64,000 nt of DNA from Desulfitobacterium dehalogenans ATCC 51507 (GTDB taxonomy: Bacteria > Bacillota > Desulfitobacteriia > Desulfitobacteriales > Desulfitobacteriaceae): assembly GCF_000243155.2 (NCBI RefSeq), contig NC_018017.1, positions 3,596,001-3,660,000 on the forward strand, written 5' to 3'. Both the position numbers and the translations under genes were made by a program. The number at the start of each line of letters is the position of its first letter. Positions within the stretch are counted from its first letter, which is position 1. Below the pieces are notes generated by a model that was not told the DNA's origin, did no database searches, and saw only the letters and a program-made list of their open reading frames with translations. Positions 1 to 64,000 of this stretch are shown one piece after another.

Positions 1-112
1 AAACGAGCAAATACCTTATGATATAATAGCTTAAAGTAATTTTTTTCACATAAATGAATCTAACTTCCTCAAGCTGAGTCAATGTACTTTAATCCTTAAC
101 AAGGAGCTCATC

Positions 113-691
113 ATGAAAGAATGCATAAATAACCCCTTCTGTCAATCCTTGGATCTCAAAACCCGGGAGCGCCTATGTGCTCATGCTACAATCACCTATC
201 AGAAGGCCAAACAAATTCAAGTGGTTAATCCTGAGAATGCCAATCTTGAGATTATTGTCAAAGGAGTTCTCTTTACCTTTACTATTTCGGAAGACGGTTC
301 TCAAGAAGGCATACAATTAGTCAAAAAAGGAGAGATCTTAGGTACTCATCTCTTATTTGAAAGGCTTCAATTTCCAGTAACTCATACTCTTTCGCTGACG
401 GATGTCATACGATGCAATTTTCCTATTCATTTCATTGAGAAACTTTTTAACGAAAACCGGGAATTCGCCCAAGCTTTGATGAAGAATCTTACTTTGGACC
501 ATACCAACAATCTTTCCCACTGGGCATTTCTTCGCTCTAAAAGCGGGCCGGAGAAAGTCGCCTTTATCTATAAGTCCCTTCAGAAATTAGATGTGGACAT
601 GAATCTCATCACCCAAGAAGATTTGGCACTCATTACAGGGGTCAGCCGGATTACTGTAGCCCGGGCTATGAAAGATATCTACAAAAAGTGA
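113..691 (+). CDS. Crp/Fnr-family transcriptional regulator
   Basis: A 192-residue protein with a cyclic-nucleotide-binding-like beta-roll (about residues 20-115) and a C-terminal winged helix-turn-helix with the segment TQEDLALITGVSRITVARAM (about 166-185), typical of Crp/Fnr recognition helices. An AAGGAG site lies 6 bases before the ATG. It has no N-terminal Fnr-like Cys cluster; Cys occurs at 4, 9, 22 and 100, so an Fe-S sensor is not supported. It stands alone, converging with the amidohydrolase gene, so its target is not evident. A hairpin overlaps its stop codon. Family assignment is firm; the ligand is unknown. Confidence 0.88.
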   Translation: MKECINNPFCQSLDLKTRERLCAHATITYQKAKQIQVVNPENANLEIIVKGVLFTFTISEDGSQEGIQLVKKGEILGTHLLFERLQFPVTHTLSLTDVIRCNFPIHFIEKLFNENREFAQALMKNLTLDHTNNLSHWAFLRSKSGPEKVAFIYKSLQKLDVDMNLITQEDLALITGVSRITVARAMKDIYKK

Positions 692-725
692 CACAGAAAC
701 AATTATCATTGTCCTGTGTCACTTT
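685..725 (+). terminator. Terminator-like hairpin after the Crp/Fnr gene
   Basis: A perfect 12-bp inverted repeat (AAAGTGACACAG at 685-696, CTGTGTCACTTT at 714-725) starts within the last codon and stop of the Crp/Fnr gene and is followed by a short T-rich stretch. It is probably an intrinsic terminator; the U-run is short. Confidence 0.6.
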
Positions 726-788
726 GCTTTCAGTACACTCTATTTTCGGCCTGCTTCCTTTATATTCATATCAACTTTATCCCTTATC

Positions 789-1967
789 TTACTTACTCAT
801 AAATTTAAGAGCAGTGCAGCTGAGCAAGGCTGCCCCTATAGGCAAAGCCTGCTCAGCTAAATTAAATTTCGGGTGGTGAAGGGGGTAGTTCTGCTGCCCT
901 GGAAAGCCAACACCCAAATACACGTACGCAGAGGGCACAAGCTGGCTGAAAGAAGCAAAATCATCACCTAATAAAACCGGAGGGACAGCTATCGTATTCT
1001 CTTTTCCGACGATTTCTTCACTGGCTTCCTTGATGAGCTCGATCATTCCTTTATCGTTTATCAACGTCTGGACTTCTGCACGGAACTCCAGCGTAAAAGT
1101 GGCTCCATGAGCTGTCGTAATCGAACGAAGCATATTTTCCATGGTCTTGGCTGTCTTGTCCATCAATTCATCCCCAAAACAGCGAACACTCCCTTCCATG
1201 CGTACTCTCTCAGGGATAATATTGGACTTCTGACCCCCATGTATGGATCCAATAGTTAACACAAAAGGCTCGATGGGATCCACTCTTGCTGAGGAAATGG
1301 TCTGCAGAGCTTGTATGCACTCTGCGGCTATAAGGATAGGATTGACGGAGTGGTGAGGCATAGCCCCATGGCCGCCTTTACCGATAATTTCGATATCAAA
1401 GAAGGCCACCGAGGCAAAGAAGGGCCCTTCTTTGTATCCAATCTGACCCGTGGTCAGCCCAGGATAAACATGAAGGGATATTGCCGCATCGACTTGAGGA
1501 GCTTCCATCACTCCTTCATGGATCATCACATCTGCTCCTCCGCTGGGAGATTCTTCACTGGGCTGAAAAATCAACTTGATATTGCCCTTAAACGAGTTTC
1601 TCATGCTTGAAAGGATCTCTGCGGCTCCCAAAACAACGGCTACATGGGCATCATGACCGCAGGCATGCATAACTCCTTTAGTCATAGAGCAGAACTCATG
1701 ACCTGTTTCCTCTTCTATGGGCAAGGCATCCATATCCGCGCGAATGGCTAAGGTCTTTCCTGGTTGTCCTCCTTTAAGAAGTCCCACAACTCCGGTTTTC
1801 GCTACATTTTCAGTCACTTCACAACCAAATGATCGGAGTTTTTCCGCAATGTATCGTGCTGTTTTATATTCCTGTAAGGCCAATTCCGGATACCTATGAA
1901 GCTCTCTTCGTGTGGCTATAAGAGTATTCTCTAGGGATTGCGCCGCCTTTATCATTGTTTCGATCAA
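789..1967 (-). CDS. M20D-family amidohydrolase (N-acyl amino acid hydrolase type)
   Basis: A 392-residue metal-dependent amidohydrolase of the M20 peptidase family (hippurate/IAA-amino-acid hydrolase/N-acetyl-diaminopimelate deacetylase group). The binuclear metal site is visible as HACGHDAH (residues 101-108, with the bridging Cys103 of the M20D subgroup) and QPSEE near residue 135; further His residues lie in the dimerisation lid and near the C-terminus. Length is normal. The start is a TTG preceded by GGGGGAAGGG; an in-frame ATG lies four codons later. There is no signal peptide, so it is cytoplasmic. It is monocistronic. The exact N-acyl substrate cannot be told from sequence. Confidence 0.85.
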   Translation of the reverse strand: MIETMIKAAQSLENTLIATRRELHRYPELALQEYKTARYIAEKLRSFGCEVTENVAKTGVVGLLKGGQPGKTLAIRADMDALPIEEETGHEFCSMTKGVMHACGHDAHVAVVLGAAEILSSMRNSFKGNIKLIFQPSEESPSGGADVMIHEGVMEAPQVDAAISLHVYPGLTTGQIGYKEGPFFASVAFFDIEIIGKGGHGAMPHHSVNPILIAAECIQALQTISSARVDPIEPFVLTIGSIHGGQKSNIIPERVRMEGSVRCFGDELMDKTAKTMENMLRSITTAHGATFTLEFRAEVQTLINDKGMIELIKEASEEIVGKENTIAVPPVLLGDDFASFSQLVPSAYVYLGVGFPGQQNYPLHHPKFNLAEQALPIGAALLSCTALKFMSK

Positions 1968-2116
1968 GATCCCTTCCCCCTCATCAATAGAATAAAAACT
2001 TCCAGCGTCTCCTTCTTTCTGTCATATTACCATACATATATGGCTAAAATCATTTTTATCGCCAATTATCACTTAATATTCTGGCGCTAAACAGCTTAAT
2101 TCAGAACAGACTAAAA

Positions 2117-2150
2117 AAAACTGCCGCCCAATGACTTGGTCGGCAGTTTT
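2117..2150 (-). terminator. Intrinsic terminator of the molybdopterin oxidoreductase operon
   Basis: A 10-bp stem (AAAACTGCCG at 2117-2126 with CGGCAGTTTT at 2141-2150) is followed on the minus strand by a run of T. It lies just after the stop codon of the oxidoreductase gene and may work in both directions. Confidence 0.75.
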
Positions 2151-2166
2151 TCTAGTATATTGCTCT

Positions 2167-4392
2167 TTATCCTTTGGAAACCTGACATAATCCTTCTTTA
2201 TAGGGAGGGAATCCTGAAATCGGGTCAAAATCACGGGCAATCAAGAGATTGATATCGGCTTTTTCCCACCCATGGAATACATCAATCATTCCAGGCAGAA
2301 TAATATTGGTCACTTCAAGCTTGAATTGCAGCTCACCAAACTTGGTGGAAAGTTTCACATCATCCCCATCTTTAAGACCCCGAGCCGTTGCGTCCACTTT
2401 ATTCATACGCACGATGGGCTCCGGCATGAACTGATTCAACCAAGGCATATGCCTTAACTTGGAGTGGGTGTAGTAGGGAATGCGTGAGCCTGTGTTAAGA
2501 ATAAGGGGAAATTCTTTTGCCAATTCAGGGTTGCTGTTCGGACTGTCCACCGGTTCCTTATATGTGGGTAAGGTATCGAATTGATATTTTCTAAGGATTT
2601 CTGAAGTAAATTCAAACTTCCCGCTGGTCGTAGGAAACCCGGTTTTTCCATCGGGCCGGAATTTCCCACTTTCATATTTTTTAAAGGAATTTGGTTCCTT
2701 AGGAGGAATGGTTAAACCCTCCGGATTCGCCCGCAAATCCTTCAAGGTGATGCCCAACTTAGTAATTCTCAGCAGTTCCTCCAGGCCTTCTTCTTCACTT
2801 CCATTAAAGAACTCTTTCCCATAACCCAGCTTGGTACCTAATTCAAAACAGATCTGCCAGTCGGAACGAGATTCTCCCATAGGTTTAACAATGGGCTCCC
2901 GGAAATAGATTGTACGGCCGAAGATGGCAAAGGGGGCCATTCTTTCAAAACACATGGCCGCCGGCAGAACCATATCCATAGTATTATGGGTCATGGGACG
3001 GATATAGTAGTCTGCTGCTACGGTAAATTCCATCTTTTCCAGGGCCTGCTGGTAAAGTTTTGTCTGCGGCCACATCATGGCGTTACCTCCGACCATGAAC
3101 ATGGCTTTAATTTTACCTTGGTCCACGTATTCCGGGAAACGATTCACTTGCATATCATTCACAAAGTGAGCCCACACTGGAAAATCTTCCTTGTCTGCTC
3201 TCTTCTCTTTGATCTGTTGGAATAAATCCGTTTCCCGATTAAATGCCGGATTGCCTGCAAATAAGTCAAAAGGAAGTCCATCGGGCATTTCCAGGCCGCC
3301 CTCAGCATCGATATTCCCCGAAAGAGCAACCACCGAAAGAATGGCTCTGGTATTTTGAGTTCCGTTTGTGCTATGAACCGTGGGAGAAGCACTCCCTATC
3401 CAGGTACCTGGGGTTTCCTGGCCAAACATCTTCGCTGCCGCTTCAATCTTTTCTTTGGGTACCCAAGTGATTTCTTCGGTTTTTTCCGGAGTAAATTCTT
3501 TGACATACTCAGCGAATTCCGTAAAGCCGTGAGTCCATTTTTCTACAAATCCTTGATCATAATAGCCATCCCTCAGCATCACATGCGCAATCCCCAGAGC
3601 CAGGGCTCCGTCGGTCCCGGGACGCAACTGTAAATGTATATCCGCAAGGCTGCTGACCGTCGGGGTCACCCGGGGATCCACGACGATAAATTGGGTTCCA
3701 TTGGCTTTGGCATCACAGAGCTTACCGAACCGAGTGGGCAAAGACCAGGCAGGGTTTAACGACCAGATTAAACATGTCTTAGTCTTGGGACCGGGGTCTG
3801 TTCCCATAGAAACTTTGCCCATGGTGAGGAATCCGGCCATCGCCTCCGCTCTGAAACAGGTGGAGCTTTCATTTCCATAGTTGGGTGAGCCAAAAGTATA
3901 GGCCAATCTCTGCACAGCCGAGCGGGGCTCCTTGGGATCTCCACAATAAAACATGACTTTATCCGCACCATCCTGGGCCTTGATCCCGTTAAACTTCTTA
4001 GCAATGGTCTCATAAGCTTCTTCCCAGCTGATCTGCTTCCAGCCGGGATCAGGGGATCCTTTAGGATTGGTACGGATCACCGGGTGGAGTAAGCGCTCCG
4101 GATCGTATAGCTCCTGTATGCTTGAGACCCCTTTGGCGCAAAGCCGCCCATTCGGGTAATTTTCCCGGGACTCTATGCGGATTATCTTACCTTCCTTTAG
4201 CGTAGCCTTGATACCGCATTTGGGGGTGTGATTACACATATCACAATAAGAGTATCCATAGGATAAGGGACTATCTTCAGCAGCAAAGGCTCCTTCAGGA
4301 TGATAAATATTAAAAGCACTTCCCAAAGCAGCTGCACCGGTTAGGGCAGCACTCCCTTTCAGGAACGTACGTCTCGAAATATTCTTAGCCAT
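2167..4392 (-). CDS. Tat-exported molybdopterin oxidoreductase, catalytic subunit (DMSO reductase family)
   Basis: From the ATG at 4392 the protein is 741 residues and starts with a twin-arginine signal, SRRTFLKGSAALTGAAALG, so it is folded before export. A [4Fe-4S] motif follows (CDMCNHTPKCGIK, then LCAKG), then molybdopterin and dinucleotide-binding domains and a C-terminal MopB-type domain. The segment NESSTCFRAE carries a Cys at the likely Mo ligand position, which places it nearer the PhsA/PsrA (thiosulfate/polysulfide reductase) branch than the Ser-ligated DMSO reductases. The start was chosen because AAGGAGGAG lies 7 bases upstream; a longer in-frame reading has no ribosome site and would bury the Tat signal. 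It overlaps the ferredoxin gene by 8 bp. Substrate unknown. Confidence 0.88.
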   Translation of the reverse strand: MAKNISRRTFLKGSAALTGAAALGSAFNIYHPEGAFAAEDSPLSYGYSYCDMCNHTPKCGIKATLKEGKIIRIESRENYPNGRLCAKGVSSIQELYDPERLLHPVIRTNPKGSPDPGWKQISWEEAYETIAKKFNGIKAQDGADKVMFYCGDPKEPRSAVQRLAYTFGSPNYGNESSTCFRAEAMAGFLTMGKVSMGTDPGPKTKTCLIWSLNPAWSLPTRFGKLCDAKANGTQFIVVDPRVTPTVSSLADIHLQLRPGTDGALALGIAHVMLRDGYYDQGFVEKWTHGFTEFAEYVKEFTPEKTEEITWVPKEKIEAAAKMFGQETPGTWIGSASPTVHSTNGTQNTRAILSVVALSGNIDAEGGLEMPDGLPFDLFAGNPAFNRETDLFQQIKEKRADKEDFPVWAHFVNDMQVNRFPEYVDQGKIKAMFMVGGNAMMWPQTKLYQQALEKMEFTVAADYYIRPMTHNTMDMVLPAAMCFERMAPFAIFGRTIYFREPIVKPMGESRSDWQICFELGTKLGYGKEFFNGSEEEGLEELLRITKLGITLKDLRANPEGLTIPPKEPNSFKKYESGKFRPDGKTGFPTTSGKFEFTSEILRKYQFDTLPTYKEPVDSPNSNPELAKEFPLILNTGSRIPYYTHSKLRHMPWLNQFMPEPIVRMNKVDATARGLKDGDDVKLSTKFGELQFKLEVTNIILPGMIDVFHGWEKADINLLIARDFDPISGFPPYKEGLCQVSKG

Positions 4393-5170
4393 TATTATCA
4401 TCTCCTCCTTTGCCTGATCTTGACTTCGCAACACCAACTCCGACTCCGACGGCCACCGCTGCTACAGTAGCAACTGCCACGCCGGTTATAATACCACTGG
4501 AAGAAGACTTATCCTCTTCAGGAGGCGCTACCGGTGCATTGGCACTTGCGATATAAGCCGCTGGCAACAGAGCTTCATCCATATTCTCCGGTATCACGTA
4601 ATAAGTGCTGGTCCCCTTAACTTTGATGGCATTATGGGTTGTAATGTATTTCGATATTTCACTTTCCGGGTCTGCCACATCACCGAAAATCCGGCATTTG
4701 CCCGGACAGTTTTGCACACAAGCGGGCATCAGGCCTTGTGATACCCGCTGGTTACAGTAGGTACATTTTTCTACTACATTTAACCGTTTTACACTTTCCT
4801 CTTCATACGGGGCAATTTCCCCTGGAAAACTGGTCTCGTCTTTTTTCACGAGATGCCGTTGTCCATAGGGACAAGCGCTGACGCACATTCCACATCCGAT
4901 ACATTTTTCGTGGTCGACCAGAACCGCTCCGTTATCTGACTTGGTCGTTGCCCCTGCAGGACACACAGAAACACATTCCGGATCCTCACAATGATTACAC
5001 AAAGTTAAGAGAAATCTTTGATTCGCATTGGGATATTCGCCCCATTCTAAGGGCTGAACTCCATTATAGTTGACTCCTGGTCTTGAGCCATTTTCCATTT
5101 TGCACGATACCACACATCCATAACAGCCTGCACATCGAGTCATGTCTAACAGCATTGCAAGGTTTGCCAA
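4385..5170 (-). CDS. Four-cluster ferredoxin subunit with a C-terminal membrane tail
   Basis: A 261-residue DmsB/PhsB-type electron-transfer subunit. Four Cys groups are present: CAGCYGCVVSC near residue 13, CNHCEDPECVSVC, CIGCGMCVSAC, and CTYCNQ...CVQNC. Unlike most of the family it ends with a hydrophobic Val/Ala/Gly stretch (about residues 224-248) and a basic tail, which looks like a single membrane anchor. The start is TTG with GGGAGGG upstream. It has no Tat signal of its own, so co-export with the Tat-bearing partner is likely (inference). No NrfD/PsrC-type quinol subunit is encoded in this operon, so the tail may replace it as anchor, with electrons arriving by another route. Confidence 0.85.
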   Translation of the reverse strand: MANLAMLLDMTRCAGCYGCVVSCKMENGSRPGVNYNGVQPLEWGEYPNANQRFLLTLCNHCEDPECVSVCPAGATTKSDNGAVLVDHEKCIGCGMCVSACPYGQRHLVKKDETSFPGEIAPYEEESVKRLNVVEKCTYCNQRVSQGLMPACVQNCPGKCRIFGDVADPESEISKYITTHNAIKVKGTSTYYVIPENMDEALLPAAYIASANAPVAPPEEDKSSSSGIITGVAVATVAAVAVGVGVGVAKSRSGKGGDDNNG

Positions 5171-5408
5171 GATTTTTCCCTCCCTTTAGCCACTTTTATC
5201 TACTCTTACTTTTTAATGTTTCTGCCCTCCTTTCAATAACTCGGAAGTTTGTGATTGAGTTAACTATAACAATATATTCTGTGCTAATATATAGGTAAGG
5301 AACAATCCGGAATTTACAAGATGGCTATATAGCGCGTTTATCCTATACTAAAAAAACCTTTAGGCATCCGATTATTTTCATAGACTGAATGAAAGGAAGT
5401 CGATTGAA

Positions 5409-6125
5409 TTGGGCACACCCAGGGATTATAGTTCAATTTTAATGCCGAGTTATTCCATACGACCGCTGAATTTTAATCAATACCTTCATCTCGGTAAAAG
5501 CCATAAGCTATTTCAGGGTGAATTCATCAATAGCATCTGCAATAATGAAGAGGATCCCTATCTTTACTATATTTTAAGTGGTAAAATCAATATCTGCTTT
5601 CTACGCACTGATGGTTCTTCATTAGTCATCGCCACCCGCGAGGCAGGCAACGTCTTTCAATCGGAATACCGCGGATTTGCTTCTATAGCGGGAGATAGGC
5701 TAAGATTTATCGCTGTGGAAAACTCTGTCATTATTTCTTTTACGAAAAAACAGCTATTTGACCTCATGGAACAAGATCGGCAAATCATGGATGACCTTTT
5801 ATATGTAGTCCACATGTTTTACGCCACGTTATGCCATCGCCTGATGAACACCGCTTGTTTATCCTCCAGTCAAAGATTCCTTACTTGGCTGGACAAATTA
5901 TGCCGCATCAATACTCCCGATAGGAATGGTCATCACATTATTGAATGCGATTTAACTCAGCAGCAAATTGCCGACTTGCTCTTCATCCATCTCACCACAT
6001 GCAATCGGCTTATTACCGGGTTAGAAAAAGAAAAAATTATCAAAAAAACCAAGACACATATCTATGTCTATAATTCAAAAAAAATCAACGAGTATCTATT
6101 AGATGAAAGTAAAATAATCTATTAA
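5409..6125 (+). CDS. Crp/Fnr-family regulator, CprK-like, divergent from the oxidoreductase operon
   Basis: A 238-residue Crp/Fnr protein: effector-binding beta-roll (about 15-125), dimerisation helix, and a C-terminal winged HTH with LTQQQIADLLFIHLTTCNRLI (about 185-205). The layout resembles CprK-type regulators of Desulfitobacterium, but the residues contacting chlorinated phenols cannot be confirmed by eye. The start is TTG at 5409 with AAAGGAAG upstream; ATG at 5442 is an alternative. It is divergent from the ferredoxin/molybdopterin operon across a 238-bp spacer, so control of that operon is a reasonable inference. No clear palindromic Fnr or dehalobox site was found in the spacer. Confidence 0.85.
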   Translation: MGTPRDYSSILMPSYSIRPLNFNQYLHLGKSHKLFQGEFINSICNNEEDPYLYYILSGKINICFLRTDGSSLVIATREAGNVFQSEYRGFASIAGDRLRFIAVENSVIISFTKKQLFDLMEQDRQIMDDLLYVVHMFYATLCHRLMNTACLSSSQRFLTWLDKLCRINTPDRNGHHIIECDLTQQQIADLLFIHLTTCNRLITGLEKEKIIKKTKTHIYVYNSKKINEYLLDESKIIY

Positions 6126-6181
6126 TTAAATTAAAAATTTTATATTGTCAAAATGACTATATGGTCAAAAAAATTATGCAA

Positions 6182-6227
6182 AAAAGTGCACCGCCAAATG
6201 CGATACTGACATTTGGGGTGCACTTTT
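6182..6227. terminator. Bidirectional terminator between convergent genes
   Basis: A strong hairpin (AAAAGTGCACC at 6182-6192 with GGTGCACTTTT at 6217-6227, extended by AAATG/CATTT inside) sits between the Crp/Fnr gene and the end of the CoA-transferase operon. A-rich and T-rich flanks suit termination in both directions. Confidence 0.75.
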
Positions 6228-6233
6228 CAGCTG

Positions 6234-7043
6234 TTATTTTATGATAATTCCTTCGGGGTCGATTACCTTGTGCAGAAGGTCCAGCTCTTCATAAGTGGGA
6301 GTAAGGGTCTCCCCACTAACCCTGGAGATGTTCAGCTCGAAACAACAATTATCACGGCAATCCTCAGGGGTAAAACCAGGGTGAACGGTATCCAGATACA
6401 TCACACCCTCTTCATCAAAACGATACACTCCCATGTCGGAGATAACCGCAGCCGGTCCGCCTCGAAAAGCAGATCCATACACTTCTTTTTTATGAACCCA
6501 CTCTCGATTGGGCCCATGGGGAAATCTCCATCCAGGAGAAGTAATATAACTCACCTTTTCCACAAAGCGGCGCTTCTGATTGATCTGGGGCATAATCAAT
6601 ACACTTCTTTTGGCTAAGGAATGAATATCCGTGTTGCCGCCACTCCCTGTAAGGCGTTTCCCCGTGGGGCCGCCCATAAAGGTGGTATTCACATTGCCGT
6701 ACATATCAACCTCCGCTCCCCCCAGGTAAGCCAGATCGGTTCTTCCCGATTGAAGCTGCCCGAAGGCGTCCATCAGGCCATCGGCCACAGCAGCCTGATA
6801 ACTGCAGCGGGCATCGGCGACCGAAGTGGGTAAGTCGATGGGACGACCATCGATGGAACCGGATTCATAAATACAGACCGAAGTAGGTGCCTGGGTTTTT
6901 TGAGCTAACATGATGGCTAACATAGGCAACCCTGTTCCCGCAAAAACAACTTCACCATCTTTAACCTCACGGGCTGCCGCGCAAGCCAAAAGATCCATAG
7001 GCTTGAACTCCCCGATTTTCGAATAACTTTTCTTGCTCTCCAT
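6234..7043 (-). CDS. CoA-transferase, beta subunit (glutaconate CoA-transferase family I type)
   Basis: A 269-residue family I CoA-transferase beta subunit of GctB type. The segment CIYESGSID places Glu60 where the family carries the Glu that forms the glutamyl-CoA thioester (Glu54 in glutaconate CoA-transferase). It is the last gene of a five-gene acyl-CoA operon, 4 bases after the alpha subunit gene. Its probable role is to activate a fatty acid by moving CoA from another acyl-CoA, or the reverse. The neighbours suggest a short-chain acid such as butyrate or isobutyrate, but the substrate is not shown by the sequence. Confidence 0.85.
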   Translation of the reverse strand: MESKKSYSKIGEFKPMDLLACAAAREVKDGEVVFAGTGLPMLAIMLAQKTQAPTSVCIYESGSIDGRPIDLPTSVADARCSYQAAVADGLMDAFGQLQSGRTDLAYLGGAEVDMYGNVNTTFMGGPTGKRLTGSGGNTDIHSLAKRSVLIMPQINQKRRFVEKVSYITSPGWRFPHGPNREWVHKKEVYGSAFRGGPAAVISDMGVYRFDEEGVMYLDTVHPGFTPEDCRDNCCFELNISRVSGETLTPTYEELDLLHKVIDPEGIIIK

Positions 7044-7047
7044 GATC

Positions 7048-8016
7048 TTACCCCCTTTTCAGTGTTGAGGAATAACCCAAAGCAGGATTAGCCCGTAGGG
7101 CTTCGAGACGTGTAATCCCCAGTTTACTTAGATATTCCTGGTGATCTTTTATCCCGAAGACCCATTCCTCGGCCCATTGGTCGAACCCTTCCTGGGTACG
7201 GGTGGATTTAAAGAAATTGCTGATGAAGGGACCATCGGGTTCATAGGCGCCGTATAGTCCTGTGGGATGAGCACCCCATGGCAATTCGACGATATAATCC
7301 ACGAAATAGCCCGGGAGCATATTGCGGGTCGGCTCACGCCGTAAATATTCCTCAGGAACCACTTGCTCAGCGATAATAATATTGTGCTTCGACGCCTTGA
7401 TCGCTTCTTCGTCACTGAATCGCAATCCATCAACCCGAACGGTTCCTTCCTGCCCCACCATCTGAACATGGGTAATACACCAGTCCGGATGTGCCGCGGG
7501 GATTAGGAGGATTTCCGAGTTATTAAAGGGCTCGTTATAAGTAATAACTTTGTGTTTTCCGATATGGCGGTTAGACCCATCCCGGAGACCGGCTTTCCCG
7601 AGATTATCATTCTCAGGATTGAGTATATCGCTGCCCATTGCCGAATAGGTGGGCAAAAAGGGAACTCCCTTTGCGCCGGCGGCCAAGCGATATAAAGCAT
7701 GAATATGGGCCCAGTCTTCGTAGAATATTTCCTTATTTTCAATTTTCCGGGCCAGATTGCCGCCAAATTTACCATAGAGTTCATGACCGCACCAACTGGA
7801 CTCCCATACACCGACGCATCCTGCCCCAACCAGCATGTCATCATGGGTTCCGCCGTTGACCTCCATCAGATGAAGGTTCCTTTTTTTCTGACGGATCAGC
7901 TCATAGATGGCCGCCATAGGGCGACGCCAAACCGTAAAGCCCCCAAAGGTTAACATATCCCCATCATTGATTTGTCCGATGGCTTCCGCCAGGCTGACAA
8001 TTTTTGGCCTTGCCAT
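7048..8016 (-). CDS. CoA-transferase, alpha subunit (glutaconate CoA-transferase family I type)
   Basis: A 322-residue GctA-like alpha subunit beginning MARPKIVSLAEAIGQINDGDMLTFGG, with the alpha/beta fold typical of family I CoA-transferases (the GG loop lies near residues 21-26). Together with the beta subunit gene directly downstream it should form a cytoplasmic heteromer. It follows the acyl-CoA dehydrogenase gene after about 40 bp, and an AAGGGGGG site precedes the ATG. Similar subunits are often annotated as 3-oxoacid or glutaconate CoA-transferase. In this operon, short fatty-acid activation fits better, but this is inference. Confidence 0.85.
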   Translation of the reverse strand: MARPKIVSLAEAIGQINDGDMLTFGGFTVWRRPMAAIYELIRQKKRNLHLMEVNGGTHDDMLVGAGCVGVWESSWCGHELYGKFGGNLARKIENKEIFYEDWAHIHALYRLAAGAKGVPFLPTYSAMGSDILNPENDNLGKAGLRDGSNRHIGKHKVITYNEPFNNSEILLIPAAHPDWCITHVQMVGQEGTVRVDGLRFSDEEAIKASKHNIIIAEQVVPEEYLRREPTRNMLPGYFVDYIVELPWGAHPTGLYGAYEPDGPFISNFFKSTRTQEGFDQWAEEWVFGIKDHQEYLSKLGITRLEALRANPALGYSSTLKRG

Positions 8017-8055
8017 AGAAGAATACCCCCCTTATTATTCTTATCTTTCTATTCC

Positions 8056-9204
8056 TCAAAAACGGCCGATGACTTCACGACCGATAATCATCCGTTGGAT
8101 TTGATTGGATCCCTCATAAATTTGCGTAATCTTGGCATCTCTCATCATTCGTTCAACTGGGTATTCGGAACAGTAACCATATCCGCCAAGCAATTGCACG
8201 CAGTTGGTTGTGACTTCCATAGCAACGTCTGTGGCAAAGAGTTTGGCCATAGATGCCTCTTTGTTATGAGGTTCTTTCTGATCTTTGAGCCAGGCAGCCC
8301 TATAGATAAGGAGTTTAGCCGCATCAATTTTTGTTGCCATATCCGCAATCATAAACTGGACTCCTTGATTGGCGGCAAGAGGTTTATCAAATTGTTCTCT
8401 CTCCTTGATGTAATTGATGGTATAGTCAAGAGCGCCTTCAGCGATCCCTAATCCCTGAGCACCAATGGTGATCCGCCCTCCGGCCAGCAGTCCCATGGCT
8501 ACAGCAAACCCATTATCAATTTCACCCAAGACATTTTCCTTGGGAACTTTTACATTATCGAAGTTCAACTCCACTGTCGGTGAACCATGCATCCCCATTT
8601 TATCTACAGGCTTACTCATGGTGAATCCCGGAGTATCCCTCTCAATAATTAGACAGGTAATCCCTTTGCCCTTAGGCTGAGTCGGATCCGTCTTGACGAA
8701 AGTACAAAAAGTTGTTGCTACACTTCCATTGGTAATAAAAATTTTGCTGCCATTGACTAGAAAATGATCGCCCTTATCTTCCGCTCTGCATTTTAAAGCC
8801 CCGGCATCGGATCCGGCATTGGCCTCGGTCAGTGCATAAGCGCCGATAATCTCCCCTGCAGCCAGTCTTGATAGATACTTTTCTTTTAAGGTCTGACTGC
8901 CATAAAGGTACATACTCATACAGCCCAATCCAGTATGAACACTTGTAATAACTGCAGTTGAAGCACATGCCTTGGCGAGTTCTTCAACGATAATGGCGAA
9001 GTCTAAATAAGAACCCCCGCCGCCGCCCCACTCCTCCGGAACTGGAAAGCCCGTAAGTCCTAATTCCCTCATTTTATTCCATGTATCCGTCGGAAATTCA
9101 TGAGATTTATCCAATTCAGGGGCAAGTGGCGCCAGTTGGTTCTGCGCAAATTTCCTGACCATATCTCTGAGCATCAAGGTTTCACTGCTTAATTCAAATT
9201 CCAT
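8056..9204 (-). CDS. Short-chain acyl-CoA dehydrogenase (butyryl-CoA dehydrogenase type)
   Basis: A 382-residue FAD-dependent acyl-CoA dehydrogenase with normal domain order: N-terminal helical (1-120), middle beta domain with YALTEANAGSDA, and C-terminal helical. The catalytic base is Glu364 in IYEGSNQIQ, the position used by short- and medium-chain enzymes, with the FAD/tetramer signature LLGGYGYCSEYPVERMMRD before it. It interconverts a saturated acyl-CoA and the 2-enoyl-CoA. No ETF genes accompany it in the window, so its electron partner must be encoded elsewhere. Butyryl-CoA or a similar C4 substrate is inferred from the neighbours. Confidence 0.88.
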   Translation of the reverse strand: MEFELSSETLMLRDMVRKFAQNQLAPLAPELDKSHEFPTDTWNKMRELGLTGFPVPEEWGGGGGSYLDFAIIVEELAKACASTAVITSVHTGLGCMSMYLYGSQTLKEKYLSRLAAGEIIGAYALTEANAGSDAGALKCRAEDKGDHFLVNGSKIFITNGSVATTFCTFVKTDPTQPKGKGITCLIIERDTPGFTMSKPVDKMGMHGSPTVELNFDNVKVPKENVLGEIDNGFAVAMGLLAGGRITIGAQGLGIAEGALDYTINYIKEREQFDKPLAANQGVQFMIADMATKIDAAKLLIYRAAWLKDQKEPHNKEASMAKLFATDVAMEVTTNCVQLLGGYGYCSEYPVERMMRDAKITQIYEGSNQIQRMIIGREVIGRF

Positions 9205-9274
9205 TTCTCATCGGCTCCATCCCTCAATTTATCTGATCTTTATTCCCTTACTCCAAGTGTTTTCCATCTTGACC

Positions 9275-10636
9275 TTAATCGGGATCGACACGGATAAGCA
9301 TAGCATCCCCTTGGGCATTGCCCGCACAGATACCGCATACCCCGTAGCCCCCGCCCCGGCGCTTCAGTTCATAGGCTAAGGTCATCACAATCCGGGCTCC
9401 TGTGGCACCAATAGGATGGCCGTAGGCAATTGCCCCCCCATTGACATTAACCTTGGCAAACATTTCCTCCTTGGTCATACCAAGAATACTGCGGGCGCTT
9501 ACCAAAGCCACTGCGGCAAAAGCTTCATTGATCTCTATGAGCTTCATATCATCCAGGGTCAGATTATTTTGCTCCAGCACTTTCTTTATGGAAAGGCCCG
9601 GTACCGTAGCGATATCTTTGGTCGGCTGTGATACTTCAGCATAGTCGACGATGGTGAACAGGGGTTTGAGGCCAAGTTCCTCCGCTTTAGCCCGGCTCAT
9701 CAGGAGACACACATCTCCGCCGTCATTGGTTCCGGGTGCATTGCCGGCGGTTACGCTGCCTGGTTTTCCGGTTACGGCACTAATATGGTCAAAGACAGGG
9801 CCAAGTTTGGCTAACCCTTCCCTTGTGGTATTGGCACGGGGTCCTTCATCCTTTTCCAAGATTTCCCTACCTCTCTTAATAGCCACCGGGAAAATCTCCT
9901 CATCCAGTTTTCCGGATGCAATCGCCTCCGAGGCCGCTTGTTGGGAATGCAGTGCCCATTCATCTTGATCTTCACGGCTGTAGCCGAATTCGTCGGCCAC
10001 TTCGGAGCCGTGAATGGCCATATGACGATCATAAAAGGAATCCCAGAGCCCGTCATGGACCATTAAATCCACACAGTCTGCCTTGGGCAAACCCATCTTC
10101 TTCCCTTTGCGCATATCCGGCAATGCGAAAGGGATATTGCTCATACTCTCCTGCCCGCCGGCAATGACAATCTCCGCCCTTCCTAAGGCAATCATTTGAG
10201 CACCCAGGTCGATGGTTTTAACACCTGAAGAACATACCTTATTGACCGTAATCGAAGGGACATGCTCCGGCAATCCGGCCAAAAGTGTCGCCTGACGGCT
10301 GGGTACCTGACCGCTCCCTGCCTGCACCACATGCCCCATAATGACGTAATCCACATCCCCGGGGGCAACTTTTCCCTCCGTCCGGCGGAGAACCTCCTTG
10401 ATGGCAAGGGCCCCTAATTGAGCTGCATCATACTCCTCCAGGGCTCCCGATAATTTGCCGTAAGGTGTTCTTGACGCTTCTACACATACGACTTCCCGCT
10501 GTTTGGCATAGGTGTTCTCAATTTTCCTTCCCATGGTTGAATAATCCGGTTTTCTTTCTCCATAAGCACTAATTTTGGCGTCTTTGTAATATTTTTTCCT
10601 GATCAATTCCAGGCTTTGAACGACTTTGGCCGACAT
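9275..10636 (-). CDS. Acetyl-CoA acetyltransferase (thiolase) with an N-terminal extension
   Basis: A 453-residue thiolase. The nucleophile is Cys135 in NKVCSSGVK, the His motif is AIAYGHPIGATGAR, and the C-terminal Cys lies in GICAGNAQG, a departure from the usual CIGGGxG. It cleaves or forms acetoacetyl-CoA. The usual thiolase start (REVVCVEASRTP) lies about 46 residues in. The preceding basic, Tyr-rich segment appears really translated, because GGGGAGGAG is correctly spaced before the first ATG and not before any later one. It follows the 3-hydroxyacyl-CoA dehydrogenase gene after 45 bp in the same operon. Confidence 0.9.
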   Translation of the reverse strand: MSAKVVQSLELIRKKYYKDAKISAYGERKPDYSTMGRKIENTYAKQREVVCVEASRTPYGKLSGALEEYDAAQLGALAIKEVLRRTEGKVAPGDVDYVIMGHVVQAGSGQVPSRQATLLAGLPEHVPSITVNKVCSSGVKTIDLGAQMIALGRAEIVIAGGQESMSNIPFALPDMRKGKKMGLPKADCVDLMVHDGLWDSFYDRHMAIHGSEVADEFGYSREDQDEWALHSQQAASEAIASGKLDEEIFPVAIKRGREILEKDEGPRANTTREGLAKLGPVFDHISAVTGKPGSVTAGNAPGTNDGGDVCLLMSRAKAEELGLKPLFTIVDYAEVSQPTKDIATVPGLSIKKVLEQNNLTLDDMKLIEINEAFAAVALVSARSILGMTKEEMFAKVNVNGGAIAYGHPIGATGARIVMTLAYELKRRGGGYGVCGICAGNAQGDAMLIRVDPD

Positions 10637-10681
10637 GATTTACTCCTCCCCTGCCACCGGCTTAAACTGAATCTTTTCTTT

Positions 10682-11524
10682 TTATTGGTATGTGTAAAAA
10701 CCACGACCCGATTTCCGGCCATACCAACCGGCTTTTACGTATTTGCGAAGAAGAGGACATGGACGATATTTGTCCCCTAACCCTTCATGAAGAACCTCCG
10801 CGATGGACAACACCGTGTCCAGTCCGATTAAATCGGCTAAGGCCAAGGGGCCCATGGGGTGATTCATACCCAACTTCATCACCTGATCAATATCTTCAAC
10901 AGTAGCTATCCCTTCATAGAGTGTGTAGACAGCCTCATTGATCATAGGAATCAGGATTCGGTTGGCGACAAAACCCGGAGCGTCGTTTACTTCCACAGGG
11001 GTTTTCCCCATTTCCAGGCTTAAGCCTTCAATGGTTGTATAGACCTCATCACTTGTGGCTAGACCACGGATAATTTCAACCAGCTTCATCACCGGGACCG
11101 GGTTCATAAAATGCATTCCGATGACTCGATCCGGACGTTGAGTAAAAGCGGCAATCTCCGTAATCGGAAGAGATGAGGTATTCGTTGCCAGAATGGTATG
11201 CTCCGGACAAATGCCATCGAGCTGGGTAAAGATTTGACTTTTGATCGCCACATTTTCTACTGCTGCCTCAATGACCAGGTCAGCGGAAGCAGCATCCTGC
11301 AGAGAGGTAGATTTTGATAAGCGTTCTAAAATTGCCCTGGATTCCGTAACCTCAAGCTTTCCTTTTTCAACACTTCGCTTGAGGTTTTTCTCAATAATGC
11401 TCAACCCGCGGGTTACGAATTCTTCCTTAATGTCATTAAGAATTACGGAATAGCCGGCCTGGGCAGCCACCTGGGCTATCCCGCCACCCATCTGTCCAGC
11501 ACCAATGACCATGATCGTTTTCAT
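10682..11524 (-). CDS. hbd: 3-hydroxybutyryl-CoA dehydrogenase
   Basis: A 280-residue NAD(P)-dependent 3-hydroxyacyl-CoA dehydrogenase. The Rossmann motif [11 protein letters not shown] is at residues 8-18. The catalytic His lies in the [16 protein letters not shown] segment, and the C-terminal dimerisation domain contains [16 protein letters not shown]. Length matches clostridial Hbd. It is the first gene of the acyl-CoA operon, with GGAGGG before the ATG and a -24/-12 promoter about 130 bp upstream. It interconverts 3-hydroxybutyryl-CoA and acetoacetyl-CoA. No enoyl-CoA hydratase is encoded in the window, so that step must come from elsewhere. Confidence 0.92.
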
Positions 11525-11653
11525 TTTTACCCTCCATTTTTGCGCACTTATTGCAAAGGTGTGCCTGGTAATTTGTTAAGCAAATGTGCTGATTTACAAA
11601 TCCCTCCTTTATTGTCTTTCAGCATTAATGCGTTCAAATATTTTGAATATTTA

Positions 11654-11668
11654 GCAAATAACATGCCA
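11654..11668 (-). promoter_or_regulatory. Candidate sigma-54 (-24/-12) promoter of the acyl-CoA operon
   Basis: Read on the minus strand the site is TTGGCATGTTATTTGCT, with exactly 10 bases between the GG and GC doublets. This matches the TGGCAC-N5-TTGC rule except for one C-to-T change. It lies about 130 bp upstream of hbd. An AAA+ activator gene of the sigma-54 type is close by. Confidence 0.7.
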
Positions 11669-11671
11669 AGA

Positions 11672-11734
11672 CTTATCTTTATTTGTTCTTAATTAAAAAG
11701 ACATGCACCACACTATTTAGCAGATAAAGATAAG
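11672..11734. repeat. Inverted repeat upstream of the -24/-12 promoter, possible activator sites
   Basis: CTTATCTTTAT (11672-11682) recurs as its exact complement ATAAAGATAAG (11724-11734). The two copies are 52 bp apart, about five helical turns, and lie just upstream of the sigma-54 promoter. This is where paired enhancer sites for the activator might sit. They could also be chance AT-rich repeats. Confidence 0.45.
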
Positions 11735-11835
11735 ATCAAGGATTGCGCCAAAAGGTCAGCCAGCTAAAATATTTATTCACAATACTTCAGAAGGATAAGA
11801 ATTAATAAAAGTTGTAAGAGCAGCATGAAAAAAAC

Positions 11836-11881
11836 GTCCCGAAAGCAGACAGATGTGTTCGAATGTGTCTGCTTTCGGGAC
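11836..11881 (-). terminator. Terminator hairpin after the acyl-CoA mutase operon
   Basis: A perfect 16-bp stem (GTCCCGAAAGCAGACA at 11836-11851 with its complement at 11866-11881) follows the small mutase subunit gene and runs into A/T-rich sequence. Its core closely resembles the hairpin at 16283-16337, so the two may be copies of one repeat used as terminator. Confidence 0.65.
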
Positions 11882-11914
11882 AGTTTCTAAATTCATAGTT
11901 GACCGGGATTTATA

Positions 11915-12325
11915 TTATATTCCTTTAGAGTAGACTCTATTTTTTATCCACTGGATAATATCTGTTGTCGGTGTACCGGGGGTGAAAAGGGCTTCGGCAT
12001 ATCCTCCCTTAATTAAAGCTTCAATATCTTCTTCAGGCAGGGTCCCTCCACCCATGACTATAATATCTTCAGCATTTTGTTCTTTGAGAAGCTCTTTAAC
12101 TCTAGGAAAGACTGTCATATGGGATCCGGATAGTATACTCAGTCCGATGACATCCACATCTTCTTGAATCGCTGCCTCCACGATTTCTTCTGAGGTTTGA
12201 TGGAGCCCGGAATAGATGACTTCCATCCCCCCATCACGTAAAGCCCGGGCGATGACTTTCGCCCCCCGGTCATGACCATCTAAACCTGGTTTACCCACCA
12301 AAACACGAATACGCGCTTGTTCCAC
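11915..12325 (-). CDS. icmB: B12-binding small subunit of an acyl-CoA mutase (isobutyryl-CoA mutase type)
   Basis: A 136-residue cobalamin-binding subunit. The base-off/His-on motif DGHDRG is at residues 17-22, followed by GLSILSGSH and [10 protein letters not shown], the standard B12-Rossmann elements. Its size equals the separate small subunit of isobutyryl- and 2-hydroxyisobutyryl-CoA mutases; many methylmalonyl-CoA mutases fuse this domain to the large chain. The start is GTG with AGGGAGG upstream, 21 bp after the large subunit gene. The symbol rests on the specificity residues of the partner, so treat it as provisional. Confidence 0.82.
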
Positions 12326-12346
12326 GATTGACCCTCCCTTATTCTC

Positions 12347-13984
12347 CTAAAATACGGACTGCTCTTTGTACTCTCCAAAAACCTCCTTGAGAACGGCGAC
12401 AATTTCCCCTTCCGTAGCATAAGCACGAACGGCATCAATAATTTTCGGTATAAGATTATCCGAACCCTGAGCCGATTCTTTTAAGGCATCAAGAGTATTC
12501 ATAACATGTAGATTATCACGGCCCGCCCTCAATTCCTTAACCCGCTGTGCCTGACTTCTTTCTATTTCCGGATCAATTTTTAAGAGTTCCATCTCATGGT
12601 TTTCTTGAATTTGGAACTCGTTGACACCGACGATGATCCGAGACTTATTTTCAATTTCTTTTTGATAGCGATAGGCCGCATCTGCTATTTCCTGCTGGAA
12701 GAAGTTCTGCCCAATGGCTGCGAGCACTCCTCCCCGTTCTTCAATCTTTCGGAAGTATTCCTCAGCTCCCTCTTCCATTTGATTGGTTAAAGCTTCAACA
12801 AAATAGGAGCCTGCTAAGGGATCAATGGTATTGACGATACCTGTCTCATAAGCCAGAACCTGTTGAGTCCGCAAAGCGATCTGCACGGCTTTTTCCGTAG
12901 GCAGGGCAAGCACTTCATCCATAGAGTTGGTATGCAGGGACTGGGTCCCTCCCAGGACCGCCGCCATTGCTTGATAAGCTGTACGAATAATATTATTCTC
13001 GGGTTGTTGTGCTGTGAGGGAGCACCCTGCAGTCTGGGTATGAAAACGAAGAAGAAGGCTTTCCTCTTTTTCAGCTTTATATTTTTCTTTCATATGCCGG
13101 GCCCAAATTCGCCGGGCAGCCCGATACTTCGCTATTTCTTCAAAAAAGTCAGTGTGGGAATTAAAAAAGAAGGAGAGTCGGGGTGCAAAATCATCAACAT
13201 TCAGCCCCGCTTTAATACCTGCTTCCACATAAGCGAAGCCATCCGCCAACGTAAAGGCCAGTTCCTGGAGAGCTGTGGCACCGGCTTCCCGGATGTGGTA
13301 TCCGCTGATACTAATGGTATTCCATTTTGGAACATAGTCACGGGCAAAGGCAAAAATATCCGTGATCAAACGGAGGGACGGTTCAGGTGGAAAAATCCAG
13401 GATTTTTGTGCGATATATTCTTTTAAGATATCATTCTGGATTGTTCCGGTAAGTTTGTGCGCAGGAACCCCTTGTTTTTCTGCGGCCACAATATACATGG
13501 ACCATAAGATGGATGCCGGAGCATTGGTTGTCATGGAAGTGCTGACTTTATCCAGGGGAATATCCTTAAATAAGGTTTCCATGTCCTGAAGGGAGTCGAT
13601 GGCTACTCCGACCCTGCCCACTTCACCATAAGCCCGGGGATGATCGGAATCGTAGCCCATAATCGTTGGCATATCAAAAGCAACACTTAAACCCGTTTGA
13701 CCCTGGCTGAGCAGGAATTTATAACGCTGATTGGATTCAACCGCTGTGGCAAAACCGGCGAATTGCCGCATAGTCCAAAGTCTTCCCCGATACATATTGG
13801 TGCGAACGCCACGGGTATAGGGGTACTCACCCGGGTAACCAATATCTTTCATAAAAGCAATTTCCGGAGTGTTATCTGGAGTATAAAGAGGATCGATAGG
13901 GACACTGGATACGGTCATAAAAGGTCCTTTACGCTCTTTCTGCTCTTGGTAGGATTTTTGCCAACGCAAAAAATCATCGTTCAT
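12347..13984 (-). CDS. icmA: Acyl-CoA mutase large subunit, predicted isobutyryl-CoA mutase
   Basis: A 545-residue TIM-barrel subunit of the adenosylcobalamin-dependent acyl-CoA mutases. Substrate specificity in this family depends on two positions 118 residues apart: Tyr89/Arg207 in methylmalonyl-CoA mutase (Arg binds the carboxylate) and Phe80/Gln198 in isobutyryl-CoA mutase. Here they are Phe75 (TMRQFAGF) and Gln193 (KEYIAQKSW), also 118 apart. It should therefore interconvert isobutyryl-CoA and butyryl-CoA rather than act on methylmalonyl-CoA, although automatic annotation would probably say the latter. It lies between the MeaB-type GTPase and small subunit genes. Related branched substrates are not excluded. 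Confidence 0.85.
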
Positions 13985-14046
13985 ATTGATTCACCTAACC
14001 TTTTTCAGAATCACTCCTTAACCCTTCCACCCTTATCTCTATCAAC

Positions 14047-15015
14047 CTATTTTGAAAAGGAAACATGCTTTACTGTTTCTTCAGTAACTATAGATGCCCA
14101 AACTTTCTCGGCCAGCCGATACGGATTTTCCTGTTCCAGGTCCTTCTCAGCATCTCGTAAATTCTCCCAAGCTATAGCAAAGGACTGCCTGGCAAGTTCT
14201 TCCCAATGATACCAAACTTCTTGTGCAAAGGCTTGTTTACGGCGCAAGAGATTTTTCCCGGATTGGATCAGGTAGTTCTGGTGAAGCGCGATTTGATCGC
14301 GAAGTTCGGAGAGTCCCCGCTGGTCAAGGACACTGGTCAGGATGACAGGGGGACGCCAGGGTTTTTCTCCATTGAGGCCCAGAACCATTTCAATATCATT
14401 TTTAAGGTGTTCAGCTCCCGGTAAATCGGCTTTATTGACGACAAAAATATCCGCAATTTCCATAATCCCGGCTTTGATAGCCTGGATTCCATCTCCCGTT
14501 CCTGGATTCAAGACCACAATGACCGTATCCGCCAGTTCCATAATTTCTAATTCTGATTGTCCAACGCCCACAGTCTCCAGAAGAAGGCGTTCATATCCGG
14601 CAGCTTCCAATATTCTTAAGACATCCCCCGTGGAGCGGGCCACGCCGCCTAAATGTCCCCGGGTACCCATACTTCGTATGAACACCCCGGGGTCTGTGCT
14701 ATGGGATTGCATACGAATCCGATCCCCCAGAATGGCTCCTCCCGAATAGGGGCTGCTTGGATCAACCGCAACAATGCCGACTTTCTCCTTTTGATCCCGA
14801 TAGAGATGGGTCATGGCTCCGACTAAGGAACTTTTACCGGCACCCGGCGGCCCGGTTATACCAAGTATCATGCGTTGGCCAGTCCTCGGAAGGATTTGAC
14901 ACATAATTTCGATTCGTCCCCGGTTATTCTCGACTTGAGAAATAAGCCGGGCTGCAGCACGCCGCTCCCCTTTCCAAAGGCGTTCCAACCAAAGCTCATA
15001 ATCGTGGGTTTTCAA
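14047..15015 (-). CDS. MeaB/ArgK-type G-protein chaperone of the acyl-CoA mutase
   Basis: A 322-residue SIMIBI GTPase of the MeaB family. Walker A is GPPGAGKSS (about residues 55-63). Further motifs are VDPSSPYSGGAILGDR, ETVGVGQSE, and NKAD for guanine recognition. These proteins gate delivery of adenosylcobalamin and remove inactivated cofactor from the mutase. The start is TTG at 15015, overlapping the adenosyltransferase stop codon by 4 bp (translational coupling), with AAGGAAGG upstream. Its place directly before the large mutase subunit supports service to this mutase (MeaI-like). Confidence 0.9.
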   Translation of the reverse strand: MKTHDYELWLERLWKGERRAAARLISQVENNRGRIEIMCQILPRTGQRMILGITGPPGAGKSSLVGAMTHLYRDQKEKVGIVAVDPSSPYSGGAILGDRIRMQSHSTDPGVFIRSMGTRGHLGGVARSTGDVLRILEAAGYERLLLETVGVGQSELEIMELADTVIVVLNPGTGDGIQAIKAGIMEIADIFVVNKADLPGAEHLKNDIEMVLGLNGEKPWRPPVILTSVLDQRGLSELRDQIALHQNYLIQSGKNLLRRKQAFAQEVWYHWEELARQSFAIAWENLRDAEKDLEQENPYRLAEKVWASIVTEETVKHVSFSK

Positions 15016-15530
15016 AATTCCATCCCTTCCTTTGCCTCAACCCCTTGTTGATATGCATGCCGATGCTCCTGCATGACTGTTACTGTATCGGCAATGGCTA
15101 GAATTTCATCCGGCGCATAGCGTCCGGTTAAGACGAGGTGCAAACGCGGGGGACGCTTTTCCAAGAGTTCCATGACTTCTTGAACTGTGACCAACTTAAA
15201 GTCTAAGGCGACCAAAAGTTCATCCGCAACAATCAGGTCAAAGCGATCCTCTTTAAACCATTGGGATAAAATTTCTAGCCCTTCATGGGCCATGGCAATA
15301 TCCACCGGATCGGGATTTTCATAGGAAACAAAACAATCCCTACCGGTCTGTACCAAGGTTAAGTTGGGGAGCTTCTCAGAGATCTTCACCTCTCCGTAAT
15401 TTTTGCTTCCTTTCATAAATTGTAAAAAGCCCACCTTCTGATCGTGCCCCAAGGCCCTGAGACTCAGCCCTAAAGCCGCTGTGGTCTTCCCTTTGCCATT
15501 ACCGGTATAGGCCAGCAAAAGCCCTTTCAT
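15012..15530 (-). CDS. cobO: Cob(I)alamin adenosyltransferase, CobA/BtuR type
   Basis: A 172-residue ATP:corrinoid adenosyltransferase. The N-terminal P-loop YTGNGKGKTTAALG is characteristic of the CobA/CobO/BtuR class, followed by GFLQFMKGSKNYGE and a Walker B-like FDLIVADELL. It makes the adenosylcobalamin that the downstream mutase needs. AGGTGAG precedes the ATG. It is coupled to the MeaB-type gene by a 4-bp overlap. Desulfitobacteria also need corrinoids for other enzymes, but this copy lies in a mutase operon and is probably dedicated to it. Confidence 0.9.
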   Translation of the reverse strand: MKGLLLAYTGNGKGKTTAALGLSLRALGHDQKVGFLQFMKGSKNYGEVKISEKLPNLTLVQTGRDCFVSYENPDPVDIAMAHEGLEILSQWFKEDRFDLIVADELLVALDFKLVTVQEVMELLEKRPPRLHLVLTGRYAPDEILAIADTVTVMQEHRHAYQQGVEAKEGMEF

Positions 15531-15558
15531 ATTCTCTCACCTTCTTCCTGTGATGATC

Positions 15559-16080
15559 TCATTCATTTTCCACCAGGGTAAATTCCCAACCACAGTAATA
15601 GTCCCGAGAATCCTGATCTGGAGGGCAAGCTAAACAACGGGTTGAGATTCGCGGGTCGATGGTGGCGGCAAATAAGGAGTACTCTACCTCACCCACTGGC
15701 TTACACGGAAAATCAGGCAACTGTTTTCTTCTTCGAGCACTTTGAACCCGACAATCCGTCATTTTAAAAATCAATGTTTTTTCATCCGGCCGCTCTATCG
15801 TCTGTTGATTAAGAAATGCGTACAGCCGAAAAGCTAAGGCCCGCTCAAGAGCGTCAAGCCCACCCTGAGGAGGCAGTTTCAAGAACTCCTGAATACGCTT
15901 TGCTTCGACTACTGTGAAATGCCGCCAAGCCTCAATGTCATGATGGATTGCTTCTCCAATCCCTCTTTCTCGTTCTATGGACTGAAACCAAAGTCCGTCA
16001 TGAGCCAACCAGCGCTTGGCAAAATCCCCAAGCAAATCCAACGCTTGTTGATGGGTTAAGTCTTCCTTACTTCTTAACAT
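15559..16080 (-). CDS. Cys-rich protein of unknown function heading the mutase operon
   Basis: A 173-residue soluble protein I do not recognise with certainty (it resembles DUF6125-type proteins). The N-terminal half is helical and Trp-rich. The C-terminal half carries Cys110, 126, 149, 152 and 163, in contexts such as TDCR, FPCKP, RCLACPP and YYCGWEF, which suggests a metal or Fe-S site. It is the first gene after the -24/-12 promoter at 16172-16186 and is separated from the adenosyltransferase gene by 28 bp, so it is co-expressed with cobalamin handling. A link to corrinoid or redox chemistry is only inferred from this place. Confidence 0.75.
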   Translation of the reverse strand: MLRSKEDLTHQQALDLLGDFAKRWLAHDGLWFQSIERERGIGEAIHHDIEAWRHFTVVEAKRIQEFLKLPPQGGLDALERALAFRLYAFLNQQTIERPDEKTLIFKMTDCRVQSARRRKQLPDFPCKPVGEVEYSLFAATIDPRISTRCLACPPDQDSRDYYCGWEFTLVENE

Positions 16081-16171
16081 TTTTTATATCTCCCCCTCAA
16101 ATCAACCCTTTCGGGTCATACTACCTCACTGCCCTCCTTTGAATGGTATTTATAATATTCTGATTATTGTA

Positions 16172-16186
16172 GCAATTTCTGTGCCA
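16172..16186 (-). promoter_or_regulatory. Sigma-54 (-24/-12) promoter of the mutase operon
   Basis: On the minus strand the site is TTGGCACAGAAATTGCT, a full match to TGGCAC-N5-TTGC with 10 bases between GG and GC. The predicted transcript start is about 80 bases before the ATG of the first gene. The activator gene lies directly upstream of this promoter. Confidence 0.85.
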
Positions 16187-16282
16187 ATGGCTGGCTAAGA
16201 AGTTTAATACTCAGGCTTTATTTCAAATAAGAGTTCAAAATTATGTTAGTAATATGAAAGGCATCAAGGGCACCAGACCACA

Positions 16283-16337
16283 AAGCGTCCTGAAAGCGGA
16301 CATATCTGTCGGAAAATTGACCGCTTTCAGGACGCTT
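16283..16337 (-). terminator. Terminator hairpin after the sigma-54 activator gene
   Basis: A perfect 17-bp stem (AAGCGTCCTGAAAGCGG at 16283-16299 with its complement at 16321-16337) lies 19 bases after the activator gene. The stem sequence is a near copy of the hairpin at 11836-11881. This separates the activator transcript from the mutase operon. Confidence 0.65.
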
Positions 16338-16356
16338 CTGCAGGTTGAACACGCAT

Positions 16357-18447
16357 CTAAGGCCTCAGGTTATATTTATTTAATTTATCATAAAGTCTCG
16401 ACCGACTAAGGTTTAGAAGCTTTGCAGCTTTCGTCTTATTGCCCCCTGCTTTTTCAAGCGCCGCCATAATCATCTCCCGCTCAATCTGGCCAATTTTATC
16501 CTGATGCCGTATTCCGTCATTCTCAGCATGGATCATAGGCGGATTACAGCTAATTATATTATGGGGCAGATGCAGCAGCTCAATTAAACCGCTGGGAGCG
16601 TAATTGACTGCCCGTTCCACCACATTTTCCAATTCACGAATGTTTCCCGGCCAGGAGTAGTTAAGTAATGCAGCCATAGCGTTATTGGTTATACCCATTA
16701 CATTAGCTTTCAGTATAGTGTTGAATTTGGTAATGAAAAAATGAGTTAAGGGTTTAATATCCTCAAGACGTTCCCTGAGGGGAGGTATATGTAGATTAAT
16801 GACATTTAACCGATAGTAGAGATCCGATCGGAACTCAGCATTAGCAATAGCATTAATTAGCTTTTTATTCGTGGCTGCTAAAATCCGTACATTGACTTTT
16901 ATACTTTCAGTACTTCCTAATCGTTCCACTTCGCGATCCTGCAATACTCGTAATAACTTAGCTTGCAGAGCCAGGGGCATTTCCCCAATCTCATCCAAGA
17001 AAAGGGTCCCTCCATCAGCCCGCTCAATTCGTCCGGGCTTACCACTCCTGGAGGCACCTGTAAAGGCCCCCCCCTCATAACCAAACATCTCTGCTTCCAT
17101 AAGACTCTCTGGAATAGCTGCGCAATTTACTTTAATAAAAGGGCCTTGGTAACGTTCACTGCAAAGATGGACTGCATGGGCTACAACTTCTTTGCCAGTT
17201 CCACTTTCACCAGTAATTAAAACCGTTGAGCTGCTGGAAGCAACAATGGATATTTCATCTTTAAGCCTTTTCATTTGCGGGCTTTCAGCTATCATATCTT
17301 TCATGATTGTTTGAGCGGTCATATTCTTTTGCAATTCTTCCTGAAAAAACGAGACTTTATGTTCTAAACAGCGTACCTTTTCCGCCAACTCCTGGGCCTC
17401 GGCAAGGTGAGGAAATACAGCTTTCCCTACAGCGCCGACCACATTTCCTTCTTTTATGATGGGTGAACTGGAAACAATGATTGGCTTTCCTTGTATAGTC
17501 AGAACTTCACTGGATTCGGATAATCCGGTACTGGCTACATGATGCAAACGGCTTGACGCCAAAATCTCCGTAATAGGCCTTCCTATGATTTTATCCGGAG
17601 GAAGGGTTAAAAAATTGGCCATAGCTTGATTGACAAGGGTTGTTTTTCCTCTTTCGTCAATCACAACGATGCCGTCACGAATGATGTTGAGTACCGTATC
17701 AAAGGTTTTATTCAAAGCTTTAACGGTTTCTAACTCCTTTGCCGTATGCTCTAAATCCGTGAGATCCTGGAAGATCACGATGGCCCCTTCGATACTTCCT
17801 TCAATATTCAGCGGGGTCATATTCACCACCATAGTCACATTGCGGCATCTATATTTTTTCCCGATTTGAACGACACCATGGACAAGGGAAGGGGTAATAT
17901 CCAAATTGGGCAATAAACCGTGGAATGGCTTTCCCATCAAAGAAGCGGAATCTATACCCAGGATCCGCCTCGCACCTATACTGATATGGGTGATAAAGCC
18001 TCTACCGTCTACGGCAATGACACCATTATGCATTGAATCCAAGATAGCTTTTAATTGAACATTAAGAAGTTCGGAATGTTTAAATAAAGTCACCACCATG
18101 TTGGCCTTACATAAGAGTCCAATAACCTTTCCTTCTCTATCCAGGACCGGAACTGAACCTACGGAACTCACTTTTACAAAACTCGCCAACTGCTCATCGG
18201 AAAGATCGTCAGAAATACTAATCACATTGGTAATGAGATAAGGGTCTACAACGTCCTTGGATGTTGCGCCGTTTAGGACAGCACGGTAGAGACTGCTTCT
18301 GCTGAAAATGCTCAGCAGTCTTCCGTTTTGATCTAGCACCGGAATTATGGCGATCTTTAAATCAAGAAAAATTCGCACTGCCTTGGCTATAGTATCGCCC
18401 AGCTTCAAATAAGCAAACCGCGTATTAGTACCTTCCTCGAGGAGCAT
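16357..18447 (-). CDS. Sigma-54-dependent activator with CBS pair, two PAS domains, AAA+ and Fis HTH
   Basis: A 696-residue enhancer-binding protein. In order: paired CBS domains (about 1-125), PAS (about 130-235), PAS (about 245-345), a short coiled coil, an AAA+ domain with Walker A GESGTGKE and the sigma-54 contact loop GAFTGA, and a C-terminal Fis-type HTH (GGNKTKAAKLLNLSRSRLYD). CBS pairs often bind adenine nucleotides and PAS domains bind small ligands, so energy state or an acyl metabolite may be the input (inference). It lies immediately upstream of the mutase operon, which has a clear -24/-12 promoter, as does the acyl-CoA operon beyond. AAGGAG precedes the ATG. Confidence 0.92.
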   Translation of the reverse strand: MLLEEGTNTRFAYLKLGDTIAKAVRIFLDLKIAIIPVLDQNGRLLSIFSRSSLYRAVLNGATSKDVVDPYLITNVISISDDLSDEQLASFVKVSSVGSVPVLDREGKVIGLLCKANMVVTLFKHSELLNVQLKAILDSMHNGVIAVDGRGFITHISIGARRILGIDSASLMGKPFHGLLPNLDITPSLVHGVVQIGKKYRCRNVTMVVNMTPLNIEGSIEGAIVIFQDLTDLEHTAKELETVKALNKTFDTVLNIIRDGIVVIDERGKTTLVNQAMANFLTLPPDKIIGRPITEILASSRLHHVASTGLSESSEVLTIQGKPIIVSSSPIIKEGNVVGAVGKAVFPHLAEAQELAEKVRCLEHKVSFFQEELQKNMTAQTIMKDMIAESPQMKRLKDEISIVASSSSTVLITGESGTGKEVVAHAVHLCSERYQGPFIKVNCAAIPESLMEAEMFGYEGGAFTGASRSGKPGRIERADGGTLFLDEIGEMPLALQAKLLRVLQDREVERLGSTESIKVNVRILAATNKKLINAIANAEFRSDLYYRLNVINLHIPPLRERLEDIKPLTHFFITKFNTILKANVMGITNNAMAALLNYSWPGNIRELENVVERAVNYAPSGLIELLHLPHNIISCNPPMIHAENDGIRHQDKIGQIEREMIMAALEKAGGNKTKAAKLLNLSRSRLYDKLNKYNLRP

Positions 18448-18570
18448 ATTCTATCACTCCTTATTAAGTAAATTTCATTCAAATACAGACCTGCCTCATT
18501 AGAAGTCTGAAAATTCTGCATACATTATATCATCATTTTGCCTTGAATTGAAGGGATAATACCGGACGTA

Positions 18571-18597
18571 AAAAAAGAGAACCCTGGTACGGTTCTC
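18571..18597 (-). terminator. Intrinsic terminator after the MerR-type gene
   Basis: GAGAACC (18577-18583) pairs with GGTTCTC (18591-18597). On the minus strand the hairpin is followed by TCTTTTTT. It sits about 100 bp after the MerR-type gene. Confidence 0.65.
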
Positions 18598-18694
18598 AAA
18601 GAAAAAAGAGCAAGCTCAATTTCTAATTATTATTATTTATATAAATTCAATGTTCTTATTGAGATTCCGGGCAAAAAGCAATCTGCTCTTCAAG

Positions 18695-19108
18695 CTATTT
18701 GCCATCTGAAGAGCTGGCGCAAGTCTTTAACATTTCACAAGTACTGCAAAGCTCACTTTTATCACTAGCTATAAAACAATAAGTCCCTTCAACCTTCCAA
18801 CAAGGTTTGGATTCATTAATGGGTGTGGAACTGCTTCTCATCCCTCCACCTTTGCAATTTCGATTGTACCAACAGGAATACATAGACGTGATCTGCTTTA
18901 CTCCAGCAATATTCAACCCCTTTTCATTCATAAGAAACTTAATGAATTTTAAACGCAAGAGATCGTTATTTGAATATTTTCTTTGATACTTATCCCGGTT
19001 AGGGTGAATTAAACCATTTCTCTCCCACACTCTTAAGGTTTCAGGATGCTCCTCAATTAGCTCCGCTACGGTACCAATGCTGTAAAGGCCTTTTTCTTCG
19101 TCAAGCAA
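18695..19108 (-). CDS. MerR-family regulator with a Cys-rich C-terminal domain
   Basis: Read from a TTG at 19108 (AAAGGTGG lies 8 bases upstream) the protein is 137 residues; ATG codons at 19138 and 19150 lack a ribosome site. The N-terminal MerR winged helix is clear (LYSIGTVAELIEEHPETLRV, WERNGLIHPNR). The C-terminal part has seven Cys in the pattern CWYNRNC, PCWKVEGTYC, CSTCEMLKTC, resembling two-CW-type metal or Fe-S modules. It may therefore sense redox, metal or nitrogen oxides. Its place just downstream of the nitrite reductase genes, on the same strand but after a terminator, makes it a candidate nrf regulator; this is inference. Confidence 0.78.
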   Translation of the reverse strand: MLDEEKGLYSIGTVAELIEEHPETLRVWERNGLIHPNRDKYQRKYSNNDLLRLKFIKFLMNEKGLNIAGVKQITSMYSCWYNRNCKGGGMRSSSTPINESKPCWKVEGTYCFIASDKSELCSTCEMLKTCASSSDGK

Positions 19109-19307
19109 AATTATCACCACCTTTAAGGGCCTCAACATTTTGATGCACAATAATTTTGAATTATCGATATCTTTATCTATATAGATTGTAACCCTTTTGG
19201 CTCAGAATCTCAATATTCTTATTTAAGTTTTCATAGACGAGATGTATAACTACGCTTAATTATAATAACGATAGCGAAAATATTCAATGTGTAAAAATAA
19301 ACAAAAA

Positions 19308-19337
19308 CCTTCGCTACCACATTTTGGGTAGCGAAGG
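19308..19337 (-). terminator. Intrinsic terminator of nrfHA
   Basis: An 11-bp stem (CCTTCGCTACC at 19308-19318, GGTAGCGAAGG at 19327-19337) is followed on the minus strand by TTTTTGTTT, just after nrfA. Confidence 0.85.
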
Positions 19338-19367
19338 CATTTTCTAAAGGGTATCCAGTGATTCTGC

Positions 19368-20711
19368 TTATGACTTAGGAGCACTTTCCTTCTCATGCAT
19401 TATTTTCATTGTTTCTGTGTTGGTTTTAGGTGCCTCGACATCCCACTTAGGAGTTGCGACACCGGTTACAGCTTCTGTAGCCTTGCTGATGGCCTGGTAA
19501 GCATAGTCCATGGATGTATTCAGAGTTTCCATGGTTAACTGAGGATTATGGAAGCCCATGGAGTTCTCCGCTCCGACCCAATCCACTAAGAATTGACCCT
19601 TACGTTGCAATGCACGGGCCTCGTTGAGAACATCCTGATTAGCGCCCTTAGCATCAGCTTCAGCAATGGCTTCAATCGCTTCGACATTGATATTTCCTAC
19701 TTTACCCATCATATCGGCGACTTTGTCCTGAGTATAGAATACTCTTTCTTTGAGTTTTTCTTCGCCTTCTCGATGACAAGTCATGCAGCTCTCGTTCATA
19801 TGCTTAAGAGGGCTGGTCCACCAGTGCGAAGAGATTTTCTCTCCGCCGTTCATGGTGTAAGGCATATGGCAATCCGCGCAGGATAAACCGGCTTCAGCGT
19901 GAGTGCTGCCCATGAAGGTTTCGTATTCAGGGTGCTGGGCCTTGATTTCACCGACACCGGCTTTCGGATGTTTCCAGTCGGAGAAACCTATTTCTTCATA
20001 ATAAGCCAAGACATCATTGGGGGTAAGACCTTTATCCCAAGGGAAGGTGACAATTTTCTTATCTCCTGCGAAATAATATTCAACGTGACATTGTGCACAT
20101 ACCATGGTGCGAAGTTCTTGGGTAGTCAGGTTATCAGGATCCTTGCCCAAACGAGTAAGAGCGTCCCGTAAAGGGGGCTGGACAATGACCAAATTCATGG
20201 TCTGAGGATCATGACAATTGGCACAAGTAATGCCTTCCGTCATTTTACCCTTCAAATCATGGAAATTGGCTCCATAATAGGCATCACCCATTTCTTCTAC
20301 GATACCGGCTACATTGGCAGATTTACAGGTCCAGCAAGAAGCAATACTTTTTTCATTAATACGTTTGATTTTGGTGACGTCTTCAATGGTGTAGGCATGG
20401 CCACGATCTTCATTGTATTCAATAGCAAACCCATACCCAGCAAAAATCTCTTTTAAGAAAGGCCACTGGGTCAGCTTGTCAAATTCTTCGGAGCCGCCAT
20501 ACTTACTGCCTTCATTGGACATTTCTTTTGTTTTGACGAATGTATCATATTGTTTAGGATAATACTTGGCATACTCGTCTACAGATAAGGTTCCAGGAGC
20601 GATATCAGCCCGAAAAGCAACAGGCTGCGTGGTTTTCGATGAACAACCAACCGCGGCTATGCTGATGGCCATTGCAGCCAGCAATCCTATGAGTATTTTA
20701 CCTTTTCTCAC
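19368..20711 (-). CDS. nrfA: Pentaheme cytochrome c nitrite reductase, ammonia-forming
   Basis: A 447-residue lipoprotein (signal with lipobox Cys in AAVGCSS) that reduces nitrite to ammonium outside the membrane. Five haem sites are seen: the diagnostic active-site CWTCK, with Lys as axial ligand, then CANCH, CAQCH, CADCH and CMTCH. Length is normal for NrfA. The start is GTG with GGAAGG upstream. It lies 18 bp after nrfH, its quinol-oxidising partner, and a terminator follows. It probably supports nitrite respiration or detoxification. Confidence 0.96.
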   Translation of the reverse strand: MRKGKILIGLLAAMAISIAAVGCSSKTTQPVAFRADIAPGTLSVDEYAKYYPKQYDTFVKTKEMSNEGSKYGGSEEFDKLTQWPFLKEIFAGYGFAIEYNEDRGHAYTIEDVTKIKRINEKSIASCWTCKSANVAGIVEEMGDAYYGANFHDLKGKMTEGITCANCHDPQTMNLVIVQPPLRDALTRLGKDPDNLTTQELRTMVCAQCHVEYYFAGDKKIVTFPWDKGLTPNDVLAYYEEIGFSDWKHPKAGVGEIKAQHPEYETFMGSTHAEAGLSCADCHMPYTMNGGEKISSHWWTSPLKHMNESCMTCHREGEEKLKERVFYTQDKVADMMGKVGNINVEAIEAIAEADAKGANQDVLNEARALQRKGQFLVDWVGAENSMGFHNPQLTMETLNTSMDYAYQAISKATEAVTGVATPKWDVEAPKTNTETMKIMHEKESAPKS

Positions 20712-20729
20712 AATTTTACCTTCCTTTCT

Positions 20730-21215
20730 CTATCGATAGTTGCTATGAGGGGTATAGCGGTGACAATCAAAACATCGTCGACTGGAATCCATATTAACAT
20801 TCCTTACCACGTCTTGATGGCATCTTAAGCAGTTATTCTGTACCATTTCCGTATTCTTTTCTGCGATGCGAATACTGTCCGGCAGGTCACTGAATGTATT
20901 GTGGTAAAGGTGCTGAACTCCTGCCGTAACCTTTGTATAGGTCTTGGTCACATAGTTGGTTTGATCCGTATGACACTCGTTACAACCGGCTATTTCCCGG
21001 TGGGATGAATGGCTCCAAGTCCCATAAACAGGCTCCATAACATGACAAGAGACACAAAAACTTGAATCTTTTGTAACAGCATGCACTCCTTGAACTCCAA
21101 TAATGACTATTGAGAACAATCCTATAAAAAGACCTACGATTAGAGATAGTTTGGATATTCTTTTAGTTTTTCCGCTTGGGACACCGGTTTTTTCTTGCTC
21201 CACTCCGCTATTCAT
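20730..21215 (-). CDS. nrfH: Tetraheme quinol dehydrogenase of the nitrite reductase complex
   Basis: A 161-residue NapC/NirT-family cytochrome c. One N-terminal membrane helix (about residues 24-48) is followed by CVSCH, CNECH, CLRCH and CFDCH. It oxidises menaquinol and passes electrons to NrfA. The nrfH-nrfA order and short spacing are the usual two-gene form. The upstream spacer of about 250 bp contains the terminator of the next gene; no clear operator was recognised. Confidence 0.95.
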   Translation of the reverse strand: MNSGVEQEKTGVPSGKTKRISKLSLIVGLFIGLFSIVIIGVQGVHAVTKDSSFCVSCHVMEPVYGTWSHSSHREIAGCNECHTDQTNYVTKTYTKVTAGVQHLYHNTFSDLPDSIRIAEKNTEMVQNNCLRCHQDVVRNVNMDSSRRCFDCHRYTPHSNYR

Positions 21216-21410
21216 AGCTTACCTCCTTTCTCAAAGTCTCTCGTGGTGTCCTATTCTGCCTGGACCTCTTCATTAAAATTATAAAAAATATAGACCATTA
21301 AACCAATTAACAAATTCATCACAATTTATTAACATATTCTTAACAAAGAGAATCGCTTGGAAAAATAGTTGTCCTTGGCGGAACCGGTGTGCAATAAAAG
21401 TTATAAAAAT

Positions 21411-21451
21411 AAGGTACTGGAACTTTAACTTGAAACAAGTTCCAATACCTT
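21411..21451 (-). terminator. Terminator-like hairpin after the small membrane protein gene
   Basis: AAGGTACTGGAACTT (21411-21425) pairs with AAGTTCCAATACCTT (21437-21451) with one mismatch. It lies 17 bases after the stop codon, and on the minus strand it runs into A/T-rich sequence. Confidence 0.65.
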
Positions 21452-21467
21452 ATTACTTTAAATCGAG

Positions 21468-21794
21468 CTAAGCCTTCTTTTTCGCCCACATAATTACGCC
21501 ATACGAAAGCCACGCGAACCCGATTCCAAGAAGTACGGCAATTCCTATCATCGCAATCACTGTATAGTCATAAAAAGCTATAAAGCCACCGTTCGCTAGT
21601 GTTGAAGTTTGCGGCAAATCAATGACATTATACGAACCCAACACACAAACAATCCATGTGATGCCGACGAAAACAGAAGGTGCCATCTTTATTATTCTCG
21701 ATTTTGCTAGTACGCACAGCAGCAGCTGTACAATGGCAGGAAATCCAAACAAAGCAAGAGCAATCAGCCAAAAAACCGCTCCGTCGCTCATCAT
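21468..21794 (-). CDS. Small membrane protein of unknown function
   Basis: A 108-residue protein with three predicted membrane helices (about residues 6-30, 37-57 and 73-101) and a short basic tail ending in KKKA. I do not recognise the family. A good ribosome site (AAAGGAGA) precedes the tandem ATGATG start, and a hairpin follows the gene, so it appears to be a real single-gene transcript. It is separate from nrfHA. No motif points to a function. Confidence 0.65.
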   Translation of the reverse strand: MMSDGAVFWLIALALFGFPAIVQLLLCVLAKSRIIKMAPSVFVGITWIVCVLGSYNVIDLPQTSTLANGGFIAFYDYTVIAMIGIAVLLGIGFAWLSYGVIMWAKKKA

Positions 21795-21931
21795 TCTTTC
21801 TCCTTTTCAACATCCTGTGTATCGGGTGGAGGGACTTTGTCGGAATCATGCCAGTCAGAGCTGGGGTTGAGCACGCCTACTGTAAATTCATCATATAGTT
21901 TCTTTATATTTTTGATCATTTATAAAAGGTT

Positions 21932-22063
21932 ATTTTTTCAATTCTTCTAAAGAATAAAAGGTTCCTCTCCATTTAAGACCACCACGACCTAAGGTCTTAA
22001 TCATCGAATGAATATTGCCCAAATGTATAAAGCAGAACCTGTTTGAGCAGATTCTTTTGACAT
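21932..22063 (-). pseudogene. Short frameshifted gene remnant
   Basis: On the minus strand an ATG at 22063, preceded by AAAGGGGGTG, opens a reading frame starting MSKESAQTGSALYIW that stops after 20 codons. One frame over, the same stretch continues as a plausible C-terminus (SMIKTLGRGGLKWRGTFYSL, then EELKK and stop at 21932). This looks like a small decayed gene, or one with a single frameshift. The tail resembles the end of some glycosyltransferases, but the match is by eye only. The rest of 21795-22299 shows nothing else I can identify. Confidence 0.35.
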
Positions 22064-22299
22064 TACAGCACCCCCTTTGTCATCAATTATAACTGATATG
22101 TCCTATTGCTGCACAACCAACAGGCCCTCCCGATTCAACTAATTGAACATTATCGCCATTATCCAAAACTATTATAACCATTTGACAATAACAAGAGGGC
22201 CTAGGCCACAGCTATCTAAATAGACTAATCTCCTTTTTCACATCACTGAGCACTTTTGTAATCATTGATATCAACAACATGGCAAATAAATTTCCTAAA

Positions 22300-22328
22300 T
22301 TGACAACTGTAATAACATATGTTATCGT
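22300..22328 (+). promoter_or_regulatory. Promoter and palindromic operator of the PadR-family gene
   Basis: TTGACA (22300-22305) and TATCGT (22323-22328) are 17 bp apart. The perfect palindrome ATAACATATGTTAT (22312-22325) covers the spacer and -10, and a second half-site TATGTTATTA follows. This placement fits repression by the PadR protein encoded directly downstream. Confidence 0.7.
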
Positions 22329-22361
22329 TAACCTATGTTATTATTAAAAGAGGTGCGCTCA

Positions 22362-23279
22362 ATGTCAATTAAATCAGCAATATTAGGTATACTTAGTTGG
22401 AAGCCTTCAACAGGATATGAACTAAAAAAGATTTTTGAGGATTCCTCCTTCATGTACTGGTCTGGTAATAATAATCAAGTTTACAAAGCTCTTATTAGTA
22501 TGGAAGATGAGGAGCTTGTTACAAGTAAAGTGATTCATCAGGATAACTCTCCTTCAAAAAAAATATATACCATAACTGAAGAAGGACTTAAAGAACTAAA
22601 AGAGTGGGTTATATCATCACCGGAGGCTCCTGAAATTAAAAAAACGTTCTTGGTACAACTTGCCTGGTCAGACATGTTAAGTAATCAGGAATTAAGTGAA
22701 ATTCTCACAAAATATGAAAATGAAATCAAATCGCAATTGATTATGCAGCAGGAGAAATACAGACGTTCAATTCATTCTCCTAATAGAAACACTAGGGAAA
22801 GTTTAATATGGGAGATGATTTCAGAGAACATTATTTCAACCTATAATAATGAACTTAATTGGATCCGTGGAACCCGTCAGAAGTTGTTTGAAAATGAAAC
22901 TGTGGAGGAAAAAGATAAAATGAACTATCAAATTAGAGAAATAGAGAATAAAAAATATATTGAACTGATTTCTACTACTGAACCATTAAGTACTGAGAAT
23001 GATGCACTTAATCTGGTGGCTTTATGCTGGGAGCATGAGACACATGTGCTTATGATACACTATGCAGCCTTATCAGAAGACTTCTTCAAACTTAAAACCA
23101 AAGCAGCTGGTAATATTATTCAAAAATTTATAAACTATGGTATAAAAGCTGCTGTTATTATCCCTCAGGAGACAATTCAAAAAGGCAGATTTAAAGAGAT
23201 GGTCATGGAAACAAATAAAGGCAATCATTTTAGAATGTATGAAAGTAAAGAAGAAGCTGAAAGATGGTTTTTGAATTAG
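22362..23279 (+). CDS. PadR-family regulator fused to a DUF4180 domain
   Basis: From the ATG at 22362 (AGAGGTG upstream) the protein is 305 residues. Residues 1-85 form a PadR winged helix (SIKSAILGILSWKPSTGYEL; wing near YTITEEG). A helical dimerisation region follows to about 185. The last roughly 110 residues resemble DUF4180 (LIHFAL-like core, here VLMIHYAALSEDFFKLKTKA). An in-frame ATG 27 bases upstream has no ribosome site. The gene is alone and AT-rich compared with its neighbours, possibly acquired. It is probably autoregulated through the palindrome over its promoter. The ligand is unknown. Confidence 0.82.
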   Translation: MSIKSAILGILSWKPSTGYELKKIFEDSSFMYWSGNNNQVYKALISMEDEELVTSKVIHQDNSPSKKIYTITEEGLKELKEWVISSPEAPEIKKTFLVQLAWSDMLSNQELSEILTKYENEIKSQLIMQQEKYRRSIHSPNRNTRESLIWEMISENIISTYNNELNWIRGTRQKLFENETVEEKDKMNYQIREIENKKYIELISTTEPLSTENDALNLVALCWEHETHVLMIHYAALSEDFFKLKTKAAGNIIQKFINYGIKAAVIIPQETIQKGRFKEMVMETNKGNHFRMYESKEEAERWFLN

Positions 23280-23411
23280 CGGCTTCAAACGTTTTCAAAG
23301 CAAGCTAAGATCGAGTTATTGCCCAATACGGGGCACTTCATTGTCAACCAAGCGGATCGAATACTAAATTCCTAAAAAAAGAATAATTACAATGCAGTTG
23401 ATAACAAAAAC

Positions 23412-23449
23412 AGGGTATTATTTCTTAAAATCATAAGAAATAATACCCT
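23412..23449. terminator. Bidirectional terminator between the PadR gene and ppdK
   Basis: A perfect 16-bp stem (AGGGTATTATTTCTTA at 23412-23427 with its complement at 23434-23449) with a 6-base loop lies between the two convergent genes. Confidence 0.8.
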
Positions 23450-23531
23450 TGCTTATTTTATAATAAGTCTCTCAATCCTTGGTAGAAAAGGCTTTTCTAT
23501 CTTTGACCAGCCTATTTTCAGCCTACTTCGA

Positions 23532-26177
23532 TTAGTCTTTGTTGATTACAGCGGCCTGTGCGGCGGCCAAACGGGCAATGGGCACCCGGAAGGGAGAACA
23601 AGACACATAGTTCAGACCGATTTGATGGCAGAATTCGATGGATGAGGGATCTCCCCCATGCTCACCGCAGATTCCCACTTTTAGGTCAGGATTGGCCTCC
23701 CGGCCAAGTTTTACTCCCATTTTCATGAGCTTGCCTACTCCATTGCGATCGAGAACGGCAAAGGGGTTGTTCTCGAGGATATTCTGCTCCAGATAAGCCG
23801 GAAGGAATTTACCTTCGGCATCATCCCGGGAGAAGCCCAGGGTAGTCTGTGTCAGGTCATTGGTACCGAAGGAGAAGAAGTCGGCAGCTGTGGCCACTTC
23901 ATCTGCGGTTAGGGCAGCCCGGGGCACTTCAATCATGGTGCCAATTGTGTAAGAGAAGGTTACTCCTTGTTCCGCCATGACGGCTTGGGCCGCCTCCTCG
24001 GTGACCTTGCGGAGCTTCGCAAGTTCCTTGACATGGATAACAAGAGGAATCATAACCTCAGGATAAATCTCATAGCCTTCTTTGACAAGATGTGCAGATG
24101 CTTGGAAAATCGCCCGTGCCTGCATGGCATAGATCTCAGGGAAGGTGATTCCCAGACGGCAGCCCCGATGCCCCAGCATGGGGTTCATTTCGGATAGAGC
24201 ACGAACTTTTCTTAAGAGGGCTTCTTTTTCATAAAGCTCTTCTTCATGATCTCCCTTCATTTTCAGCTTGGTGATATCCACCACCAACTCTTCTACATTG
24301 GGGAGAAACTCATGGAGGGGAGGATCAAGAAGACGGATGGTTACCGGGAATCCTGCCATGACTTTTAGAATCCCATAGAAATCTTCTTCCTGCATAGGAA
24401 GGAGTTTAGCTAAAGCTTCCTCTCTTTCCGGTAGGGTCTGGGCGAGAATCATATCTTGAACAATGGGTATGCGGGCCGGGTCCATAAACATATGCTCAGT
24501 CCGACAAAGTCCGATGCCCTGTGCTCCGAAATCCCGGGCTTTTTGTGCATCACGGGGGTTATCCGCGTTGGCCAGGACCTTAAGTGTGCGAATCTCATCA
24601 GCCCAGCCCAATAATTCCTTGAACTCTTCGCTGAGCTCAGGGTCAATCATGGGGACCTCTCCCTTAATAACACGACCTGTTGCCCCATCAATAGAGAACA
24701 AAGTTCCTTCCGGGTAAGTGACACCATCAATGGTTACCGTATTATGAGTATAATCAATCCTTAGTGCCTCACAGCCACATACTGCAGGTTTACCCATATG
24801 ACGGGCAACCACTGCGGCATGGCTAGTCATGCCCCCCCGGCTGGTCAAAATCCCTTGAGCTGCCAGGATCCCATGGATATCGTCCGGTGTAGTCTCTGTC
24901 CGAACCAAGAGGACCTTTTCCCCTGCGTGACCCAGACGCTCAGCATCATCGGCATCAAAAATGATTTTGCCGGATGCTGCCCCCGGCGAAGCAGGAAGCC
25001 CTTTGGCGATAACCTCTAATTTGGCCTCACTGTCCATGCGGCGATGGAGCAATTGGCCTAATTGACCAGGCTCAATCCGGGCAATGGCTTCTTCCTTAGA
25101 GATAACCCCTTCCCAACAAAGCTCCACAGCAACGCGGATAGCTGCAGGAGCAGTACGTTTCCCATTCCGTGTCTGGAGGATATAGAGCCGTCCCCGTTCA
25201 ATGGTAAATTCAATATCCTGCATATCCCGGTAATGGGCTTCCAGGCTATTGGAAGTCTCTACAAATTGGGCATAGATCGCTTTGTTCTCATCTTCGAGGC
25301 TTTTGATAGGTTGAGGAGTACGGATACCTGCTACCACATCCTCACCCTGAGCATTCATAAGATATTCTCCATAAAGGGCTCTCTCTCCCGTGGATGGGTT
25401 GCGGGTGAAAGCTACTCCTGTACCTGAGTCATTGCCCATGTTTCCGAAGACCATGGATTGCACATTGACTGCGGTACCAATGTCATCTGGAATCCCATTG
25501 ATTCGCCGATACACATTGGCACGATCATTGTTCCAGGAACGGAATACGGCTAAAATAGCCTGTTCCAGCTGTTTCATGGGATCTAAAGGAAAAGGACTTC
25601 CTGTACGGCGTTGTATGAGCTTTTTATACCCTGCCACAACTCCTTTAAGACTCTCTGCCGTAAGCTCCGAGTCATAATGTACGCTTTGCTTTTCCTTGGC
25701 ATCTTCCAAAATTTTCTCAAATTCATGATGCTCCACTTCAAGAACAACATCTCCGAACATTTGAATAAAACGCCGATAGCTATCATAAGCAAAGCGTTCA
25801 TTCTGGGTGGAAGTAGCAAGACCCTCTACTGTATCATCATTAAGTCCGAGGTTAAGAATAGTATCCATCATACCGGGCATAGAGAATTTTGCTCCGGAAC
25901 GAACGGAGACCAAGAGAGGATTGTCTTTATCTCCGAATGTCTTGCCTGTGGCATTTTCGATATCCGCTAAGGCCGGACCAATCTGTTCCCACAGCCCTTC
26001 CGGAAAGTTGCGGCCTCCAGCATAGTAATCATTGCATGCTTCTGTAGTAATGGTAAACCCTGGAGGTACGGGCAACCCAATATTGGTCATCTCTGCAAGA
26101 TTAGCACCCTTACCTCCTAATAAATCTCGCATGGAAGCCTGGCCTTCACGGAATAAATAAACAAACTTCTTAGACAT
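23532..26177 (-). CDS. ppdK: Pyruvate, phosphate dikinase
   Basis: An 881-residue PPDK interconverting pyruvate + ATP + Pi and PEP + AMP + PPi. Domains in order: N-terminal ATP-grasp (GKGANLAEM near residue 23), central phospho-His domain with GGMTSHAAVVARHMG carrying the catalytic His and regulatory Thr, and C-terminal TIM barrel with SFGTNDLTQTTLGFSRDD and CGEHGGDP. Length is typical. It overlaps the regulatory protein gene upstream by 8 bp. The ppdK-regulator-ccpN order indicates control of the PEP/pyruvate node. Confidence 0.97.
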   Translation of the reverse strand: MSKKFVYLFREGQASMRDLLGGKGANLAEMTNIGLPVPPGFTITTEACNDYYAGGRNFPEGLWEQIGPALADIENATGKTFGDKDNPLLVSVRSGAKFSMPGMMDTILNLGLNDDTVEGLATSTQNERFAYDSYRRFIQMFGDVVLEVEHHEFEKILEDAKEKQSVHYDSELTAESLKGVVAGYKKLIQRRTGSPFPLDPMKQLEQAILAVFRSWNNDRANVYRRINGIPDDIGTAVNVQSMVFGNMGNDSGTGVAFTRNPSTGERALYGEYLMNAQGEDVVAGIRTPQPIKSLEDENKAIYAQFVETSNSLEAHYRDMQDIEFTIERGRLYILQTRNGKRTAPAAIRVAVELCWEGVISKEEAIARIEPGQLGQLLHRRMDSEAKLEVIAKGLPASPGAASGKIIFDADDAERLGHAGEKVLLVRTETTPDDIHGILAAQGILTSRGGMTSHAAVVARHMGKPAVCGCEALRIDYTHNTVTIDGVTYPEGTLFSIDGATGRVIKGEVPMIDPELSEEFKELLGWADEIRTLKVLANADNPRDAQKARDFGAQGIGLCRTEHMFMDPARIPIVQDMILAQTLPEREEALAKLLPMQEEDFYGILKVMAGFPVTIRLLDPPLHEFLPNVEELVVDITKLKMKGDHEEELYEKEALLRKVRALSEMNPMLGHRGCRLGITFPEIYAMQARAIFQASAHLVKEGYEIYPEVMIPLVIHVKELAKLRKVTEEAAQAVMAEQGVTFSYTIGTMIEVPRAALTADEVATAADFFSFGTNDLTQTTLGFSRDDAEGKFLPAYLEQNILENNPFAVLDRNGVGKLMKMGVKLGREANPDLKVGICGEHGGDPSSIEFCHQIGLNYVSCSPFRVPIARLAAAQAAVINKD

Positions 26178-26991
26178 TTCGCTCCCCCTTATACAATATC
26201 TCTAATATTCTTGATGCCGTCTCTTCAATAGCCTTGCCGGTGGCATCAATGACCGGGCAACCTACTTTACGCATAATTCCCCGGGCATATTCCAATTCTT
26301 CCACGATACGTTCATAATTCGCATAATCCGCACCAGATCCTAATCCTAAGGTTCTCAGCCGTTCCGTTCGAATCTGATTCAATAGATCAGGCTTCAAGGT
26401 CAAACCGATTACTTTTTGGGATGGAATTCTGAAAAGCTCCTGCGGAGGAGAAACTTCAGGAACCAGAGGTATATTAGCTGCCTTGATTCCTTTATGGGCC
26501 AGATACATGCTTAAGGGAGTTTTTGATGTCCGGGAAACTCCGATAAGTACCACATCTGCTAAGAGCACTCCCCGCGGATCCTTGCCATCATCATATTTCA
26601 CCGCAAATTCAATGGCATCGACTTTACGGAAATACTGTTCATCCAATATATGAGTCACATTGGGGGTATAGCTTGGCAAAAGGCCGGTCTGATCGGCAAG
26701 GATTTTAATTAAGGGACCGAGAATGTCCACTGTATGCAATCCATAGTCTTTGGCTTTTTCTTCTAAATAATTCCGAAGTTTTTTTACTACAAGGGTATAA
26801 GCAATAATCGCTTGCTCTTTCATAGCTTCTTCGAGGATTTCGTCCACATGAACTTCATCCTGCACATAGGGTACCTTGCGAATTTTGGTTCGAATCCCTG
26901 AAAATTGAGCTGCCGCTGCCCGGCTGACGTATTCAGCTGTCTCACCCAAAGCATCTGAGATTATGTATATAACAGGCATTTCCTTAGCCAC
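26170..26991 (-). CDS. PPDK regulatory protein (ADP-dependent kinase / Pi-dependent phosphorylase)
   Basis: A 273-residue DUF299-family protein. The P-loop-like GVSRTSKTPLSMYLAHKG (about residue 150) and VYIISDALGETAEY-type N-terminus are characteristic. These enzymes inactivate and reactivate PPDK by phosphorylating and dephosphorylating the Thr beside the catalytic His. The start is GTG with GGAGGTG upstream. It overlaps ppdK, its likely target, and follows ccpN, as in other Firmicutes. Confidence 0.93.
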   Translation of the reverse strand: MAKEMPVIYIISDALGETAEYVSRAAAAQFSGIRTKIRKVPYVQDEVHVDEILEEAMKEQAIIAYTLVVKKLRNYLEEKAKDYGLHTVDILGPLIKILADQTGLLPSYTPNVTHILDEQYFRKVDAIEFAVKYDDGKDPRGVLLADVVLIGVSRTSKTPLSMYLAHKGIKAANIPLVPEVSPPQELFRIPSQKVIGLTLKPDLLNQIRTERLRTLGLGSGADYANYERIVEELEYARGIMRKVGCPVIDATGKAIEETASRILEILYKGERNV

Positions 26992-27032
26992 TTCACACCT
27001 CCAAGGTCAATTATTTAGGTCAAAAAGGAGCT

Positions 27033-27677
27033 TTATTGAGCACCTAATGACCCAATCTGTACAAATAATTTCGTGACGTTCGTCTTGGTAAAACGGCCGA
27101 TGACTTCATAGCGCTCCTCGCCTTTTTCGTCTATAAAGGCTTCCACAACAGGCAATGTGTCAATCTGGTGCAGAGTTAACTTCCTCGCTGCTTCTAGTAC
27201 CGGTTCATCCGCTGTGGTCATAATAATATTGGGCATCCGGGTCATAATGATACTCACGGGAACCTGTTGAAGATCAGTTTTACCTAAGGCAGACTTAAGC
27301 AAATCTTTCCGGGACACCATTCCTCTTAAAGTTTGGCCTTCCCCAACAACGGTTAGACTTCCTACATTCTGTGTAAACATCGTCACTATAGCATCATAAA
27401 TACTGATGTTTTCCCGGATAGATATAGGAAGGGATTTGAAGTCTCCCACCCGAAGCTGGCGAAGTCGTTCCATATAGGGCGATGTTTTCTTTTTGTCTTT
27501 ATAAAAATATCCCACCCTCGGTCGGGCTTCGAGAACACCTGCCATCGTTAAAATTGTCAGGTCAGGACGCAGGGTCGCTCGTGTCAAATCAAGCTTTGCA
27601 GCGATTTGTTCCCCGGTAATTGGGCTTGAATTCTTTACGATTTCTACAATTCTTGCTTGACGTTCCGTAAACTCCAA
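27033..27677 (-). CDS. ccpN: CBS-domain transcriptional repressor of gluconeogenesis, CcpN type
   Basis: A 214-residue protein with an N-terminal HTH (ITGEQIAAKLDLTRATLRPDL, about 18-38) followed by two CBS domains (about 75-205). This is the layout of Bacillus CcpN (YqzB), which represses gluconeogenic genes and binds nucleotides. The start is TTG after AAAAGGG. It is the first gene of the ccpN-regulator-ppdK set, which fits control of PEP synthesis. Whether it also represses its own operon is not shown. Confidence 0.9.
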   Translation of the reverse strand: MEFTERQARIVEIVKNSSPITGEQIAAKLDLTRATLRPDLTILTMAGVLEARPRVGYFYKDKKKTSPYMERLRQLRVGDFKSLPISIRENISIYDAIVTMFTQNVGSLTVVGEGQTLRGMVSRKDLLKSALGKTDLQQVPVSIIMTRMPNIIMTTADEPVLEAARKLTLHQIDTLPVVEAFIDEKGEERYEVIGRFTKTNVTKLFVQIGSLGAQ

Positions 27678-27826
27678 CCCTTTTCACCTCTTCATCTCTC
27701 ACTCGTGTAACCATATATTCGTTATACAGGTCGAATGTGACATACTAATTCACATAATACAGATAAATATTCCACACATTTTTTCTATTTCCTTCAACTT
27801 ATATTATCCAATTGAAAAAAAAATAA

Positions 27827-27858
27827 CGGCGCTCTGCTGGAATTATGCAAAAACGCCG
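27827..27858 (-). terminator. Possible terminator after glyS
   Basis: CGGCG (27827-27831) pairs with CGCCG (27854-27858) near the end of glyS. On the minus strand the structure is followed by TTATTTTTTTTTC. The stem is short, so efficiency is doubtful. Confidence 0.5.
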
Positions 27859-27874
27859 AAGATGATTTATTCAA

Positions 27875-29947
27875 TTAAGCTAAGAGGCTGAGATCCCCCA
27901 GGCAACCGAGAATGGTGACGCATTGGCTGAGGAGGGCTAAACGAGCTTGCTTGAGGGCTTCATCATCCACCATGATCATGACGGCGTTAAATAGTGCTTC
28001 AATCATAGGGATGAGTTCGGAGGCCAGAGCATAGGCTTGTTCATATTCACCTTTTTCAATCAGAGCGGCGAAGGCTTCCTTTCTCTGGGCGAGACCTGCA
28101 GCCAGGGCAATTTCTGTAGGATCGACAAGAGCCTTAGTATCCAAAGGCTGGGTTTGAGCCTTTTTGCTGAGGTTTAAGCAGCGAATATAGGCTTGGGAGT
28201 AGGGAACAAATCCCGCTGTTTCCCGTTTTTCTGCCAGAACCTGGACCTTCTTTGCCGCTCTTGTTATATGATTACTGCCATGAGCAAGGACAGCATCAAG
28301 AGTATCGTAGCGCACCCCTTGCTCCTGAAGAACAAAACGTAGCCGTTGTTGGAAGAAATCCTGCAGAGCGCTTTGAAGGTCGACCAAAGGGAGAAGATGT
28401 ATTCCTTGATAAACAAAGCTCACATAAGAGGTAGTAATAAGCCGTTCCAATGGAATATCCCAACCTGCTTCCAGAATGATCCCTACTACCCCTTGAGCTT
28501 GGCGCCTCAAGGCATAGGGGTCCTGAGATCCGGTAGGCTGAATCCCGATTCCAAAGGCGCCCACGATAGCATCCAGCTTATCTGCCACACTGACGATTTG
28601 CCCGGTGTAGGATTTCGGCAATTCATCCCCGGCAAAACGCGGCTGATAATGTTCGAGAATCCCTGTGCAGATTTCAGGCTTTTCACCGCTGATGCGAGCA
28701 TAATCCGCTCCCATGATACCCTGGAGCTCAGGGAAATCATAGACCATCAACGTTACCAGGTCCGCTTTGGCCAGAAGAGCGGTCCGTTCAGCCAAAGCTT
28801 GTTTTTCTTCTTCCATGCCTAATAGTGCTGCAATCTCCCTGGAAAGAGCACGAACCCGGTCGACCCGCTGGCGGACACTGCCTAATTTCTCATGGTAGGT
28901 GACCTTATCCAGCTTTTCGACTAACTCGGCAAGAGGTGTTTTTTGGTCTTCACGATAATAGAAGGCTGCGTCTTCCAAGCGGGCTTTGAGAACTTTCTCA
29001 TTCCCGACCTTTACTTTCTCCAGGGCATAATCATCCCCATTGCGTACGGTAATGAAATAGGGGAGCAACTTCCCTTCCTTATCCCGGATGGGAAAATAGC
29101 GTTGATGTTCTTTCATAGGAGTGGTGATAACAGGCTCCGGAAGATGCATATAGTTCTGAGCCACTTCACCGAGCAGGGCGGTCGGATATTCAATGATATG
29201 GGTTACTTCATCTAAAAGATCTTCATCCTTTTCTACTTCTCCGCCTACTTTTTCGGCGAGGGCATGGATTTGTTCCAATACGGATTGACGACGCTGCTCC
29301 GGATCCGCCATAACAAAGGCTTGTTGCATTTTTTCCACATATTCTGCCGGGGTGTTCGGGGTTACAGCCCCCCCTAAAGTACGATGCCCCCGGGAGACTT
29401 TTCCGGATTCCAATCCCACAAACTCAAAGGGAATGACCTCACTCCCAAATAAAGCGACAATCCAACGGATCGGACGGGCAAAACGGAACTCCAGGTCGGC
29501 CCAGCGCATAGGCTTGGGAAAATGAAGTCCGGTGATCAGATCTGAGCAAAGCTTGGGGAGTAATTGAAAGGTGGGCCGGCCAATCTCAGATTTCCGGGCA
29601 TAGACATAGGGCACTCCGTTTAATTCCAGTACAAAAAGATCCTTGGTTTCCACCCCTTGCCCACGGGCAAAGCCTTGAGCCGCTTTAGTGGGATTTCCTG
29701 CGGCATCATAAGCTGCCTTGACTGCAGGCCCTTTGACTTCTGCCGTAAAGTCTGTTTGTTTTTCGGCCAGGCCTTGAATAAGCACAGCAAAACGCCGGGG
29801 TGTAGTGTAGACCTTCAGATCTTGATAATCCAGGCGCAGCTCCTGACAATATTTCTGAACTTGCTCCCGAAGTTGGTTCCGCACACCGGGGGCGAATTTC
29901 GCCGGGATTTCTTCCGTACCGATCTCTAGCAGAAAATCTTTAGCCAT
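27875..29947 (-). CDS. glyS: Glycyl-tRNA synthetase beta subunit
   Basis: A 690-residue beta subunit of the heterotetrameric bacterial-type glycyl-tRNA synthetase. The N-terminus FLLEIGTEEIPAKFAPG is the family signature, and HD-like and anticodon-binding regions follow to the C-terminus. It starts one base after the glyQ stop, so the two are translated together. The pair is controlled by the T-box leader upstream of glyQ. Confidence 0.97.
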   Translation of the reverse strand: MAKDFLLEIGTEEIPAKFAPGVRNQLREQVQKYCQELRLDYQDLKVYTTPRRFAVLIQGLAEKQTDFTAEVKGPAVKAAYDAAGNPTKAAQGFARGQGVETKDLFVLELNGVPYVYARKSEIGRPTFQLLPKLCSDLITGLHFPKPMRWADLEFRFARPIRWIVALFGSEVIPFEFVGLESGKVSRGHRTLGGAVTPNTPAEYVEKMQQAFVMADPEQRRQSVLEQIHALAEKVGGEVEKDEDLLDEVTHIIEYPTALLGEVAQNYMHLPEPVITTPMKEHQRYFPIRDKEGKLLPYFITVRNGDDYALEKVKVGNEKVLKARLEDAAFYYREDQKTPLAELVEKLDKVTYHEKLGSVRQRVDRVRALSREIAALLGMEEEKQALAERTALLAKADLVTLMVYDFPELQGIMGADYARISGEKPEICTGILEHYQPRFAGDELPKSYTGQIVSVADKLDAIVGAFGIGIQPTGSQDPYALRRQAQGVVGIILEAGWDIPLERLITTSYVSFVYQGIHLLPLVDLQSALQDFFQQRLRFVLQEQGVRYDTLDAVLAHGSNHITRAAKKVQVLAEKRETAGFVPYSQAYIRCLNLSKKAQTQPLDTKALVDPTEIALAAGLAQRKEAFAALIEKGEYEQAYALASELIPMIEALFNAVMIMVDDEALKQARLALLSQCVTILGCLGDLSLLA

Positions 29948-29948
29948 C

Positions 29949-30839
29949 TTATTCGGCCTCCTTTCCAGATTGTACTTTGAGTAAGGGGTATCCTAATTTT
30001 TCACGTTGCTCGACGTAGGCATGAGCGCAAAGACGAGCTAAATTCCGCACCCTGGCAATATAGCCCGTCCGCTCCGTCACACTGATGGCCCCGCGAGCAT
30101 CCAGGAGGTTGAAAGTGTGGGAGCATTTGAGGACATAATCGTAAGCAGGAAGAACCAGCCCTTTCTCTACGATCTGAACGGCTTCCTTCTCATACATATC
30201 AAACCAAGTTTGAAGGGCTTCCACATCGGCTGCCTCAAAATTGTAATGGGAATAATCGATTTCATTTTGAAGATAGATATCTCCATAGGTGATATCTCCC
30301 ACATACTCAATATCATAAACACTCTCTTTGTTTTGAATAGTCATAGCTAAACGCTCAAGACCATAGGTAATCTCAGCGCAAACCGGTTTGCAGTCAATCC
30401 CCCCGCATTGTTGAAAGTAGGTGAACTGAGTGACTTCCATGCCATCCAGCCAGACTTCCCAACCTAACCCCCAAGCCCCAAGAGTAGGGGATTCCCAGTT
30501 ATCTTCGACAAAGCGAATATCATGCTCCTTGGGGTTAATTCCCAAGCGTTCCAGACTTTGCAGATAGAGCTCTTGAATATTATCCGGTGAAGGTTTAATA
30601 ATGACTTGGTATTGAAAATAATGCTGTAAACGGTTGGGATTTTCTCCATAACGTCCATCTGTAGGACGACGGGAAGGCTCGATATAAGCCACTTTCCAGG
30701 GCTCAGGCCCTAAGGCACGCAAAAAAGTGTTGGGATTAAATGTTCCGGCACCTTTTTCCATATCATAAGGCTGGGCAATGATGCATCCTTGCTCCCCCCA
30801 AAATTGGTTCAGGGAAAGAATCATGTCCTGAAATTTCAT
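29949..30839 (-). CDS. glyQ: Glycyl-tRNA synthetase alpha subunit
   Basis: A 296-residue class II catalytic subunit. The N-terminal segment [20 protein letters not shown] and the motif [20 protein letters not shown] identify GlyQ. It charges tRNA-Gly as an alpha2-beta2 enzyme with GlyS. It is preceded by a consensus sigma-A promoter and a T-box leader, so expression should rise when uncharged tRNA-Gly accumulates. Confidence 0.97.
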
Positions 30840-30957
30840 GATTAACCTCCTGTTTTAATTTTTTTGGACTTTATTAAACTGAAGCCGCATTGGAAGCGCC
30901 CGAGGGTTGAAGATGAAGGATAAGCTGCCCCATAAAAGAGACATGGCAGCTAATATG

Positions 30958-31178
30958 TCAAAAAACTCTCGCCCCCGTAGCACTTCTGCTACAGGGACGA
31001 GAGTATTCTTCCCGCGGTTCCACCCTGTTTGATCTCATGGAAAGCCAAGAGATCCTCCTTCTTTAACACGCACTCCAAGTGCCCTGATTCGCTTACCCGT
31101 TTGGCTTCCACCTCTTCCAAACTCGCTTAAGGGATACACGGATCTTCCTCTCATCATCGCACGAAAAAATTTAATTTG
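30958..31178 (-). ncRNA. T-box riboswitch leader of glyQS
   Basis: The T-box itself, AGGGTGGAACCGCGG on the minus strand (31012-31026), is followed by a terminator hairpin with stem ACTCTCG...CGAGAGT and a U-run (30960-31004). This is the usual antiterminator/terminator pair. The transcript would start near 31178. The gene context implies tRNA-Gly; I could not assign the specifier codon securely by eye. Confidence 0.93.
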
Positions 31179-31184
31179 GAAATA

Positions 31185-31213
31185 ATTATAGTACGGCTTA
31201 ATCGTTTTGTCAA
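31185..31213 (-). promoter_or_regulatory. Consensus sigma-A promoter of the glyQS leader
   Basis: On the minus strand: TTGACA (31213-31208), 17-bp spacer, TATAAT (31190-31185). Both boxes are perfect. It starts immediately after the stop codon of the DUF2325 gene. Confidence 0.92.
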
Positions 31214-31214
31214 T

Positions 31215-31520
31215 CTATGCTGTATTGATCTCATTTTCTTTTTCAATCAAACTCAAAACTGAGGCAAGCCCCTTAGCTTGGGAGTAATATACTTTCTTAT
31301 TACACTTTCTAGCTACATCTTTTGCATCCCACATGCTGAGATGGGAGCAAACCATTTGCACGATAATCACACAATCTGCGCCTTTTATGATGTTTTCCAA
31401 CAGTTTTTTGTTGTTCCTTCTCGGCACACCATCATGGAAGCGCAATTCTATGTTATTTAACTTGCCTATGGATTTGCTATGTCTCTCGAAATTATATCCG
31501 CCTATAATCGCTATCTTCAT
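31215..31520 (-). CDS. DUF2325 protein
   Basis: A 101-residue protein starting [14 protein letters not shown] with [18 protein letters not shown] in the middle and [18 protein letters not shown] near the end, the pattern of the small DUF2325 family of unknown function. A strong AAAAGGAGGTGG site precedes the ATG. It has its own sigma-A promoter and a leader of about 170 bases with strong structure, so its expression is likely controlled at the RNA level. It lies just downstream of the metal island but is transcribed independently. Confidence 0.85.
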
Positions 31521-31529
31521 TGGGAATCC

Positions 31530-31645
31530 ACCTCCTTTTCAAACGTGAAGGCATATCCATTTCTGGGTATACCCGAGGGCATATCGCCCTGGCCGACCAA
31601 CCATGGATTACTCTTTAGGTCGCTTCGGCTCGGAGACAATTATAA
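31530..31645 (-). ncRNA. Structured 5' leader of the DUF2325 gene, candidate riboswitch
   Basis: Between a promoter (31697-31725) and the DUF2325 start lies a leader rich in complementary segments on the minus strand: AGGGC/GCCCT around GATAT; GGGTATACCC; ATCCAT pairing with ATGGAT across about 45 bases; and GATATGCC occurring twice. There is no U-run, so translational control is likely. GCCAGGGCGA and the 3' GATATGCCTTCAC remind me of the Moco/tungsten-cofactor riboswitch group, but I could not align it properly. Treat the class as unassigned. Confidence 0.5.
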
Positions 31646-31696
31646 ACTTCTTCTCGATCAAAACTAACTAGAACACACTACTCCATATTATGATTT

Positions 31697-31725
31697 ATTA
31701 TATATTGATTTTAGTCACGTCTCAA
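31697..31725 (-). promoter_or_regulatory. Sigma-A promoter of the DUF2325 leader
   Basis: On the minus strand: TTGAGA (31725-31720), 17-bp spacer, TATAAT (31702-31697). It gives a leader of about 170 bases before the DUF2325 start codon. Confidence 0.8.
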
Positions 31726-31757
31726 TAGGCTTCAAATTATTGAAGAGATAGATTGAA

Positions 31758-32276
31758 TTAAAAGTACCGAAGCAAATGTGAAGCTATGTATTCCGGCAAG
31801 GCATCTCGGTTTTCCTCGTTCACAGAAATCAGCTTTACGTTTTGATGATACCTTATCTGATCTGTCCAACCGTTGCTAGCCTGCTTTATCACACCAAGTA
31901 TAGGAATAGAGCCTGCTATAGCCTCCAAAATTTCCTCTTGAAAGGCAAAAGCATTGCGTTCCTGGCTGCCGCATTCATCCATCACAATGAGTTGAGCTTT
32001 GATTCTAGCCAAATGAATAAGCTCAACACCATAACCATCGAACCGCTCCGTAAGGACTTGTGGAAGACCCTCTTCCCGAAAACGGACTATAACATTCTCT
32101 TCCTGATAAACCTTCTCTCCCGAAGCAGAAGTCATATAAAGCCGCTGGTTCGGAGAACCTCTGTCGGGGCCAAAGTAGGTTCTGAAACCGTCGTACGCTA
32201 CATTGCAAATCCTCAGTGTTTTATCAATGATCGTACTTTTACCCACTTGAATCTCACCGATCAAAAAGATGTGCAT
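31758..32276 (-). CDS. THEP1/NTPase_1-type nucleoside triphosphatase
   Basis: A 172-residue P-loop protein. Walker A is GEIQVGKST (residues 7-15) and Walker B is LIVMDECGS, matching the NTPase_1 (THEP1, DUF265) family of small NTP-hydrolysing proteins with unclear roles. It is the last gene of a five-gene minus-strand operon and starts 5 bases after the methyltransferase gene. In this set of metal-related genes it may power a folding or insertion step, but no target is evident. Confidence 0.8.
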   Translation of the reverse strand: MHIFLIGEIQVGKSTIIDKTLRICNVAYDGFRTYFGPDRGSPNQRLYMTSASGEKVYQEENVIVRFREEGLPQVLTERFDGYGVELIHLARIKAQLIVMDECGSQERNAFAFQEEILEAIAGSIPILGVIKQASNGWTDQIRYHQNVKLISVNEENRDALPEYIASHLLRYF

Positions 32277-32281
32277 AGCCT

Positions 32282-32980
32282 TTATAGTTTCCCTTCAATT
32301 TCAAATACCCCTATGGGCTTTTGGCGCGGAAGATAGAGGGAAAATTCTCCTTTTCCTATTGCAACAAGGCGCTCTGTTATAAAATTCTCCAAATCATGAG
32401 GACTGATATTATGGGATTGGGTCCTAACAAAATTCCGGGCCTCTTCTTCAGACCGAAAGGGCTGGCCAAACTCAAAGACGGTTTCGGTGAGAGAATAGGG
32501 TATTCCTTTGCGGATTAATCCTTCCTCAACCTCTTTAGCCGTGTTTTTCTGGAATCTCCGATACTTTTCGGGATAGAGCTCAGCTTGACTCTTTCTACCC
32601 ACCACCGCAATGAGCTTTTTGCAGTGTGACAAAAATTGTTCCAGCTCACGGCTGCCAAAGAAGCTGATGAAAATAACATCCCAGCACTCCTCAATGGAGT
32701 TGCAATCCATCGTTAAAGGGGTAATGTTGGTAAGATTTCTTGTCTGAATGCTTTTCTTAAGGGTCTCAATAGCATAAGGATGAATGTCTATGCAGGTAAT
32801 GCGGTCAATGTATCTGCTCAGTTCTAAATCGACCATCCCTATTCCACAGCCAATATCACATAAAGTAGAGTACTCTGCCAATTTAGGCCCCACCAACTCA
32901 GCGATATTCTTGAAAAAGCCGGTATGCCTTTCAGCATCTTCATACCATCTTACTGTATTTTCATTCCATTCGAAATTCAC
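32282..32980 (-). CDS. Class I SAM-dependent methyltransferase
   Basis: A 232-residue methyltransferase. Motif I is LCDIGCGIGMVDLEL (about residues 37-51), with ITCIDIHPYAIETLK as the acidic loop that binds SAM ribose. The substrate cannot be told. The start is GTG with GGGAGGGG upstream. It sits between the DUF364 and NTPase genes with short spacers, so it belongs to the island operon. A small-molecule ligand or metallophore modification is possible (inference). Confidence 0.82.
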   Translation of the reverse strand: MNFEWNENTVRWYEDAERHTGFFKNIAELVGPKLAEYSTLCDIGCGIGMVDLELSRYIDRITCIDIHPYAIETLKKSIQTRNLTNITPLTMDCNSIEECWDVIFISFFGSRELEQFLSHCKKLIAVVGRKSQAELYPEKYRRFQKNTAKEVEEGLIRKGIPYSLTETVFEFGQPFRSEEEARNFVRTQSHNISPHDLENFITERLVAIGKGEFSLYLPRQKPIGVFEIEGKL

Positions 32981-32996
32981 CCCTGCCCCTCCCTGC

Positions 32997-33752
32997 TTAT
33001 TTTTTTATCGCCACTTTCTGTCCCGTAGTATATATCTTCACTTTTTCAGCCCCGGCTACGATTCTAAAAGCCCGGGCATTATCTTTAATCATAAATCCCG
33101 AAAGTTCTTGAAGCCCATAATCAAAGAGTATCGGTGCCAGAGGGGTCCCCGGCCCTACCAAAGTGGTTCGTTTTGCGTTTTTTGACAATTCAAGAAGCCT
33201 CGGCAACGTCTTATCCACTACAGAAGCACAAGTAATGTAGACATAGTCACACTCCGGAAGAATAAATTCACTTGCCGGCATGGGATAATCCCCTTCCTCC
33301 GGACTCCACTCCAAAATAGAAAGATCGCAGATCGGCTCCAGAAGGCTTTCCAGATGGGGGAAATGCCCCACCACTCCAACCTTTTTGCCCTTCACTTCAT
33401 TCTGAGACATAATAAATGGGTCATTCATGCGATCCTCAACTCTTTTGGCTTCCGAGAATACTACACCATTTTCTCTGGCCACTTGAGGATTATTGTAATA
33501 AGCGTTGATCGCCGCCAAACCAATAGAAGCTTCAATATAATTCCATGACTTAACACAAGCAGCTACCTCTCGCAGAGGAAGGCCTAATAAGTTTTGCGTA
33601 AGCATAGGCATTCTCGTTTCATAGAGACGATTGGGACCGAGCCCCCCACCATCCCCGCTGCGAATCATGGAATGGGTCGTTCCGCATATCAGCTCATCGA
33701 CCAGGTAGTCCTCCGGAATCCCGTTAATCATGGCATCATAGATTTCCCACAT
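32997..33752 (-). CDS. DUF364 protein (putative heavy-metal chelation family)
   Basis: From the ATG at 33752 (AAAGGAAGG upstream) the protein is 251 residues. It has the DUF4213-DUF364 layout: an enolase-N-like first half (DYLVDELICGTTHSMIRSGD, AINAYYN) and a Rossmann-like second half (GKKVGVVGHFPHL, SEFILPECDYVYITCASVVD, LVGPGTPLAP). The first structure of this family came from Desulfitobacterium hafniense and was interpreted as possible heavy-metal chelation; no reaction is established. It is the middle gene of the island operon facing a FecBCD-type importer. Confidence 0.88.
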   Translation of the reverse strand: MWEIYDAMINGIPEDYLVDELICGTTHSMIRSGDGGGLGPNRLYETRMPMLTQNLLGLPLREVAACVKSWNYIEASIGLAAINAYYNNPQVARENGVVFSEAKRVEDRMNDPFIMSQNEVKGKKVGVVGHFPHLESLLEPICDLSILEWSPEEGDYPMPASEFILPECDYVYITCASVVDKTLPRLLELSKNAKRTTLVGPGTPLAPILFDYGLQELSGFMIKDNARAFRIVAGAEKVKIYTTGQKVAIKK

Positions 33753-33787
33753 AGTCTGCCTTCCTTTCACAATGGTCTCATCTTTTA

Positions 33788-34816
33788 TCAGTTAACAGTC
33801 CAAGCCGGCAACTCAGCAATATAATCTCCTGAACGCAAGCGGTTTCTTAATTCGCCCAAAACATTATCCAGTTTCTCTATGGTTTTGAGACTCTCCCTTT
33901 CTTCCTCCGTGGTATCGATGATTTTAGCGATTCCACCGTCTTTAATGACAATGCGTTTATCCGCACTCAAGGCTAAGAGGGGATCATGGGTGGATACTAA
34001 AATAACTTTTTCCCGGTTAGCCAAAAGGGTAATTGCCTGCTTCCTATCGATTCCTGCGTTTTCAATTTCGTCAATCAGTACAATGGGAGACTCGCTGATA
34101 AAAGCAGTATCAGCAATCATCAGCGCCCTTGACTGACCCCCACTGAGTTGAGTTACCTTTGTTTCCTCTGAAAACTTCTCCCCCGCCAGATCATTAGCAC
34201 ACTGAAAGCATCTCCGAATCACATCCTCCGCATGGGGTGTCATCCTGCTCTTCGCATGCATTACTAAAAACTCACGGACCGTTAAATCCATAACGAAGTT
34301 CATGTTCTGAGACAGCTGGGCCACCAGTTTCCCCTCCATCTCAAAGCGTTGAGAATCATCCAGCTCAGACCCATTGATCCGAATTATTCTGCCTGTAGGG
34401 GTATCCCCTTGAGCCAGGCATTCAATATCATTGAGCAGCCTGCTTTTTCCCGATCCGGTGGGACCCACAATACTGATAATTTCTCCGGGATAAATGGTGA
34501 GACTAATTGCTTCAGGTTCTTTTAATTTGTTGTATCCTCCGTGAATTGTCAATGATGAAATGGCCTCCCGGGCACTTCCCCTCAGTGAAAATGTCTCGAG
34601 AAATTGGCAAAAGCTTTGCACGACTTCAAAAGATTCCAACCCGAATTCCACAAGAATTTCCTCATCTGCCTCCTGTAATGCTTCAAGCAAGGGGAGTTCT
34701 TTGGCAATACCGTCCAAACGCAGATTGACCAGAAAGTCAGCCCCAATAGGGTACTCCATCAGCACATCCCCCAGGCTTTTGCTGTGGACCAGTTGAACAA
34801 AATCATTACTTTTCAT
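33788..34816 (-). CDS. ABC-type ATPase with an N-terminal DUF1858-like segment
   Basis: A 342-residue protein without membrane segments. Residues 1-90 (KSLGDVLMEYPIGADFLVN and the Leu-rich helices after it) resemble the small helical DUF1858 fold but lack its Cys. An ABC domain follows: Walker A GPTGSGKS, signature QLSGGQSRAL, Walker B PIVLIDEIEN, and the H-loop STHD. No permease is encoded beside it on this strand, so it may act as a soluble ABC ATPase rather than a transporter part. It overlaps the GTPase gene by 4 bp. Confidence 0.8.
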   Translation of the reverse strand: MKSNDFVQLVHSKSLGDVLMEYPIGADFLVNLRLDGIAKELPLLEALQEADEEILVEFGLESFEVVQSFCQFLETFSLRGSAREAISSLTIHGGYNKLKEPEAISLTIYPGEIISIVGPTGSGKSRLLNDIECLAQGDTPTGRIIRINGSELDDSQRFEMEGKLVAQLSQNMNFVMDLTVREFLVMHAKSRMTPHAEDVIRRCFQCANDLAGEKFSEETKVTQLSGGQSRALMIADTAFISESPIVLIDEIENAGIDRKQAITLLANREKVILVSTHDPLLALSADKRIVIKDGGIAKIIDTTEEERESLKTIEKLDNVLGELRNRLRSGDYIAELPAWTVN

Positions 34817-35502
34817 CGTTTTCCAAACTCCATTTTCTTCATCATTCCCATCTGATAGGATTCCCCGATCCTTGTCTCACCTGTGCAATAGGAGCAGACT
34901 GCTGCTGGTGTCGTGAATCGTAATTTCATATCCCGTGTAGTTCCAATGTCCCGTGCCTGTTGCAGATGCTTGGAAAGTATAAACGCCCCTTGTCCAGTGA
35001 TTCCATTAACAAATACAATCTGCGCCGTGGGATTAACCTGAGTGATATTAAAAGCAAAAACCTCCCGCTCTGCCTGAGAGACAATATCTCCTTTGGTTAC
35101 CACCACAATATCTGCGTACTTCAGCATAGGCCCTATTTTGCGAGGGGTATTGATACCCGAGAGATTATCAATAACACAAACGGATAGGATACCCTTTATA
35201 TATGGTGAACAACGGTTGCATAACCCCGCACTTTCCGTTATAAGCATCTCGAAACCCGATTGCATCCCCCATTGAACAGCATCTTCAATATTGCTGACAA
35301 AGAAATGATCCGGGCAGATTTTTCCTGAAAAGCCGATCTGCACGGGGATCCCTGCTTCTTCATAGCTCAAGTTATCAAAAGAAGTTAAACAGTCAAATTT
35401 TACGACTCCGACTCTCCCTTTTTCTTTCATAGACTCAACCAGCCTTAAGATGACCGAAGTCTTTCCCGAAGACGGGGGCCCTGCCACATTAATTAGTTTC
35501 AC
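34813..35502 (-). CDS. HypB/UreG/CobW-like metallochaperone GTPase
   Basis: A 229-residue SIMIBI GTPase. The P-loop is GPPSSGKTS (residues 8-16), the switch region contains ITESAGLCNRCSPY, and VVVTKGD stands in the place of the NKxD motif. CNRC and CSYC near the C-terminus are likely metal-binding pairs. HypB and UreG deliver nickel and CobW-type proteins deliver other metals, so a metal-insertion role is likely; which metal is not shown. The start is GTG with GAGGTAA upstream. It is the first gene of the minus-strand island operon, divergent from the importer. Confidence 0.82.
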   Translation of the reverse strand: MKLINVAGPPSSGKTSVILRLVESMKEKGRVGVVKFDCLTSFDNLSYEEAGIPVQIGFSGKICPDHFFVSNIEDAVQWGMQSGFEMLITESAGLCNRCSPYIKGILSVCVIDNLSGINTPRKIGPMLKYADIVVVTKGDIVSQAEREVFAFNITQVNPTAQIVFVNGITGQGAFILSKHLQQARDIGTTRDMKLRFTTPAAVCSYCTGETRIGESYQMGMMKKMEFGKR

Positions 35503-35660
35503 AGAATTACCTCCTCAATCATGGGCATAACCGTAATAAAAAGGTTGTAACCAACACAACCAAACATAACTAGATATCACCAAAGAGAAATATACATAAA
35601 TAAATCTTGCTTATATTTTACAACTAACTAAATTCAATTTCTACCTTTTCCAATTTGTTT

Positions 35661-35716
35661 GTATAAGTTTAAGTCCATTTATATTCATTGACTTAAATTA
35701 TTTATACTTGTATAAT
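35661..35716 (+). promoter_or_regulatory. Promoter of the FecBCD-type operon with an overlapping inverted repeat
   Basis: TTGACT (35688-35693) and TATAAT (35711-35716) are 17 bp apart. An imperfect inverted repeat surrounds the -35: GTATAAGTTTAAGTC (35661-35675) and GACTTAAATTATTTATAC (35690-35707). This placement fits a repressor operator, perhaps a metal-dependent one. The rest of the 287-bp divergent spacer is AT-rich without other clear signals. Confidence 0.7.
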
Positions 35717-35789
35717 TTTACTAAACGCCGAAATATTTAAATCAAATTATTAAACACTAAATCTTAGCATATTTAAAGGCGGTAAAGAA

Positions 35790-36803
35790 ATGAAGCAAGC
35801 AGGACAAGGCATCTCTATCGTCATGGGTCTTGGTATGATTCTTCTGATTACTATACTTATCTCTTTTCAGCTTGGCCGTTACCCCATTCCGCCAAAGGAA
35901 TTGTTTGGGATTCTATTTTCCAAGGTCTTTCCTATCGAACAATTTTGGGCCGACCGTCTGGAGATTGTATTAATAAACATTCGTTTACCCCGGATTCTTT
36001 TGGCTTGTTTAGTGGGGTGCTGTCTATCTGCTGCCGGCGCTGCCTATCAGGGCGTTTTCCAAAACCCTATGGCCTCTCCGGATATTCTGGGAGCCTCAGC
36101 AGGAGCAGCCTTTGGTGCTGCCCTAGCTATTCTTAATCATTCAAGCAGCACCCTAATCGCCCTGAGTGCATTTTCTTTCAGCCTCCTTACGGTGGCCATA
36201 GTTTATTTTATCAGTAAGCGCGCCAAAGGAAAAAACATACTTGGCCTGATCTTGGCAGGAATTATGGTGAGCTCGCTTTTTTCGGCAGGTACATCTTTTA
36301 TTAAGTTAGTCGCTGACCCTAACGATCAACTTCCGGCAATTACATATTGGCTTATGGGCAGCTTATCCGGGGCGAAATTGAGTGATATTACTTTTGCTAT
36401 TATTCCTATGGCCATCGGATTAACTCCTTTGCTTCTCCTCCGCTGGCGGTTAAACATTCTTACCCTTGGTGATGATGAGGCTAAGACAATAGGAGTCAAT
36501 GCCAAACAAATTCGCTTGCTTGTCATCATCTGTACTACTTTTGTTACGGCGGCCAGCGTTTCTGTAAGCGGTATGATCGGTTGGGTAGGTTTGGTCATTC
36601 CCCATCTTACCAGAAAACTTGTGGGGAATAACTATACTATATTAATGCCTGCCTCTATGCTTTTGGGAGCAATCTTTCTCCTTATCGTCGACAACTTTTC
36701 CCGAAACCTTCTCACCACTGAAATTCCTCTGGGGATTCTTACCGCTTTTATCGGAGCTCCCTTCTTCATCTACCTTATCACCCGAAAGGGGGAGAGCTAT
36801 TGA
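35790..36803 (+). CDS. FecCD/BtuC-family ABC importer permease
   Basis: A 337-residue permease with about ten membrane helices of the FecCD family. The segments GAAYQGVFQNPMASPDILGASAGAAFGA and GWVGLVIPHLTRKLVG are family hallmarks. This type II importer class carries iron-siderophore, B12, haem and, in Haemophilus MolBC, molybdate. It is the first gene of a three-gene plus-strand operon and ends in a 4-bp overlap with the ATPase gene. Its place opposite metal-handling genes suggests a metal or metal complex as cargo. Confidence 0.9.
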   Translation: MKQAGQGISIVMGLGMILLITILISFQLGRYPIPPKELFGILFSKVFPIEQFWADRLEIVLINIRLPRILLACLVGCCLSAAGAAYQGVFQNPMASPDILGASAGAAFGAALAILNHSSSTLIALSAFSFSLLTVAIVYFISKRAKGKNILGLILAGIMVSSLFSAGTSFIKLVADPNDQLPAITYWLMGSLSGAKLSDITFAIIPMAIGLTPLLLLRWRLNILTLGDDEAKTIGVNAKQIRLLVIICTTFVTAASVSVSGMIGWVGLVIPHLTRKLVGNNYTILMPASMLLGAIFLLIVDNFSRNLLTTEIPLGILTAFIGAPFFIYLITRKGESY

Positions 36804-37606
36804 GTATCGAAGTATCCAACCTTAGTTTTGGCTATGATGAACAGCTCATCCTCAATGATATTAGTTTCTCAGCAGAGGACAATGAGCTGTTATCAATTTT
36901 AGGCCCAAACGGAGTAGGGAAAAGCACGCTTTTTCGCTGCATACTCGGTTTGCTTCATGGGTACAAGGGGCAGGTTTCTCTGAATAACCTGGATATAAAA
37001 AAAATGGGGATAAAGGAAATGGCAAAATATGTAGCCTATATCCCTCAATCTCATTACCCCTTATTTAATTACAGCGTGTTTGACATGGTGCTTATGGGAA
37101 CTACCATACAGATATCCACCCTTTCCAAACCTGGAAAAAGACAAATTCAGCTTGCTGAGGCAGCTCTGGATAGGCTAGAAATCACCCATCTTAAACATAG
37201 AGGCTATACCCAGATAAGCGGCGGGGAAAGACAGCTTGTGCTCATTGCCCGTGCATTGGTCCAGGAAGCTAAAATACTTATTCTTGACGAACCGACTGCA
37301 AACTTGGATTTTGGTAATCAAATCCGGGTTCAAAACCAGATAAAGGCTCTGGCAAAGGACGGATACACTGTTGTTCAATCGACCCACAATCCCGATCAGA
37401 CCTTTCTCTTTTCCGACAAGGTATTAGCTATGAAGGAAGGCAAAGTTCTCGCCTATGGACAACCTAATAAAATATATTCGGAAAACCTGATCAAAACCCT
37501 TTACGGGGTGGATGTAGAGATTCAAAGTTTCTATGAAGATCAGGTAAGGGTCTGTATTCCTAAGGGCATCGTTAAAACGGATCATCTCCGTGAGCACTGC
37601 TCTTAA
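36800..37606 (+). CDS. FecE-type ABC importer ATPase
   Basis: A 268-residue ATPase. Walker A is GPNGVGKST, the signature is QISGGERQLVLIARAL, Walker B is ILILDEPTANLD, and the H-loop is STHNPD. It starts with TTG inside the permease stop region (4-bp overlap), with GGGGGAG upstream. It energises the permease encoded just before it. Together with the lipoprotein gene downstream it forms a complete importer. Confidence 0.92.
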   Translation: MSIEVSNLSFGYDEQLILNDISFSAEDNELLSILGPNGVGKSTLFRCILGLLHGYKGQVSLNNLDIKKMGIKEMAKYVAYIPQSHYPLFNYSVFDMVLMGTTIQISTLSKPGKRQIQLAEAALDRLEITHLKHRGYTQISGGERQLVLIARALVQEAKILILDEPTANLDFGNQIRVQNQIKALAKDGYTVVQSTHNPDQTFLFSDKVLAMKEGKVLAYGQPNKIYSENLIKTLYGVDVEIQSFYEDQVRVCIPKGIVKTDHLREHCS

Positions 37607-37639
37607 ACTATTTAAAAAAAGGAGGCATTACTTCACATT

Positions 37640-38752
37640 ATGAGAAAAAAACTCATCTCAATGCTCTTGGCCATTTCACTTCTATTAACGTTTACCACCG
37701 CTTGCGGCACGAACGCAAACACCCCTAACAACAACCCATCTGTTCCTGCAACCTCAAATCCGGCAGAACTTCCCAAAGGTGAATTGATCAGCTTTACTGA
37801 TTCTGCCGGACGGACTGTCGAAATTCCTGCCAACATTACCCGAGTTGCGGCCTCAGGCACCCTGGCTCAAATCGTGCTCTTTCCTTTAGCCGCCGACCAG
37901 TTTGTAGGCTTAGCCGGCAAGTGGGATCCTTCGGCCAAGCAATATCTGGACCCAAAATATTTCAACCTTCCTGTACTGGGGCAGTTTTATGGCAAAGGCG
38001 ACCTTAACCTTGAAGAAATCGCTAAGGCCGATCCTCAGATCATTATCGACATCGGCGAATCCAAGTCAAGCATTGTCGAAGATATGGACAATATAATGAA
38101 CCAAGTGGGGATTCCCACGGTCCATATCGAAGCCACAACAGAAACGATGCCCGAGGCCTACAGGACTTTAGGCAAGCTGCTCAATAAAGAGGCAGAGGCT
38201 GAAATTCTTGCCCAGTATTGTGAAGAAGTGTTTAAGGAAACTCAGGATATTATGGCCAAGGTTGGGGAAGAAGAAAAGGCCGATTTGGTCTATTGTGTCG
38301 GCGAAAATGGCCTGAATGTCCTGGCAAAGGGCTCTTTTCACGCTGAAATCCTCGATCAAGTAAGCAATAATGTAGCCGTTGTCGATGATATCTCCAGTAA
38401 AGGCGACGGCAACCCCGTGGATATGGAGCAAATCATCTTATGGGATCCTGATGTGATCGTTTTTGCGCCGAACAGTATATACAGTAAAGTGTCTGAGGAT
38501 AAAACCTGGCAGGAATTAAAAGCCATTAAAAACGGCAAGTATTATCAGGTTCCACTGGGCCCCTATAATTGGATGGGTAATCCCCCTTCAGTCAATCGCT
38601 ATATTGGCATGATTTGGATAACTCAGCTGCTCTATCCTGAACAAGCTCAATATGATCTTTACAAAGAAACAGCCAGATACTATAAACTTTTCTATCATTG
38701 TGACCTGACCGAAGAGCAATACAAAGCTCTTGTGACAAATTCAGTCATATAG
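37640..38752 (+). CDS. FecB/BtuF-like substrate-binding lipoprotein
   Basis: A 370-residue solute-binding protein. The signal peptide ends in a lipobox with Cys22 (TFTTACG), so it is membrane-anchored outside the cell. A low-complexity Asn/Pro linker follows, then the two lobes of the class III fold. DSAGRTVEIPANITRVA marks the N-terminal edge, and GPYNWMGNPPSVNRYIGM lies near the ligand cleft. A hairpin terminates the operon. The cargo is unknown; a metal chelate, molybdate/tungstate or a corrinoid is possible. Confidence 0.9.
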   Translation: MRKKLISMLLAISLLLTFTTACGTNANTPNNNPSVPATSNPAELPKGELISFTDSAGRTVEIPANITRVAASGTLAQIVLFPLAADQFVGLAGKWDPSAKQYLDPKYFNLPVLGQFYGKGDLNLEEIAKADPQIIIDIGESKSSIVEDMDNIMNQVGIPTVHIEATTETMPEAYRTLGKLLNKEAEAEILAQYCEEVFKETQDIMAKVGEEEKADLVYCVGENGLNVLAKGSFHAEILDQVSNNVAVVDDISSKGDGNPVDMEQIILWDPDVIVFAPNSIYSKVSEDKTWQELKAIKNGKYYQVPLGPYNWMGNPPSVNRYIGMIWITQLLYPEQAQYDLYKETARYYKLFYHCDLTEEQYKALVTNSVI

Positions 38753-38764
38753 TTTTATAGAATT

Positions 38765-38801
38765 AAAAGACTTCGAGGAGAACATCTCTTCGAAGTCTTT
38801 T
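38765..38801. terminator. Bidirectional terminator between the importer operon and selB
   Basis: AAAAGACTTCGA (38765-38776) pairs with TCGAAGTCTTTT (38790-38801). Both flanks suit intrinsic termination. The core AAAAGACTTCG is shared with the terminator at 48182-48218. Confidence 0.85.
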
Positions 38802-38815
38802 GAATTTCATGAGCC

Positions 38816-40735
38816 CTAACCTAAGAAGTCATGATAATGAATTCCCGGTATGCGCTGATCTTCTTTTCTTAGTGTAATTTTAACACTATCGAAATACTCC
38901 AAATAAGCAATGACGGCTTTTCTGCCAATATTCAATGAATCCCTGACTTCGATCACACTGACGCTCCCTTTGACATCCATTAAGGAGCGAACGGTTTGGT
39001 AGACCTTTTGGAAGGCCTCTTTATGGACAAAGATTCCTTGCCCCAGATCAAAAAGTCTACCTGATTTTTGCAGGAATTTCACTATTTCCTCAATGTCGCC
39101 TATTTTTATACTACCATCTTTTGAAACCTGCAGAATACTTCCGGCATTAATGCCATAGTTCAAAAACGTCGTTTCAATCAGGGCTACTTCCTTTGATGCC
39201 CGGATTCTTGCCAAGGCTTTTCCGTCAAGTTCAGACAGATAATTTCCATCCGTGAGTAAACGATGATTGAAAACAAAATAATTTAGCAATGCGGCAAAAT
39301 CTTTGGGATCTATCCCGGAAAAAGCTCCGCTTTTTAGTTCTTCTTTATCGATTTGATAGCGATAGGGATATTTTTGATACATTTTCCTAAATGCAGATGT
39401 TATTTTATTGAAGTATTTTTCATATTGGTTAAGGCTTAAATATTTATGAGTTTCTTTTAATATAATTAATTTTCCCGATACAACTTCCCTATCCAGGGTT
39501 TCCTGTAATTTAATCCGATCTGTATTCAGCCCTCGCCATAGCTCCTCTGAGCTGAGAGGTTTTTCCGAGGAATTTAATACTAAGGAGATTAACTCCTCCA
39601 AGGTGCCATTTTCACCGATGGCCATGGCATTCATGCTTTCTTGGGAAAACCGCTGTCTGTTCTTCGTGGCATGATACAAGATCCAGCCACCACCAATGGT
39701 AACTGCCGGTGAATAACTGCGGATAATAAACCGATCTTTACGCAGTACGACTACCGGTTCTTCGAAACGCAGCTGACCATAGCCTTTGCTCCCCTCAGCG
39801 ATTTCATCCGTTCCCAAGAGTCTGACCCTGGCCAGAACCTCCTTGGTTCCCGTGTGAACATGGACCCTTTGATTATGTACCAAACTACCTTTGCCTTTAA
39901 CAATATAAATCAGAGCGTCCACAATCCAGATCGGGTTCAGTGTTCCTTCACGGGCAATGGTGTCGCCTCGCTGGATTTCTGATTTTTCGATCCCGGTGAG
40001 ATTCAGGGCACACCGATCTCCGGCGATCGCTTCATCCACACCGCTATTATGGACTTGAATTCCCTTGACCCTTGCGGTGAATCCTGAAGGATAGACTGCC
40101 AGAGTCTCTCCTTTGTTGACAATTCCGCTGGTTATCGTTCCAGTTACGACAGTCCCATGACCTGCCATAGAAAATATCCTGTCAATAGGCAGCCGAAATA
40201 GTTCTTGACCTTCTTTTACCTGTACCTTAAGAGCGAGCTGATCCAAGGTTTCCATCAGTTGAGGAATCCCTTCGCCGGTTACGGAGGATACATGGACAAT
40301 AGGGCTTTCTTCCAGAGTTGTCCCCTGCAGTGTGTTTTGAATATCTTCAAGGATCATTTCCAACCACTCATCGTCGACAAGATCCGTTTTTGTTAAGGCG
40401 ATAACACCGGTCTTAACATTGAGCAGGTTTAAAATATCAAGATGTTCCTTAGTTTGTGGCATAATTCCCTCATCAGCAGCAATGACCAGCATGACGAGAT
40501 CGATACCCGTAGCACCAGCCACCATCGTCTTCACGAATTTCTCATGCCCAGGAACATCAATAATGGAGACATTCTGGCCTGAGGGCAAAGTCAATGAGGC
40601 AAAGCCCAGTTCAATGGTCATGCCCCGGCGTTTCTCTTCATCGAGACGATCTGTATCAATACCGGTCAGTTTTCTCACTAAGGATGTTTTGCCGTGGTCG
40701 ATATGCCCAGCAGTTCCTAATACAATCTTTTTCAT
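38816..40735 (-). CDS. selB: Selenocysteine-specific translation elongation factor SelB
   Basis: From the ATG at 40735 the protein is 639 residues. It begins with a translational GTPase domain ([23 protein letters not shown]), followed by EF-Tu-like beta domains and C-terminal winged helices that bind the SECIS hairpin. It delivers Sec-tRNA-Sec to in-frame UGA. The start lies 5 bases after the selA stop with GGGGTG before it; a longer reading would run into selA and has no ribosome site. The natural client here is the fdnG UGA in the same region. Confidence 0.95.
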
Positions 40736-40739
40736 TGAT

Positions 40740-42170
40740 TCACCCCACGATGCTCTGCAAGGTTTGCGTAATAAGGGGAAATTCCTTTTCTGATATCGTT
40801 CGAACATTCAGCAGGACTTTGTCCTTAATAATCCTGCAAATAATCGGGGTCGACCCTTTTCTGAGAAGATCCTGCAGCTGGTTTGCAGATAAATCGTCAA
40901 TTGTTAAGGATACCGCCTTGCCTTTTAACAGGACATCCGGCAAAGAACCGCCCCCTGCTTCATCATAAACATCTACGATATCCGTTTGGCATCGCTCATT
41001 CAGCGCAGCATGGAGCTGTCGCTCCAACTCCTGTGCTCTGAGCAGTAACTCTTCTTCTTTTAATGCCAGCATGTTTAAAGCCGGGATCTGCTCAATCGCT
41101 TTTTCAGGATTCATATAGAGTCTCAGCACCTCAGCCAAGGCCGCGATGGAACTTTTATCGCAGCGGACAATGCGGGCAAAAGGATTCTTCTTAATTTTAT
41201 CAATCAATGCCTTTTTGCCGGCAATGACACCAATCTGAGGACCGCCCAGCAATTTATCCCCGCTAAACGTGACGAGATCCACGCCGCCGGCGATGACTTC
41301 CTGCACGGTCGGTTCATGATGCAGTCCGATTTTGGTCAGATCATAAAGGCAGCCGCTGCCCAAATCCTCCAACACCAGTACATTTTTTTCTCTGCCCAAC
41401 TGTACTAAATCCTGAAGAGGAACTTCTTCAGTGAAGCCGGAGATTTTATAATTGCTGGTGTGAACTTTTAACAATACAGCCGTATTTTCGGAAACAGCCT
41501 CGGCATAATCATGCACTTTTGTTTTGTTCGTTGTGCCAACTTCGATCATGGCACAGCCGCTGGAGGCGATAATATCCGGTATGCGGAAGCTTCCGCCGAT
41601 TTCCACCAGTTGGCCTCTGGAAATAATGACTTCCCGCCGGCTTGCCAAGGTATGGAGACTTATAAATACTGCAGCAGCATTATTGTTGACTACCATAGCA
41701 CTTTCAGCGCCGGTTAAACGGGTAATCAGGGACTCAATATGTGCGTGACGGGAGCCTCTGCTGCCGGTTTCAAGATCGAACTCCAGGTTGCTGTAACCTT
41801 CATTGACTTCTTGAATTAAGCCAATAGCGGAACCAGGCAGGGGGGCTCTGCCCAAATTGGTATGAAGCACAATTCCTGTGGCATTAATCAACTTTTGTAA
41901 GCCTGTGTTTCTCTGTTCGCTGAGCTTTTCTTTGAGCTTCTGAATCAAATATGATGTGAGTTCCTGCCGAGGTAGAAGAGACATGGATGTCATGAAGAAT
42001 TTGTCCTCAAGCAACTGTTTTCGATAGTCGTCGATTACCTGCTTTAGTGTTTCGCTGAGCACGGTTTTTCCAATCCTGTCCGTCAAAGCCGCAACTTCAA
42101 GGTCATCCATGATTTCATTCATGGGAGCGATGGTTCTCAGCGCCTTTAATAATTCTAAATCATTCTCCAA
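40740..42170 (-). CDS. selA: L-seryl-tRNA(Sec) selenium transferase
   Basis: A PLP enzyme converting Ser-tRNA-Sec to Sec-tRNA-Sec with selenophosphate. The PLP Lys lies in [14 protein letters not shown], and HTNLGRAPL and [10 protein letters not shown] are family segments. The TTG at 42170 gives 477 residues and has GAGGAGG 8 bases upstream. The earlier ATG (42200) and GTG (42218) lack such a site, and the family does not need their extra residues. It is followed by selB and preceded by tRNA-Sec. selD, for selenophosphate, is not in this window. Confidence 0.95.
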
Positions 42171-42290
42171 AAACAGTGCCTCCTCATAGGAAAGGGACAT
42201 GAATTGAGCAGAAAGCACACTGCATTTATCATGTCCGCAAATCGCAACTATAGTATTCCGGGCTATTTATCTATTCTTGGTTAAATTACA

Positions 42291-42387
42291 TGGCGGGAAT
42301 GTGTAGGAGTCGAACCTACCTCGGCCGGATCACCCACCCGACAACGGATTTGAAGTCCGCGGAACCCACCGGGATCCATCCATTCCC
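42291..42387 (-). tRNA. selC: tRNA-Sec (anticodon UCA)
   Basis: A 97-base tRNA with the encoded CCA end. The acceptor stem is GGGAATG/CATTCCC, the anticodon loop CTTCAAA gives UCA, there is a long variable arm, and the T-loop is GGTTCGACTCC. The unusual length and long extra arm are typical of selenocysteine tRNA. It lies between fdhE and selA. Confidence 0.97.
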
Positions 42388-42394
42388 ATACTGT

Positions 42395-42424
42395 ATTATA
42401 TATCATACATGGTATGATTTTCAA
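42395..42424 (-). promoter_or_regulatory. Promoter of selC with a palindromic spacer
   Basis: On the minus strand: TTGAAA (42424-42419), 18-bp spacer, TATAAT (42400-42395), 7 bases before the tRNA. The spacer is a perfect palindrome, ATCATAC-N3-GTATGAT, which may be an operator. Confidence 0.75.
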
Positions 42425-42453
42425 ATAGGCAATTTAAATTCTTATAAATCTTT

Positions 42454-43182
42454 CTAATTCCATCCATTCTGTCCGGCAAGCCATTTTTCAGCAGCATAGT
42501 TGAGAGGCATCGTCCGTATATCCTCCCAGACCAGATCTTCGACACTTAATTCTCTCAGATCCACCTGTTTGAAATACGAGCCGCAGTCAGAACAGACGGC
42601 CACCTCAATCCCAGGATACTGTTCGGATTTAAGGTATGTCTGTTTTTTGGCCTCCATGCTGCCGCAGCATGCACAGCCGGAAGCATTAACAGGTCTCTGA
42701 TAACCACAGACGAGGCATTGCTGGTAGCGCTTCCCTACAGGCGGAGCCAAAAGGGTCATAAAATGTTTTTCTCCGCAGACCGGACAGGTTCCAAAGGGTT
42801 GATTCGCTTCTCCGGGGTTCGGAACTAAGTGTTGGCAGATCATCCGGGCAACACCTGCCAGGGCTAGTTGCAATCGGGCAGCAGCTGGATTAACCAGCGG
42901 CTCGCCATTCTTAAATTTATCCAGGAGGATGCGCAAGTCAGCTTTTTCCTGTGGTTCGTCTGCAACTCGATTGAGTCTTTGCCACAAATCGATGATGCTT
43001 TCTTCGGGCAAACTATCCAAAGTAAAAAACGGCGAGGCAGAGGCAAGCTGGAACTCAGCCACTGCTCCGGGAGCCTGCTCTCGCTGCCAAAGCTTTATTT
43101 CCGCCTGTAATTTCAGATAGTTGTCTTTTACTGCAGCCAAATGCTGTTCTTCCAATTCAGTATTCAGATTATTTGTCTGCAC
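42454..43182 (-). CDS. fdhE: Formate dehydrogenase accessory protein FdhE
   Basis: A 242-residue protein with the FdhE zinc/iron-binding Cys pairs CPVCGEKH, CLVCGYQ, CACCGS and CSDCGS in its C-terminal half. FdhE is needed for maturation of membrane formate dehydrogenases. The start is GTG with GGAGGAG upstream. It follows the fdn structural genes after 113 bp, with a hairpin between, so it may be expressed at a lower level than they are. Confidence 0.93.
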   Translation of the reverse strand: MQTNNLNTELEEQHLAAVKDNYLKLQAEIKLWQREQAPGAVAEFQLASASPFFTLDSLPEESIIDLWQRLNRVADEPQEKADLRILLDKFKNGEPLVNPAAARLQLALAGVARMICQHLVPNPGEANQPFGTCPVCGEKHFMTLLAPPVGKRYQQCLVCGYQRPVNASGCACCGSMEAKKQTYLKSEQYPGIEVAVCSDCGSYFKQVDLRELSVEDLVWEDIRTMPLNYAAEKWLAGQNGWN

Positions 43183-43201
43183 AATTTCTCCTCCTAAAGG
43201 A

Positions 43202-43253
43202 AGTCTGTTGCAAACCCTTAACCCAAAACCAGGAATCAGGTTTACAACAGACT
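43202..43253 (-). terminator. Hairpin between fdnI and fdhE
   Basis: AGTCTGTTGCAAACC (43202-43216) pairs with GGTTTACAACAGACT (43239-43253) with a small internal mismatch. There is no strong U-run, so it may be a partial terminator or RNA-processing site between fdnI and fdhE. Confidence 0.5.
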
Positions 43254-43295
43254 AGAATCATTAATTTCAATAATTGGAATTATAGTTTGACCGGT

Positions 43296-43979
43296 CTATT
43301 TTCCGGCTTTTTCTTGTTTTTGAATTTCCTCATACCAAGCGCCATGATGGGACTTAGCAAAACCTTTGGGTACATAACCCTTAAGCATACCCTGCAAAGC
43401 AACCCGTGATTCCGGGTGCAACAAGGCAAGATAGAGATGCCCAATTAAAGCAGTAGTCATAAAAATCATGGCCAGGTCATGAACAGGATAGGCTATACGC
43501 ACCAGAGAAATGGGGAAGAACTGGGGGAACCACATAATAAACCCGCTTATGGCAATAAAGATGGATCCGAAAATTGTAAATAGAGAATTGATTTTTTCAC
43601 CGCCATTATACTTTGCCTGGGGCGGGTAATTACCATGCCCGCCGAAGAATTCAGTTGCAAAAGCCTTTACGTGCATAACATCGGCCTTAGTCCAGGTAAA
43701 GACGGAACGAATCCATTGCCAGTGATGTTTCGTGTCACCGATAAAGAACTTCAGCCCTACAACGACCACAAAAATTACGGCAACGACGCGATGAATCATG
43801 CGTGCGTTTTCGATACCTCCAACAATTGCCATAACCGGCCGAAACGTCACAGACAGAACGGCTAAACCTGTAAAGAGAAGAATCAGGAAGGAAGACGCGT
43901 GAACCCAGTGACTGAATCGCTCCCCCCCGGTGAATCTCAGAACTTTTCCCTCAGGGACTTGTTTGGAGTTTTGTGCCAT
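43296..43979 (-). CDS. fdnI: Formate dehydrogenase cytochrome b subunit
   Basis: A 227-residue membrane cytochrome b of the FdnI/FdoI family. Four hydrophobic helices occur, with His residues in FSHWVHASS, MIHRVVAVIF and VHDLAMIFMTTALIGHLYLAL that can bind haem b. It passes electrons from formate to menaquinone. It abuts the iron-sulfur subunit gene (stop and start overlap at 43979-43981). Its short C-terminus ends in KKQEKAGK-like basic residues. Confidence 0.93.
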   Translation of the reverse strand: MAQNSKQVPEGKVLRFTGGERFSHWVHASSFLILLFTGLAVLSVTFRPVMAIVGGIENARMIHRVVAVIFVVVVGLKFFIGDTKHHWQWIRSVFTWTKADVMHVKAFATEFFGGHGNYPPQAKYNGGEKINSLFTIFGSIFIAISGFIMWFPQFFPISLVRIAYPVHDLAMIFMTTALIGHLYLALLHPESRVALQGMLKGYVPKGFAKSHHGAWYEEIQKQEKAGK

Positions 43980-44794
43980 TATAGTGCCCCTCCTTTCCCG
44001 TGGCGGTCATCATCTGCAAAATGTTCTTTGCTGTAATTGCCTTTAGCCACATTGACCAAAGTTCCAACAAGAACGGCTGCAGCTGCACCTCCGCAAGCAA
44101 TCGCACCCAATGGGCGGGCGATATCTTTCCAAAGGGTCAGGGTAAAGGGAACCGTAGGATTTACCGGCAAGCCATAGGACTCCGGACTATCCAGGAGAAT
44201 ATATTTGTAAAGCGTTCCTCCTACGATATCCTTGCCATAGATATTAGCCTTGGGATAATTCTGCTTTAACTCAGCCAAACGCTGTTCAGCCTTTTGCATC
44301 ATCTCGGCATCATCCCCAAAAGTAAGGGTTCCCGGCTGGCAAATGGCAACGCAGGCAGGCTCAAGGCCATTTTCTACACGTTCCCAACAACCGGTACATT
44401 TCGAAGCTTTTTGCGTCGCCTGGTCCACTCTGGGAATGTCGAAGGGGCAGTTGGTCACACAGTATCCACAGCCGATGCATTTGTCCTTGTCAATGACCGT
44501 AAATCCGGTCTCTGTTTTGGATATAGCTTCAGAAGAACATGCCTTCAAACAGGCTGCATCGGCACAATGGAAACATTGAGCTTTACGCATCATCCAAAGC
44601 ATTTTATTGTTTTCGTACTTTTCATCGAAGGCAATATAGGTGTAAGTGTTATAATCAAAATCTTTGGTTGACTGATAACTTTTAACCAGTGATGTTTTAA
44701 CAGCCGGCAGCTCATTCCATTCCTTGCAGGCCGCGGAACAGGCTTTACAGCCCGTACACTTAGAGGTGTCGACTAAAATCATTTTTTTACTCAT
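43979..44794 (-). CDS. fdnH: Formate dehydrogenase iron-sulfur subunit
   Basis: A 271-residue four-cluster ferredoxin subunit: CTGCKACSAAC, CFHCADAACLKAC, CIGCGYCVTNC and CTGCWERVENGLEPACVAIC. A C-terminal hydrophobic stretch (ACGGAAAAVLVGTLVN) is the single membrane helix seen in FdnH. It connects the molybdenum subunit to the cytochrome. It starts 4 bases after the fdnG stop, within a tightly coupled three-gene unit. Confidence 0.94.
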   Translation of the reverse strand: MSKKMILVDTSKCTGCKACSAACKEWNELPAVKTSLVKSYQSTKDFDYNTYTYIAFDEKYENNKMLWMMRKAQCFHCADAACLKACSSEAISKTETGFTVIDKDKCIGCGYCVTNCPFDIPRVDQATQKASKCTGCWERVENGLEPACVAICQPGTLTFGDDAEMMQKAEQRLAELKQNYPKANIYGKDIVGGTLYKYILLDSPESYGLPVNPTVPFTLTLWKDIARPLGAIACGGAAAAVLVGTLVNVAKGNYSKEHFADDDRHGKGGAL

Positions 44795-44798
44795 TTGT

Positions 44799-47700
44799 CT
44801 ACGCCCTCCTTATGTTGACCAGACAGCACTTATATTCCGGTGTGCCTGCAGTAGGATCGATGGCGCCAATGGTCAGGTTGTTGGCACTTGGTCCAGGACT
44901 AAGTGTCGCAAAACCCCAACTCCAAGGCATACCAATGGTTTCGGAATCCTGGCCGTTGATCTTTAAGGTCTGAATTCTGTCCGTTACCAGAGCAACAACT
45001 TGGACTTTACCCCGGGCAGAAGAAACTTCTACCATGTCCCCTTCTTTAACCCCAATCTTTTGGGCCAGATTTTTGCTGATCTCTGCGAAAGGTTGTGGCA
45101 TCAGCTCGTTGAGCATCGGAATATTTCTAGTGATCCCGCCGGCGCAGAAATGTTCAACTAAGGCGTAGGTTGTCAAAACATAGGGGTAATCCTCTTTGGT
45201 TCCATGGTTCGTGACACCGGGAAGGAAGTTCGGGATCGGCACTGTGGGATTAGAGCTTACCTCCGGATGAAGAACATTGACCGTCGGACTTTCCACCGGC
45301 TCATAGAACTCCGGCAACGGACCATCGTTACATTGACCGGCTGGTCTGACACCAATGTGCGGCAAACCATCCACAGAGGGTGTGGCAGGAATTCCACTGA
45401 AATATTTCGCAGTGAATAAGCGGCCTATTCCTTCTGGATTCATGCGAAAAACCTGTTTTCCTTCCGGGGTATCCGGCCCTTTGGTTTTGTCAGGTACATC
45501 AGGACCGTCATGGCCTTCCCAGGAATTCTTGGCGGAATCCCACCAAATCAGCTTGAGATTCTCATCAAGGGGTTGACCATTCATATCGCAGGAAGCACGG
45601 TTATAGAGGATTCGGATGTTACCCGGCCAGGAGAAACTCCAGTTGCGGTATAATCCGAGCCCGGAAGGATCGCTGTTATCACGACGGGCAGCAAGATTGC
45701 CGTTACCTGTAACACCTGCATAAATCCAGCAGCCTGATGAGACTGATCCGATGGGAGCTTTTAAATAATCAGCCAAAGTAGGCAGCACTTTACCGGTTGT
45801 TTCATCATAACCACTGATTTCCTGGAGAACTTTCAATGGATCCGCTTCATGACCATAGTCCCAACGAGCCTTGAGAATGGGTTCATCTTTAGGATCGGTA
45901 CTGCCGGCATAGAGCTCCTTGAGTTTGTGGTAGATATGGTCCAGTATATCCAAGTCGGGTTTAGCTTCGCCAGGAGGCTTCAGAGCCGCATCCTTCCACT
46001 GGATCCAGCGACCGGAGTTGGATAAAGTACCCCCTTTTTCATAAACAAAAGCTGCCGGAAGGAGTATGACTTCTGTATTGATTTTAGCAGGATCGACTAA
46101 AAGCTCACCTGTTGTCGGATCCTTTTCACGCCAGAATTGGGCGGTTTCAATCTCGTAAACATCCGCCACAACCAGCATATCCAGCTTAGCCAAACCCTCA
46201 CGGACGATTTGCCGGTTAGGGATGGATACCATGGAGTTCGAGCCAAAATTAAGCAGCATCTTAAACTGTCCGCCATTGATAGCCTCCCAAAGTTTCACCA
46301 TGCTGTAATTCTTGCCCGAGTTGTACTTAGGCAGATAATTAAAGCAATAATCATTTTCTTTGGTAGCATTTTCACCAAACCAAGCTTTGAGTTGAGAGAC
46401 AATATGCCTTTCAAAAGCCGATCCGTTGCGAACCAGATAACTGCGCAGATCTTTATCCGTATGAACTGGAGCCCCCAGATAACCCGGCAGGTTATTAAAG
46501 AGATTGGCCATATCGGTAGAGCCTTGAACATTGGGCTCACCACGCAAGGCTTGGATGCCGCTGCCCGCTTTACCTACGTTACCCAAAAGCAACTGGATGA
46601 TCGCGTAGCTGCGGATTCCCTGAACACCGGTGGTGTGTTGGGTCATGCCCAGTGCATAAAGAATACTACCCGGTCTGGTATTGCAGAAGGTATCAGCGAT
46701 TTCTTTAATTTTTTCAGCAGGTATACCGCTGATATCAGCTCCTACTTCCAGAGTATAACGAGAAAAATGCTCTTTAAGTTTGCCAAATACGCAATCAGGA
46801 TCATCCAGACTTTCGGCTATCACCGGTTTATTTTCAGCATTGAGCTCATAAGCCCAGCTATCAAAATTGTACTTTTTGGTCTCGGGATCAAATCCGGAAA
46901 ACAGTCCATCGGCAAATTTAAAGTCTTTGCTGATCTTGTACAGCGCATTGGTATGGTTGAGTACATAGTCTTCATCATAGAGTTTGTTCTCTAAAATATA
47001 ATTGATAATTGCATTTAAATAAGCAATATCTGCTCCGGGACGAACCTGGGCAAAAATATCTGCTTGTGAGGCGGTACGGGTAAACCGTGGATCCACCACG
47101 ATCACCTTGGCGCCGTTTTCTTTTGCCTTATTGATCCAACGCATGGCTATGGGATGGTTCTCTGCACAGTTGCTGCCCGCAATCAGGAAGCATTTCGTGT
47201 TTTGCATATCCGTCCATGAGTTGGTCATAGCTCCGCGGCCAAATGAAGGTGACAAACTTGCCACCGTGGGAGCGTGTCATATCCGAGCCTGGTGTTCGTT
47301 ATAGGGTGTTCCGATGAGCTCGGACAGCTTCTTGATCAGGTAAGACTCTTCATTATCCACTTCCGCTGAGCCTAAAACGGCAATGCCCTCGGCGCGATTT
47401 ACGGCATAAGTCGTACCGCCGATTTCTTCCGTAGCCATCCAGGTCGTGTCACGAACTTCTTTGATCTTTGAGGCAATCTTATTAATCGCGTCATCCCAGG
47501 AAATTTCCTGCCAATCGTTGGTTCCAGGAGCTCTGTATCTCGGCTTTGTGACCCGGTCCGTCGCGTTGGCGACATGACCCAGACTGGCACCTTTCGGGCA
47601 CAGGGTACCGGAGTTCACCGGATTATCTGGGTCTCCATCCAGATAAACGAGCTTCTCATCTTTAATATGAAGCAGCAAGCCGCATCCGCCGGAACAGAAA

Positions 47701-47849
47701 TGGCAGATGCTTGGAATTTTTGTAGTTCCTTCAATTCTAAGGCTGAATCCCTGGGCTTGGGCGATCTGTGGATCAAATCCAAGACCGGAAGCCAAAGCAA
47801 ATAGAGATGCCCCAGAAAGCTTAAGGAACCCACGACGAGTTACTTCCAT
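44799..47849 (-). CDS. fdnG: Selenocysteine-containing formate dehydrogenase, catalytic subunit
   Basis: A 1016-residue Tat-exported molybdenum/tungsten enzyme (signal TRRGFLKLSGASLFALASG) with a [4Fe-4S] motif CHFCSGGCG...CPKG. The frame crosses a UGA at 47279-47277 in the context EHQARI-U-HAPTVASLSPSFG, the conserved Sec site of FdnG (Sec191 here, Sec196 in E. coli FdnG, which has 1015 residues). A hairpin at the right distance follows the UGA, and tRNA-Sec, selA and selB lie downstream. It oxidises formate to CO2 outside the membrane. It is one gene, although it can be miscalled as two. Confidence 0.96.
47248..47265 (-). promoter_or_regulatory. Bacterial SECIS hairpin of fdnG
   Basis: On the minus strand GGTGGCAAGTTTGTCACC folds into a stem (GGTG/CACC plus inner pairs) with a small apical loop starting 11 bases after the UGA. 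This is the position and size of bacterial SECIS elements read by SelB. Confidence 0.7.
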
Positions 47850-48051
47850 TTACTCTCCCCCTCTTATTATTACAATTGTTCCGGCTTTTGCCGAAACAAA
47901 AAATTACGTAAGACCCTACTTTAGCTGTATATTAATTTCTCTCACTAAGGTAGAATCTTTATCGCTAAAAAAGAAAGCTTTATGTGAATTTTTAAACATC
48001 ACTCCTGTGAAAATTTAGATTTATTTTTAATAACGAAAAAATATATTTTCT

Positions 48052-48080
48052 ATTCTGCCATAGCATTTGTGAATTGTCAA
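48052..48080 (-). promoter_or_regulatory. Candidate promoter of the fdn operon
   Basis: On the minus strand: TTGACA (48080-48075), 17-bp spacer, CAGAAT (48057-48052), leaving a leader of about 195 bases before fdnG. A near-palindrome, TTGTCTAAAT/ATTTGACAA, overlaps the -35 and could be a Crp/Fnr-type operator. I see no further gene in 47850-48181. Confidence 0.6.
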
Positions 48081-48181
48081 ATAATTTAGACAATAAAGAA
48101 AGTGAGAACTTTCAGTAACTCTTCTGTTTCTTCCCCTTCTTGGGGCCTTTCCAGGTTAGATAAATAGGAATTAGGATATAG

Positions 48182-48218
48182 AAAAGACTTCGGAAAGTAT
48201 CTTTCTCCGAAGTCTTTT
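48182..48218 (-). terminator. Terminator after the DUF4342 gene
   Basis: AAAAGACTTCGGA (48182-48194) pairs with TCCGAAGTCTTTT (48206-48218). It lies just after the stop codon of the DUF4342 gene and ends the recO block. Confidence 0.85.
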
Positions 48219-48220
48219 TC

Positions 48221-48682
48221 TTATTGGAGGCCTGCTTCATTTTCATGAAAGTTCATGGAATAGGATGCATGATAATAGGGTTCAAACTCGTTATCATCCA
48301 TCATGGACTCCAGTTCCAGTTCATAATTTTGCACAGCCGCCATTGCCGCTCCCGCCAAGCCGAGTACCCGCAAAGTCGGCCGTTTCCATACCATATACCC
48401 TATGGCAATACCAAGAGGGGCGGAAATACTGAATACTGTACGGTCATTATGCTTAAGCTTAACCTGGGTTTGCCATAGCTTGTTGAATCGATTCTTTGTG
48501 CCATTCCACATCTTCCCTACCGTTCCATCTTCGAGGGCCTTCTCTCTTTCGCAATCCGCCAGAGCTTGAATCACATCCCCGTTGGACCTTAGCAAAGCGC
48601 GGCGCGCTTCTTCATAGCTTAGATTTAACCGATCACATAGAATGTCAACTTTCTCAAGTTCCGTCCACATCTCTTCGCTCAT
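48221..48682 (-). CDS. DUF4342 protein with a UBA-like N-terminus
   Basis: A 153-residue protein. Residues 1-50 resemble a UBA/TS-N helical bundle (CDRLNLSYEEARRALLRSNGDVIQALADCE). The middle resembles DUF4342 (SAPLGIAIGYMVWKRPTLRVLGLAGAAMAA, a probable short membrane segment). It ends with an acidic tail. It overlaps the end of recO by 29 bp, with AAAGGATG before its ATG. Function unknown. Confidence 0.8.
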   Translation of the reverse strand: MSEEMWTELEKVDILCDRLNLSYEEARRALLRSNGDVIQALADCEREKALEDGTVGKMWNGTKNRFNKLWQTQVKLKHNDRTVFSISAPLGIAIGYMVWKRPTLRVLGLAGAAMAAVQNYELELESMMDDNEFEPYYHASYSMNFHENEAGLQ

Positions 48683-49466
48683 CTAAATCATCCTTTCCGC
48701 TTGGGTTTTGTCCCACGTTGACCAAGCGGCTCCCCATACTCCAAGACCTCAATTGTTTATCTAAGGTTTGTTCGCAAAAATATTGTGAGGTATCAAGAAT
48801 TTCTTTTTTGCTCCATTGGTTCCAGCGCAGTCGGTTCAATTTTTCCAGCTCTCCTTGAAGAAGTTGACGCATTAGCCCAAGACTTCCCCCACTAACCCAT
48901 CTTCCGATGATGGAGGGACTTCCTTGAGTTTGGCATTGTCGACAAACCACTCCGCCAGCATCTGGGCTAAATAATAACCGCTCCCCTTGAACCCTTTGCC
49001 CACACTCGGCACATTCCATAAAGCGAGGGCGATAACCGAGATAATTCATTAGTTTTAAAGCATAGGCACACTGCACTAAAGACGGTTCACAGCTTTCCAC
49101 AAGGAATAAACTAGAAAAAGTGAGGGTGAAGAGTTCCGGATGGGGTTGCCCGGGAAGGGTTGCCAGATCAAGAAGCTCTGCCATTGCCGTAGCTGCCATA
49201 CTCATTTCTAAGTCCGTCCACAAATGAGGAAAGCTCTCCTTGGGGCTGGCCTGATTGACGGTATCCAGTGATTTTCCCTTATGTAGCAGGTATTCCGCAT
49301 AGGTAAACAACTGAGCCCCAGCTCTTTGGCGGCTTTTAGGTTTACGCACCCCTTTTGCAACAGCCTGGATTTTCCCGTATTCTCTTGAAAACAAAGTGAG
49401 TAGACGGTCCGATTCTCCATACTCCCGGCTTCGAATCACCAAAGCATCGGCGTGGTAAACTCCCAC
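48654..49466 (-). CDS. recO: DNA repair protein RecO
   Basis: A 270-residue RecO: N-terminal OB fold (YHADALVIRSREYGESDRLL), helical core, and a four-Cys zinc motif CAECGQ...CRQC (about residues 147-180). It loads RecA with RecR in recombinational repair. The start is GTG with GAGGTGA upstream. It is downstream of era, as in most Firmicutes, here with deoC in between. Confidence 0.94.
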   Translation of the reverse strand: MGVYHADALVIRSREYGESDRLLTLFSREYGKIQAVAKGVRKPKSRQRAGAQLFTYAEYLLHKGKSLDTVNQASPKESFPHLWTDLEMSMAATAMAELLDLATLPGQPHPELFTLTFSSLFLVESCEPSLVQCAYALKLMNYLGYRPRFMECAECGQRVQGERLLFSPDAGGVVCRQCQTQGSPSIIGRWVSGGSLGLMRQLLQGELEKLNRLRWNQWSKKEILDTSQYFCEQTLDKQLRSWSMGSRLVNVGQNPSGKDDLDERRDVDGT

Positions 49467-49533
49467 ATCTTCACCTCATAGTCTTTGTAAATATCCTGTT
49501 CTTATACAAAAGTGAAAGGAAGCCATTATCATA

Positions 49534-50181
49534 TCAGCCGCTGATTATTTGTACTCCGGAACTTGTCCCCAAGCGATCAGCTCCGGCCTCCACCATCTTT
49601 AAAGCAATATCACGGGAACGTATTCCGCCTGAAGCCTTCACTTTAACGGATTGACCCACCCAGGCTTTTAGATTGCGTACATCTTCCACGGTGGCTCCGC
49701 CACCGGCAAAGCCTGTGGAAGTTTTGATATAATCTGCCCCTGATGCTTTAACGATCTCAGCAGCTTTTTGTTTCTCATCTTCAGTAAGCAAAGAAGTCTC
49801 GATAATGATCTTTGTTATGACACCACAGGAATGGGCCCCTTCGACAGTCAGTGTTATATCCTTTTCCACGGCTTCCCAATTTCCGGATTTTGCCCAGCCT
49901 ATATTCATCACTATATCCACTTCCCGGGCACCATGAGCTTTGGCCGCGAAAATCTCTTGAACTTTAATCTCCGTCATGGTTGCTCCAAGAGGAAAGCCGA
50001 TAACTGTGGCCACTCCTACGCCGCTGCCGTGCAAAAGCTTGGCGGCAGTACAGATATAGGCCGGATTAATGCATACTGTCGCAAATTTGTGCTGCTTGGC
50101 TTCATGGCATAGGTTTACGATGTCTTTTTCAGTAGCCTCCGGTTTGAGAAGTGTATGATCAATCATACCTGCTAAGTTCAT
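49534..50181 (-). CDS. deoC: Deoxyribose-phosphate aldolase
   Basis: From the ATG at 50181 (AAGGATGAGG upstream) the protein is 215 residues. The Schiff-base Lys is in DYIKTSTGF, the second catalytic Lys is in VKVKASGGIR, and the N-terminus is IDHTLLKPEATEKDI. It cleaves deoxyribose-5-phosphate in deoxynucleoside catabolism. It sits between era and recO, near cdd, which also acts on pyrimidine nucleosides. Confidence 0.95.
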   Translation of the reverse strand: MNLAGMIDHTLLKPEATEKDIVNLCHEAKQHKFATVCINPAYICTAAKLLHGSGVGVATVIGFPLGATMTEIKVQEIFAAKAHGAREVDIVMNIGWAKSGNWEAVEKDITLTVEGAHSCGVITKIIIETSLLTEDEKQKAAEIVKASGADYIKTSTGFAGGGATVEDVRNLKAWVGQSVKVKASGGIRSRDIALKMVEAGADRLGTSSGVQIISG

Positions 50182-50235
50182 TGTCCTCATCCTTTCCAAT
50201 TGTCTCCCAAAACACATATCATTATCAGCCTCGTT

Positions 50236-51147
50236 CTAACTCCGATCCGAATATCCGAATTCGCGAAGGCTTCTTCCCCGATTACGCCAATCTTTCTCAA
50301 CCTTGACAAAGAGTTCCAGAAAAACCTTACTGCCCAGCAAAGTCTCAATATCTTGGCGAGCTAATCGCCCGATTTCTTTGAGGAGGCTTCCCCCTTGACC
50401 GATGATAATTCCTTTTTGGGAGTCCCGCTCTACCACGATAAGGGCACGGACCTTGATTAAGGTTTTCTTTTCTTCCACACTCTCCACCACTACAGCAATG
50501 GAATGAGGAACTTCGTCTCGTGTAAGCTGAAGCACCTTTTCCCTCACAAGCTCCGCCATGATAAAGCGTTCCGGTTGGTCGGTGACTTCATCTTCGGGGT
50601 AATACATAGGCCCTTGAGGCATTTCTTTGAAAATTACCTTCAATAATTCGTCCTTATTCTCCCCTGTTTTAGCCGAAATAGGAATAATCGCCAGAAAATC
50701 TTTTAGGGCAGAATAGTCTTTAATAAGCTTTAATAATTTATCTTTTTCAATCAGATCAATTTTATTCAACAACAGAATGCAGGGCGTTTTTACTTGCTTG
50801 AGATTTTCTAATATATATTCCTCACCGGCACCGAAATCAGCAGTCGTATCCACCATGTACAAGATAAGATCCACTTCCCGAAGAGATTCCAGAGCCGAAT
50901 CCACCATAAACTCTCCTAATTTGTGCTTAGGCTTGTGGATTCCGGGTGTATCCAGAAAAACGATCTGTCCTCTTTCTTCCGTCAGGATACAGTGAATCTT
51001 GTTCCGAGTAGTTTGAGGCTTATCGGACATGATTAAGATCTTCTGTCCTAAAAGTTGGTTAAGTAATGTAGATTTTCCAGCGTTAGGACGGCCAACCACT
51101 GTGACAAATCCCGAGCGAAAATCTTTATTGGGTTCAGCACCGTGCAA
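50236..51147 (-). CDS. era: GTPase Era
   Basis: A 303-residue Era: G1 GRPNAGKST, G3 DTPG, G4 NKID, and a C-terminal KH domain with GIIIGQGGSLLKEIG for 16S rRNA binding. It is needed for 30S ribosome maturation. The start appears to be TTG; the ribosome site is weak. It lies in the conserved ybeY-dgkA-cdd-era-recO block. Confidence 0.95.
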   Translation of the reverse strand: MHGAEPNKDFRSGFVTVVGRPNAGKSTLLNQLLGQKILIMSDKPQTTRNKIHCILTEERGQIVFLDTPGIHKPKHKLGEFMVDSALESLREVDLILYMVDTTADFGAGEEYILENLKQVKTPCILLLNKIDLIEKDKLLKLIKDYSALKDFLAIIPISAKTGENKDELLKVIFKEMPQGPMYYPEDEVTDQPERFIMAELVREKVLQLTRDEVPHSIAVVVESVEEKKTLIKVRALIVVERDSQKGIIIGQGGSLLKEIGRLARQDIETLLGSKVFLELFVKVEKDWRNRGRSLREFGYSDRS

Positions 51148-51238
51148 ATTTGCTCACTTCCTCAATGTTCACTATTCGATAGCCTTAATAGGCTTATAAC
51201 TAACTTGGCAAAGGTATTAGAAAAGGCCAAGCAAACGC

Positions 51239-51658
51239 TTAACCTAAAAATTCGGGGCCAAAGGAATCGGGAAGTAAAGTGTTCAAGCGAGTCATCTTAG
51301 TTTGTCCTTTTCCATTGACTAAAATAACCAAACAATCTTGAGAAAACTCCCGTAATACCTGACGGCAGGCACCGCAGGGGGAAGGAAATACGTCCGTCGG
51401 CACCGCAACTGCCACTGCCCTCAAGCGGCGCTCCCCATGATAGGCAGCATGGAAAACAGAATTGCGCTCAGCGCAGATGGTCAAGCCATAGCTGGCATTC
51501 TCCACATTACATCCGGCTATGATACGCCCGGATTCCCACAGGGTAGCAGCTCCTACGGGATAGTGGGAATAAGGAACATAGGCGTTTTTATAGGCTTCTT
51601 GGGCCCGGCGAATTAGCTCTTCGATGAGCTCTGGAGGAATTTGTTGTAGTAAGTCCAT
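51239..51658 (-). CDS. cdd: Cytidine deaminase
   Basis: From the ATG at 51658 (AAAGGAGA upstream) the protein is 139 residues, the usual size. The zinc site is CAERNS with PCGACRQVL, and the substrate loop is CNVENASYG. It deaminates cytidine and deoxycytidine. A longer in-frame reading would enter the repeat-rich spacer upstream and is not supported. Confidence 0.95.
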   Translation of the reverse strand: MDLLQQIPPELIEELIRRAQEAYKNAYVPYSHYPVGAATLWESGRIIAGCNVENASYGLTICAERNSVFHAAYHGERRLRAVAVAVPTDVFPSPCGACRQVLREFSQDCLVILVNGKGQTKMTRLNTLLPDSFGPEFLG

Positions 51659-51704
51659 AGGGTCTCCTTTCGTTTGCTTGGATCTTGGATCTTGTCCGGG
51701 TCGC

Positions 51705-51882
51705 GTAGCTTTACGCACAACGGTCACTCTGTAGCTCCGGGGCTGGTTCACTCGCTTTCTTAACAGCTCCCGCCAAACCCCGCTGCTTTCTGCATGTTAA
51801 CCATGGCTCCGCTACGTTAAGAAAGCCTCGTTCACCTAGCCGCCCCTCCACTAAAGCCGTTCCCTTTTGTGCGTAAAGCTAC
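51705..51882. repeat. Large inverted-repeat element 1 (cloverleaf-like) upstream of cdd
   Basis: The 178-bp element is bounded by a perfect 16-bp inverted repeat (GTAGCTTTACGCACAA at 51705-51720 with its complement at 51867-51882). Inside, CTTTCTTAAC (51755-51764) pairs with GTTAAGAAAG (51816-51825). It holds no credible gene. It shares the end motif GCTTTAC with element 2 and lies in the spacer between two genes that are usually adjacent. It may be a mobile miniature element or a structured RNA; the strand is unknown. Confidence 0.7.
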
Positions 51883-51898
51883 TGCTTACAGGACTCTT

Positions 51899-51972
51899 TT
51901 CAGCCCAGCTCTTGGGGCCTTTTCAGCTCAACTTTCAGGGCTCCTTCAGCCCTGCTCTTGGGGCTCTTTAAG
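51899..51972. repeat. Direct repeat of about 28 bp between the two cloverleaf elements
   Basis: TTCAGCCCAGCTCTTGGGGC (51899-51918) recurs as TTCAGCCCTGCTCTTGGGGC (51945-51964), with similar following bases, at a 46-bp offset. The flanks are also rich in CAG/CTT words. No gene explains it. Confidence 0.65.
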
Positions 51973-52154
51973 TTTTTTCTTAAGGTTCCAGGCCCTTAAG
52001 GAATTCCTGATGTAAACTTCAGCGCCTTTCCTGGAGTAGCTGACCATGCCGCTCAAGCGGCGTCGGCAAAGGCGGAAAAAGCGGCTCGGATAAGACGCTT
52101 GCCCCACAACAGCTCCCACAACGCCCCACTTGCTCAGACCCGAAAAGCAGCCCA

Positions 52155-52362
52155 AGGATTTTGCTTTACAAAAGGGAGCGAATTTAAGCGAGCGGAAACA
52201 AAACTTCGCGAAAAGCATGCAGCGGAGTCGGGTTGGAAACAGGATGTTTCCAACCGCCCATTGAGCAGGAGCGATTTGGGCGGCGTCCCGACGGAGCGGA
52301 GGGCTTTTCGCGTTAGTTTTGTCCGCGCAGCTTATTGAGCGACCGGTGTAAAGCAAAATCCT
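52155..52362. repeat. Large inverted-repeat element 2 with nested hairpins upstream of dgkA-cdd spacer
   Basis: The 208-bp element has nested complementary arms. The outer perfect 16-bp stem is 52155-52170 with 52347-52362 (AGGATTTTGCTTTACA). A long second stem, 52178-52216 with 52303-52340, includes CGCGAAAAGC and CAAAACT blocks. GTCGGG (52227-52232) pairs with CCCGAC (52287-52292). Within are a perfect 10-bp hairpin (52231-52240/52246-52255, loop AGGAT) and a second hairpin, GCCCA/TGGGC. The whole is a branched fold, too regular for chance. Structured RNA or a miniature mobile element are both possible. Confidence 0.75.
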
Positions 52363-52417
52363 GGAGACATCCGGTGAATCCCGAAAATCCCCAAAGCCCC
52401 CGCTTCTGACAGCTTTT

Positions 52418-52807
52418 TCAACTCAGCCCAAGAAAGCCAACCAAACGAGGCCCAAAAATAACGATCCCGACAGCAACCGCCACGATAGCCGTGATCAAGA
52501 CCGCACCGGCCGCTACATCCTTGGCCAAGCCGGCCTGGGGGTTGAAGTTAGGTTCGGCCAAATCAACCGCAAGTTCCACAGCTGTATTAAAAGCTTCTGC
52601 TGCCATGACACTGCTGATGGTCAGCAATAAAATCCCCCATTCCCAGCGGTCCAGTCCCAGCCAAGCGGCGGCCAGAAGGACTAAAGCTCCGGCGAATAGA
52701 TGAAAGCGAAAATGTCTCTGAGTTTTGCAGTTATAAAGAATCCCGTTAAAAGCATTGCCAAAGCTTTCCCAGTTAGAATGCTTCTTATGATATTGGCCCA
52801 TAGTCAT
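52418..52807 (-). CDS. dgkA: Diacylglycerol/undecaprenol kinase family protein
   Basis: A 129-residue DgkA-type membrane kinase with three helices. The family motif EAFNTAVELAVDL (about residues 70-82) carries the catalytic Glu, and KDVAAGAVLITA follows. In Gram-positives this family phosphorylates undecaprenol for cell-wall lipid recycling. It follows ybeY after 14 bp. The next gene downstream should be cdd, but about 750 bp of repeat sequence intervenes. Confidence 0.93.
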   Translation of the reverse strand: MTMGQYHKKHSNWESFGNAFNGILYNCKTQRHFRFHLFAGALVLLAAAWLGLDRWEWGILLLTISSVMAAEAFNTAVELAVDLAEPNFNPQAGLAKDVAAGAVLITAIVAVAVGIVIFGPRLVGFLGLS

Positions 52808-52821
52808 CTTCCTTTACCAGC

Positions 52822-53295
52822 TTAACGTAGAAGACCGATTTGGCTCATTACGGCTTCTTCTTGCTGACGCATTTTCCCTTTTTCCTCTTCTTCCATATGA
52901 TCATAGCCCAGGAGATGAAGAGTTCCATGGACCGCTAAATAGACCAGCTCCCGTTCAAAGGAGTGTCCATAATCAGTAGCCTGATTTCTTGCCCGCTCCA
53001 CCGAAATGATAATATCTCCAAGAAGATCGTCCTCGTAATCCAGGATATCCGGTTCATCTTCCGTTTCCTCTTGTAGGGCAAAGGACAAAACATCTGTTGG
53101 CCGATCCACTCCACGGTAATCCCTATTCAGTTCATGGATTCTGGCATCATTCACTAAGGTCAGGCTGACTTCAGCCTCTTCCGGCCCATTGGATAAGCGG
53201 ATGGCCTTTTCAATTCCTTGCTCCAAAAGACCTATAAGTTCCCCGCGATCATCTTCAGGAATGGATTCTTCCTCCCAATTAATATCCAAATTCAT
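52822..53295 (-). CDS. ybeY: Endoribonuclease / rRNA maturation factor YbeY
   Basis: From the ATG at 53295 the protein is 157 residues. The zinc motif is [11 protein letters not shown], preceded by [19 protein letters not shown], both diagnostic of YbeY. It acts in 16S rRNA 3'-end maturation and RNA quality control. The start is uncertain: a GTG at 53325 would add ten residues, and neither has a well-placed ribosome site, so coupling to the upstream gene is likely. Confidence 0.93.
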
Positions 53296-53334
53296 TGGTG
53301 TGGAGCCGCATAAGCGACCCCTCACCCCCTTCCG

Positions 53335-55563
53335 TTACGAATTATCCGTTTTTTCGATTTCTTTCGCAGCGTGTCCTTTTTCTGCAGGAAGTTCACCTTC
53401 CTCCCTGCCCCCGACTTCCCCGATCTTATCAGTCTCCGGCAGTTGTCTGGGTTGCATATCGGGATACTCTACCCGGGAATGGAAGATGCCGCTCAGAACC
53501 CGGACAAAGGATGTGGCGATCTTATCTAAATCCTGGAAGGTCAAGTTACATTGACTGAGCTGATCATCGTTAAGCTTGTCCTTGATAATCTTGCGAACCA
53601 ATCCTTCAACCCGTCCCGGTGTGGGCTGTTTCATAGCACGAACTGCCGCTTCCACACTATCTGCCAGAAGAACCAGAGCAGCCTCTTTGGTCTGGGGCTT
53701 TGGCCCTTCGTAGTGGAAGGCCTCTTCGGGAACATTGGCGTTATCCTCCATAGCTTTATGGTAGAAAAAGCTGACCACGCTATCCCCATGGTGTTGAGCG
53801 ATAATGTCCTGCAGGACCTGAGGTAGATTTTCTTCCTTGGCCATCTCCAGCCCATCTTTGATATGGGAAGTGATGATCAAAGCACTGAGAGTCGGGGCTA
53901 TTTTATCATGAGGGTTATCTTGAGCGAATTGATTCTCAATAAAGAAATAGGGCCGTTTCAGCTTGCCGATATCGTGATATAAGGCTCCTACCCGAACCAG
54001 GATAGCGTTGGCCTGAACCTCTTCTGCTGCGGCTTCTGCGAGGTTACCCACCAGCACACTATGATGATAGGTACCTGGAGCCTCCATCAAAAGCCGCTTT
54101 AACAAGGGACGATTGGGGTTCGAAAGCTCCAGTAAGCGTACTGCCGAGGTAATTCCAAACCCGGTCTCAAACCAATGAAGAGTTCCTACCGCAAGCACTG
54201 AAGAAAAGACCCCATTCACAATCCCCAAACCTATGCTGACCAGCCAAGTAGATATTCGCGTACCTGACACTAAGGCAATACAACTTGCCGTAATCACATT
54301 GAAGGCTGCGATATAAAGCCCTGCCCGAGCCAAATCGGAACGCTGGCTTAACAGGGAGACACTATGAACACCTATGAAGCCCCCAAACAAGGCAATAAGA
54401 GAAATCTGCCAGCCCGTGGCGGACGACATAGTGGGGTCAGCCAGCAAACCGACAAACACAGACAAAAGTGCTGCCGAAAGATAGGCAATCTCCACATCCA
54501 CTAAAATAGCAATAGTCATGGTTGCCCAAGCCACGGGGATCAAGATACCGGTCATGGCATTATATTCTGCATCCCCGAGATTCAGGGAGATTACACCCTT
54601 CCCCATAGCCAGGACCAGGAACATCATTAAGCCAATGAGCACTAATTTCTTGGTCATATCCGAGACATTTTTGCGATATTGATAAGCATAGAAGATCATG
54701 GTCGCCATACCGGCCAAGACAATCAGGGCGATACCGGCGACGGAGCGCCAAGGAGACCGATTTTCAACCAATCCGTAGGCCGCAAGCACTTGCATTATTT
54801 TCTCATCTACGATTTCTCCCGGTCCGACGATCTTCTGCTGGGCTTTATAACGGTGCACTTCCAGCCGCACCGAAGCCCGCGCATTCTGTCTTAAACTCTC
54901 TGTAGCTTCGCTATCCTCCTCTAAAGTCGGCTGAGTGATCTTTACATCCACGAACTCTTTAAGAAAAAGCTTAAACTCGTTAGGAAAAGGAGCATCATCA
55001 ATATCCCGCTTAATATGTTGACGCAAGGTTGGAACATCCTCAGGATTGCGTGCTCCAGTTTCATCTTTACGGGCATTACCAAAAATAATCTCCGTGGCTC
55101 TTTGTTCTTTTTCGTCTAAAAGCTCAGAGGAAGAATTTAAAAGCCCTTGGAGCACTTCCTGAGACAAAGTGTTAAAAGGAGCCGTCTGACGCAATGTTTT
55201 CAGTATGCTCGCCTCATCCTCATTGCTGGTTATTGCTTCCTCCAAAGCGATAAAGGCAGTGCTTAAATCACGAGCAATGCTTGTCAGATATTCCTCATCG
55301 TGCTTATAGACCGGCTTAACTGCATTGGCTGCCTCTTCTTGGTCTTGGTAGTACTTTTTCAAATCCTCGATATTTTTTTCATAAGGAGCCGTCACCAGCT
55401 GAGGGCTGGGATCCCCCAGCTCAAGATTGAGCTTGGAGACAAAGAGCCCTGAAGATAAAATTCCTATAAACAGCACAAAGCACACCACCAGTGCAATGAT
55501 ATATCGCCAAGTGGTGCTTATATTAGAAAAAAGCTTTAAGGAGCCTAATCTACGAATGTTCAA
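53335..55563 (-). CDS. pgpH: 7TM-HD phosphohydrolase (PgpH/YqfF type)
   Basis: A protein of about 742 residues with an N-terminal membrane helix, a large extracytoplasmic region, seven membrane helices (about 290-480) and a cytoplasmic HD domain (LYHDIGKLKRP, SHIKDG, QHHGDSVVSFF). In Listeria PgpH degrades cyclic di-AMP, the likely role here. The start is probably TTG at 55563 (AAGAAGG six bases before). An ATG six bases upstream abuts that site, and a longer reading overlaps phoH. Stop and neighbouring genes fit the conserved block. Confidence 0.92.
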   Translation of the reverse strand: MNIRRLGSLKLFSNISTTWRYIIALVVCFVLFIGILSSGLFVSKLNLELGDPSPQLVTAPYEKNIEDLKKYYQDQEEAANAVKPVYKHDEEYLTSIARDLSTAFIALEEAITSNEDEASILKTLRQTAPFNTLSQEVLQGLLNSSSELLDEKEQRATEIIFGNARKDETGARNPEDVPTLRQHIKRDIDDAPFPNEFKLFLKEFVDVKITQPTLEEDSEATESLRQNARASVRLEVHRYKAQQKIVGPGEIVDEKIMQVLAAYGLVENRSPWRSVAGIALIVLAGMATMIFYAYQYRKNVSDMTKKLVLIGLMMFLVLAMGKGVISLNLGDAEYNAMTGILIPVAWATMTIAILVDVEIAYLSAALLSVFVGLLADPTMSSATGWQISLIALFGGFIGVHSVSLLSQRSDLARAGLYIAAFNVITASCIALVSGTRISTWLVSIGLGIVNGVFSSVLAVGTLHWFETGFGITSAVRLLELSNPNRPLLKRLLMEAPGTYHHSVLVGNLAEAAAEEVQANAILVRVGALYHDIGKLKRPYFFIENQFAQDNPHDKIAPTLSALIITSHIKDGLEMAKEENLPQVLQDIIAQHHGDSVVSFFYHKAMEDNANVPEEAFHYEGPKPQTKEAALVLLADSVEAAVRAMKQPTPGRVEGLVRKIIKDKLNDDQLSQCNLTFQDLDKIATSFVRVLSGIFHSRVEYPDMQPRQLPETDKIGEVGGREEGELPAEKGHAAKEIEKTDNS

Positions 55564-55576
55564 ACGCATCCTTCTT

Positions 55577-56548
55577 TCACTGACCTGGTTCCAAATTTTC
55601 TTCGGCCTTTTCATAAGCCTGAATGATTTTCTGAACGAGAGGATTGCGTACTACATCAGCAGCCGTAAAGTAATGAAAAGAAATATCCGGTATACCTTTG
55701 AGGATATTTTGGACCTCTTTTAAGCCGGAATAATGACCCCGGGGCAAATCCACTTGAGTCACATCCCCTGTCACCACGGCGTGGGATCCATACCCCAGAC
55801 GGGTCAGGAACATCTTCATCTGTTCAGGAGTAGTGTTCTGAGCTTCGTCCAAAATCATAAAAGAATCATCCAGAGTGCGGCCCCGCATATAGGCTAAAGG
55901 AGCAATTTCAATAGTTCCCTTCTCAACATAGCGTTGGGTCGTCTCCGGTCCAAGCAAGTCATAAAGAGCATCATAGAGAGGCCTTAAATAAGGATCCACT
56001 TTTTCCTGCAGATCACCGGGCAAAAAACCAAGTTTTTCCCCGGCCTCAACCGCTGGCCGCGTCAGGACGATGCGGTTAATCTCCTTGGCACGCAGGGCTA
56101 GCACTGCCATCACTACAGCTAAATAGGTCTTTCCCGTACCCGCTGGCCCGATTCCGAAGACAATGGATTGTTTTTCTAATGCTTCAAGATACTTTGCCTG
56201 ACCCAACGTCTTTGCCTTGATGGGACGCCCCCTGTGAGTGGTGGCGATGACCTTAGAGAGAGCATCGGCCATTCCTTTTCCATGGCCTTCTTCCACTTGG
56301 GAAATAACATAAGAAACCCCTGCAGGAGTCAAAAGGTGCCCTTGCCGGACCATGTCCAGCAACTCCTTAATCACAACCTCCGTCTTTTCAACCTCATCGG
56401 CACTTCCGGTAATGGTCATTTCTTCTCCTCGCACCACCAGCCGTGTCCCCAAGTGTTTCTCCAATACTTTCAAATGAGCATCTTCCGCTCCGAGCAAGTT
56501 CATTGCTTCGGAGGCATTTTGCAAATACATCTTTGATTCTTTCGTCAA
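55577..56548 (-). CDS. phoH: PhoH-family ATPase
   Basis: A 323-residue P-loop protein. Walker A is GPAGTGKTYLAV, Walker B is FMILDEAQNTT, and an N-terminal KH-like segment precedes them. PhoH proteins are associated with RNA metabolism, and the gene regularly neighbours ybeY. The start is TTG with GGGGGCG upstream. It ends overlapping or touching the 7TM-HD gene, consistent with one operon. Confidence 0.93.
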   Translation of the reverse strand: MTKESKMYLQNASEAMNLLGAEDAHLKVLEKHLGTRLVVRGEEMTITGSADEVEKTEVVIKELLDMVRQGHLLTPAGVSYVISQVEEGHGKGMADALSKVIATTHRGRPIKAKTLGQAKYLEALEKQSIVFGIGPAGTGKTYLAVVMAVLALRAKEINRIVLTRPAVEAGEKLGFLPGDLQEKVDPYLRPLYDALYDLLGPETTQRYVEKGTIEIAPLAYMRGRTLDDSFMILDEAQNTTPEQMKMFLTRLGYGSHAVVTGDVTQVDLPRGHYSGLKEVQNILKGIPDISFHYFTAADVVRNPLVQKIIQAYEKAEENLEPGQ

Positions 56549-56584
56549 TTTTTCGCCCCCTGGTGCTAAAACTCCTTACATCAA

Positions 56585-57796
56585 TTATTCCTCTGGGTAA
56601 ACCGCTAAATCTTCATACGACTCTACTTCAATGCGCACGCACTCGCCATCGGCATTTTCCAAGACACGAACTTTTTCCTCCAGAATATGGGCCCCTGGAG
56701 AAATCTTCTTATGGACTTCCGTCCGTGCCAATTCCTCTGCAGCTTGGCGAGCTTCAGCTTCATTTCGTTCAATCTGCTTCTTTTGCAGTTCATTATACTG
56801 TACGGATACTATTTCGACAGGAAGCCGCCAATTCCTCCATAAGGTTATTCCATGATATTGAACTTCCTCTTTGACTAGGGGAAAAGGTGATTCCGGTGTT
56901 GTTACCATTATGACTCGTGCACCGAATTTTATACCCCATCCCTTGGCAGCATTTCCGCTCTCGATGATTCGTTCTTCATAATAAGGTACCACAGCTTCGG
57001 CACTATACCAAACCCTACCACGTACAAAACCTTTGGCCGCAGGAACCGTTTCAGGAATATAATCCTTTTGTTGAAGCTGGCGATCCGTCCGCGGTTTAGC
57101 ACTGGGATTCTGAATAATTTTCGGTGCTTGAATCAACACTTGCCCCGGCTTAACAATTTCTCCTTCATGAACCAGCGGAGTCCCCTGGATTACCATGACT
57201 TGCTGGACGAGTCCTGCCTTGCTTGCCACCAAATTCCCAGCTTCACCCGGAACCTGAGGGCGGACCTTTTGTACCACTTTAATCTCCACACGGGTACCAT
57301 GTCTGCTGATTCCAACCCAGGCGGCATCCGGGAATTCTTCGACCAACAGTTTGGCAACCTCATTCAAATCCACCGAATCCTGCCATGTCCACGTTTTCAG
57401 TCCATACTTTTCGGCGCGGTCAAAGATTTCTTGGCTGGAAATCGTCGTATTCCCTGACACGGAAATAGAAAGAATCATCTGGGAAAAAATAGCCAGCGCT
57501 ATGCCAATGGCCATTATACCGGCTAATAAAAACTTCCGGCGCCACCATCGTGCAGCTATAAAAGGCCACCCGTATTTTGCCACAATACGCACTCGGGTAT
57601 GAGTCATTCGAGCAGGGCGTCTTAGGCGATGAAAGTCCTGAATTTTCACTTGGGCTCTCACGCCCTTTTCTGAGCGCTGAGTCTTAAAAAACACGATTCC
57701 CTGACGTATCCCTTCATTAATAAATCGGGGAAGGTGGTCTCCCCGGGCTACAAAAAGAACACGACCTTGCAAAAATTCTTGGAATCTGGAAATCAT
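56585..57796 (-). CDS. yqfD: Sporulation protein YqfD
   Basis: A 403-residue protein with one membrane helix (about residues 90-112) and a large extracytoplasmic part (AWVGISRHGTRVEIKVVQKV; GEIVKPGQVLIQ). This is the YqfD family, required for efficient sporulation in Bacillus. It follows yqfC and precedes phoH, the standard Firmicutes order, and supports a spore-forming host. Confidence 0.93.
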   Translation of the reverse strand: MISRFQEFLQGRVLFVARGDHLPRFINEGIRQGIVFFKTQRSEKGVRAQVKIQDFHRLRRPARMTHTRVRIVAKYGWPFIAARWWRRKFLLAGIMAIGIALAIFSQMILSISVSGNTTISSQEIFDRAEKYGLKTWTWQDSVDLNEVAKLLVEEFPDAAWVGISRHGTRVEIKVVQKVRPQVPGEAGNLVASKAGLVQQVMVIQGTPLVHEGEIVKPGQVLIQAPKIIQNPSAKPRTDRQLQQKDYIPETVPAAKGFVRGRVWYSAEAVVPYYEERIIESGNAAKGWGIKFGARVIMVTTPESPFPLVKEEVQYHGITLWRNWRLPVEIVSVQYNELQKKQIERNEAEARQAAEELARTEVHKKISPGAHILEEKVRVLENADGECVRIEVESYEDLAVYPEE

Positions 57797-57829
57797 TTGG
57801 AGTCCCCTCCTCTATAGTGTAAAAAGAAT

Positions 57830-58102
57830 TTAAACTCCCAAATAGGCCAAAGCTATAAATTCTCCGACAATCCGCAGTTCCGTTGCTAACACCGTCTTGA
57901 GAACGAGTTCTTTTCCGGTAATCCTTAATTGACCTTCTGTTGTATGTAAAAGAATCTCTTCTGGAGTAAACTCGACGATTTCCATGTAATTTTCCACAAG
58001 AACTTCCTGACGACCGGTAACGGTAATACGCGGTCCATTTCCGGCAACATCCGGGGGAAAATCCAGCGCTTCCCCTATATTTTTAGTGAGTTTATCCAAC
58101 AT
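57830..58102 (-). CDS. yqfC: Sporulation protein YqfC (YabP/YqfC family)
   Basis: From the ATG at 58102, with GGGAGGAGG upstream, the protein is 90 residues, the usual size. ITVTGRQEVLVENYMEIVEF and LRITGKELVL are family segments. It works with YqfD in sporulation. A longer in-frame reading has no ribosome site. It lies 108 bp after the hydrogenase operon; no terminator was recognised in between. Confidence 0.92.
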   Translation of the reverse strand: MLDKLTKNIGEALDFPPDVAGNGPRITVTGRQEVLVENYMEIVEFTPEEILLHTTEGQLRITGKELVLKTVLATELRIVGEFIALAYLGV

Positions 58103-58210
58103 AAATAACCTCCTCCCTTCTAAACCATGTTTATGAAGGAAGGAGGCCAAATAGTCCAAGCTTGAAGGACAAAGCAGGCAAAAGTTCATGACCGATTAGG
58201 TTAAGACATC

Positions 58211-58687
58211 TCAATCTTTTCTCCTTAACTGAAACAAGACCTTCAACAGATCGTCAGGGGAAGGCGGGCATCCCGGAACACTGATATCCATGGTTAAAAC
58301 CTCTCCCACCCCATCATGAGCTGCATAGGCTCCTTTAAACACACCCCCATCGATGGCACAATCCCCTACCGCAATAATCCGTTTGGGATTTGGGGTCCCT
58401 TCCTGGGTCGCCAGCGCTGCCTGAATCAGATGAGCGGACATGGGGCCGGTACACATTAGAATATCCGCATGGCGCGGGGAGGCTACAAAATCAAAACCAA
58501 AACGCTGCAGGTCATAGATGGGGTTGAGGAGAGCAGACATTTCCCAGTCACAGCCATTACATGAACCGCAATCCAGATGCCGGATATGCCAGGATTGATG
58601 GAGGGAACGGAGATAGGCTTCATTCTGCTCTAACTTTTTTTCTGTTAAGCGTCCCATCTTCATGCTTCGTTTTAGTAAATTCAACAT
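58211..58687 (-). CDS. hyfI: Group 4 [NiFe] hydrogenase small subunit (HyfI/HycG-like)
   Basis: A 158-residue small subunit with the proximal [4Fe-4S] ligands in CGSCNGCDWE (near residue 41), then VGDCAIDGG and VPGCPPSPD. It is homologous to HycG/EchC and complex I NuoB. It passes electrons between the hydrogenase site and a ferredoxin-type partner on the cytoplasmic side. It is the last gene of the operon. No HycF/HyfH polyferredoxin gene lies between it and the large subunit. Confidence 0.88.
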   Translation of the reverse strand: MLNLLKRSMKMGRLTEKKLEQNEAYLRSLHQSWHIRHLDCGSCNGCDWEMSALLNPIYDLQRFGFDFVASPRHADILMCTGPMSAHLIQAALATQEGTPNPKRIIAVGDCAIDGGVFKGAYAAHDGVGEVLTMDISVPGCPPSPDDLLKVLFQLRRKD

Positions 58688-58704
58688 AGTTCTACTCCTC
58701 CATC

Positions 58705-60312
58705 CTAACGGTCACAGCAGCTGTAGCATAGTTCAAAACTCTTATTAATCAACGGAAAATCCGGAACAATATTCCCCAGAACAGCCAGAGGAACAGCAGG
58801 CCAATTGGCATAGGAAGCGGAGCGAATCCGACAGCGATAAATTTTCCCTTCGTCATCCAGCATCAGCCAGACGACATCCGTTCCCCGGGGAGATTCAGCA
58901 CAGCCCCAAGCGAAAGAATAAGCGGCCGGCGGTAAACATGGTTCTAAAGAATCGTGTAAATAATCTCCTTCCAGAAGCTTGGCAAGCAAAGCAAAGCTTT
59001 GTTTCACTTCCCGTACCCGGACCATAAGTCGGGCCCAGACATCCCCCTCCTGCTCCACCTGAGGCTCCACCTTCAGCTCCCCATACAAAAGATGAGCGTG
59101 ACGTTCCCTCCAGTCCTGTGAGATTCCTGAGGCACGAGCCGCCGGACCGGTAACTCCTAAGTCCAGAGCACTTTGTTTACTTAGTACTCCGGTGGCAATA
59201 GCTCTCTGACGAAATCCATCATGCTCCAGAATCAAAGGAATCCATTCCTCAAAATCCCGCTCCAGCCCAGCCAGACGCCTTTGCAGCCAGGCGGTTTCCT
59301 CCTGCTCAGGGATCCTTCTAACTCCACCAAGAGTGATATTTCCCCGCAGGAAACGGTGCCCGAACAGTTTATGGTTGAGACGTTGGAGCTGTTCCTTACT
59401 CTGTAAGGCATTTCCACTACCTAGGGCAAAGCCCACTCCGGCGCAGAGATTGCCGATATCCCCTACATGATTATAGAGCCTTTCCAGCTCTGCAAGCACG
59501 GTCCGCCAGCCTAATATTCGGCGGGAAACCTGCACCCCTTTAAGCTTCTCTACCGCTTCACAATAGGCAAGAGCGTGACTGACCGTACACACTCCACAGA
59601 CCCGCTCTACGATTTCCAATCCTTCTTCAGGACTTTTTCCTTCCAGAAGTTTCTCAATCCCTTTATGAGTATAAAAAAGCTGAGCATCAAGGTGAAGAAT
59701 GGTTTCTCCGATCGTTTGAAAACGAAAATGACCCGGTTCAATAATCCCTGCATGAATAGGTCCTACCGGAATTTCGAAGGTCCCTTCACCTTTAGCCTCC
59801 GTAAAAGAGAGGGGTTGAGGATCGAATCCGGGGGATCTTTCCTCAGACATTGATGATAATTCCGGCTCAAGCTTTCGCAATGGATAAAAACCTTCGGGCC
59901 AGCCAGGATGAAGAACCAAAGGTCGATCATCGGGATGTCCCTCGGGGCGAAGTCCCAACAGATCTCTTACCTCGCGTTCCGGCCAGTTCAGGGCCGGGCA
60001 CACTATGGTCAGGGAAGGAAAGCTCTCTTCGATTCCCCGGACCCCTAAAGTTAGGGTGAAATCGCTGGAAAAATGGAAGAGTAGATAAAGTACAAAACCA
60101 TAACCTAAGCCCCGTTCATCATTTCCTATATGAGTCATCAGCACGGGACGGGATTGGGCATCCAGCCAAAAGTGCTCCACCACCTCGGGCAGGTAATTGG
60201 ACTTCAGCCAAACCAGTCCCTCATTTTTGGTCCAAAGATCCAAAGAAAAATCCTCCGGTTGCTTAAGTACCCGCCCTTCAAAATACTCGCGTAATTTCAA
60301 TGAATTCTCCAT
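58705..60312 (-). CDS. hyfG: Group 4 [NiFe] hydrogenase large subunit (HycE/HyfG-like)
   Basis: From the ATG at 60312 the protein is 535 residues. The N-terminal third is a NuoC-like domain, and the rest is the NuoD/hydrogenase domain. Both nickel-binding Cys pairs are present: RVCGVCTVSH (about residue 240) and ELCYSC close to the end, so it is a hydrogenase, not complex I. The chain stops three residues after the last Cys of the motif (CYSCCDR), so there is no C-terminal peptide to be cleaved. It overlaps the membrane subunit gene by 35 bp. Confidence 0.9.
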   Translation of the reverse strand: MENSLKLREYFEGRVLKQPEDFSLDLWTKNEGLVWLKSNYLPEVVEHFWLDAQSRPVLMTHIGNDERGLGYGFVLYLLFHFSSDFTLTLGVRGIEESFPSLTIVCPALNWPEREVRDLLGLRPEGHPDDRPLVLHPGWPEGFYPLRKLEPELSSMSEERSPGFDPQPLSFTEAKGEGTFEIPVGPIHAGIIEPGHFRFQTIGETILHLDAQLFYTHKGIEKLLEGKSPEEGLEIVERVCGVCTVSHALAYCEAVEKLKGVQVSRRILGWRTVLAELERLYNHVGDIGNLCAGVGFALGSGNALQSKEQLQRLNHKLFGHRFLRGNITLGGVRRIPEQEETAWLQRRLAGLERDFEEWIPLILEHDGFRQRAIATGVLSKQSALDLGVTGPAARASGISQDWRERHAHLLYGELKVEPQVEQEGDVWARLMVRVREVKQSFALLAKLLEGDYLHDSLEPCLPPAAYSFAWGCAESPRGTDVVWLMLDDEGKIYRCRIRSASYANWPAVPLAVLGNIVPDFPLINKSFELCYSCCDR

Positions 60313-61777
60313 ACTCTCCACCCCCTCCCAGAATTAGCTCCACAACCTGACCCAAAGCCTGGTCAAGAGACTCCGGAACAAACACTCCCAAAATCAGGAC
60401 CAGAACCATGGGAACGGCTAACCAAAGCACTTCCTTACCTTCCCCCTTATCCTCCAGGTGACGTTCACCCGGTGTACCAAAAAGCATCCCCAGAAAATGA
60501 TAAAGGAACCCCGCAAAGATAACCGATAAGAACAAGGCCGTTAAAAAGCCTAAGATAGGATGATTGTTCTGGAAAAGCCCGGCCATGATGTTGATTTCAG
60601 AGCGGAAGGTTCCAAAGGGCGGTGTTCCTGTAATGGCCAGCAAACCCATGAGGAGAATTCCACCGGTATAGGGCCATAAACTCATAACGCCCCGAATTTT
60701 GGGAATCTGACGAGTACCCGTCATCTGGACGAGATGACCAACTGCCACAAAAAGATTAGCCTTAGTCAAAGCATGAAGAATGAGATGAAATGAGGCTCCC
60801 CATACAGCAAGAGGGGTATCCAGTCCAAAGCCCAAAGCAATAATTCCCATATGCTCCACACTGGAGTAAGCCAGGAGGCGTTTAATATCTTTTTGTAAAA
60901 GAATAAAAGCAACCATGGCTCCTAAGGAAATCAACCCAAAGACAAGGAGCAGCTTCCCGGAAAAACCCGGGCCCAGGCTTGTTTGACGGACCAGGATATG
61001 CCAGCGCAGAATGGCATATAAAGCACAATTAAGCAAAACCCCGGATAATAAAGCACTGACCGGAGAAGGAGCCTGACTATGGGCATCCGGCAGCCATGGA
61101 TGCATGGGAACAAAGCCAACCTTAGCCCCATACCCGATAAAAGCAAAGACACAGCCCAGCTTAACTAAGGCTGGATCCAACTGAGATGCCATCCCCACTA
61201 AACATCTCCAGTCCAGAGCAGCCAGGCTATAACCATTAATCCGCCCAGACGCCGCATAGAGAATCATAGTCCCTAATAAAGCAAAGCTGATACCCACCGT
61301 ACAAAGAACAATATATTTCCAAGCGGCTTCAACAGCGGCTTTTTCCCGGTAGAACCCCACGAGGAGGGCCGTAGCCAAAGTGGTTCCTTCTATCCCTACC
61401 CACAATAGCCCCAGATTCGGAGTACTCACCACCCAAAGCATGGTAGCGATAAACATCCAAATCCAGAAGTAATACCAGGGCAGCCGGCTTTGGGGGATCT
61501 TTCCTTCTTCCACCTCTTTCTCCATATATGAAAAGGAATACACAATCACATAAGCAGCAATAACCGCAATCACTCCGAGAAGCAAGGCACTTAACGCATC
61601 CCAGGAAAAAAAACCTCCCCACAGACTTTGAGGACCTTGACTGAACACCCGCAGGACCATTTCTCCAACCAAGACAAGCAACGCTATGAGAGCCAGACTA
61701 TTGCATAGTCTCAACACCCGGTTGCTTGAAGAGATGAGCATACAAAGAGCTGCCATAAAAGCTACAAGGACAAACAT
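60278..61777 (-). CDS. hyfF: Hydrogenase membrane subunit, antiporter-like (HyfF-like)
   Basis: A 499-residue NuoL/M/N-type proton-translocating subunit with about 13-14 membrane helices. WVGIEGTTLATALLVGFYR, AFIGYGAKVGFVPMHPWLPDAHS and the paired Lys/His residues of the proton channel are typical. It overlaps the large subunit gene at its 3' end. With HyfE and HyfC it forms the membrane arm that couples H2 chemistry to ion movement. Confidence 0.9.
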   Translation of the reverse strand: MFVLVAFMAALCMLISSSNRVLRLCNSLALIALLVLVGEMVLRVFSQGPQSLWGGFFSWDALSALLLGVIAVIAAYVIVYSFSYMEKEVEEGKIPQSRLPWYYFWIWMFIATMLWVVSTPNLGLLWVGIEGTTLATALLVGFYREKAAVEAAWKYIVLCTVGISFALLGTMILYAASGRINGYSLAALDWRCLVGMASQLDPALVKLGCVFAFIGYGAKVGFVPMHPWLPDAHSQAPSPVSALLSGVLLNCALYAILRWHILVRQTSLGPGFSGKLLLVFGLISLGAMVAFILLQKDIKRLLAYSSVEHMGIIALGFGLDTPLAVWGASFHLILHALTKANLFVAVGHLVQMTGTRQIPKIRGVMSLWPYTGGILLMGLLAITGTPPFGTFRSEINIMAGLFQNNHPILGFLTALFLSVIFAGFLYHFLGMLFGTPGERHLEDKGEGKEVLWLAVPMVLVLILGVFVPESLDQALGQVVELILGGGGEYGEFIEITRVF

Positions 61778-61786
61778 TCAGCTTTC

Positions 61787-62443
61787 CTACCCTTTCAAAG
61801 AATTAAGTCTCTCTACATTCAGCGAATCGAACTTCTGAATCATCCGTTTGGCCAGGATCCCCAGGATCAAAACCCCAATGAGAATATCGAAGATCACTCC
61901 TACTTCTACTAAAAGAGGCATACCGCTAGTGAGAAGGAAACCTACCAGGAAGATACCATTATCGATCAGTAAAATCCCCACCATTTGAACCAAGGCTACT
62001 TTGCGAATCACCATAAGCAACAGCCCATAAAAGAGCAAAGAAAAAGCAATAGCCAATCCATTGCGCAGAGCAGGCTCTACTAAAGACAGCAGCGGTTGGG
62101 TTACGGCATAAGCAAGGATAGTTAAGGCCGCAGCCACCACTAAAGAAGAGGGCCGGTGCAGAAACACTTCACCTACCCATTGGGTATGGGATAGATCTGC
62201 GGTACGCTTAAGCACCCAGGGGATCACTCCTCCTTTGACCAATAAGGAGAGAAGAGCAATGGCAAGGAGCTCAAGCTCAGATTCCTTCACCCCTTCCAAG
62301 AAAATAAGCGCCGCGAGAAATACTGCCTGCCAAGTCCAACCCACGAGTACTTTCTTCAGTTTGACACAACCAACGATATACAAACCGACAGCCAAAAGAG
62401 CAAAGAGCACCAACTGCTGAAGATTTTCCAAGGTTCCTTCCAT
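61787..62443 (-). CDS. hyfE: Hydrogenase membrane subunit HyfE-like
   Basis: A 218-residue protein with about seven membrane helices. It resembles HyfE, which has a NuoK-like part (GILLIDNGIFLVGFLLTSGMPLLVEVGVIFDI). The Glu and Asp in the last helices are conserved in NuoK-like proteins. It begins 2 bases before the end of hyfC and is followed by hyfF after 10 bp. Confidence 0.87.
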   Translation of the reverse strand: MEGTLENLQQLVLFALLAVGLYIVGCVKLKKVLVGWTWQAVFLAALIFLEGVKESELELLAIALLSLLVKGGVIPWVLKRTADLSHTQWVGEVFLHRPSSLVVAAALTILAYAVTQPLLSLVEPALRNGLAIAFSLLFYGLLLMVIRKVALVQMVGILLIDNGIFLVGFLLTSGMPLLVEVGVIFDILIGVLILGILAKRMIQKFDSLNVERLNSLKG

Positions 62444-62444
62444 G

Positions 62445-63431
62445 TCATATCCCTCCTTTCATAATCCAAAGAGTTATCAGAGCCAGGACAGCAGAAGCCA
62501 AACCCATAGCTAGAATATTGGGAATCCGAAAAAGCCGAACCTTAACATTAATGCTTTCAAGGGTGGCAAAGAAAGCACCCAGTAAAACTATAAGGCCGAT
62601 CTGGAGGATTCCCTGGATAAGTAACGTCTCGAGTGGGATGCCCTGGCCTGAGGGATTCATAAGATTTATATTGGCAGGTAAAATCAAGACAGTCAGAAGC
62701 TGAAGCAGAAGCAGCTGTTTCAGCTGTTCTGCCCAAAGTAAAAAGCCTAAAGAACGACCTGAGTAGTCCAGAAGCATACCTTCATGAATCATAGTCAACT
62801 CCAGATGAGTGTCGGGATTATCCACCGGAATCCTCCCCATCTCAGCGATGACGATAATAAAAAGGGCCAATAACGCAAGAACTCGGGGCGTCTCAAAGAT
62901 GGACATCCCCTGCAGCCCAGTGATCATTCCCATGAGTGAAGTGGTCTCCGTCATCAGAGCCAGAACGACCAAACTCAGAATAAATCCGGGTTCGGCTAAG
63001 GCCGCTACAAAAACCTCACGGCTGCTTCCCATACCGCCAAAGGTTCCTCCGGCATCCAAGCCGGCAAGTGCAAGAAAAAACCGAGCCAGACCAAGGCTGG
63101 CCGCCAGCCAAAAAAGGGATCCCAGAGAGTGGATGGGTGCCCATCCCCAGGGACCGGGAACAACAAAACAGGCAAGGAAGGTACTACCTAAGACAAGGGA
63201 AGGAGTAACCAGGAAGATCCATGAAGCATGCTCTGAGATAACTTCTTCTTTCCCCATATACTTCCGAAGGTCCCGATAGGGCTGGAGAAGAGATGGTCCC
63301 TGACGCATCTGCCAAAAGGCTTTTACTTTTTTTATCCATCCCTGCAACAAGGGAGCAGCGAGCAAAAATATGAGCAAGTGCACAATGGAAAAGAAGATTA
63401 CTCCCCCATTCCATTCTCCAAAGTTCAGCAT
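62445..63431 (-). CDS. hyfC: Hydrogenase membrane subunit HyfC/HycD-like (NuoH homologue)
   Basis: A 328-residue NuoH-family subunit with about eight membrane helices. RQGPSLLQPYRDLRKYMGKEEV near the N-terminus and EMGRIPVDNPDTHLELTMIHEGM in the central loop are hallmarks of this family, which joins the hydrogenase head to the ion-pumping arm. It lies directly after the hyfB-like gene. Confidence 0.92.
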   Translation of the reverse strand: MLNFGEWNGGVIFFSIVHLLIFLLAAPLLQGWIKKVKAFWQMRQGPSLLQPYRDLRKYMGKEEVISEHASWIFLVTPSLVLGSTFLACFVVPGPWGWAPIHSLGSLFWLAASLGLARFFLALAGLDAGGTFGGMGSSREVFVAALAEPGFILSLVVLALMTETTSLMGMITGLQGMSIFETPRVLALLALFIIVIAEMGRIPVDNPDTHLELTMIHEGMLLDYSGRSLGFLLWAEQLKQLLLLQLLTVLILPANINLMNPSGQGIPLETLLIQGILQIGLIVLLGAFFATLESINVKVRLFRIPNILAMGLASAVLALITLWIMKGGI

Positions 63432-63443
63432 CCTCTTTCCCCC

Positions 63444-64000
63444 CTACATAGTCCAAATCAATACAACCACTAAGGTCAACAGAATATAAGCCAGATAAGT
63501 GTGGATACTGCCGGTTTGCAGAATGCGAATCCGATCCGCACACCACAAAACCAGTTTCATGGAAGGCCGATAGAACGCTTCCTCCACCATTTCACGGGTT
63601 CGGCCACGATATTTTAAAGACTGTAATACATAGGGGTTTTCCCCAAACTTTTTATCGATAATGGAATGAAAGGCCAAAATCCGTTTCAGGACAATCCGCA
63701 AAGGCATGGTTATCCCTAAACTTGTGTATTGCATACGAGGGGTTAAAGGAACACCGCAGTTCCAGGTTCCGCTTACCCTCCTCCGTTTTCCTCCTGATAA
63801 CAAATAGAGCGTTCCGGAGAAAAGACCCAGAAGTAAAATATAAGGAGTAATCAGGCTAAGGAAATCGGAAAAAAACGGAGAAATTAAGCTGTCGGTTAAT
63901 GAAGAAGAGCTTTGATAGCTTAGCACTTGAATGGGGACACTCATGAGTTTCAAAAGGCCTTGCGGCCAAAGCAGAATGAGTAGGGTTAGCATCATTGAAC
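63444..64000 (-). CDS. hyfB: Hydrogenase membrane subunit HyfB/HycC-like, 3' part
   Basis: The visible 185 or so residues are the C-terminal end of a NuoL/HyfB-type subunit. GTWNCGVPLTPRMQYTSLGITM is the conserved end segment of HyfB/HycC, followed by helices. The reading frame is open at the window edge (codon 63998-63996 is Ser), so the gene continues upstream beyond position 64000; the ATG at 63995 is internal. Any hyfA or further genes would also lie outside. Confidence 0.85.
   Translation of the reverse strand, partial: SMMLTLLILLWPQGLLKLMSVPIQVLSYQSSSSLTDSLISPFFSDFLSLITPYILLLGLFSGTLYLLSGGKRRRVSGTWNCGVPLTPRMQYTSLGITMPLRIVLKRILAFHSIIDKKFGENPYVLQSLKYRGRTREMVEEAFYRPSMKLVLWCADRIRILQTGSIHTYLAYILLTLVVVLIWTM

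Follow-up and report, generated by a model that had tools for sequence, protein, structure and literature searches.

The gap between cdd and dgkA in the chromosome of Desulfitobacterium dehalogenans ATCC 51507 holds two branched hairpins, E1 and E2, which face outward as the arms of a single unit belonging to a hairpin repeat family. The unit lies in a window of 64,000 nucleotides (NC_018017.1, positions 3,596,001 to 3,660,000) that is part of a genome consisting of one contig of 4,321,753 bp. The family is large, its paired hairpins are interspersed, and it has apparently not been described so far.

Organization of the cdd-dgkA unit

Both genes lie on the minus strand, and the gap between them measures 759 bp, in agreement with the ~750 bp given in an earlier note on this DNA. 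That note described two elements with perfect 16-bp inverted repeats sharing GCTTTAC, and we confirmed their coordinates and their lengths of 178 bp (E1) and 208 bp (E2), together with the inner stems and the two perfect hairpins of E2 (Table 1). The open reading frames that cross the elements (e.g., 51946-52356 on the minus strand, 136 aa) extend across the repeat and do not represent credible genes, in agreement with the note. Beyond these earlier observations, both elements proved to be multicopy, E1 turned out to be related to E2 in inverted form, and flanks and linker are recurrent as well. At most loci, E1 is preceded by (T/C)(C/T)CGGGTCGC or close variants, and other copies have a linker of ~37 to 300 bp, the ends of which are conserved.

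Compared with dinucleotide shuffles, both elements form far more stable folds, whether treated as DNA or as RNA and whichever strand is taken; for DNA folding, z = -10.2 for E2 and -5.0 for E1, and 0 of 200 shuffles were equally stable. The flanks outside E2 and E1 are complementary but barely beat swapped flanks, and an extra basal helix is not claimed.

Table 1. Features of the E1-E2 unit, in window positions. R1 is the covariance model described in the text.
Feature	Position	Strand	Remarks
Outer left flank of unit	51692-51704		TTGTCCGGGTCGC; recurs upstream of most E1 copies
E1, left arm, ~178-nt branched hairpin	51705-51882	- (E-sense)	Perfect 16-bp ends; at least 40 copies; R1 match
E1 outer stem, 5' side	51705-51720		Pairs with 51867-51882
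E1 inner stem, 5' side	51754-51764		Pairs with 51816-51826
E1 inner stem, 3' side	51816-51826		Pairs with 51754-51764
E1 outer stem, 3' side	51867-51882		Pairs with 51705-51720
Linker between arms	51883-52154		Conserved ends CGCTTGCGGGTCTTTTTCAG ... CTCARACCCGAAAGNCAGCCCA
E2, right arm, 208-nt three-way branched hairpin	52155-52362	+ (E-sense)	R1 match, 233.6 bits
E2 outer stem, 5' side	52155-52170		Pairs with 52347-52362; helix 1, double changes in 8 of 14 pairs
E2 stem	52198-52205		Pairs with 52315-52322; helix 5, double changes in 6 of 8 pairs
E2 inner stem	52207-52216		Pairs with 52303-52312; helix 6
E2 stem closing three-way junction	52227-52232		Pairs with 52287-52292; helix 9, double changes in 6 of 6 pairs
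E2 hairpin A	52233-52253		Stem 52233-52240/52246-52253, perfect; most conserved part, consensus TTGGAAACAGGACGTTTCCAA; helix 10
E2 hairpin B	52254-52283		Stem 52254-52260/52277-52283, perfect; covarying; helix 11
E2 outer stem, 3' side	52347-52362		Pairs with 52155-52170
Outer right flank	52363-52367		GGAGA; follows E2 in nearly all copies

Copy number and arrangement of the arms

A BLAST search of the D. dehalogenans genome recovered at least 40 copies of E1 and at least 40 of E2, with ~80 to 97% identity to the window copies, which rules out single-copy elements. Starting points from pattern scans, 68 for E2 and 55 for E1, clustered into 80 intergenic loci; with the covariance model, these loci contain ~73 distinct E2-type arms, alongside 55 or more E1-type arms. 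By estimate, the ~80 loci make up roughly 1% of the chromosome. E1 and E2 are found close together at 42 loci, in a single order and a single orientation.

The covariance model R1 was built from 22 E2 copies only. It matches E1 over its full length on the minus strand (51704-51883, 49.4 bits, E 3.6e-14) and ~40 other E1 copies, always on the strand opposite their E2 partner. E2 is palindromic, its own reverse complement scoring 39 bits with R1, and the argument rests on the lack of any E1 plus-strand match at E = 1. In addition, the minus strand of E1 and the plus strand of E2 are collinear and similar at both ends. Thus, because the E2-built model matches E1 on the opposite strand, E1 and E2 are diverged arms of one unit, <-E1 linker E2->. 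The new repeat family suggested in the earlier note is borne out by the high copy number and by covariation (see below), whereas the two separate elements that it saw are the arms of one divergent unit.

The same arrangement holds generally: among neighboring arms on opposite strands, 78 pairs are divergent (57 in this genome and 21 in relatives) and 0 convergent, with four further tandem pairs. Arm length ranges from 178 to 300 nt, and insertions of 24 to ~90 nt enlarge the hairpin B apical loop in many E2 copies. Three E2 arms of 119-135 nt (L148:3701-3819, L121:1962-2096, and L211:2957-3090) are devoid of the apical hairpins, apparently through internal deletions between stem arms. Elsewhere (L258:3065-4220), a single gap holds an array of four arms spaced ~300 bp apart, one pointing leftward and three pointing rightward, a case of local tandem arm growth.

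Conservation of the fold

Compensatory changes in the stems, which the earlier note proposed to look for, are abundant. In alignment A1 (22 sequences), 95% of the cells pair and double compensatory changes affect 32 of the 59 base pairs, amounting to 105 double-changed cells compared with 27.3 +/- 3.6 in shuffles and 10-20 in slid controls. Alignment A2 comprises 84 distinct arms from the whole family, with a mean pairwise identity of 61%; here, covariation is seen in 50 of the 57 pairs and amounts to 964 double-changed cells. Because A2, unlike A1, was fitted to the model, its counts lean towards structure. Sequence conservation is concentrated in hairpin A and in purine-rich internal loops, both kept across genera. 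Conservation of the fold of the arms, while the letters changed, is strongly supported.

Covariation of this kind raises the possibility that the arms are structured RNA, with an E-sense transcript folding on its own or within an mRNA and acting as a terminator, an RNase III site, or a regulatory RNA under selection. Transcribed RNA tolerates G-U pairs, which read as G-T on one strand and as A-C on its complement. Among the E2-type arms family-wide (A2), we counted 85 G-U cells, 58 A-C cells, and 151 other mismatches, versus 964 double changes; representatives clustered at 85% identity gave 40 G-U versus 29 A-C, and the coarsest clustering a weak G-U excess (35 versus 13). In the E1 arms, there is an E-sense wobble excess, with 88 G-U versus 43 A-C, or 41 versus 12 after clustering. 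By comparison, G-U and A-C cells numbered 17 and 0 in tRNAs from the same loci, and 46 and 0 in SAM riboswitches taken from the bacterial family of D. dehalogenans; the tRNA control is biased by the preference of ARAGORN for canonical pairs, and the SAM control varies little. The G-U to A-C ratio is near-symmetric in E2 and E-sense-biased in E1, and wobble in both is far below the controls. Pairing in the arms is almost purely Watson-Crick, unlike that in the tRNA and SAM riboswitch controls, which favors a structure kept in DNA over one kept in RNA.

Apart from the very strong covariation and the conserved purine-rich loops, the RNA reading draws on the weak to clear G-U excess (E2 83:59, E1 88:43) and on T-runs within 45 bp downstream in the E-sense at 38 of 66 E2 and 29 of 51 E1 copies. 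However, the frequency of wobbles is about that of mismatches and far below that of double changes, which is not the case in the controls, and the orientation of the units is independent of the neighboring genes. Furthermore, no promoter-like site was found in the linker of the cdd-dgkA copy, and the shortest linkers, at 37 bp, could not accommodate two promoters. A search of Rfam also gave no match at the gathering threshold, the best permissive matches scoring far below the cut-off; elsewhere in the window, Rfam models identify a selenocysteine tRNA gene (42295-42387, minus strand, RF01852) and a molybdenum/tungsten cofactor riboswitch (31516-31647, minus strand, RF01055). We consider the RNA reading rather unlikely. 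The large structured non-coding RNA envisaged in the earlier note would agree with the base-pair covariation, but the near absence of wobble pairs and the independence from gene orientation speak against it. Judged from these pairing patterns, the fold is more likely, though not proven, to be maintained as a DNA-level structure, and some RNA-level constraint is possible given the wobble excess in E1 and, weakly, in E2. This repeat family combines covariation as strong as that of a classic RNA with pairing rules that look more DNA-like, and it offers a natural test case for whether covariation alone proves an RNA.

Genomic placement and homogenization

The units show no orientation preference relative to the adjacent genes (27 sense and 34 antisense), and the gaps that hold them include 15 convergent and only 4 divergent ones (p = 0.02). 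A replication-strand bias initially appeared as 51 to 28; with the terminus placed at the GC skew flip, p = 0.07, and the bias is not claimed.

In a sister species, ~15 of 19 sampled units occupy sites orthologous to units of D. dehalogenans (one by a single flank). At the cdd-dgkA site, this sister species (G002) has both arms, G003 has an E1 remnant, and G009, which belongs to another genus, carries an E2-type arm. In four genomes of a further genus, which we take to be Desulfosporosinus, a unit is invariably present in the gap that separates the RNase E/G gene from the gene for a TIGR03936 protein, and the number of its arms is one, two, or four. Copies at orthologous sites of the sister species and D. 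dehalogenans are usually not mutually closest, from which it follows that copies homogenize. Hence, the positions of the units are old and their contents fluid, an unusual pairing of fixed sites with copies that keep replacing one another. Neither a clean empty site nor a target duplication was found, the more distant cdd-dgkA gaps being too diverged to align; for one unit of the sister species (L193), the flanking region has only weak matches (67-70%) and no comparable site in the D. dehalogenans genome.

Several loci differ from this general picture or add to it. In Desulfosporosinus-like genomes (L083:684-893 and L308:3438-3711), an arm lies beyond cdd towards era and not between dgkA and cdd. 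Four different genera also carry the repeat within a sugar-biosynthesis cluster, at the locus of a Gfo/Idh oxidoreductase (L065, L229-L234, L262, L216, and L164), which suggests that it may travel with the cluster. In another bacterial family (L089, L090, and L092), the cdd-dgkA gap contains an unrelated-looking hairpin repeat with the ends CAGTCTGTGGGC and GCCCACAGAC, the purine motifs of which (GAGCGGAG and GGAGCGA) resemble those of the E1/E2 family.

The same data can be read as function-free foldback DNA, in which covariation would arise, without structural selection, from template switching between palindrome arms or cruciform repair and from gene conversion among ~130 arms. Such single-event arm correction predicts the vast excess of double changes over intermediates, conversion or replacement would explain why orthologous copies are usually not closest, and the near-symmetric G-U and A-C counts in E2 fit as well. 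Yet such correction between arms, for instance during replication, would be expected to remove mismatches and internal loops, and these loops, like hairpin A, have been retained across genera, while the strict divergent pairing and the stable positions need another reason. This explanation seems to us decidedly unlikely.

Distribution and mobility

R1 matches were detected in 35 of the 74 genomes of the order, all within the family of D. dehalogenans and none in the two other families of the order, and the phages, plasmids, and viral contigs searched contained no match to the repeat. A scan of genome contigs with DgkA returned mostly unrelated organisms. The repeat is described nowhere in the open-access literature that we searched, a scope that leaves aside subscription journals and preprints.

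No intact HUH/Y1 transposase is encoded in the genome, which has only two PF01797 places, with in-frame stops or split, both more than 25 kb from any unit. In one relative (G050), an R1-family arm resides inside an IS1182-family insertion sequence (L252:2092-4370; transposase at 2286-3893 on the minus strand, end repeats at 2092 and 4354-4370). The arm and its adjoining sequence are identical in three contigs (L252, L253, and L254), and the flanks past the end of the insertion sequence differ between the two copies in which they are readable. Thus, one dispersal route is as a passenger of an insertion sequence, and it is only in this indirect form, in one relative, that mobility of the family is seen.

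Non-autonomous MITE-like elements with terminal inverted repeats, currently mobilized by a DDE transposase, would account for the perfect 16-bp ends, the dispersed high copy number, and the identical copies within the insertion sequence. However, unit positions are common to species and, in some cases, to genera, sequence conservation reaches past the inverted-repeat ends, and the whole interior is palindromic and covarying. Moreover, the transposase of that insertion sequence was not found at the 80 loci of D. dehalogenans, and the arm in the relative is a passenger devoid of IS-like ends of its own. We regard current mobilization of this kind as highly improbable. The miniature mobile element considered in the earlier note thus fits the ancestry of the family but not the present positions, which are stable between species.

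Proposed explanation

Our preferred reading, to which we assign a probability of about 0.5, is that E1 and E2, homologous hairpins that are long, branched, and divergent with a short linker between them, are the arms of one copy of a non-coding repeat family that works like a giant BIME/REPIN. It builds on the copy number, the divergent pairing rule, the covariation, the positional stability, and the finding that orthologous copies are not closest. The arms would act as single-stranded or cruciform DNA, and a past hairpin-binding enzyme, supplied in trans, could have recognized them and spread them into intergenic DNA. The units would now mostly stay put, with inter-copy recombination and arm-to-arm correction keeping the arms alike and folded. 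The units might also act at gene ends, incidentally or beneficially, for example in termination or in protecting mRNA 3' ends. A bolder version, which we hold to be doubtful, is a new class of divergent branched hairpin pairs with a fold selected in DNA, fixed at their sites over genus-level time and kept by a dedicated hairpin-recognizing host system that would also homogenize the copies. The repeat family provides a search image for a hairpin-recognizing enzyme in Desulfitobacteriaceae.

Comparison with known systems

A retron or group II relic, one of the origins suggested earlier, found no support: there is no Rfam match, no reverse transcriptase ORF at 49.5-54.5 kb of the window (translations read by eye), and the fold consists of simple branched hairpins only. 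Structured RNAs in Rfam share covariation and conserved loops with the E1/E2 family, which differs by its Watson-Crick-dominated covariation and has no match above threshold. In Desulfitobacterium and its relatives, the intervening sequences and expansion segments of rRNA are likewise hairpin insertions with a size of around 100 nt, but they lie inside rRNA and are not intergenic; such an insertion is known from the 5S rRNA of D. dichloroeliminans (PMC7812874). In D. dehalogenans, four of six 16S genes (L223-L226, as opposed to L221 and L222) contain a ~115-nt hairpin insertion near the 5' end, and a link between the repeat and these insertions was rejected, as they have no sequence match to E1 or E2.

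With MITE and foldback elements (e.g., NEMIS), the E1/E2 family shares terminal inverted repeats, non-coding content, and repetition, and it differs in its fully structured interior, family-wide covariation, strict two-arm pairing, and stable positions.

REPINs are REP doublets that form hairpins and are associated with RAYT transposases; they are intergenic, occur in many copies, show compensatory changes, and persist for long times (PMC3116915, PMC8049555). The E1/E2 family resembles them in being intergenic and multicopy, with paired inverted hairpin arms, a spacer, compensatory changes, and long persistence. However, REP units are 20-40 bp long with a GTAG/CGTC-type tag (PMC3733652), whereas the arms described here are branched and 178-300 nt long; E1 begins with GTAG, but within a stem, and E2 begins with AGGA. 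The genome also has no intact RAYT/Y1 gene, and unit positions are conserved between species and partly between genera. Given the unit size and the missing RAYT, we do not count the E1/E2 family as a REPIN member.

Few BIMEs lie in divergent-promoter gaps, and binding of gyrase, IHF, or Pol I is a further hallmark of theirs. The E1/E2 family resembles them in the rarity of such gaps and in forming mosaics of alternately oriented palindromes in intergenic DNA, and it is set apart by its size, its branched fold, and an arm order that, save for a few tandems, is always divergent and never convergent.
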